Shown: positions 1 to 27,793 of the stretch, one piece after another
Layout: the number at the start of each line of letters is the position of its first letter
How positions within the stretch are numbered: the stretch's first letter is position 1
IMG/VR virus record: IMGVR_UViG_3300030104_001483
Coordinates: 1-27,793 of that record
Strand: one strand, 5' to 3'
DNA length: 27,793 nt
Origin: a virus
Notes under the pieces: model-generated
What the model was told of the DNA's origin: nothing
Database searches by the model: none
Seen by the model: the letters and a program-made list of their open reading frames with translations, nothing else
Program-made: the position numbers and the translations under genes

Positions 1-560
1 CTATAGCTAAAAATTGACGTAATAAATCTATTTGCCTTTGTGTTGCATCTGCATTTCTTTTTTTAGCTTCTGTGTTTGCATCAAGAGCTGCATTTTCATA
101 AACAAGCATATCTCTACTATCTTTAATAGCTTTAGATCTTCTTGCTATTGCTTTTTCTAAATTAGATTCTGCTAAATTAAGTGCATCTCTAGCTAAAACT
201 AAACGATCTGAATCATTAGCTAATTCAAACTCTGCCTCTGCTAGTTCTGCTTGTGCTAAAGCTAATTCTGCTTTAACATCTTTACCATCACGTTCAGCTC
301 TTGTTAATATTCCAATTTGTGTTGTCAATTCATTTTTTCTAATAGCAGCTTCTGCATCAGCTATATTTTCTGCAATTTGTAATTCTTGTAAATCTTTTGC
401 TGCACTATTTCTATTTTTTGTTGCAGCTGCTACATCATCATTAGCACTTGTAACAAGTTCCATAATCTTTTTTCTATCCATCTCTAATTGCATATTTGTT
501 AGTAATAATGCGTTCTGTTCTCCAAATATTGGATTTAAAAATCTATCTACAGTATCTGCA
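1..560. repeat. Left copy of tape-measure homology (pairs with 26475-27034)
   Basis: Bases 1-77 are identical to 26475-26551. The first difference is base 78 (g) against 26552 (t). The alignment then runs without a gap at offset 26474 to about base 560, with scattered mostly silent or conservative differences. Beyond this point the DNA diverges strongly although the proteins remain alignable. This is homologous coding sequence, not an identical terminal repeat. Confidence 0.9.
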
Positions 561-1687
561 ACTTTTTTGTATTGAACTTGTTGCTTTAATGAACTTTGTC
601 GGCTTTTTTCTTGTTGTTTATTAAGTAAACCTTGATTAATAGATGCTTGAATTAGAGTTTCTGCAGTTAAATCTACTCTATCACTAAACGATCTATATTC
701 ATTTGCTAAGTCTTTTATTGTTTTGCCCATTGCTTGTGCTTTATATTTTTCAAAAAATGTCATTTGTTTTAGTCGTTCATTAGCTAAAACTAAATCTCCA
801 ATAGATTGAGCCATTTTGCCAAATCCCTCTATAAGAATAGGTGCTATATCAAAAGCAAGTTCTCTAAATATAGGAAGTAACTCAGCAGCAACAGGTATTA
901 ATTCCTGTCCAATCTCTTCTCTAAATTGCCTTAATTCTGCATTTAAAGCTCTTGATTGGTTTGCAAAAGATCCTGCTGTTCTTTCTAAATCTCCAATTTG
1001 TACTCCGGCTTTTTCTTGTATAAGAGTAAGTGTTGCATAAGCCTTATCTTGCCTCGTAAGCTCATCTGTAGATAATTTTTGCGTTTTTAAAAGAGCAACA
1101 GATTGTACTTCTGCTTCTGTTATTGCAATACCATAAGTTTTTAGAGCTTCTCTTTCTCCAACCAATGCTGATCTAAATGCTTGTAATACAGGCTCTGCAC
1201 CTGCTGAAATGTTTGAGAAAGATGCTACATCTGCTGCTATTTTTGTTAGTTCTATAGTTAAATCTGCTGAAGCTTCTTGTGTAAAACCTATACCCTGTGC
1301 AACTGCTCCTAATGTTGCTTGTAATTGTTGAGCTTCTCCAACAGTAAGACCTGCCATATTTGCAAAATCTTCTAAAAATGCTGTAGCTCTATTTGCAGCT
1401 GTTCCAAAAGTTGTTTCAAAAGCTGCTGCTGCTTCCTCTGCATTTACTGCAGCATCAAGAGCTGATTTAGAAAAATCAATTAAAGATTTTGTTGCAAATA
1501 ATGCTCCACCGGTAATAGCAACTTTTGATAAACCAGACATACCTTTAGCAAACTTAGCATTGGATTTTCCTGATCTTGTAACAGAATTATCCATTTCTTT
1601 TGTAGCTTTAGATACTTTATCTAAGCCTCTTGATGTTTTATCAGCTCCTGTGAGCTTCAGTAACATCTCTAACGTGGCTCTTGCCAT
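1..1687 (-). CDS. Tail tape measure protein, copy 1 (C-terminus cut by window edge)
   Basis: This is the tape measure, the protein that sets tail length and occupies the tail lumen. The ATG at 1687-1685 follows a GAGGAGAT ribosome-binding site. The frame stays open to base 1, giving about 562 residues without a stop. The N-terminal half contains a TP901-type core (FETTFGTAANRATAFL, then VAQGIGFTQEASADLT) and is followed by long Ala/Glu/Lys/Gln-rich helical stretches typical of tape measures. It lies directly after the tail assembly chaperone, the usual order. The last residues before the edge (QIDLLRQFLAI) match a point in copy 2 just before a Gly/Pro-rich tail, so roughly 77 residues are probably missing. 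Similarity to copy 2 is high in the C-terminal third and much lower towards the N-terminus. Confidence 0.9.
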   Translation of the reverse strand, partial: MARATLEMLLKLTGADKTSRGLDKVSKATKEMDNSVTRSGKSNAKFAKGMSGLSKVAITGGALFATKSLIDFSKSALDAAVNAEEAAAAFETTFGTAANRATAFLEDFANMAGLTVGEAQQLQATLGAVAQGIGFTQEASADLTIELTKIAADVASFSNISAGAEPVLQAFRSALVGEREALKTYGIAITEAEVQSVALLKTQKLSTDELTRQDKAYATLTLIQEKAGVQIGDLERTAGSFANQSRALNAELRQFREEIGQELIPVAAELLPIFRELAFDIAPILIEGFGKMAQSIGDLVLANERLKQMTFFEKYKAQAMGKTIKDLANEYRSFSDRVDLTAETLIQASINQGLLNKQQEKSRQSSLKQQVQYKKVADTVDRFLNPIFGEQNALLLTNMQLEMDRKKIMELVTSANDDVAAATKNRNSAAKDLQELQIAENIADAEAAIRKNELTTQIGILTRAERDGKDVKAELALAQAELAEAEFELANDSDRLVLARDALNLAESNLEKAIARRSKAIKDSRDMLVYENAALDANTEAKKRNADATQRQIDLLRQFLAI

Positions 1688-1690
1688 TCT

Positions 1691-1888
1691 TTATCTCCTC
1701 AGTTTAGATTTAGCGTTTGCTTCTGTAATAGCTTTCTGTTCTTTTTTTACGTTATCTATATAGTATAACTTCCAAGACTCAAATTCCTGAACTGACAACG
1801 ATTTTCTTAATTGATCAACTGTCATTCCAAGATCTTTAGCTAATCTAAACTCAAAAGCCAACTCTTCATTGTTCTGGAAATTGATCGG
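1691..1888 (-). CDS. Tail assembly chaperone, frameshift extension (T-like part of GT)
   Basis: This frame is open from CCG at 1888 to a TAA at 1693-1691 and encodes about 61 residues beyond the likely shift point. The text includes EELAFEFRLAKDLGMTV, then LRKSLSVQEFESWKLYY. That pattern, an N-terminal helix with a Gly-x-Thr-x-x-x-Leu step followed by a Glu-Phe-x-x-Trp-x-x-Tyr-Tyr box, is characteristic of the downstream half of tail assembly chaperones. It has no good start of its own: the first ATG is internal (in LGMTV), and there is no ribosome-binding site. It lies in the +1 frame relative to the upstream chaperone and sits immediately before the tape measure. It is therefore best read as the extension of a G-T type fusion of about 176 residues. 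The frameshift itself is inferred. Confidence 0.75.
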   Translation of the reverse strand, partial: PINFQNNEELAFEFRLAKDLGMTVDQLRKSLSVQEFESWKLYYIDNVKKEQKAITEANAKSKLRR

Positions 1889-1889
1889 C
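1866..1889 (-). other. Putative +1 programmed frameshift site
   Basis: The two chaperone frames overlap only between the TAG at 1891-1889 (downstream frame) and the TGA at 1868-1866 (upstream frame). The shift must therefore occur within GCC GAT CAA TTT CCA GAA. The downstream frame is one base further 3', so the change is +1 (or -2), not the commoner -1. The TTT C tetranucleotide (1880-1877) lets tRNA-Phe re-pair from UUU to UUC and is the best candidate slip site. No classic -1 heptamer is present. Confidence 0.55.
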
Positions 1890-2222
1890 TATATTAGCCT
1901 GATCCTCCTTAGTCCATGCCATACAACGATAGATACCAATTAAAATCTTATCTACTATTGCAGGAGTTGCTTTAGAGTAAAACTCTTCTACGTCTTTAAG
2001 AGAATCAAATTCTGGATCTTTAAGTCCTTTTAAAAGTAAATACTTTTCAAATAAAACTTCATTTCTAATTCCATCTTCATTTTCAGAAAGTTCATTAATT
2101 TCTACAGTATCAGCTTTTGTAAGCCCTGTAACAATTACAGTTGCTTTCCATTGCTCTATTTCTATTTCTTTTTCTGGAAGATTAGGTATATTAGAAATAT
2201 CATCTAATTTTAATCTCTTCAT
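1866..2222 (-). CDS. Tail assembly chaperone, upstream part (G-like)
   Basis: This is a 118-residue acidic protein between the tail-tube gene and the tape measure, the invariant position of siphovirus tail assembly chaperones that coat the tape measure before tube polymerisation. The ATG at 2222 follows a run containing AAGGAGAT. The N-terminus (MKRLKLDDISNIPNLPEKEI) is followed by a helical region including EVLFEKYLLLKGLKDPEF and ends at ADQFPEQ. Length and acidity match the G/gp13-type family. A second frame (1888-1691) extends it if ribosomes shift +1 near the end. Assignment rests on position plus the typical two-frame architecture. Confidence 0.75.
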   Translation of the reverse strand: MKRLKLDDISNIPNLPEKEIEIEQWKATVIVTGLTKADTVEINELSENEDGIRNEVLFEKYLLLKGLKDPEFDSLKDVEEFYSKATPAIVDKILIGIYRCMAWTKEDQANIADQFPEQ

Positions 2223-2255
2223 ATAGATCTCCTTTTTTTTAAGTTAATCTATATA

Positions 2256-2663
2256 TTAAGCAGTTCCCTCAGTAACATCTCCGGTTATTTGAAAAGAAGC
2301 TGAAAAACTTACAGCTCCTCCAATATCTGGAGTCCTGTCATAAGAGGTTAGAATTACTTTACCACTCGCTTTTGGATATCCAGAGGTAGTTCCTATTGGA
2401 TAGAATTCAAAATCTACTTCTGATCCAAGAACACCTGTGAAATAACCATTAACTGTTGAATCAAACGATCCGGTAAGTGTTATTGTTCCATCTTTTAGCC
2501 CAGAAACAAAAGCCTTTGAGCTATTAGAAAAAGCACTTACCTCAGCAACATCTGAAGTTCTTGAAACAGCTACATCTGTAAGAACATTTGAAATGTCTCT
2601 TATAGTGCCGCCTGAATCATCAAACTTAAATACTGCGTTCTTTCCATGTGTGAATGTTGGCAT
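2256..2663 (-). CDS. Tail tube protein, short paralogue
   Basis: This 135-residue protein begins MPTFTHGKNAVFKFDDSGG and is clearly paralogous to the gene just upstream (2679-3395). Shared features are the start MPTFTHGK, the block TSDVAE-x-S-x-F-S-x-SSK-x-F-V-x-GLKDGT and the block TSYDR-x-x-DIGG. It is a compact beta-rich protein of the size of the tail-tube fold. Position before the assembly chaperone supports a tail-tube role. It lacks the C-terminal extra domain of its sister. Which paralogue is the main tube subunit cannot be told from sequence. Confidence 0.75.
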   Translation of the reverse strand: MPTFTHGKNAVFKFDDSGGTIRDISNVLTDVAVSRTSDVAEVSAFSNSSKAFVSGLKDGTITLTGSFDSTVNGYFTGVLGSEVDFEFYPIGTTSGYPKASGKVILTSYDRTPDIGGAVSFSASFQITGDVTEGTA

Positions 2664-2678
2664 TATTCTCCTTTATCT

Positions 2679-3395
2679 TTATCCCTGAGCAAAACTTACA
2701 GCAACAGTAAAACTAGGAGATCCTCCTCCAATTGTTAATACTGCTCTAGCATATCTTGCCGGATTACTTGCACTTGTTTTGAGTTCAGATCCTACAGCTG
2801 TTTTCTGAGTAAACGTAATATAATCAGAAAAAGACGCATCATCTGCACTCGTTTGTATTTTGGCATCTAATGTTGGAGAAGATCCACTAGCCGCTAACAC
2901 GTGTAATGTTGCTCCTCCTCCATTTGTACCTGCTGCTCCAAAATCAACTGATGTTTCAGTTGATGTAGTAGTAAAAGCTGCCGGAGCAACCATACTTTTA
3001 CCATTAAAACTATCTCCATCAAATTGAAAAGCAACAGCTACTGATACTATGCCTCCAATATCTGCGGATCTATCATAGGATGTTTCAACTACTGATCCTA
3101 AAGATGTTGGATTACCTCTTGTATATCCAATAGGTGCTATTGAGAAAGCTACACCAGATCCACCTAGTTGAGCTAGGTATTCTGCATCTGAATCAGGATC
3201 TGATGTTTCAAAATATCCTGATGCTGTAGCAGTTCCATCTTTTAAACCTGCAACAAATGTTTTACTACTTACTGAAAAAGTAGAAGTTTCTGCAACATCA
3301 GATGTTAAAGATAAGCTCATATCAGTTAAAGTTGAACTTAAATTAGTATTATCTAAAATTGCTACTGCATCTTTTCCATGTGTAAATGTTGGCAT
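2679..3395 (-). CDS. Tail tube protein, long paralogue with C-terminal domain
   Basis: This is a 238-residue protein. Residues 1-130 match the short paralogue at 2256-2663 (MPTFTHGKDAV start, TSDVAETSTF, VAGLKDGT, SYDRSADIGG). Residues of about 135-238 form an additional Ser/Thr/Gly-rich beta domain (for example GATLHVLAASGSSP, then ARYARAVLTIGG) resembling the surface-exposed extra domains often attached to major tail proteins. The ATG at 3395 directly follows the stop of the preceding small gene. It could be the main tube subunit with decorating domain, with the short gene as a minor or cap form. The gene family assignment is from arrangement and size. Confidence 0.75.
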   Translation of the reverse strand: MPTFTHGKDAVAILDNTNLSSTLTDMSLSLTSDVAETSTFSVSSKTFVAGLKDGTATASGYFETSDPDSDAEYLAQLGGSGVAFSIAPIGYTRGNPTSLGSVVETSYDRSADIGGIVSVAVAFQFDGDSFNGKSMVAPAAFTTTSTETSVDFGAAGTNGGGATLHVLAASGSSPTLDAKIQTSADDASFSDYITFTQKTAVGSELKTSASNPARYARAVLTIGGGSPSFTVAVSFAQG

Positions 3396-3647
3396 TTATT
3401 CCTCTTCCCACGCTTCATTTTCAGGCGTATTTGGATCATCAGCTATAAAATGACCTTTTTCATTTCTAGCTCTTACTTTTGGTTTAGAATCTTCTTCTTC
3501 CATCTTCTTAGTATATTTTACAGCTGCACCATTCTTTATCAAACTTCTACCGATCTTATCAGGTAGATCAGCAATTACACCGGCCTCTACCCTCTTTTCT
3601 TCTTTACCATCTGGATAATCGCTACCCATTAAAATTTTTACTTTCAT
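3396..3647 (-). CDS. Small hypothetical tail-region protein
   Basis: This 83-residue charged protein has a short N-terminal domain (MKVKILMGSDYPDGKEEKRV, then AGVIADLPDKIGRSLIKNGA) followed by an acidic, disordered tail rich in Glu. The DLPDK-x-x-x-SLIKNGAAV pattern is common in small uncharacterised proteins found in phage head-tail regions. It overlaps the end of the preceding tail terminator gene by 4 bases, so the two are translationally coupled. No function is claimed. Confidence 0.65.
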   Translation of the reverse strand: MKVKILMGSDYPDGKEEKRVEAGVIADLPDKIGRSLIKNGAAVKYTKKMEEEDSKPKVRARNEKGHFIADDPNTPENEAWEEE

Positions 3648-4054
3648 GCTATAACCTCAATATTAAATGTTACACCCAGATATGATGTTCCCTGAGTTAC
3701 CTCATATTCGCCATAATCTGTTGCTGATACCACTCTAGCAGACATTGCAGCACCTCCCAATGTTGCATCTCCCTCTATAGCTGCTTTTATACTTGTTGCT
3801 CCTGATGAAGCTAAATAAGCATCTACATCATCTTGTGAAGTTTGAGCATCAATATTTGCAATATATAAAATTACAGGAATCTCATAAGTATCTGATCCTC
3901 TTCCCATTGTTGTATCATAATTTAAAGTATTTAATGGTGCTACTAATGCAATAGGAGGCTCTATAAAATCTGGAACATAATCATAAGCTGATAATCCAGA
4001 TATAGTTTCTAATCTTGTTTTTAAACCATCTCTAATTGATGAGAAAGTTGCCAT
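3644..4054 (-). CDS. Tail terminator / tail completion protein
   Basis: This is a 136-residue protein starting MATFSSIRDGLKTRLETI. The N-terminal helix followed by LSAYDYVPDFIEPPIALVAP and a C-terminal strand pair (TSYLGVTFNIEVIA) match the general layout of tail terminator proteins (lambda gpU-like). These cap the tail tube and join it to the head. Position after the HK97-gp10-like gene and before the tail tube genes is the standard one. The ATG at 4054 shares one base with the stop of the previous gene. Family identity is inferred from layout and length. Confidence 0.65.
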   Translation of the reverse strand: MATFSSIRDGLKTRLETISGLSAYDYVPDFIEPPIALVAPLNTLNYDTTMGRGSDTYEIPVILYIANIDAQTSQDDVDAYLASSGATSIKAAIEGDATLGGAAMSARVVSATDYGEYEVTQGTSYLGVTFNIEVIA

Positions 4055-4617
4055 TATTTAACACTCCTAGCTATATCTCTTGCTATAGATTTTAACATAT
4101 CTTCCCCACCGGCTTTTATTTCATCTTTCTTTTCAAATACAACACCACCAATAAATGGTTTCATTTTTAAACCTCTTTTTGATATTGCTCTAGCCACTAA
4201 GAAAGCATTTAACTTAGGATTACCTCTATTAGCCCATTTATAAAGACTTGATCCCTGTTTGTATGGAGGAAAGAATGGTCTTGTTTTCTTTATAGGAGAA
4301 AACCCTCTATAGATCGGCTTACCATGTATATAAGGTGCTTGTTTTGTATTTGCAGCTAATTTAAAGCCCTCTGACATTCTAAGCCTATTTGTATTACCTA
4401 ATTTAGCTGTAAATATAGATCTTCTAGTAGCACCTGTGCTTTTATTACCTCTACCTCTTCCAGATGTTGGAGATGGCTTAGAAGCTATTGCATTTTCTGC
4501 ATCTCTTTTTAATTCTAATGCTAATTTATTAAAAAAATCGTTTGATCGTTTATTCCAAATAGTTTGTGAATTAATGGATCTACTAAGATCTAAAGCTCCA
4601 TTTAGAGTTAATTTCAT
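4054..4617 (-). CDS. HK97 gp10-like head-tail joining protein
   Basis: This is a basic 187-residue protein between the connector and the tail terminator, the place of HK97 gp10-like proteins. An N-terminal helical region (DFFNKLALELKRDAENAIA) is followed by a Gly/Arg-rich loop with TSGRGRGNKSTGATRRS, the common position of a 'TG-x-L-x-x-SI' type motif in this family. A long Lys-rich C-terminal half includes RPFFPPYKQGSSLYKWA. It is somewhat longer than typical members (about 110-160 residues). The start at 4617 overlaps the previous stop by 4 bases. Confidence 0.7.
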   Translation of the reverse strand: MKLTLNGALDLSRSINSQTIWNKRSNDFFNKLALELKRDAENAIASKPSPTSGRGRGNKSTGATRRSIFTAKLGNTNRLRMSEGFKLAANTKQAPYIHGKPIYRGFSPIKKTRPFFPPYKQGSSLYKWANRGNPKLNAFLVARAISKRGLKMKPFIGGVVFEKKDEIKAGGEDMLKSIARDIARSVK

Positions 4618-5291
4618 AACCCATAGACTCTATTTGTATTAATTGCGGTTAAACCAACGTATGGTCTCCCACTAGCAAGAATAACTGTATTCTTTTTAAA
4701 TGCTTTACAAAGATTTTTTACATCTGGATCTAACTCACTTAAAAAGATTACAGGTGCTTGACCTGTTTCAGGATTGCCACTAAATCCCATTGGGCTATTT
4801 TTTCTTTGCCAAAATCTAGCTGATTGAATTAATGCAGCTTGAAATATAGCATCTGGTACTGCAGAGAAACCAAATTTTGCTGTAACTGATAATCCCTGCC
4901 TATGGCTTGTTGGTAATACTTTACCTGAATTCTCAATTGCCATAACAATCTTAGTAAATGGCATTGGAGGATCTCCTGCATCAGCATTGTAAGGTGCAAG
5001 AAAAAAATCAGTATTTATAGTCAATGTTTCATTTACTGATCCATCAGAATTTAATGTTTTTACAATTAATCCTGTAGTTGTTGATATATCATCAACTTCT
5101 GCAAAATCCATAAACTCGCAATCATATTTACGTGTTTGTACTGCATCATCTTGATCAAATTGCCTACCACAAAAAGCAGCTATCGCAGATGATGCTGCTT
5201 TTATTGCTATACCTATATTGGTATCTTGTCCAGAGCCACTAAGCCCTAAATATGTTTTAAGGTTTGCAGCAGTAACGTATTCCTGAGCCAT
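4614..5291 (-). CDS. Head-tail connector / adaptor (gp6-like)
   Basis: This is a 225-residue protein. Its N-terminus (YVTAANLKTYLGLSGSGQDT, then AIKAASSAIAAFCGRQF) is the characteristic opening of HK97 gp6-like adaptor proteins: a 'T-x-x-x-LK-x-YL-x-L' helix, a short loop and a second helix ending in CGR. The protein forms the ring between portal and tail. The rest is beta-rich, with a later helix (AIFQAALIQSARFWQRKNSP). The ATG is at 5291, after a short gap from the preceding gene. The family is recognised by pattern. Confidence 0.75.
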   Translation of the reverse strand: MAQEYVTAANLKTYLGLSGSGQDTNIGIAIKAASSAIAAFCGRQFDQDDAVQTRKYDCEFMDFAEVDDISTTTGLIVKTLNSDGSVNETLTINTDFFLAPYNADAGDPPMPFTKIVMAIENSGKVLPTSHRQGLSVTAKFGFSAVPDAIFQAALIQSARFWQRKNSPMGFSGNPETGQAPVIFLSELDPDVKNLCKAFKKNTVILASGRPYVGLTAINTNRVYGL

Positions 5292-5300
5292 TAGCTAGAA

Positions 5301-5585
5301 TTACTTACTTTTATTTTCTTTTGGTTTAACAGCTTTTGTTTTAGGTGCAGCTGCTTTTTTAGCAGCAATCTTAACATCAGGCACTGGATCGCCAACACTT
5401 GCTATTAATGTACCAGATAGAAATGGGCAATCTTTACCTTTTGCAAATTTGCCTGTTTCTTTATCTTGCCAAACCATATCTTTTTCTTTTTCAATAAATT
5501 TCATATTTCCATTTTCCAAATGATCCCAAGCAGAAGCAACAACCTGCGTACTCATTACGTATGTATGTCGCTCCTGCTTAGTCAT
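5301..5585 (-). CDS. Hypothetical head-region protein with Lys/Ala/Pro tail
   Basis: This is a 94-residue protein directly after the major capsid gene (4-base gap). The N-terminal part (TYVMSTQVVASAWDH, then MKFIEKEKDMVWQDKETGKF) is soluble and mixed. The last 25 or so residues are a low-complexity Lys/Ala/Pro tail (IAAKKAAAPKTKAVKPKENK) likely to be flexible and basic. The location would suit a capsid accessory or decoration protein, but no family is recognised and no function is claimed. Confidence 0.6.
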   Translation of the reverse strand: MTKQERHTYVMSTQVVASAWDHLENGNMKFIEKEKDMVWQDKETGKFAKGKDCPFLSGTLIASVGDPVPDVKIAAKKAAAPKTKAVKPKENKSK

Positions 5586-5589
5586 TTTA

Positions 5590-6819
5590 TTATTCTATAT
5601 CGTTAATTCTTGTGAATGCTTGTGGTTTATAAACCGCAAGAGCATATCTCAAAGAGGCTTTAATAGTAAGGATGTCCTTACCAAAATCGCCATCAGCAGC
5701 AGAATCAGAGATTTGAATCTCCATTCCTCGCCTAAAGACATGGTTTGCAGCTAATGAGCCACCAAATTTTCCAACTACAGCATCGATTGTAGTAGAAACA
5801 GCACCACCAATTTGTGAAGATTTAACAACAGGTAATCCCCAAATAGTTGGGCTTCCTGCAAATGCAGATTGTCCAAGCATAAAGTTATTGTTGCCATCTA
5901 CTTGACCTACTAATGCGTTATAAGCCGCAGGGCTCATAAGTACAGCATCAGGAGACATGTAAGCATTAACTTCAATATCTTTAATACCATTTAGGATTGT
6001 TCTTAACTTACCTCCTGCAGTTGCCGGAAAAGCTCCTGCTGTGTAAGTTATTGTGTTGATTCCTGTTTGTTGTGTTAGACCTTTAATATCAGGTGCAACA
6101 CCTCCACCAATTAGGAATTCTTTTTCAAGTCTTTGCATAACGTGATTAGCAAGCCTGCCATCAAAGTAAGCTCTTGCTCCTGCTTGATCTTCCATTAACT
6201 CTGCTGTAATAGGCAAAGTTGTGATGAATTTTCTAACAGGTGCTGTTACAGCTGTATAGCTGAAAGCATCCTCTGGTGCAGCTGCTGCTTCTGCTGTTTC
6301 AGCAGCATTGTTAGTGCTAGATTCTTGTAAGAAATAATAAGTTGTTTGATCTGTATTGATTGAATCAACTAAATCTAATGCCGGATTAGGATTTGGCTCT
6401 AATGCAGGAATAACCTGTTGATAGATCGTATCTCTAGTCCAAACAGAAGTTGTAACAGTTGTTTTAGACTCAAAAGGAACATTCTTTATTCCATGATCAA
6501 CAAATGATTTATAAGCATTTGATTCAAGAAACTGTTGTCCAAGTGATTTTGTTTCTTCTACTTCTGGCTCTCCATATACAGGTGTTCCAGAAACTTTCTT
6601 AGAAGATTCAATTTCCTCTTTATTAGAACTTTTTACAGATTCTAATTCTGTTAGCTCGGCAATACTATCGCCAAGATCAGCTAGTTCCTGATTTCTTCGC
6701 TTAATTTCCTCTTTTTGATCAGAGTCTAATTCAGACATATCTTTTACAGAATCAAATATTGCTGCTAATTCTTCTGATTTAGCATTTTTCTCATTTCTGA
6801 GTTCTTTTAATGTTGCCAT
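5590..6819 (-). CDS. Major capsid protein, HK97 fold
   Basis: This is a 409-residue protein immediately after the prohead protease. Residues 1-85 are a charged coiled coil (MATLKELRNEKNAKSEELAA onward), the delta/scaffold domain removed by the protease in this family. The mature part contains typical HK97 capsid blocks: TTVTTSVWTRDTIYQQVIPA, the repeated Ala/Glu loop AAETAEAAAAPEDAFSYTAV, FITTLPITAELMEDQAGARA, LEKEFLIGGG, then MSPAAYNALVGQVDGNNNFM and a C-terminal RYALAVYKPQAF strand. The ATG is at 6819. Length and order match a phage with protease-processed capsids. Confidence 0.92.
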   Translation of the reverse strand: MATLKELRNEKNAKSEELAAIFDSVKDMSELDSDQKEEIKRRNQELADLGDSIAELTELESVKSSNKEEIESSKKVSGTPVYGEPEVEETKSLGQQFLESNAYKSFVDHGIKNVPFESKTTVTTSVWTRDTIYQQVIPALEPNPNPALDLVDSINTDQTTYYFLQESSTNNAAETAEAAAAPEDAFSYTAVTAPVRKFITTLPITAELMEDQAGARAYFDGRLANHVMQRLEKEFLIGGGVAPDIKGLTQQTGINTITYTAGAFPATAGGKLRTILNGIKDIEVNAYMSPDAVLMSPAAYNALVGQVDGNNNFMLGQSAFAGSPTIWGLPVVKSSQIGGAVSTTIDAVVGKFGGSLAANHVFRRGMEIQISDSAADGDFGKDILTIKASLRYALAVYKPQAFTRINDIE

Positions 6820-6829
6820 TAATTTCTCC

Positions 6830-7756
6830 TTATTGATTCTTCATGAAGTTCTTTTGAACTTCTATAAAAAGCTCATTATCTTTAACAGGATCGTAACCAT
6901 AACCTACAAGAACATCATCTAATCTATTATGAATAGTTGTTATTGCTTGTAGATATTTGCTTACCATCTCTGTAGATTTTGAGCTAAGTGTCTTTTTTTC
7001 AGAATTTCTTAGAAGAGCAAGATCTTCTATTCTTTCTGTAAATGCTTTAATCTCCTCCAGAGAAGATAAAGCCTGTTCTCCAAGTCTCTTGCCCTGTTGG
7101 GAAGATTCATTGATACCTGTATCAACTTTTTCACTTGAAACCTCTAAATCTTTTTCTTTTACGCAATCTCCATCTTTACCATAATTGCATTTTTTATATT
7201 TTTCATCATCAGTTATTTCTTCATCATCTTTTGTTTCTTCTTCTTCAAAACTTTCTAAACCAGATTTAAGAGCTTGTACAAAACTATTTTGCTGTGCTCC
7301 TACAAGTACAGGAGAAACTTCCCATACTGTTACATCATTTAAAACTCTTACATCTACTTCTTCGCCTTTGCTGTCAATATGTGTACCTTTTTCAGAATCC
7401 ATTACCTGAAAACCATAACTAAATTGCTGCATATCTTGCATTGCTTTTACTGTTTCGTATGCTTCTTTACCTGCATCTGTGTTAAGAAAATAACCTTTAA
7501 ATACAGCTTTTTGATTATCTGATTCAATAACTCCTCTGCCGATTACTTTACTCCAATCATGATTCCAAACTAAAGGAATCTTATTGCCTGTATATCCTGA
7601 TCGTAAAGCACCTGCTTTTGTAACATCATTATCTGAATCTATAACATCAAATAATGAAAAAACTGCTTCTAAATATCTAACATCTCCATCTTCTTTTAAT
7701 TCAATAGGAGCATTTTTATAAACCAACTCTTGTGGTCTTTTTACTTCTTCACTCAT
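6830..7756 (-). CDS. Prohead protease (HK97 family) with C-terminal extension
   Basis: This is a 308-residue serine protease that matures the capsid shell. The catalytic His lies in PLVWNHDWSK (His66) and the nucleophile in MQQFSYGFQV (Ser113), both in the spacing of the HK97 U35-type family; an acidic partner is not assigned. VWEVSPVLVGAQQNS (about 145-160) is the conserved closing strand. Residues 165-308 form a long acidic then helical extension (FEEEETKDDEEITDDEKY, later ALSSLEEIKAFTERIEDLAL), which may act as scaffold. The ATG at 7756 overlaps the portal stop by 8 bases. Confidence 0.88.
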   Translation of the reverse strand: MSEEVKRPQELVYKNAPIELKEDGDVRYLEAVFSLFDVIDSDNDVTKAGALRSGYTGNKIPLVWNHDWSKVIGRGVIESDNQKAVFKGYFLNTDAGKEAYETVKAMQDMQQFSYGFQVMDSEKGTHIDSKGEEVDVRVLNDVTVWEVSPVLVGAQQNSFVQALKSGLESFEEEETKDDEEITDDEKYKKCNYGKDGDCVKEKDLEVSSEKVDTGINESSQQGKRLGEQALSSLEEIKAFTERIEDLALLRNSEKKTLSSKSTEMVSKYLQAITTIHNRLDDVLVGYGYDPVKDNELFIEVQKNFMKNQ

Positions 7757-10220
7757 CTATTACCTCTATATATGCTTCTGTACATCTACAATTTACCACT
7801 AAACTCGCCGGAGCTTTTGGATCTGCCGGAAAATCTAACTTGATTCCATTATACAGATAAAAGCTATCAGCAGGAACTCTTTGATTGTCTAAAATAAAAT
7901 GTGCTTCTCTAACTCTATCATCTCTTTGTGAAACCCATTCTTTTTCAAGAGTTTTACCTGTTGCTTTAGCTGATCTTTGTTGAGACCAAGAACTAGCTTT
8001 AGCAACTTCAGTTCTTGCTATTGCTTTTGATCTATTTAAAGATTGCCCACCTAAAACTGTATTAATGTTTTTTGATAAATCTTTAAAAAACTTATCTCCC
8101 TCTGGTGTTCCTGCTACAGGATTCACTATTCCAAGTTTTTCAAACTGTATTAAAGAATCTGAAACAATCTTACTAACTCTTTTCTTTGTCGTATCATTTA
8201 ATTCTTTCATAACTCTTTTTGCGTTTTCTTGTAAGAAACTTGCTGCCTGACCATCTTGAAATACTGATCCTACTGCAGGAGGTACCTCTCTTTGTCCTCT
8301 ATAGAAACCATTATCAACTATCTTCTTTAGTGTTCTGCCTTGTGGCAATAACGCTGCTAAATCATCAAATATTGTTCTAATAGCTTCTTCTTCTGTAATT
8401 GAAACATCAAGATCAGCAGGAGTTGCTGCTTTAAATGCTTCATTCTTAGGAAAAAGATTATCAAATGTTCTAACAGCAAAATCATCAGCTAATGAATAAA
8501 ACAAAGGCAATAATTCTTTTTCAAACTTTGTATCTTCTATGACAATATCAATGTTTGTTTCAATAGTATCTACAGTAGAGCTACCTGATGCTGCTTTAGC
8601 TAAAGCTCTTCTTTGTCTATTTAGCTCTTTTGCATATACTGTTTGAAAAACAGAATCCCATCTAGTTCTTAAATCATCTATTGCTTTCCAATATGCTGCT
8701 TTTTCATCTTCTGTTCTATATTGTTTAACTTTTGGTAATCCAATATGTTTAGTTGTAGGATCTTCCCATCCATATAATTCCATAGTTGGAGTTTCAACAA
8801 GTTCTGTTTCTATAGCTTTTTCTTCCTGTTCTTCTTGTTCTTCCTCTACTTCTTCATCTTCAACTTTTTCTTCTTCTTTATCTAACCATGATGTATGTAC
8901 TCTTTCTCCATCAGCTGTATATACAAATGCTTCTACTCCTTTTTCTTCTGGTGTAGTGGATCCATACATAACTATCTCTTGACCATCAGCAGGTACTTCT
9001 ACTTGACCCATTTGTCTAACAAAAGAATCTCCACTATCCATAGGAGCAAACTGTGTAGCTTGTCTAGCTTCATTAATTGTTAAGAAACCTGCGTTAAAAC
9101 CTTGTACAACTCTTTGCATTGCTGCATCTTCATCTTGTGATAAAGCTCTTACATCTGATAAATCAAACTCAATATAGTAATTTTCATTAGTTTCAAAATC
9201 TGGAAGTAACTGATTTGTAAAGTCATTGGCTATAGATCTCCACATTGGTATCAGTTTTTGCTCTGTAAAGAATTCTCTTAGTTCTCTTACGTTACTGTAA
9301 GTTGCTGATTCTAATCCTGCACCTAGTCCGGCTAATATTGCAGGAACTCCTAATACAGCAGATATTCTTTCTTCATTAACGTTTCTTAATTGACCAATCT
9401 CTAAATCTTTAGGAGAAAAGGAAAGAGTTTTAATATCAACTTCTCCACCAGATATAACTAATGGTCTCCCTCTATTCTCCCCACCAAATCTTCTTCCAAA
9501 TGTATCTGCTATTGATTCTGCCTCTTCTCCGGTCATTGATAATTCATTCTTTGGGCTAATCACAACAGATGGTACACCTGTATTTTTAACTAAAGCAGCT
9601 GCCATTTGTGAAGCTGCTGCATCTCCAAGTATCTCTACCATTACTGCACGTAATGGAGATAATCCTCTTCTATGATTTCTAGGATCTATTCTTTCTCTTA
9701 AATGGATCATATCTTCACGTTCAATATGCAAATATTGTCCTTTTTGCTTGTAAATGTAATGAGTAATTAATTCTTCTTTACTTCCTTTAACTTCTACCAT
9801 TTCAGGAACTAATGGGCAAAGTTCTAATACTTCTCCACTATCTGATCGTAATTTAAGAATAAAAGCATCTCCTGAAACAGATACAGCTGATGTAATGTAT
9901 TGAGATAACAATGAACTAGAAAGATATGGGCTAGGATTTGCGTATAGCTTTGTAGTTGGATGATCTATTATCTTTTCTTTACCCTCAGGAGTGTTTAAAT
10001 AAACACATAAAGGAGGCTCAGAGAATGCTGTACCTAAAACATTTAAACAAGCTAAAGCTGCTGAGTTACCCTCTGGAGACATTTCATTAGCACCAGAAAA
10101 AAAACCTGTATCTGTATTAAATGGATAAACAATTTGCGATGTAGGAAAAGATCCAATGTTTTTCTTTTCAACAGTTTCTTGCGGTCTAAATATACCTCTT
10201 ATATTATCTGCTATACCCAA
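7749..10220 (-). CDS. Portal protein fused to MuF-like minor head domain
   Basis: This is an 823-residue fusion. Residues 20-430 are an HK97-family portal, the dodecameric DNA gate: LACLNVLGTAFSEPPL, RRGLSPLRAVMVEILGD, VPSVVISPKNELSMTGEEA, SATYSNVRELREFF and TINEARQATQFAPMDSGD. Residues 447-475 are a strongly acidic linker. Residues about 480-823 are helical and end in a MuF/SPP1-gp7 type domain: NRSKAIARTEVAKASS, then EWVSQRDDRVREAH, PADPKAPASLVVNCRCTEAY near 802-817 (CRC at the end is diagnostic). The start is TTG at 10220, right after the TerL stop, with GGAG about 10 bases upstream; no in-frame ATG exists before the conserved core. In many phages these are two genes. Confidence 0.88.
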   Translation of the reverse strand: MGIADNIRGIFRPQETVEKKNIGSFPTSQIVYPFNTDTGFFSGANEMSPEGNSAALACLNVLGTAFSEPPLCVYLNTPEGKEKIIDHPTTKLYANPSPYLSSSLLSQYITSAVSVSGDAFILKLRSDSGEVLELCPLVPEMVEVKGSKEELITHYIYKQKGQYLHIEREDMIHLRERIDPRNHRRGLSPLRAVMVEILGDAAASQMAAALVKNTGVPSVVISPKNELSMTGEEAESIADTFGRRFGGENRGRPLVISGGEVDIKTLSFSPKDLEIGQLRNVNEERISAVLGVPAILAGLGAGLESATYSNVRELREFFTEQKLIPMWRSIANDFTNQLLPDFETNENYYIEFDLSDVRALSQDEDAAMQRVVQGFNAGFLTINEARQATQFAPMDSGDSFVRQMGQVEVPADGQEIVMYGSTTPEEKGVEAFVYTADGERVHTSWLDKEEEKVEDEEVEEEQEEQEEKAIETELVETPTMELYGWEDPTTKHIGLPKVKQYRTEDEKAAYWKAIDDLRTRWDSVFQTVYAKELNRQRRALAKAASGSSTVDTIETNIDIVIEDTKFEKELLPLFYSLADDFAVRTFDNLFPKNEAFKAATPADLDVSITEEEAIRTIFDDLAALLPQGRTLKKIVDNGFYRGQREVPPAVGSVFQDGQAASFLQENAKRVMKELNDTTKKRVSKIVSDSLIQFEKLGIVNPVAGTPEGDKFFKDLSKNINTVLGGQSLNRSKAIARTEVAKASSWSQQRSAKATGKTLEKEWVSQRDDRVREAHFILDNQRVPADSFYLYNGIKLDFPADPKAPASLVVNCRCTEAYIEVIDE

Positions 10221-11447
10221 TTAGGTTACACTCCATTTTGTCTTTCTAACTATACCAAATCTAGCTGCATAGGCTAAAGCATCCACCTGATCATCATGAG
10301 ATCCAGAGGATGGAAAGCTAGTTAATTCTCTTTCAAAGTCTAATAACCATTTAGCATTTTTCAAAAAGTATATCGTACCATTTTCAATACCTGCTGCTGC
10401 CGGTACTGCTCTAGCTGTTTTGCTTTTATCTGCCTTTAAGTTCCTTATTGGCAATCCCTGCCTCCTAGCCATTTGAATTATACCTAGACCAAAACTTGAA
10501 TCCTCAACACCTAGCCAAGCCATATTCCAATTAGAAATCATTGATTCAATCTTAGGTAGTAATTCAGGAGCTTCTAATCTAGCTCTAAAGACATCTAAAA
10601 CTAATAACTTGCCATCATTAGTAGATCCAACTGTCATTATTACTGAATAATCAGCAGTTTCTTTAATACTTAATGCTGTATCCATTGTGCCAAAGATTGA
10701 TAATTCAGATTCTTTATATACATTATCTTCAATAACATATTCAGGATCTTCTCCATCTATAACTTCAAAATACTTAAACCATTCTCTTTTGAACATATGG
10801 CCTACTTCTGTAAATTCAGCTAAGAATTCCTGAGCATAAACTAATGATCCGAGTTCTTCTTTTGCTTGATCTAACTCTTCTTTGTTTACTCTAGGAGAAT
10901 TTTCAGTAGGATAATGGAAAGTTATCCAATCTTTTCTTCTTTTAGCGTTTTCAAACAGTTCATAAAACCAATTTAATCCATTAGGTGTACTTATAAACAG
11001 ACCTTTACCTAAACTATCAGACAATATTGGTCTAACTGTATCCCACGTTTCTTTTTCCATATAAGCAACCTCATCAAAGATTATTAGTGAAATACCACCT
11101 GCACCTCTTAAAGATTCAGGTTTATTTGCTGATTTTATCTGTATGGATCCACCATTCTTTAAAACAATTCTTTTTTCAACCTCTCTTGTTTCTGCATATT
11201 CATCTGGTAATTGTCTAATTAAAGATTTTAAATTAAGCCAAGATTCTAATGCTTGTGGATATACAGGAAAGATAACCCATACTTTTTGACCTTTTAACGC
11301 TTGATCTACAGCTGCAACAAGTGATAATGTTGTTTTACCCCATCTTCTTCCGCATACAGCAATAACAAACCTTTTTTCATTAAGAGATTTTATTACTTCT
11401 ATTTGTCCAGAATGTAGATCAGGAGGAGTTGCCTCAATAATCTCCAT
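10221..11447 (-). CDS. terL: Terminase large subunit
   Basis: This is the ATP-driven DNA packaging motor with a headful or site-specific nuclease. With the ATG at 11447 (GGGA ribosome-binding site, 14-base overlap with TerS) it has 408 residues. Walker A is CGRRWGKTT (about residues 33-40), Walker B is SLIIFDEVAYM (FDE at 124-126). The C-terminal RNase-H-like nuclease has its acidic residues in IFGTMDTALSIKETADYS (Asp256), WLGVEDSSFG (315-316) and SGSHDDQVDALAYAAR (384-390). The frame is open further upstream to 11525, but that would bury 26 residues inside TerS. All key residues are present. Confidence 0.95.
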   Translation of the reverse strand: MEIIEATPPDLHSGQIEVIKSLNEKRFVIAVCGRRWGKTTLSLVAAVDQALKGQKVWVIFPVYPQALESWLNLKSLIRQLPDEYAETREVEKRIVLKNGGSIQIKSANKPESLRGAGGISLIIFDEVAYMEKETWDTVRPILSDSLGKGLFISTPNGLNWFYELFENAKRRKDWITFHYPTENSPRVNKEELDQAKEELGSLVYAQEFLAEFTEVGHMFKREWFKYFEVIDGEDPEYVIEDNVYKESELSIFGTMDTALSIKETADYSVIMTVGSTNDGKLLVLDVFRARLEAPELLPKIESMISNWNMAWLGVEDSSFGLGIIQMARRQGLPIRNLKADKSKTARAVPAAAGIENGTIYFLKNAKWLLDFERELTSFPSSGSHDDQVDALAYAARFGIVRKTKWSVT

Positions 11448-11928
11448 CTTGTTCCCAATCCCACTTAAATTTGATTTGTGGATATTCAATATTAGTAACT
11501 TGTACTTGTGGAGATCCAATTCCATAGATCTGAGCTAACATCTTATAACAAACATCTAATATTCCTTTTAATTCAGTAGGATTCATAGAAGCAAGATCTC
11601 TTTCGTTTATTTCGCTAATTATCTTAAATATTATTGGTTTTATATCATCAGCTAAATCTCTAGCTGTTTCTCCAACCTGAGCTAAAACAGTTGAAACTAT
11701 TTGATCATTTAACATCTTATTTATTGCATATATACGATCAACCCATTGATTTTTAACAGAAATCTGTTGAATTCGTCTATCTGTAATACCGAAGTATTGC
11801 GAAACCTTTTGTAACGATCTTTTAGCTCCTAGATCCAAATAATAATTAAATCTTTTAAAATCAACATTGCTTTCTCCTACTTGTTGTTGATTTGGTAAAG
11901 CTAAAGACATATCATCTAAATAATCCAT
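11434..11928 (-). CDS. terS: Terminase small subunit (HTH)
   Basis: This is a 164-residue protein directly upstream of the large terminase subunit with a 14-base overlap. An N-terminal helix-turn-helix is visible at about residues 37-60 (RSLQKVSQYFGITDRRIQQI, followed by VKNQW), as expected for the DNA-recognition domain that selects the packaging site. A helical middle (MLNDQIVSTVLAQVGETARD, then IKPIIFKIISEI) would form the oligomerisation core. The ATG is at 11928; there is no strong ribosome-binding site. The C-terminus is aromatic and acidic (KFKWDWEQDGDY). The assignment uses the HTH, size and position. Confidence 0.8.
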   Translation of the reverse strand: MDYLDDMSLALPNQQQVGESNVDFKRFNYYLDLGAKRSLQKVSQYFGITDRRIQQISVKNQWVDRIYAINKMLNDQIVSTVLAQVGETARDLADDIKPIIFKIISEINERDLASMNPTELKGILDVCYKMLAQIYGIGSPQVQVTNIEYPQIKFKWDWEQDGDY

Positions 11929-11960
11929 AATTATTAACTTTAACTGTTTTTTAGTTAAAT

Positions 11961-12077
11961 TTACAGTTTTGTATAAGATTTACAATGTAATTTACAACCG
12001 CAGCATATATATTGACAACTACAATATCCTTTTAGTTCATCATCAAGATCATCTAGCAAAGGTGTATCAAACCACAT
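11961..12077 (-). CDS. Cys-rich 38-residue microprotein
   Basis: This short frame begins at ATG 12077, which overlaps the stop of the preceding membrane-protein gene as TAATG, and ends at TAA 11963-11961. Its 38 residues carry an acidic N-terminal half (MWFDTPLLDDLDDELKGY) and a cluster of six cysteines at 19, 21, 25, 26, 28 and 32 (CSCQYICCGCKLHCKS). The CxC-x3-CCxC-x3-C spacing suggests metal binding or disulphides. It fills most of the 148-base gap before TerS. No family is recognised. The coupling and Cys pattern argue for a real gene, but length alone does not prove it. Confidence 0.5.
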   Translation of the reverse strand: MWFDTPLLDDLDDELKGYCSCQYICCGCKLHCKSYTKL

Positions 12078-12259
12078 TATTTTCTAAAGCCAATCGTTAA
12101 TAACCATATAGCCAAAGTTATTACTGTTGCAATAGCTGTAATAGATTGAGCAGATCCAGAAAGCGTTAAAGTTGCAATAATTAAACCTACTAATGTCCAA
12201 CTAAGGTTTAAAGTTTCCTTAATTGCTTCTATTAACCAATTCCAAAGTTTTTTTATCAT
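12077..12259 (-). CDS. Two-helix small membrane protein
   Basis: This is a 60-residue protein with an amphipathic basic N-terminus (MIKKLWNWLIEAIKETLN) and two predicted membrane segments, about residues 19-36 and 40-57 (SWTLVGLIIATLTLSG, then ITAIATVITLAIWLLTIGF), ending RK. The ATG overlaps the stop of the acidic exported protein as ATGA (12256-12259). Size and topology would fit a holin or antiholin, but it lies far from the main lysis cassette at 18.0-19.0 kb. It may instead anchor or assist the upstream acidic protein. Function is unknown. Confidence 0.7.
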   Translation of the reverse strand: MIKKLWNWLIEAIKETLNLSWTLVGLIIATLTLSGSAQSITAIATVITLAIWLLTIGFRK

Positions 12260-14349
12260 CCTAATTTCCTAGTAAATACCATAGAAGCTAGAGATGCAAT
12301 TCTTGTAAGTATTACAGGAACTACAACCTCCTGAGCTTTTTCTTTCTGAGTTTCGCTTAAATCCGATCCTATTTCAGAAAAACTAAAATCTTCTAACTGT
12401 ATATCATCAATAATACTACCTATAGGATCCGCAACAAAATTTTCATAATTTATCTCAACAATTACATCCGCAATGTTATATTCCATTAAAGAATCATCTG
12501 CGTTCTCTACAGCTCTTTCAACAAACTCTGATACTGCTTGTTGTACATCTTCATCTTCTTTCGCAGCTTCTGCTATTTTTTGTACATCCTCAGCTTCTTC
12601 AAGGCCTAAAACTTCTTGTACAACTTCTATCTGTTCTTCTGTTAAGACTTCTTCTTCTTGTTGGATGATTTCAATAGACTCTTCAACCACTTCTGCCACG
12701 ATTGCAACTGTTTCTTCATTAACTTCATCCAAGTTTGATATGCCAACATCATTGATTTCTTCAACGATTGCAATGACTTCATCTGTATCCAATTCTTCCA
12801 CATATTCTTCTATTGCCTCCTCTAATTCTTCTTCATATTCTAGTATTTCTTCTTCAGAAAGCTCATCTTTATCAACTTCATCAATTTCAATAGGAAGATC
12901 TATTATTTCTTCTATAACCTCTTCTAATTCTGCAACTTCTTCTTTAACCATCTCCTCAGAAATAATTTCTTCATTATCCTCTGTATTGAATATCTCAAAT
13001 ACTTCAAATACAGTTTCTTCAACAAGTTCTTCATCTTCCACCATATCAACGATATCTTCAACAAATTCTTCTTCATTTTCAAATATAAGATCATCTTGCA
13101 CCTTTTCTAAATCTTCTATTATTTCATCTTCTGTAGGAGGAAATAAATCATTAGCTATAAATATATCTATTAAGTTTATATCTTCTTCAATAATAATTTC
13201 TTCTTCAAAATCATTAAATTCTTCTTCTAAGTCGTCAATATATTCTTCTATATCAATAATTACTTCAACAAACTCTTCAAATTCCTCTTCTGTTAGATCT
13301 TCAACAAAAACAAATTCTTCTTCTAATATTTCAAGCTCTTTTGCTTCTAACTCCATTTGATATTCTATTTCTTCAATTTCTTCTTCTGTAAGCTCAATAA
13401 TTTCAAAATCTTCTTCTATATATTCTTCCTCTATTTCAATTAATTCAATGTCATTATGATCTCTTTCTAACTGAGCATCTGTTACTGCTATTCCATATAA
13501 TTCTTCATTTCTAGCTCTTTCTTGATCTCTTTCAATAGTTCCATCATTTTGCTCTTTTTCTGTATAAGTAACTTCTTCATCTCCAACAACTATTGTTACA
13601 TTTGTACGTGCTTCTCTTTCTGCTCTTTCTTCATTCGTTTCGTTATATCCGGTTTCTGCCATATTATCTTCAACTTCAATAGCTTCTTGTATTTCCATTT
13701 CAATAATTTCTTGTTGAATAATTGCTTCTTCTTCTTCTCTAATACCTCTTTCATCATCTGTTTCCGATATACCATAAGATGCAAAATTTGCTTGTCTTTG
13801 TACATCTAATGGATTAAGAGTTGTAGTTGTTGTTGTGGTACCATCATATTTTATTTCTATATTATCTACTAAAGACCAATCGTTAATAGTAATAACAAAG
13901 CTATTAATAAATTTATTAGCAGTATCTTGTACAGAATAAACTACATCTTCATACATTTGTGCAATGTTCATACCTGTTTGTGCATCAATAGTGTTTGTTT
14001 GTGAAGTATCGTCATTGTGATTATAAGTTACTTCGCCCTCATTATTCATAGCTCCAATAGTGAAACCTACCTCATAAACATCATGATCTGTAGGTAAAGT
14101 AAATTCATAATCATTGCTAGTACCGCCATGTTTTTGATATTCAAGTTCTAAATGATTTCCATCCATGCCGCCATAATATTCCCAAGTATCATCAATTTTT
14201 ACTAAGGAATTATCAGTTGGAGGTATAACAATATCAGTAACTTGTTCCCCATCTTCAAATGTTTCTGTTTCTACAACTTCTTCAGCTATAACAGGATATG
14301 GAAATGCTAGAAAACATATTATAAATATTCTTAAAAACTTATTAGCCAC
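12256..14349 (-). CDS. Giant glutamate-rich exported protein
   Basis: This is a 697-residue protein of unknown function. A signal peptide is clear: basic start, hydrophobic core FIICFLAFPYPV, cleavage likely after Ala22 (PVIA-EE). Residues 35-170 form a globular, beta-rich domain (TWEYYGGMDGNHLELEYQKH, later VYEVGFTIGAMNNEG). A run of seven Thr (171-177) leads to three degenerate repeats around 192-205, 235-247 and 285-297 (pattern YGI-x-x-TD-x-ER-x-x-RE). About 350 residues then consist largely of Glu, Ile, Val and Asp with heptad-like spacing, then a C-terminus with VVPVILTRIASLASMVF and a basic end. The start is GTG at 14349 with no clear ribosome-binding site, overlapping a tiny upstream ORF. 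Role unknown; export to the periplasm or surface is inferred. Confidence 0.85.
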   Translation of the reverse strand: MANKFLRIFIICFLAFPYPVIAEEVVETETFEDGEQVTDIVIPPTDNSLVKIDDTWEYYGGMDGNHLELEYQKHGGTSNDYEFTLPTDHDVYEVGFTIGAMNNEGEVTYNHNDDTSQTNTIDAQTGMNIAQMYEDVVYSVQDTANKFINSFVITINDWSLVDNIEIKYDGTTTTTTTLNPLDVQRQANFASYGISETDDERGIREEEEAIIQQEIIEMEIQEAIEVEDNMAETGYNETNEERAEREARTNVTIVVGDEEVTYTEKEQNDGTIERDQERARNEELYGIAVTDAQLERDHNDIELIEIEEEYIEEDFEIIELTEEEIEEIEYQMELEAKELEILEEEFVFVEDLTEEEFEEFVEVIIDIEEYIDDLEEEFNDFEEEIIIEEDINLIDIFIANDLFPPTEDEIIEDLEKVQDDLIFENEEEFVEDIVDMVEDEELVEETVFEVFEIFNTEDNEEIISEEMVKEEVAELEEVIEEIIDLPIEIDEVDKDELSEEEILEYEEELEEAIEEYVEELDTDEVIAIVEEINDVGISNLDEVNEETVAIVAEVVEESIEIIQQEEEVLTEEQIEVVQEVLGLEEAEDVQKIAEAAKEDEDVQQAVSEFVERAVENADDSLMEYNIADVIVEINYENFVADPIGSIIDDIQLEDFSFSEIGSDLSETQKEKAQEVVVPVILTRIASLASMVFTRKLG

Positions 14350-14377
14350 CGCAGTTACAATTTTTACAACAATTCAT
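14342..14377 (-). CDS. Possible 11-residue Cys-rich leader ORF
   Basis: ATG at 14377 overlaps the stop of the upstream gene as TAATG. The frame encodes MNCCKNCNCGG and stops at TAA 14344-14342, two bases after the GTG start of the acidic exported gene (14349-14347). Four of eleven residues are Cys. It may only serve to carry ribosomes into the weak GTG start, or it may be a real peptide. Size makes chance occurrence possible. Confidence 0.3.
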   Translation of the reverse strand: MNCCKNCNCGG

Positions 14378-14595
14378 TAGCCGCCTATCTTCCATATAAT
14401 TTCTGTAATTTCTCCTGATATACCACTTACTATTGTTATTACTTCAGCTAATCTTTCATTTGCATTTGTAACTTCTGCTTTTAATACTGCAACTTCATTT
14501 GTTAATGTTTGTACAGTTCTAAATAACCATGCAACTAAAGCTGCTAATCCACCTTGTAGTATTTGGCTAGGATTTATCTTCATATTTCCATTCAT
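14377..14595 (-). CDS. Small membrane-anchored coiled-coil protein
   Basis: This is a protein of 72 residues (68 if the second ATG at 14583 is used). A hydrophobic segment ILQGGLAALVAWLFRTVQ (about residues 12-29) is followed by a heptad-like helix (LTNEVAVLKAEVTNANERLA, then VITIVSGISGEITEIIWK). This is a short one-pass membrane protein with a coiled coil, a layout seen in some phage holin-associated proteins and i-spanin-like proteins. It lies just upstream of the exported acidic protein. No family is recognised. Confidence 0.65.
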   Translation of the reverse strand: MNGNMKINPSQILQGGLAALVAWLFRTVQTLTNEVAVLKAEVTNANERLAEVITIVSGISGEITEIIWKIGG

Positions 14596-14599
14596 ATTA

Positions 14600-14815
14600 T
14601 TAATTTACTTTAAAAACTAGATATTTTGAAATTTTTGCTTTAGTTTTATCTTCAAAATCCTCAATAAAATAAGACTCTGTACCATGTTTAGATTTTATCT
14701 TAAATAAGATTTTTCCATATTTCCAAAGTATGTTTTGTGTTGGCGGATCAATAAAATCACTACCGGCAACAATATATCGTACTTTTTCATTTTTTTTAAA
14801 ACTAGGTATCCTCAT
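14600..14815 (-). CDS. Hypothetical small protein
   Basis: The chosen start ATG at 14815 gives 71 residues (MRIPSFKKNEKVRYIVAGSD onward, with GKILFKIKSKHGTESYFIED) and a 14-base overlap with the preceding gene, in keeping with its neighbours. The frame is open to another ATG at 14914, which would give 104 residues with a very basic N-terminus but would overlap the upstream gene by 113 bases. It is a probable small beta-rich soluble protein (an SH3-like barrel is possible from the KVRYIV and GKILFKI strands). No function is claimed. Confidence 0.6.
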   Translation of the reverse strand: MRIPSFKKNEKVRYIVAGSDFIDPPTQNILWKYGKILFKIKSKHGTESYFIEDFEDKTKAKISKYLVFKVN

Positions 14816-15221
14816 CTCTTTCAATATAGTGCATTTTTTTTGCAATCTTTCTATATTGTGTTTCGCTAATAGCTTCTCCGAGTAAATCATCTTCTTCTTT
14901 TTTCTTTTGTTCATTTAAAGAAAATAAAATGTTAATTAAATCATCATAACTAATATCAAAAAATATTTGTCTTTTGCCATCTACGCTGCCAATAAGATCA
15001 AATAAATCTCTTCTTGTATATACAATTTCCCATTTTGAATCAATATCAGCAAGATAAAAATCAAATTTAACACCGCCACAATGAGAATCGGCAAAAATTG
15101 GATGCTTTAAAAGCGGATCAATAGGTTTTATGTTTAATATTCTGTAATAAAGCCCAATAGTTTTAAGATGTTCTAGTAATATTTCAAACCCTCTATTTAT
15201 GTCATCAGAATAAACTGTCAT
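14802..15221 (-). CDS. Hypothetical protein
   Basis: This protein is 139 residues from ATG 15221, which has a GTGGAG ribosome-binding site seven bases upstream; the frame is open five codons further to 15236. The sequence is mixed alpha/beta (FEILLEHLKTIGLYYRILNI, then KFDFYLADIDSKWEIVYTRR) with a charged helical C-terminus (SLNEQKKKEEDDLLGEAI). No recognised family. It overlaps the upstream HTH gene by 17 bases, so the two are probably co-translated. Confidence 0.7.
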   Translation of the reverse strand: MTVYSDDINRGFEILLEHLKTIGLYYRILNIKPIDPLLKHPIFADSHCGGVKFDFYLADIDSKWEIVYTRRDLFDLIGSVDGKRQIFFDISYDDLINILFSLNEQKKKEEDDLLGEAISETQYRKIAKKMHYIERDEDT

Positions 15222-15444
15222 GATTGTACTCCACATTCAATCTATACATATAAGGCTTGTGATCGTGTATTGTGCATTTTTCGCCATCTATATTGTGATT
15301 ATCAGCTCTTAAATCAGAAATTCTTTGAGCATAATCTTTAATAAACAATTCCCTCATAATTGTCATACTACAAACCCATCCATTTTCATTTTTTCTTAAC
15401 AGATCTAATATTCTTTGTTTATCAGATTTAGTTTTTGTTTTCAT
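15205..15444 (-). CDS. Winged-helix DNA-binding protein
   Basis: The protein is 79 residues from ATG 15444, which follows GGGGG at five-base spacing; the open frame starts earlier at 15492 inside the previous gene. KQRILDLLRKNENGWVCSMT, then ELFIKDYAQRISDLRADNHN and a final beta hairpin (MYRLNVEY) is the standard small phage winged-helix layout: helix, turn-helix with R-I-S-D-L-R recognition helix, then wing. It is likely a transcription regulator of this operon; the target is unknown. It overlaps the upstream gene by 17 bases. Confidence 0.7.
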   Translation of the reverse strand: MKTKTKSDKQRILDLLRKNENGWVCSMTIMRELFIKDYAQRISDLRADNHNIDGEKCTIHDHKPYMYRLNVEYNHDSLF

Positions 15445-15850
15445 ATTTCCCCCAACAATGTTTACTACTGTTCCAATGATGCCAACCATCAACTCTTGAC
15501 AACCATTCAGCTGCTTTAATGTTAGTCAATGGATCATACATATTCAGCTGCCTTTTATAAATATCTTTTTCAAGCCATGCTTCGGTGTTTGTATTAAATT
15601 GAAATAATCCCTGATCGTAGCTGCCATCATTGTTGTACCCTGTAACTAAAGATTTACCTTTAGACTCGCACCAAATAATAGTAAGTGCTAGAGCTTCATC
15701 CTTTTTAAAGTGGGCTGCAATGAAAGGAATCCACTCTTGCACTTCTTCTATTATTTCACATTGATCAGGAACTCTGTATAGATCTTGCTGAGTATCAATT
15801 TCAAAATCTATCATTCCTAATAAACTGCAACCTAGTAGAAGATCTAACAT
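15428..15850 (-). CDS. Lytic transglycosylase-like muralytic enzyme
   Basis: This is a 140-residue lysozyme-fold protein. EALALTIIWCESKGKSL contains the catalytic Glu (Glu62) in the typical 'ESxG' context, followed by SYDQGLFQFNT (QGLFQF at 80-85), DPLTNIKAAEWLSRVDGW (YDP-x-x-NI-x-A) and HHWNSSKHCWG, the closing Trp/Cys motif of SLT/lysozyme-like domains. The N-terminus has a short hydrophobic stretch with a lipobox-like LLLGC, too short for a confident signal. It may act in lysis or entry; it is encoded well away from the holin-like gene. The start ATG 15850 overlaps the upstream stop by 7 bases. Confidence 0.78.
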   Translation of the reverse strand: MLDLLLGCSLLGMIDFEIDTQQDLYRVPDQCEIIEEVQEWIPFIAAHFKKDEALALTIIWCESKGKSLVTGYNNDGSYDQGLFQFNTNTEAWLEKDIYKRQLNMYDPLTNIKAAEWLSRVDGWHHWNSSKHCWGKYENKN

Positions 15851-16104
15851 TCAAAATACTTTTCTGGAAATCTTTTTTTTAAATCGTATCTTTCAACTTT
15901 ATTTATATCACTATCGTTTACAGATCCAATTCTTTTTCTTTTATGTAGCATTAAATTATCAGCTGCATCCCAATTCATATTTCCATTAGCTATAGATAAA
16001 GCATGGTTAATTCCTTTTTTACCTGTATAAGTTAATAATGTACTACCCCAAAAATTACTATGGTATGTAAAAGTAAATTTCCAATTATATTTATTATCAA
16101 TCAT
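15844..16104 (-). CDS. Hypothetical small protein
   Basis: This is an 86-residue protein from ATG 16104, which shares an ATGA overlap with the preceding stop; a TTG nine bases upstream is less likely. The N-terminal part is aromatic and beta-like (NKYNWKFTFTYHSNFWGSTL), then a helix (GINHALSIANGNMNWDAADN) and a basic end (RYDLKKRFPEKYFEC). No family is recognised and no function is claimed. Confidence 0.65.
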   Translation of the reverse strand: MIDNKYNWKFTFTYHSNFWGSTLLTYTGKKGINHALSIANGNMNWDAADNLMLHKRKRIGSVNDSDINKVERYDLKKRFPEKYFEC

Positions 16105-16343
16105 ATAGCCCAATCTTTTACATATTTTTTATGTATTCTAGGAACACCGCTTTTATTTAACTTAGATCGCATCATTCCCTCTACACAATTACAATCTTCT
16201 TTCCATATATCCATATATTCATATTTTTGTAATCTGTAAACCTGCTCTCTAACTCTATTTATAGATCCATCTTTTGAACATATTTCTCCCTCTAATTCTA
16301 AAACAGATCTAACTTTTGTTAATTCAGATATTTTATCAAACAT
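16101..16343 (-). CDS. Hypothetical small protein, possibly DNA-associated
   Basis: This is an 80-residue protein from ATG 16343 with a GGAGG site at ideal spacing (the frame also has a TTG two codons earlier, adjacent to the site and unlikely). Helical and basic; INRVREQVYRLQKYEYMD and the C-terminal VPRIHKKYVKDWAI stand out, with a Cys pair in EDCNCVEG. It is the first gene after the repeat-rich gap at 16348-16443. No function is claimed. Confidence 0.65.
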   Translation of the reverse strand: MFDKISELTKVRSVLELEGEICSKDGSINRVREQVYRLQKYEYMDIWKEDCNCVEGMMRSKLNKSGVPRIHKKYVKDWAI

Positions 16344-16370
16344 TTTCAACCTCCATTTTTTTATATATTA

Positions 16371-16447
16371 TCTACTTTACTCTACTCTTCTCTACTCTTC
16401 TCTGTAACATCACTTTTCTGTAACAGTAACGTAACATATAACGTTAC
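16371..16447. repeat. Repeat cluster, candidate replication origin or operator
   Basis: TCTACTCTTC occurs twice back to back (16381-16400), preceded by a variant TCTACTTTAC (16371-16380). TGTAACA follows at 16403-16409 and again 16 bases on at 16419-16425; further GTAAC units lie at 16426 and 16431, and an inverted GTTAC at 16443-16447, so that TAACGT and ACGTTA form a dyad. The cluster follows the replication-initiator-like gene. Repeats are seen directly; the function is inference. Confidence 0.5.
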
Positions 16448-16854
16448 CCATCAGGATCTAATCCAATAGATTTCATAGTTTCTTTATATTTCTTTTTAGA
16501 TTTTTCTTCTGCTTTTCTATCTCTATATGCTTTTTGTCTAGCAGCGTTCATTTTTCTGTAACTATCTAATTGAGCATATTTATCTTCCCAATCATGTACG
16601 TAGTACCCAGATTTCTTTTTATCAACAAAACCTGCATCAACCATAACTTCTAGTAAATGTAAACCATCCCAAACTAGATCAGCTGTTAGTTCTGGATGCG
16701 GTATATGCCCTGCTTTTTTTCCATATTCAAAGGAATATGCCCACAATCTAACTAAAGCTCCAAGTGCTTCCATTTGAGATAATCCATTTTGTTTTGCAAA
16801 TAAAATTAGTTTTGGATTTCTAATAAAAGAAACATCTACCTGTACCCAAGACAT
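16444..16854 (-). CDS. Replication initiator-like winged-helix protein
   Basis: This is a protein of 136 residues from ATG 16854 (AGGGAG upstream; its A is the last base of the preceding TGA). SWVQVDVSFIRNPKLILFAK, then MEALGALVRLWAYSFEYG, a helix and GYYVHDWEDKYAQLDSY reproduces the N-terminal domain of phage replisome organisers/DnaD-like proteins ('WI-x-L-D-x-x-F-x-x-x-PK', then 'GY-x-I-HDW'). The rest is a basic helix (RQKAYRDRKAEEKSKKKYKE). No primase or helicase domain is present, so it probably recruits host helicase; the function is inferred from family layout and neighbours. Confidence 0.55.
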   Translation of the reverse strand: MSWVQVDVSFIRNPKLILFAKQNGLSQMEALGALVRLWAYSFEYGKKAGHIPHPELTADLVWDGLHLLEVMVDAGFVDKKKSGYYVHDWEDKYAQLDSYRKMNAARQKAYRDRKAEEKSKKKYKETMKSIGLDPDG

Positions 16855-17456
16855 CACTCTCCCTTATCGTTGTTTGTTTGATTAAATGTTACAATGTCTT
16901 GTATTTTATTCTTTACATTCTGCATATTATTTATGTTAATTTCATCTTCTTTAATGCCCATTTTTGATATTGCTTCTATATAAAAAGCCTTAGCATTAGT
17001 TTCATTATGATTAGTTGCTGCCATAGCAAAATCCTTAACATTATTTATAATATGCGATTGTGATTTAGATAGATCCTTAACTATATCTTCATCTTCTAAA
17101 CGCTCTACTTTTGTATCTATTGTGCTTTTAGAAGCCTTTTTAGGCATAGTTTGCTTTCTAGGTGCAATTCCCTCCATTTCTTCAAATAAAGGCTTTTCTG
17201 AGAAAAGAACACGTAAGCATCTTCCTCGTGCTACAGACTCTGCTTTCTCTAGTTTTTTATCTAATTTGATCTTTTCCGCACCATGACCTGTGCAAATTGG
17301 ATCAGAATCTCCATTAAAGAAAGTTGCTTTAAACACAACTAAATCATCTATTTGATTAACAAGTTCTGTAACAAGTCTCCCTTTTGGATATTCTTCATTC
17401 ATTCTTTTAATAAGATCATCTACTTTTACATAATCTTCTAAAAAATTAGCTGCCAC
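16854..17456 (-). CDS. Putative ssDNA-annealing / recombination protein
   Basis: This is a 200-residue protein from GTG 17456 with GGAGG six bases upstream. The N-terminal domain (YVKVDDLIKRMNEEYPKGRL, then LVVFKATFFNG, CTGHGAEK and KAESVARGRCLRVLF) matches a widespread phage protein type with the pattern YP-x-GR-x-x-T-x-LV, VFKA, TGHA-x-EK, then E-x-x-x-T/V-x-x-GRAL, usually encoded beside replication genes and considered Rad52/Erf-like. The C-terminal half is charged and helical. Neighbouring genes support DNA metabolism. The biochemical role is not proven by sequence; confidence in the call is moderate. Confidence 0.5.
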   Translation of the reverse strand: MAANFLEDYVKVDDLIKRMNEEYPKGRLVTELVNQIDDLVVFKATFFNGDSDPICTGHGAEKIKLDKKLEKAESVARGRCLRVLFSEKPLFEEMEGIAPRKQTMPKKASKSTIDTKVERLEDEDIVKDLSKSQSHIINNVKDFAMAATNHNETNAKAFYIEAISKMGIKEDEININNMQNVKNKIQDIVTFNQTNNDKGE

Positions 17457-17604
17457 TTTGTACCTCCTCTAGTTCTTTGTTGTAATATAACTCACTAGCA
17501 AACTTTTTTAATACTTTAACAGTTTCTGCTTTAGTTATTTGTCCTTTAGATAAAACACTAATTAACGCTAATAATTTACGTATTAGATCTTCTCTAAAAC
17601 CCAT
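17446..17604 (-). CDS. Small 52-residue early protein
   Basis: This frame begins at ATG 17604 with a perfect AGGAGG six bases upstream and ends at TAA 17448-17446. It reads MGFREDLIRKLLALISVLSK, then GQITKAETVKVLKKFASELY. It is an all-helical, basic protein. It overlaps both neighbours by 11 bases (upstream end 17594, downstream start 17456), and the downstream ribosome-binding site lies within it. Function unknown. The strong ribosome-binding site and coupling make it convincing despite its size. Confidence 0.7.
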   Translation of the reverse strand: MGFREDLIRKLLALISVLSKGQITKAETVKVLKKFASELYYNKELEEVQSGS

Positions 17605-17800
17605 GATCAACCTCCTTTTTAAATAAATTTTCTGCTGTTAATGTTTCTCCTCTATTGAGTCTTTTTTCCCAATTTAAGAGATTCTTTTTGTACCATCTCT
17701 TTTCATATAGGTAAAAAGCACCCATAACTATTGATAAAGCTATAGTTATTAATGCAAATAATGCCCATACAAAGATAAATGATTGTATCCATATTTCCAT
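17594..17800 (-). CDS. Single-pass membrane protein, first gene after the terminator
   Basis: This is a 68-residue protein from ATG 17800 (GGAGG six bases upstream). A hydrophobic segment covers about residues 5-31 (IQSFIFVWALFALITIAL, then SIVMGAFYLY), followed by a basic cytoplasmic tail (EKRWYKKNLLNWEKRLNRGE). It is the first gene after the intergenic region at 17812-17954 and so the likely head of an early operon. No family is recognised. Confidence 0.7.
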   Translation of the reverse strand: MEIWIQSFIFVWALFALITIALSIVMGAFYLYEKRWYKKNLLNWEKRLNRGETLTAENLFKKEVDHGF

Positions 17801-17835
17801 AATCAACCTCCTAATTAAGACTTTACTATAAATTT

Positions 17836-17868
17836 AAAAATTTGTCTTTAGTTTTAAAAAAATTTGTC
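17836..17868. promoter_or_regulatory. Direct-repeat operator candidate upstream of early operon
   Basis: The 11-mer AAAAATTTGTC occurs at 17836-17846 and again at 17858-17868, exactly 22 bases apart (about two helical turns), 35-70 bases upstream of the ATG at 17800. On the minus strand they read GACAAATTTTT. TATAGT (complement near 17824-17829) and TATAAA/TATTAT (17879-17888) could serve as -10 elements, but no properly spaced -35 was found. A regulator binding site or promoter is inferred. Confidence 0.35.
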
Positions 17869-17901
17869 AAACTCATGATTTATAATAGATCAATAAAATA
17901 A

Positions 17902-17954
17902 GCACTTTTTGGAACTCCCCCTTTGGTACGTGAGTAATCAACCTCCATAAGTGC
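17902..17954 (-). promoter_or_regulatory. Structured intergenic element with orphan ribosome-binding motif
   Basis: GCACTT (17902-17907) and AAGTGC (17949-17954) can pair and enclose a second small stem ACTC (17914-17917) / GAGT (17932-17935) capped by CC-TTT-GG. The minus strand also carries GGAGGTTGA at 17946-17938, identical to the leaders of four genes, but no ATG/GTG/TTG follows at usable spacing. It may be a folded leader RNA or a gene relic. Stems are short; function unknown. Confidence 0.3.
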
Positions 17955-17990
17955 AAAAAAAAAGAGGAACTTAAAAAAGTTCCTCTTTTT
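17955..17990 (-). terminator. Rho-independent terminator (bidirectional)
   Basis: A perfect 14-bp inverted repeat (17959-17972 with 17977-17990, GAGGAACTT core) with a four-base loop is followed on the minus strand by nine T (complement of 17955-17963). The plus strand also ends in T5. It lies just after the lysis genes and would end the late transcript. It is the only strong terminator seen in the window. Confidence 0.85.
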
Positions 17991-18029
17991 GTTTCATTAT
18001 ATGAATAAGAAACCTATAAAGTTCTATTG

Positions 18030-18176
18030 CTAGAATCCTTTAAGTTCCTGTTCTAACTCTAGCAGCTTTTCACTATTTTTCTTAGCTAAATAGCTAATTA
18101 AATCAAATAATTCATAATAAACAATAGTTAGAAGATTCCTAACATCAATTCTGAATTGTAACCAAGTTTTGGTCAA
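18030..18176 (-). CDS. 48-residue protein following the holin-like gene
   Basis: The start TTG at 18176 overlaps the stop TGA of the holin-like gene (TTGA), with GAGGG just upstream, and the frame ends at TAG 18032-18030. It encodes TKTWLQFRIDVRNLLTIVYY, then ELFDLISYLAKKNSEKLLEL, an amphipathic helix followed by a charged Leu-rich coiled coil. It is probably membrane-associated. It may modulate the holin or act in lysis. No family is recognised; the coupled start and its place before the terminator support it. Confidence 0.5.
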   Translation of the reverse strand: MTKTWLQFRIDVRNLLTIVYYELFDLISYLAKKNSEKLLELEQELKGF

Positions 18177-18394
18177 GCACCCTCGTATGTTGCTTTTGGT
18201 TTATATTGTTCTAGTGCGTGTTGGAGTACTGTCAAAGCTGATGTAGCAAAGCTAACTAATATAACTTGTCCTATATCTGCATCAATAATTCCCATGTTAG
18301 CTGAAAGATAGACTCCGATTGCTGATTGCATTCCTGTTCTAAGAGCTTTAGCTATCATAAATTTCCAATACGCTACCCATTTTTTATTTTTCAT
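18173..18394 (-). CDS. Holin-like membrane protein
   Basis: This is a 73-residue protein with a basic start (MKNKKWVAYWKFMIAKALRT) and two membrane-compatible segments, about residues 18-37 (RTGMQSAIGVYLSANMG) and 42-62 (IGQVILVSFATSALTVLQHA), ending in a short charged tail. The R-T-x-x-Q-x-A-x-G start of helix 1 and the A-L-x-x-LQ end of helix 2 resemble small phage holins that open the inner membrane for the endolysin. AAGGAGA lies six bases before ATG 18394. It follows the DUF5675 enzyme-like gene, forming a lysis cassette. Confidence 0.65.
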   Translation of the reverse strand: MKNKKWVAYWKFMIAKALRTGMQSAIGVYLSANMGIIDADIGQVILVSFATSALTVLQHALEQYKPKATYEGA

Positions 18395-18412
18395 TTATTT
18401 CTCCTTAAAAAA

Positions 18413-19021
18413 TTAATTTCCTTTTAATAATAATACTTCAAGAGATCGCATTTTTGATTTTAATCCATCAATCTCTTTTAATAATTCATCTAATCTTTGT
18501 TCTAAAGATCCTGTATTTATAGGATAATTTGTAGATTTATTACTTAATTTTTCCTTTTTATCATTTATGTTTGAATATTTAATAGTAACTTTTTCGCCAT
18601 TAAGTAAAGCATCCCTTACTTTTGGATACATTTTCTTATAGGCATCTCCTGATCCTCCAATAAATCCATCTTTACCTTTATCTAAATCTTGTTGTGTTTC
18701 CCCAACAAGTAAGCAACCTGCTGTATGTTCATCAGTATTGCCTGTATGAATAAGAATATATTTAAAATTTGGTACATCTTGAAGCTCTAACATACCTTTA
18801 TGCCAAGTAGTTCCATAACGTTTTTGATATTTCGCATCATAGCCGCCAATTGTGCGAAATTTAATCTCATACTCTCCCTCTGGAATTGCGGTCTCTGACA
18901 TTATTTTCTGACCATCCCTAATTTGATCTTCCAAAGAAAAGCACTCAAAAACTCCATCAATCAATAAAATCCCATTTGTAGCATCAGAGCCAAATTGAAT
19001 TCTAATAACATCTAATTTCAT
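18413..19021 (-). CDS. DUF5675-family protein, probable lysis-related
   Basis: This is a 202-residue protein. Residues 1-150 match the DUF5675 layout: short N-terminal strands (GILLIDGVFECFSLEDQIRD), AIPEGEYEIKFR, GTTWHKGMLELQDVPNF and the signature ILIHTGNTDEHTAGCLLVG with His92 and Cys103, reminiscent of the His/Cys pair of L,D-transpeptidase-like folds. A C-terminal coiled coil follows (LEQRLDELLKEIDGLKSKMR). It sits directly upstream of the holin-like gene, so it may be the endolysin or a peptidoglycan-binding partner. Enzymatic activity is inferred only. Confidence 0.72.
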   Translation of the reverse strand: MKLDVIRIQFGSDATNGILLIDGVFECFSLEDQIRDGQKIMSETAIPEGEYEIKFRTIGGYDAKYQKRYGTTWHKGMLELQDVPNFKYILIHTGNTDEHTAGCLLVGETQQDLDKGKDGFIGGSGDAYKKMYPKVRDALLNGEKVTIKYSNINDKKEKLSNKSTNYPINTGSLEQRLDELLKEIDGLKSKMRSLEVLLLKGN

Positions 19022-19023
19022 AT

Positions 19024-20241
19024 TTACCTTATAACCCTAATATTACCCCATTTATCTTTTCCACCCAAAACCAATGTTAAAATACCTGATGCTGAATTTC
19101 CTCCATAAACATTGTCAAACCATTGGGATCCAGAGTCTAAACTAGGTGCTGTTGCAATAAGTCTATCTCCACCTGCATCAAAAACAGAAAACGTATGATA
19201 ATGCCCCATTAAAAGAACATCTGTATCTGCTGCCATTGATCTAGCTAGAGCTTGATTAGCTAACCAAGTTTTAGACTTTGCTTGATGATTAGATCCGCCA
19301 ACACGCATCTGATGGCCATGAACTAGCGATAAAACCACGTTTGAAATTTCAAAAGTTAAAGTTAATTCATTTTCTGGCATAATAAAATCTATTTTATTTT
19401 TAAAAGCAGGAGATTCTTTAAAGATTTCAGCTAATTCTTCTCCAAGCATTACATCCCTGTTATCTCCAAAAGTTGTGTAGGCTTTACCATTCTTTCTATT
19501 TTCTCCATGATTTCCTCCACAAAACGCAACTAAACCTTTATCAAACATAGGTACGATCTCTTTAATCATTGTATAGATCATTCTTCTAGCTACTTTTTGC
19601 TGCTGCCGATCATCTAATTCGGTAGTAAATTCTTGCATTGGATAGAATCCTGTACAACCCTCAACTATATCGCCTAATCCTGCAAACAAAACTTGATTAA
19701 TAGGCTCAGTTTTTCTTAATGCTTTAATCTGTTCTTTAATTACAGGTATTGCTGCCATCCATTTTTCAATAGTTTGTTCTGTACCCTCTTTTCCGATCTG
19801 AAGATCAGAAATACAAATTACATAAGTTTTGCCTTTTTTTAACTTCTGTTTTTTATAAGGTTTTATCTTTTTAGTACTATTTAATAGCTTTTTAAAATCA
19901 TCATCAGGCATTTGATTCTTAGAAGATACTATTTTTGCTTTAAAATAATATAATCTTTCTACGTTACCCTGCCCAATATTCATATCCCAGAATCTTATTT
20001 CCGCAGTTCCCTCAACAACTGAGTAATTATCAGCATCTTTGCCGAAATATGATTCAAGTTGATCTTTCCAATTAATTTGATTGGATTTTTGTGGAGATGA
20101 GACTATTTCTCCGGATTTTGTTTTTTCTGAGTAATAAACTGATGGCTCAAAGCCTTTTGGATGTTGTCTTGCCTTTTTATGGTATGGATTGCGATCTTGT
20201 ACTGTTTTTGCAAATTCTTCTAAATTATTTGATTCTACCAT
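19024..20241 (-). CDS. Calcineurin-like metallophosphoesterase
   Basis: This is a 405-residue protein. The N-terminal 135 residues are an accessory charged domain. The metal-binding motifs follow in order: ICISDLQIGKE (Asp146, with Gln148 where His is usual), AGLGDIVEG (Asp191), GGNHGENRK (Asn/His, 244-245), LVHGHQM (308-310) and MGHYHTF (346-349). This is the complete set for a two-metal phosphoesterase. Substrate unknown: nucleic acid or nucleotide cleavage is possible. The ATG at 20241 overlaps the upstream HTH-like gene by 17 bases, so the two may act together. Confidence 0.85.
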   Translation of the reverse strand: MVESNNLEEFAKTVQDRNPYHKKARQHPKGFEPSVYYSEKTKSGEIVSSPQKSNQINWKDQLESYFGKDADNYSVVEGTAEIRFWDMNIGQGNVERLYYFKAKIVSSKNQMPDDDFKKLLNSTKKIKPYKKQKLKKGKTYVICISDLQIGKEGTEQTIEKWMAAIPVIKEQIKALRKTEPINQVLFAGLGDIVEGCTGFYPMQEFTTELDDRQQQKVARRMIYTMIKEIVPMFDKGLVAFCGGNHGENRKNGKAYTTFGDNRDVMLGEELAEIFKESPAFKNKIDFIMPENELTLTFEISNVVLSLVHGHQMRVGGSNHQAKSKTWLANQALARSMAADTDVLLMGHYHTFSVFDAGGDRLIATAPSLDSGSQWFDNVYGGNSASGILTLVLGGKDKWGNIRVIR

Positions 20242-20476
20242 CTCTATAATCCTTAAAATATCGTCTTACTGTATTGTAATTAAGATGTGAAAATTGTTTG
20301 TAGTTATCAACTAAATATTGTGCTGCTACAGTATCTGAAATATAAGCATCTTTTGCTGCTTCAGCTACACCAATAAATAAGGATTTTGCTTCTGGATCTT
20401 TTAGGATCCATCTTTTTGAAGCATATTGCCCTGTTTTATATCCCTGTTTTTCAGAGTATTGTTCTAGTGATTCCAA
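20225..20476 (-). CDS. Small HTH-like protein upstream of the phosphoesterase
   Basis: This is an 83-residue protein starting at TTG 20476 with AGGAGG five bases upstream; no ATG lies nearby. It is all helical: EAKSLFIGVAEAAKDAYISD, then VAAQYLVDNYKQFSHLNYNT, VRRYFKDYRDGRIK. The final part looks like a helix-turn-helix recognition unit (YNTVRRYFKDY). It is coupled to the phosphoesterase by overlap. DNA binding is inferred. Confidence 0.6.
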   Translation of the reverse strand: MESLEQYSEKQGYKTGQYASKRWILKDPEAKSLFIGVAEAAKDAYISDTVAAQYLVDNYKQFSHLNYNTVRRYFKDYRDGRIK

Positions 20477-20481
20477 ATCAA

Positions 20482-20498
20482 CCTCCTACATAAGTAGG
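20482..20498 (-). promoter_or_regulatory. Small hairpin overlapping the ribosome-binding site of the TTG-start gene
   Basis: CCTAC (20485-20489) and GTAGG (20494-20498) form a five-pair stem with a four-base loop. The AGGAGG site (complement of 20482-20487) lies partly in the stem, so folding could limit initiation at TTG 20476. The stem is short and chance is possible. Confidence 0.25.
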
Positions 20499-20519
20499 AT
20501 AGTCAAATTTTATGACAAA

Positions 20520-20840
20520 TTATGATGGTTTTGGATTATCGTCTTTAACTTTTTTAACAGCTTTATACCAATTACCGGTTTTATCGCCTTTTGAATCGGT
20601 CATATCGTGATATAACATATCAAGTTGATCCCCAATAGCAGCATAAGCCTCTTGCCTAGCTCTAATATAACCATTATTTTGCTCGTCTAATTTAAACTGC
20701 GCTCTATCTTCAATAGCTTGATCGTATTCTGTATCTGTATATTGACGCCTTACGTTATTATTTTGTGCATATAAAGGCTTTTCACTTTCTATTTCAGAAG
20801 TAGCTTCAGTTCTAAATTGTTCAATTGTTTTAATAGCCAT
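20520..20840 (-). CDS. Tail-fibre-associated small protein (QLDMLYHD motif)
   Basis: This is a 106-residue protein. ARQEAYAAIGDQLDMLYHDM, then WYKAVKKVKDDNPKPS reproduces a widespread phage motif (R-x-x-AY-x-x-IGDQLDMLYHD, then a Trp and VK-x-x-x-PKP) found in small proteins encoded next to tail-fibre genes in many marine and other phages. The N-terminal half is charged and helical. It follows the six-gene tail array, in keeping with an assembly or structural role. The role is inferred from context. Confidence 0.7.
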   Translation of the reverse strand: MAIKTIEQFRTEATSEIESEKPLYAQNNNVRRQYTDTEYDQAIEDRAQFKLDEQNNGYIRARQEAYAAIGDQLDMLYHDMTDSKGDKTGNWYKAVKKVKDDNPKPS

Positions 20841-20868
20841 AATATTTCTCCTTTCCTTATCTTAGCAT

Positions 20869-21393
20869 TTATTTTCTTAGTCCGTAAAGTTTAAATTCTC
20901 CACTAGCTATGTTTCCACTACTTGCGTAGAAAGATACGCCATTTGTAGCTTGTGCAACTGTCAATACCCCACCACCAACATAAGACCTTGTATGCCCGTC
21001 TTCACTTTTCCCTGCTGTTTCGCAAGTAATAAAACTATATTCACTTGCATTATTAAAATTAAATAAATACAAAACACCATTAGCTTGCTCTTGCCCTGCT
21101 GTTCCCATATAATCTAAATAAAAAGTATCAGCATTTGTACTTGTACCTGTGCCAAAACTTGTGTTTGCTTTTAAAATTTTTACTGCTCTATCGTAGTTGG
21201 AAGAACTATCAACAGAGTTATCAGTTGTTTTTGTAAATCTTACATCTAAATGTGAAGCGTCTGTATCAGGTAATACATTATTAAAAGTAACCATATAAAC
21301 ATCATAAGAATTATCCCAATCAGTAGTTCCTAAAGTTACAGTTGCACTTGTACTAGCTGTTACACTATCTAATAAAATTAAACTACCTGCCAT
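20869..21393 (-). CDS. Tail array protein, type A, copy 2
   Basis: This is a 174-residue beta-rich protein, the last of six paralogues. Recognisable array features are the opening VTASTSATVTLGTTDWDNSY, YDVYMVTF, the NYDRAVKILKANTSF block, ASEYSF and the C-terminal strand pair ending SGEFKLYGLRK. It is most similar in plan to the gene at 22546-23055 (shared ASGxFxLY end, 'NIASG'). The LYG ending is common in virion tip proteins of marine phages. It probably assembles at the tail tip or fibre head. Start ATG 21393 overlaps the previous stop as TAATG. Confidence 0.65.
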   Translation of the reverse strand: MAGSLILLDSVTASTSATVTLGTTDWDNSYDVYMVTFNNVLPDTDASHLDVRFTKTTDNSVDSSSNYDRAVKILKANTSFGTGTSTNADTFYLDYMGTAGQEQANGVLYLFNFNNASEYSFITCETAGKSEDGHTRSYVGGGVLTVAQATNGVSFYASSGNIASGEFKLYGLRK

Positions 21394-21914
21394 TATCCTT
21401 TAACCCCATATACTGAAAATTTAGCACCCTCATCTAAAGTGCCACCACTTGGTAAAAAATTTATTCCTGTTATTACTTCTGCTGATTTATGAACTGTTAT
21501 ACCTTTACTACCTGTCAAAGCACCATCTACTTGACTACCCTGTACTGTTGTAAATGTATAAGAACTAGAACTATCTGGATTATAAACATACAGAATAAAA
21601 CCACCTACATCTTTATAATTAACACCACCCATAAAGGATAGTTCCATAAATGTTTGCCCTGTATTTCTTCTTTCCCCAAAACTTGTATCTGCCATCATAT
21701 CCATATGTGCATAATCATATTCACTTGCTGATATAACACTTCCACCACTATCTAAAAATCTTGCTTGTAAATAAGCCACATTACTAGAACTAGACATATG
21801 TGTTATTGATATTGCATAAACATCATAACCTCTGTTAAAACAATCAGTTAAGGTAACAGAACTTGCACTTGCAATATTATCAAAAGATTTTATAAATTGT
21901 AAATTAGTAGCCAT
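21393..21914 (-). CDS. Tail array protein, type B, copy 2
   Basis: This is a 173-residue protein with the array core: ASSVTLTDCFNRGYDVYAIS, YLQARFLDSGGSVISASEYD, YAHMDMMADTSFGE, SSSSYTF, GKGITVHKSAEVITG (SKGITVHKS in the text) and the end KFSVYGVKG. It has the same length as the type B gene at 23055-23576 and shares with it SGSVI-x-AS-x-YDYA, YNP-x-SSSSYTF/FNPYSSSSYTF, I-x-GI-x-F and the GT-x-D (or GTLDEG) region. It is beta-rich, with no signal peptide; a probable virion tail-tip component. Confidence 0.65.
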   Translation of the reverse strand: MATNLQFIKSFDNIASASSVTLTDCFNRGYDVYAISITHMSSSSNVAYLQARFLDSGGSVISASEYDYAHMDMMADTSFGERRNTGQTFMELSFMGGVNYKDVGGFILYVYNPDSSSSYTFTTVQGSQVDGALTGSKGITVHKSAEVITGINFLPSGGTLDEGAKFSVYGVKG

Positions 21915-22543
21915 TATGAATACCTTATTCCGTAAAGGGAAAATGAGCCTGTAAATGTACCAACATCATAAGCCATAATTTGAAATTTATTTACACTACT
22001 TGCTTGAGGTAAAACATTTGAGCCAAATGATGCTTGAACTTCACTACTATTACTCCAACCAGTAAAGTGTTGTGTTACAAAACTATATTTTGCACTGTCT
22101 AAAAAATTATAAAAATATAAATATCCATTAATGTTACTTTGCGTATCACTTGTTGAAGTATTATTACCAAATCTAAAAGCATTTTTTGTAGTGCCTCTAT
22201 CTTCTGCAAAAAAACTTGGTGTACAATCTTGTCCAGCAAGTTGATAAACAGTACTACTTTCTAAAACTCCACTTTCATAAAGTCTTATTGCTATACCTTT
22301 GCCATTAGTAGTGTTATAGCCATCATTAATGGTTAAAAAGTGAACATTGTAATTTCCTAAATCATCAAAATCTACAGTTGAAACTGCACTTGTTATTGTT
22401 TTAGTTTCAATTAATTCTAATTGTCCATAGTTAGTGTATTTATCTGCTCTTGTTAGATCATAAATATCATTTGGCGAGAAAATACCTGTATTATTCCCAA
22501 AACTTTGAGCAGGGCTTTCAGGTATATATCCATATTCACTCAT
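21914..22543 (-). CDS. Tail array protein, type C, copy 2 (with N-terminal extension)
   Basis: This is a 209-residue protein. An extra N-terminal segment of about 35 residues (MSEYGYIPESPAQSFGNNTG, then IFSPNDIYDLTRADKYTNY) precedes the array core LELIETKTITSAVSTVDFDD. A parallel extension is present in the gene at 23573-24184 (GLYNPSKILQLTKDGSWGG, LELIESQTVSSAVAQVDF). The start of this extension may insert the protein into a larger assembly. Its end is FTGSFSLYGIRYS. The stop of the upstream gene lies two bases before ATG 22543. Confidence 0.65.
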   Translation of the reverse strand: MSEYGYIPESPAQSFGNNTGIFSPNDIYDLTRADKYTNYGQLELIETKTITSAVSTVDFDDLGNYNVHFLTINDGYNTTNGKGIAIRLYESGVLESSTVYQLAGQDCTPSFFAEDRGTTKNAFRFGNNTSTSDTQSNINGYLYFYNFLDSAKYSFVTQHFTGWSNSSEVQASFGSNVLPQASSVNKFQIMAYDVGTFTGSFSLYGIRYS

Positions 22544-22545
22544 AA

Positions 22546-23055
22546 TTACACCACCTTATATAAGGTAAAAGTACCACTTGCTATATTGCCTGTAGTATAA
22601 TATAGATAAACACCATCAACTGCACTTGCTACTGTAAATACTATTCCACCTTGACTTCCATAATTATCATTTCCACTATCTACATTAGAACTTTCTGTTG
22701 TCATAAAAGTATATTCTGAAGAATTATTAGCATTATAAATAGGAAAAATTCCATTAGTTGTTTCAGAAGTTCCTGTTCCATTTGTGTGGTTTGTTATATT
22801 AACACCTGCTGAATTTGTACCTGATAAATCTAAAAAAGCACCTCCTGTTTGCATATACATTTGTGCATAATCATAATTTGATGTGCTATTTGCTGTTCCA
22901 CTTTCAGTAAATTTAAGTCTTAAATAATAATTATCTGAAGCAGGTGCTACATTATTTAAAACTAATTGATACACATCATCTGAATTAATCCCAACTAAGG
23001 TAACACTAGCTGTTGCACTTGTTACTGTATTTGTTGCTACTTGAACTAAACCCAT
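22546..23055 (-). CDS. Tail array protein, type A, copy 1
   Basis: This is a 169-residue protein with array features VTSATASVTLVGINSDDVYQ, SNYDYAQMYMQTGG, NNSSEYTFMTTESSNVDSGN, GIVFTVASAVDGVYLYYTTG and GNIASGTFTLYKVV. It parallels the gene at 20869-21393 (VASAVDGVYLYYTTGNIASG against VAQATNGVSFYASSGNIASG). Start ATG 23055 overlaps the previous stop as TAATG. It is predicted to be an all-beta virion protein. Confidence 0.65.
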   Translation of the reverse strand: MGLVQVATNTVTSATASVTLVGINSDDVYQLVLNNVAPASDNYYLRLKFTESGTANSTSNYDYAQMYMQTGGAFLDLSGTNSAGVNITNHTNGTGTSETTNGIFPIYNANNSSEYTFMTTESSNVDSGNDNYGSQGGIVFTVASAVDGVYLYYTTGNIASGTFTLYKVV

Positions 23056-23576
23056 TAATCTACTCTCAATCCATAAACCGAAATTACTAAAGTATCAATA
23101 GTTCCACTATTAGGTGTAAATTGAAATCCTGTTATAGAACTTTGTTGTTTAAGTACTGCAATCCCTTTACCTAAAATTGTTACAGTACCATCTGAAGCAC
23201 CTGCTTGTTGCCCTAATTGAAATGTATAACTACTAGATGAATAAGGATTAAAGAAATAATAAACTGCACCACCATTACTTGCTGTAACTGCGTCCCCTCT
23301 AATAATTTTATCCCATTTATCTTGATTAGTTGCCTTTGCCTCAGCAAAAGGGTTATAGCTTAATAGTTCTAAAAGTGCATAATCATAATTACTTGCAGTA
23401 ATAACACTTCCACTTGAATTTATTAATCTCATAAAAACATTATTATCTGCTGAATAATCTTGTTGTTCTAATACAACTTTATAAATATCAAAGTCTGTTG
23501 AAAAAACATCAGTTACAGAAAAAGAACTTACACCACTTGTTGCACTTTGTTTGCTAATTAATCTTAGGTTACTCAT
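23055..23576 (-). CDS. Tail array protein, type B, copy 1
   Basis: This is a 173-residue protein: SGVSSFSVTDVFSTDFDIYK, then NVFMRLINSSGSVITASNYD (with the YDYALLELLSYNPFAE block), YFFNPYSSSSYTFQLGQQAG, GKGIAVLKQQSSITGFQFTP, ending VISVYGLRVD. It is the counterpart of 21393-21914: equal length, and SSGSVITAS against SGGSVISAS. The ATG at 23576 overlaps the previous stop as ATGA. It is a probable tail-tip or fibre component. Confidence 0.65.
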   Translation of the reverse strand: MSNLRLISKQSATSGVSSFSVTDVFSTDFDIYKVVLEQQDYSADNNVFMRLINSSGSVITASNYDYALLELLSYNPFAEAKATNQDKWDKIIRGDAVTASNGGAVYYFFNPYSSSSYTFQLGQQAGASDGTVTILGKGIAVLKQQSSITGFQFTPNSGTIDTLVISVYGLRVD

Positions 23577-24184
23577 ATTTGTTTTACTCCAAAAATTTTT
23601 GCAGTTCCCTGTGTAAAATTTGCACCTGTGCTATTAAATATTCTTAAAGCATTTATTGTTTCAGCAACTGCATATACACCACCACCAAAATAACCAAATA
23701 TATTACTGCCATCTACACCAACTGGGCTTTGATTTGTTATAAAACTGTACTTTGAACTATTACCTAAATTGTATAAATATATATATACTTGATAAACATT
23801 TGTACTGTCTTTAGTAGCTAAATAAGACATTTCACTTGCACTTGTACTTCTTCTTTCAGTAAAAGTTGTACCAAATCTTTGCATAGCATATTGATAATTA
23901 GAACTTTCAAAACTACTACCACTATCATTTGAAAATCTTAAAGTTAAAATGTTTGTGCCAGATACAGTTTCAAAGTTATTTAATTGCAAAAAATGTACAT
24001 CATATTTGCTTTCTTGAATAGAAGTAAAGTCAACTTGTGCAACAGCACTACTTACAGTTTGGCTTTCAATAAGTTCTAAGCTACCACCCCAACTACCATC
24101 TTTGGTTAATTGCAGTATTTTACTCGGATTATATAACCCAATATTCTTTTTAACATTATTTGGCTGTGTACCTAAGTAAGGCAT
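23573..24184 (-). CDS. Tail array protein, type C, copy 1 (with N-terminal extension)
   Basis: This is a 203-residue protein, first in the array. The extension MPYLGTQPNNVKKNIGLYNP, then SKILQLTKDGSWGG is followed by the core LELIESQTVSSAVAQVDFTS, YDVHFLQLNNFETVSG, SNYQYAMQRFGTTFTERRST, LYNLGNSSKYSFITNQSP, VDGSNIFGYFGGGVYAVAET and the end QGTAKIFGVKQI. The TQPNNVKKNIGLYNPSK opening resembles the conserved N-terminal anchors (YLG-x-x-P) of marine phage tail fibre or virion proteins, so type C genes may attach the others to the particle. Confidence 0.65.
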   Translation of the reverse strand: MPYLGTQPNNVKKNIGLYNPSKILQLTKDGSWGGSLELIESQTVSSAVAQVDFTSIQESKYDVHFLQLNNFETVSGTNILTLRFSNDSGSSFESSNYQYAMQRFGTTFTERRSTSASEMSYLATKDSTNVYQVYIYLYNLGNSSKYSFITNQSPVGVDGSNIFGYFGGGVYAVAETINALRIFNSTGANFTQGTAKIFGVKQI

Positions 24185-24195
24185 AAATTACCCTC

Positions 24196-24522
24196 CTAAG
24201 TTTGTCTCAAAAATGTTACGTTATATTCGGCACTTGAAGCTGCTGAACATAGTCCTTGCAACTTATCGCCTGTTTCTAATGTTATCTTTGTTTGTATTTC
24301 AATAGTTGTACCAAAAGGTAATGATACATTATTTAACACGTGCCTTAATGTACCACCTGATTTTGTTACAGATAGATCTATAGTTACATCAGCACTACTT
24401 GAACTTACATTAGATACCAAGATTCCAATTACAGTTTCAGTTGTTGAGCTAGGAACAGCATCAACAATATCTCCTGCTGATGTACCTAGTACTCCCTGAA
24501 CTGAATGTAATGTATCTGCCAT
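24196..24522 (-). CDS. Small beta-rich structural protein
   Basis: This is a 108-residue, Ser/Thr/Val-rich protein: DAVPSSTTETVIGILVSNVS, then ADVTIDLSVTKSGGTLRHVL, then LPFGTTIEIQTKITLETGDK and LQGLCSAASSAEYNVTFL. The pattern is that of a compact beta-sandwich, matching small phage virion proteins that sit near fibre genes (typical ending: 'GD-x-L-x-x-x-SAAS-x-x-x-V-x-x'). Located between the fibre-like gene and the six-gene array. A virion role is inferred. Confidence 0.6.
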   Translation of the reverse strand: MADTLHSVQGVLGTSAGDIVDAVPSSTTETVIGILVSNVSSSSADVTIDLSVTKSGGTLRHVLNNVSLPFGTTIEIQTKITLETGDKLQGLCSAASSAEYNVTFLRQT

Positions 24523-24536
24523 AATTTATTCCTTTC

Positions 24537-24986
24537 CTAAGATAGAGCTAATACTAATCCTAAAGTTACGCCTCCTGCTAAGTTAGCGATATCTCCTGCT
24601 GTTGTTTTTTTAAGATTATTGCTGTCGTTAATATCTCCAAACAATATTTCATCTCCTGATGCTACTGTACCAGATGTTGCTGAGTTTGGTTTTACACTTA
24701 AACTAGGTGTACCGCTAGTCGCACCACCTGCTAAACCTGATGTAGATCCTGTAGTAATACCCTCAATATCTCCAGATTCTGCAGTTGTCCAAGCTGAGCC
24801 ATTCCACGCTTTTAAGAGATTCGCTGTGGTATCGTAAAACAAAGTTCCCTCAACTTTATTTGTAAGAGCTGAGTTAGCTGCACTTTCAGAAGCGTAAATA
24901 AATACTATTGAATCTTGAATATCTTGAAATCTTGATTCTGTTACAAGATCTCCTGTACTCCAATCAAACCATGCACCGGCTGCCAT
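24537..24986 (-). CDS. Tail-fibre-like protein
   Basis: This is a 149-residue protein. MAAGAWFDWSTGDLVTESRF is followed by a short helix and VEGTLFYDTTANLLKAWNGS, the widely seen fibre motif (GTLFYDT-x-x-x-x-LK-x-WNGSAW), then a Gly/Ser/Thr-rich low-complexity repeat region (GITTGSTSGLAGGATSGTPS). The C-terminus is hydrophobic (GDIANLAGGVTLGLVLALS). It is a short fibre subunit rather than a full fibre. It follows the hub-like gene. Confidence 0.65.
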   Translation of the reverse strand: MAAGAWFDWSTGDLVTESRFQDIQDSIVFIYASESAANSALTNKVEGTLFYDTTANLLKAWNGSAWTTAESGDIEGITTGSTSGLAGGATSGTPSLSVKPNSATSGTVASGDEILFGDINDSNNLKKTTAGDIANLAGGVTLGLVLALS

Positions 24987-25003
24987 AAATCTCCTTTTTT
25001 TTT

Positions 25004-26248
25004 CTAAGTATAACTTATATTAGTATCAATTCCTAGTTTAGAAACTCCTAAGATCCAAGCTCCGGTTTCTGCCGGAGAAAGACCAATAAACCAATTCCAA
25101 CTGTTATCAACAGCATTTACAGTATGTTTTATTCTTTCTATAAACAATTCAAATGTTTCAGTAGTTCCTGCTGCTGTTGTTACTTTAGCTTCAACATAGG
25201 ATCCTATGTCTAATCCTAATGCTTTAGGCCATAAAGATACGTTTTGTTTAGGTGCAAATGACAATGAATCTACTCTTGTTTGTGGTATATCGTTTGAGAC
25301 AACTATTTGATTAGCTATTGAAGATACATCAGAATCCTGTATATTTAATGTTCCTGATTGTGTTAAAACATTAGTACCAAAACTTTGAATTGAACTATCA
25401 CTAACTGCTGTTTGAGTAGATCCTCCTGTTCTAGTTCTTTGTACAGTATTAACAATTTTATCATCATCATAACTTGTAACAATATCAATATAAGGTAAAT
25501 CTGATCCGCCTTGACCAAACGTTGCAGCAGGCGTTGTAGTAGATGTTAATCTGTAATTTCTATCTCTAAAAGTAGCTTTACCATCTGCTGCTATAAAAAA
25601 TGTACCATTTTCAGCTAATGAAACTGCTCTAAGTGCAGCAAGTATTGTATCTGTTGTTGCTTGTGTTTGTACTTGTAATTGTCCTGTAGATATAGTTTGT
25701 AAGCTGTAACCAAAAGAATCTAATATATTTTTAGCTCTTACTGATGATAATTCTTGTGCTTGTGTCAAAGTTAAGCTAGTTGTTTGTCCTAACGTTGATA
25801 AGCCTAATTGCCATCCATGAGCATCTAAAGTAGCATTTGCAAACAATTTAAACGCATCTACACATTTTAATTTAGTTTCTGAATCAGATCCTTGTGCAGG
25901 ATAATTAACAGGAAAATTTTCAACAAAACCATAAAATATTGTGTAAGTTGTTGAACTGTACGCAGCTTTAATTCTAATTCTTTTTAATGGTTTAATTTTT
26001 GTTGATGCTGTACCAGAATCATAATAATAATCTGTTTGATTAGGAGAAAAACGATTATCTCTGTTATCTAATACAACTGTAGCTGTAGATGGATTAAATT
26101 CTGATAAGTTTGTTGCTCTACCTCTATTTATACTAAATCTACGCAAATAAGCTGTAACATCTGTAAATGATTGTGAATCATCTAGCGGATTTGAATCAAA
26201 AGCAATTTCTACAGTTAAAGTAACATTAGAATCAAAAGCAACACTCAT
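25004..26248 (-). CDS. Baseplate hub / distal tail-like protein
   Basis: This is a 414-residue protein immediately after the tape measure, the place of baseplate hub or distal tail proteins. FDSNPLDDSQSFTDVTAYLR, then FSINRGRATNLSEFNPSTAT, VVLDNRDNRFSPNQTDYYYD and LKRIRIKAAYSSTTYTIFYG match a common marine siphovirus minor-tail family ('RG-x-x-x-x-L-x-x-F-x-x-G-x-x-x-V-x-LDN-x-DR-x-F-x-P'). The rest is beta-rich with KQNVSLWPKALGLDIGSYVE and an ending of NSWNWFIGLSPAETGAWILG. The start ATG 26248 overlaps the tape-measure stop as ATGA. The exact hub role is inferred. Confidence 0.75.
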   Translation of the reverse strand: MSVAFDSNVTLTVEIAFDSNPLDDSQSFTDVTAYLRRFSINRGRATNLSEFNPSTATVVLDNRDNRFSPNQTDYYYDSGTASTKIKPLKRIRIKAAYSSTTYTIFYGFVENFPVNYPAQGSDSETKLKCVDAFKLFANATLDAHGWQLGLSTLGQTTSLTLTQAQELSSVRAKNILDSFGYSLQTISTGQLQVQTQATTDTILAALRAVSLAENGTFFIAADGKATFRDRNYRLTSTTTPAATFGQGGSDLPYIDIVTSYDDDKIVNTVQRTRTGGSTQTAVSDSSIQSFGTNVLTQSGTLNIQDSDVSSIANQIVVSNDIPQTRVDSLSFAPKQNVSLWPKALGLDIGSYVEAKVTTAAGTTETFELFIERIKHTVNAVDNSWNWFIGLSPAETGAWILGVSKLGIDTNISYT

Positions 26249-27793
26249 TGCAAGGCATAACCTAATTTTGATAGTTTTTCTTGTGTTGTTTGTAAAAATT
26301 CTTCTGCTGTATCAGATAATTCAATTTTAACAATAGTATCGCCATTTCCATTACCAGATCCTGCTGAATTGTTTGTAACCAAAGATTCATCTCCAACTAA
26401 TGGAGGAGGAACAGGAGGAGGGCTACCGCCACCTGTTGCAGGAGGAGGAGCAAAACCGCCACCTCCAGATCTTTCTATAGCTAAAAATTGACGTAATAAA
26501 TCTATTTGCCTTTGTGTTGCATCTGCATTTCTTTTTTTAGCTTCTGTGTTTTTATTAAGAGCTTCATTTTCATAAACAAGCATATCTCTACTATCTTGAA
26601 TAGCTTTAGATCTTCTTGCTATTGCTTTTTCTAAGTTTGTCTCTGCCAAATTAAGTACATCTCTAGCTAAAACTAAACGATCTGAATCATTAGCTAATTC
26701 AAACTCTGCTTCTGCTAGTTCTGCTTGTGCTAAAGCTAATTCTGCTTTAACATCTTTTCCATCACTTTCAGCTCTTGTTAATATTCCAATTTGTGTTGCT
26801 AATTCATTTTTTCTAATAGCTGCTTGTGCATCAGCTATATTTTCTGCTATTTGTAATTCTTGTAAATCTTTTGCTGCTTTATTTCTATTTTTTGTTGCAG
26901 CTGCTACATCATCATTAGCACTTGTTACAAGATTCATAATTTTAGTTCTATCCATCTCTAATTGCATATTTGTTAGTAATAATGCGTTCTGTTCTCCAAA
27001 TATTGGATTTAAAAATCTGTCTATAGTATCTGCAACTTTTTTATATTGTACTTGTTGCTTTAATGATCCCTGCCTACTTCTTTCAATATGTTTGTTTAAA
27101 GTTTGTATATTACCTGTGTAATTTTCCCACATATCTGATTGTTCTTTAGCAATTTTATTAATTTCCCTTTGTTCATCTGCTAAATCACTAAAGTTTCTTA
27201 TTAAGTGCATTACACCTTGATCAAGAGAACTTAATCTATCTAATGCTAAAACTAAATCAGCTACACCTGTAGCAAACAAACTGAAACCTCTAATAAGACT
27301 AGGCGTTACATTTTGAGCAATTTCTCTTATTACAGGCAACAATGCTGCTGCCGCAGGTATTAATTCTTTTCCAATTTCTTCTCTTAATTCTCTTAATTCT
27401 GCATTTAACATTAATGATGAAGCAGCAAATCCATCAGCTTCTCTTTGTGCGTTTCCTAACTGTACTCCTGCTTGATCATAAGCTATTTCAATAGTTGCTA
27501 ATGCTTTATCTTGTAAAGTTAATTCGCTAACTGTTTTTGCTAAACCTAAATTAAATGCTTTTTGTTGCACCATTGCTTCGGTTATTTTTAAACCATACGT
27601 AGCTAACGATTCTCTTTCTCCTGCGATACCTGATCTAAAAGCTGCAATAACAGGTAATGCACCTTGTTGTAAGTTGTTAAATGATGCAATGTCTCCAGAA
27701 AGTTTAAAAACTCTTATTGATAAAGCTGCTGCTTCTTCTTCTGTAAATCCAATACCCTGAGCAACAGATCCAAATACAGATATTAATTGTTGT
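26245..27793 (-). CDS. Tail tape measure protein, copy 2 (N-terminus cut by window edge)
   Basis: The frame is open from the right edge to TGA 26247-26245 (about 515 residues). The N-terminal part visible starts at QQLISVFGSVAQGIGFTEEE, aligning with QQLQATLGAVAQGIGFTQEA of copy 1, so about 120 residues are missing. The middle is helical; the C-terminal third is nearly identical to copy 1, ending in Gly/Pro-rich sequence (SGGGGFAPPPATGGGSPPP) and a final helix (EFLQTTQEKLSKLGYALQ). The internal ATG at 27573 is not the true start. Followed directly by the hub-like gene, as expected for a tape measure. Confidence 0.9.
   Translation of the reverse strand, partial: QQLISVFGSVAQGIGFTEEEAAALSIRVFKLSGDIASFNNLQQGALPVIAAFRSGIAGERESLATYGLKITEAMVQQKAFNLGLAKTVSELTLQDKALATIEIAYDQAGVQLGNAQREADGFAASSLMLNAELRELREEIGKELIPAAAALLPVIREIAQNVTPSLIRGFSLFATGVADLVLALDRLSSLDQGVMHLIRNFSDLADEQREINKIAKEQSDMWENYTGNIQTLNKHIERSRQGSLKQQVQYKKVADTIDRFLNPIFGEQNALLLTNMQLEMDRTKIMNLVTSANDDVAAATKNRNKAAKDLQELQIAENIADAQAAIRKNELATQIGILTRAESDGKDVKAELALAQAELAEAEFELANDSDRLVLARDVLNLAETNLEKAIARRSKAIQDSRDMLVYENEALNKNTEAKKRNADATQRQIDLLRQFLAIERSGGGGFAPPPATGGGSPPPVPPPLVGDESLVTNNSAGSGNGNGDTIVKIELSDTAEEFLQTTQEKLSKLGYALQ
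26475..27034. repeat. Right copy of tape-measure homology (pairs with 1-560)
   Basis: Bases 26475-26551 equal 1-77 exactly. Ungapped similarity extends to about 27034, then the sequence diverges, with a net length difference of 12 bases over the remaining overlap to the window end. The 77-base exact match at the very start of the contig has the length of a common assembler k-mer. Confidence 0.9.

Follow-up and report, generated by a model that had tools for sequence, protein, structure and literature searches.

The viral sequence analyzed here (IMG/VR virus record IMGVR_UViG_3300030104_001483, positions 1-27,793; hereafter, the window) carries on its minus strand, at 20869-24184, an array of six genes, all with open reading frames present and intact, that probably encodes two independent hetero-oligomeric C:B:A receptor-binding heads of a marine siphophage, docked on the x108 protein. 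Each cassette of three genes would give rise to one C:B:A head, most simply with 1:1:1 stoichiometry, built from three beta-sandwich domains homologous to one another. In C, the N-terminal extension would serve as a plug, with B and A, which lack it, carried on C, and x108 would provide the tail socket for this plug in both C1 and C2. One virion would then show two different heads simultaneously, and recombination would swap heads between phages, wholly or in part, with plugs and socket staying matched. Physical contacts, stoichiometry, virion location, receptor binding, the receptor and host, and simultaneous display are what we infer from the patterns described below. It is possible, if slightly less likely than not, that three-paralogue heads replace the usual homotrimer in abundant marine phages, many of them with two heads on one socket, and that such heads have at least two origins, one in siphophages and one in SAR11 podophages.

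Table 1. Genes of the array and its flanks in the window (all on the minus strand).
Gene	Coordinates	Length (aa)	Assignment	Features
t414	25004..26248	414	conserved upstream tail protein	phrog_5313, E 8e-33
x149	24537..24986	149	conserved upstream tail protein	
x108	24196..24522	108	proposed dock for the anchors of C1 and C2	directly before the array
C1	23573..24184	203	cassette 1	residues 1 to ~34, anchor type i (anchor profile match); remainder, beta-sandwich head domain
B1	23055..23576	173	cassette 1	without anchor; 4-nt overlap with the end of C1
A1	22546..23055	169	cassette 1	without anchor; 1-nt overlap with B1
C2	21914..22543	209	cassette 2	anchor type i, residues ~1-39
B2	21393..21914	173	cassette 2	
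A2	20869..21393	174	cassette 2	phrog_14820 match, E 3e-14
y106	20520..20840	106	conserved; downstream edge marker	right after the array

The original prediction, drawn from the sequence alone, described six consecutive paralogous genes sharing an NYDYA-like block, an SSSYTF-like block and a terminal YG[ILV], all of which (the second as SSxYTF) are visible in the alignment, as is an N-terminal extension of some 35-40 residues found, among the six, only in C1 and C2; the equal length predicted for B1 and B2 matches the reading frames. The anticipated pairing of subtypes is borne out by all-against-all BLASTP, in which the reciprocal best pairs by bit score are A1-A2 (35% identity), B1-B2 (36%) and C1-C2 (32%), with the remaining pairs at 24-31% identity and lower scores. 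Cross-subtype E-values among the six proteins range from 1e-5 to 1e-23, and leave-one-locus-out classification assigned 72 of 72 genes from 12 six-gene arrays to both the correct subtype and the correct cassette; hence, the likeness of the six genes is not due to chance. The alignment of the six proteins contains no stretch conserved enough for a collection scan. In the tree, the A, B and C clades separate first, and cassettes 1 and 2 split inside each clade. The converse topology, in which cassette neighbors are closest, had been named beforehand as the outcome that would overturn this history, and it is decisively rejected (AU p 4e-73). Together with the three-gene arrays of related phages, the tree supports the proposed sequence of triplication followed by block duplication.

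A nucleotide search with the whole window as query turned up no close phage. The proposed search for arrays in related phages did recover both three- and six-gene arrays, always in C-B-A order: among 42 complete arrays of six genes, 41 read exactly C1 B1 A1 C2 B2 A2, in 37 clusters at 90% identity, and 406 adjacent gene pairs in further contigs contain zero violations of the order. Dozens of ocean phages share the C-B-A pattern. Gene coupling is likewise maintained in relatives, with the 1-nt overlap between B1 and A1 present in 19/19 cases and the 4-nt overlap between C1 and B1 in 15/19.

The shared fold was compared through AF2 models of two of the six proteins, A2 (pLDDT 95.8; all-beta, 12 strands) and C1 (pLDDT 86.8; residues 1-14 below 50, a helix at 20-28 and a beta domain mostly above 90). 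Both are modeled as beta-sandwiches, in keeping with the common fold that had been proposed, but the term jelly-roll is imprecise, since their matches among solved structures are weak and of galectin, laminin-G, GH16 and GH32 types (TM-score at most 0.41 among the best 50 PDB matches of each). For galectin/ConA-like structures the Foldseek probability rises to 0.9, yet the TM-score stays at about 0.4 and the rmsd at 7-8 Å. Matches this weak allow no ligand-binding site to be named, and a sequence-profile search of the PDB gave nothing significant. A C1q/TNF-like trimeric head was also considered and set aside, there being none among the best 50 PDB fold matches of either model. Among predicted viral structures (BFVD), 110 match A2 at E<=0.001, with TM-scores of up to 0.95, and several of these are named tail fiber, Stf-repeat or collagen-repeat proteins. 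A related protein of 468 aa (L015) matches PHROG tail proteins at its N-terminus and bears the family domain at its C-terminus (residues 287-465). The family fold also makes up the tip of many phage tail fibers. The phrog_14820 family, of unassigned function, is matched by the C-terminal part of L015 and by full-length A2; A1 reaches an E-value of only 0.096 against its profile, B1, B2, C1 and C2 have no match, and the A1 protein of relative L006, used as a query, found no match among phage records.

The array is hypervariable on a constant backbone. Phages L006 and L012 have t414 and x108 proteins that are 100% identical and six array genes at 35-66% identity, and the same pattern is seen between L082 and L083 and between L008 and the window. 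Exchange can be partial: L030 and L031 keep C at 98% identity with B at 46% and A at 48%, which indicates that the partners can be changed separately. The C2 of the window is 84-85% identical to that of L080, with the other array genes at 35-49%. Such variability between otherwise near-identical phages and the occurrence of the domain in the distal part of tail fiber proteins are both properties sought in receptor-binding proteins. They also make it highly improbable that these genes decorate the virion or play some other structural role unrelated to recognition, a reading to which the weak solved-structure matches might lend themselves; against it stand, too, the glycine-rich adhesin-like genes that share the slot and the anchors of C (see below).

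The original prediction offered two functions, a hetero-oligomeric tail tip and a reservoir of alternative receptor-binding modules. The presence of several paralogues varying strongly among near-identical phages would suit a stock of alternative or spare modules used one at a time, but inverted repeats of at least 18 nt are absent from 20200-25100, the window contains no broken or silent copy, all genes are coupled in the same direction, and each copy has its orthologues at the same array position in dozens of phages; a reservoir is thus scarcely credible. The same lack of inverted repeats, with all six reading frames open, led us to reject a phase-variable or invertible tail fiber cassette. 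The hetero-oligomeric tip is favored instead by strict gene order, gene coupling, an anchor confined to C and covariation within each cassette.

The anchor of C behaves as a module, and its profile also picks up proteins with the glycine-rich domain PF21722 that stand in the same slot (L048, E 8e-14; L056, E 9e-9). These proteins share with C, in related phages, both the slot and the anchors; their distal domain is unrelated to that of C, and what comes after them is a small companion (phrog_7759 where this was tested), not B and A. Glycine-rich adhesins of the gp38 type, as in Salmonella phage S16, are the natural comparison for them. A second anchor (type ii, MPLGxARxGL) is borne by C where a phage lacks x108 and, again, by the glycine-rich proteins of such phages (L068, L085). 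Presence of x108 goes with type i anchors in 27/27 cases and its absence with type ii in 13/13; the Fisher test on these counts ignores relatedness, and only three independent switches fall on well-supported branches when L021, whose anchor is below threshold, is entered as type i. At the sequence level, C anchors appear clearly more conserved than C domains only within six-gene x108 arrays (0.69 vs 0.34 for C1 and 0.62 vs 0.36 for C2), the corresponding medians across mixed anchor types being 0.39 vs 0.35 and 0.31 vs 0.35. Further upstream, x149 partly resembles tail fiber proteins (PHROG tail fiber, E 8e-6), and a 241-aa protein in relative L098 consists of the x149 N-terminus fused straight to a family head domain.

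Covariation was assessed by correlating pairwise distances over 28 arrays with full flanks, taking t414, with 103 related places in viral contigs, as the backbone marker. It separates the proposed dock from the heads. The x108 protein covaries with the C1 anchor (r 0.81) and the C2 anchor (0.77), and the anchors with each other (0.68), but x108 shows no such relation to the C domains (r -0.01 and 0.18). Since the C2 anchor lies three genes away from x108, linkage alone does not explain their covariation. Within cassette 1, correlations are 0.38 (C1 domain-B1), 0.49 (C1 domain-A1) and 0.47 (B1-A1), and within cassette 2 they are 0.59 (C2 domain-B2), 0.63 (C2 domain-A2) and 0.66 (B2-A2); between cassettes they drop to 0.00-0.20 (B1-B2, 0.00; A1-A2, 0.10). 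The backbone shows r of about 0 against x108, anchors and head domains, partial correlations given t414, x149 and y106 are almost the same as the raw ones, and the C-centered pairs of the anchor/x108 and head groups yield a permutation p of 0.002 (43 arrays). Covariation and joint inheritance, as expected of the putative partners in one head, are both seen.

Phage fiber tips are usually homotrimers, and the six proteins could accordingly form separate homotrimers, six small fibers on the tail, whose order and covariation stem only from operon structure and block transfer. Single-gene versions of the domain do exist inside longer fiber proteins, neighboring genes tend toward joint exchange, and block exchange could account for part of the within-cassette covariation. 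Nevertheless, no attachment segment is visible in B or A, the order is constant in the 406 pairs, and linkage would predict covariation between the adjoining A1 and C2 domain, which is only 0.10-0.11, as against 0.57-0.63 for the C2 domain and A2 across the intervening B2; we regard this explanation as rather unlikely. Less probable still is a serial arrangement of C, B and A as anchor, middle and tip of a segmented fiber, rather than side by side. It would agree with the fixed gene order, the anchor on C only and the A-type being the subtype closest to pelagiphage relatives, but both modeled proteins are compact, with no coiled-coil or shaft segments, and the C domain covaries as strongly with A as with B, so that B is not an obligatory middle.

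If two C:B:A heads are indeed docked on x108, many ocean phages would have a modular host-recognition device in what is now a block of genes without annotation, and each virion could test two receptors. A paralogue triad that is strictly conserved and has evolved repeatedly suggests that asymmetric heads are favored in these phages. More generally, the fact that dock and heads covary separately leads to testable predictions on which parts touch, and may offer a way of reading host-range units from metagenomes.

The proposed layout recalls the adhesion devices of siphophages such as lactococcal TP901-1 and p2, in which a tail-tip scaffold or dock is separate from the receptor-binding heads. The heads of TP901-1 and p2 are homotrimers, whereas that of the array is apparently shared by three paralogues. 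Our literature search, which combined terms for phage receptor-binding proteins that are heterotrimers of paralogues, found no paper containing all of them; phage A-1(L) does have heterotrimeric components, but these are baseplate wedges and not heads. Marine phages, pelagiphages included, carry metaviromic islands near tail genes with highly variable lectin-like, C1q-like and carbohydrate-binding proteins, proposed as host recognition proteins (PMC3909814). Neither duplication nor paralogues are named anywhere in that paper, and the passages considered here describe no paralogous triad, docking protein or covariation; its C1q-like proteins have no counterpart among the PDB fold matches shown for the array models. 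A close parallel is found in pelagiphages HTVC019P (gp45-47), HTVC010P (AGE60300-302) and HTVC034P (gp37-35), each with three consecutive paralogues of about 205 aa from the same family (HMM E 1e-21 to 1e-28), annotated only as hypothetical proteins, located downstream of tail fiber genes and largely orthologous (a/b/c) among the three phages. These form a single cassette, as opposed to the two in the window, and all three proteins have a similar N-terminal segment; hence, the rule that only C is anchored does not extend to them. The nine pelagiphage proteins make up one clade apart from siphophage C, B and A (support 99-100), their placement with any of the three being rejected, so that the triplication in SAR11 podophages is independent.

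The window carries all six tail genes as open reading frames on its minus strand (reading order C1, B1, A1, C2, B2, A2), and their relationships confirm the duplicated C-B-A cassette proposed in the original prediction, with the gene order kept in relatives. Reciprocal best matches join C1 with C2, B1 with B2 and A1 with A2, as anticipated, at 32-36% identity, whereas cross pairs show 24-31% and lower scores. Closest kinship among neighbours of one cassette, which would contradict this scheme, was rejected by the tree: log-likelihood falls by 239 units (AU p 4e-73) when the window C1, B1 and A1 are constrained to form a clade.

Queries with A2 and an upstream tail protein yielded 98 viral loci. 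In these loci, family arrays with six or three members are found repeatedly at the same site, between the upstream tail protein x149 or the proposed dock protein x108 and y106, the gene after the array; arrays of nine, also envisaged, were not seen among those of related viral contigs. C, B and A form separate clades, each mostly divided into first- and second-cassette members, and three-gene arrays mostly fall with cassette 2, although one (L188) has cassette-1 types. Leave-one-locus-out profiles assigned 72/72 genes correctly. Three additional scans, run as a further test of order and partly not new since some contigs recur from the first scans, gave no break of the C>B>A>C order in 406 adjacent pairs and the exact six-gene order in 41 of 42 complete arrays (37 clusters at 90% identity).

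That dock and heads may be functional units is supported mainly by statistics: between-phage distances of each part, compared over 43 complete arrays and, with upstream backbone genes added, over 28. Three covarying units emerge: a dock, composed of x108 and the N-terminal extensions (anchors) of C1 and C2 (r 0.68-0.81); head 1, with the C1 domain, B1 and A1 (0.38-0.49); and head 2, with the C2 domain, B2 and A2 (0.59-0.66). Values between heads are 0.00-0.20, and x108 does not follow the C1 domain (-0.01), even though this domain sits between x108 and the C2 anchor. The backbone genes x149 and t414, the latter an upstream tail gene, covary (0.54), but neither follows the dock (-0.07 to 0.13) or correlates positively with the heads (-0.24 to 0.09); the correlations change little once t414, x149 and y106 are controlled for. 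Plain linkage predicts the opposite for x108 and the C2 anchor (distant, high) and for A1 and the C2 domain (adjacent, 0.10).

As judged from sequence, the C extension is a module. Its profile matches two glycine-rich proteins (PF21722; L048 and L056) in the same slot as the array, and in phages lacking x108 C bears another anchor, MPLGxARxGL (type ii), also found on glycine-rich proteins of L068 and L085-L087. Among loci with visible x149, x108 is present with the window-like type i anchor in 27/27 cases and absent with type ii in 13/13, an association that the Fisher p of 8e-11 overstates because the loci are related; two more x108-less arrays (L157 and L188) likewise start with MPLGAxRFGL. 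With L021 and L033, whose anchors had no automatic assignment, entered by hand as types i and ii, the t414 tree contains three independent anchor/x108 switches on well-supported branches and five on all, in the same direction every time. Moreover, some phages share x108 at 91-96% identity but t414 at only 44-48%, so x108 has moved between distant backbones. Some alternative occupants of the slot are listed in the table; the 2-oxoglutarate/Fe(II) oxygenase class appears among the marine phage island genes listed in PMC3909814.

The expectation of a shared fold holds for the two proteins modelled. The A2 model, of very high confidence (pLDDT 95.8), is an all-beta domain, and that of C1 has a disordered tail and short helix ahead of one; solved structures match both only weakly. 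Among predicted viral structures, 110 match strongly at E<=0.001, with TM-scores reaching 0.95; several of these belong to longer proteins whose names include tail fibre, Stf-repeat or collagen-repeat. The family domain also lies C-terminally behind a PHROG tail protein N-terminus (L015) and is joined directly to an x149-type N-terminus (L098).

Pelagibacter phages HTVC019P, HTVC010P and HTVC034P each encode three consecutive, unannotated family members. These nine proteins form one clade (support 100; 99 with one more pelagiphage protein added), and trees that group pelagiphage a, b or c with C, B or A are rejected (p 4e-7, 3e-4 and 6e-4), with some model risk from the long stem. The triad therefore appears to have evolved on at least two occasions, in siphophages and pelagiphages. 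The window (27,793 of the record's 28,117 bases) belongs to a tailed phage, since its genes match terminase large and small subunit, portal, maturation protease, major head protein, head-tail connector and tape measure families; its tape measure and tail genes point to a siphovirus. The phage record collection contains no close relative. SAR11 (Pelagibacter) is no more than a suggested host: among phage records A2 found only Pelagibacter phages, and G+C is low (32.6%).

Coordinates of features in the window and related viral loci
Location	Strand	Feature
Window 24196-24522	-	x108
Window 2-1687		Partial tape-measure ORF; matches same part of phrog_28918 as next entry
Window 26245-27792		ORF at opposite end
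Window 12256-14349	-	697-aa ORF, no Pfam or PHROG match; overlaps next entry
Window 12473-13360	+	295-aa ORF
L070:4647-5197		C2 split into two short ORFs; real disruption or sequencing error
L162:7174-7410		C2 shortened to 78 aa, B1 not found there either; real disruption or sequencing error
L067:10534-11876		Glycine-rich protein and small companion between cassettes 1 and 2; mixed array, both head kinds
L085:13520-14668		Tryptophan halogenase match (PF04820, E 8e-40) after glycine-rich adhesin-like gene, in slot used elsewhere by the C-B-A array
L068:13565-14641		ORF similar (by eye) to L085 halogenase match; also in L086/L087 duplicates
L056:10276-10782		168-aa protein in alternative slot; by eye like 2-oxoglutarate/Fe(II) oxygenase
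L100:7636-9471, L101:7510-9468, L102:8259-10088		Pelagiphage paralogues; similar N-terminal ~22 residues with NN motif in all three, possibly own anchor

Taken together, the array and x108 most likely encode two hetero-oligomeric receptor-binding heads on a shared dock, each of which would combine C, B and A at 1:1:1 and bind a putative receptor. Confidence is high that the array is a recognition device and moderate that a single head combines C, B and A. The predicted hetero-oligomeric tip is favoured by covariation within heads over that between them, a statistical signal rather than a demonstrated contact. In L006 and L012, t414 and x108 are identical while the six genes share 35-66% identity, with a like contrast between L082 and L083 and between L008 and the window. 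Within C1 of L006 and L012, identity is 94% for the anchor and 42% for the domain; between L030 and L031 it is 98% for C, 46% for B and 48% for A; and the window C2 matches the L080 C2 at 84-85%, against 35-49% for the remaining array genes. With backbones constant and head genes divergent in near-identical phages, heads, or parts of them, have therefore been replaced on a constant backbone, a pattern that fits the hypervariable recognition islands of marine phages as described in PMC3909814.
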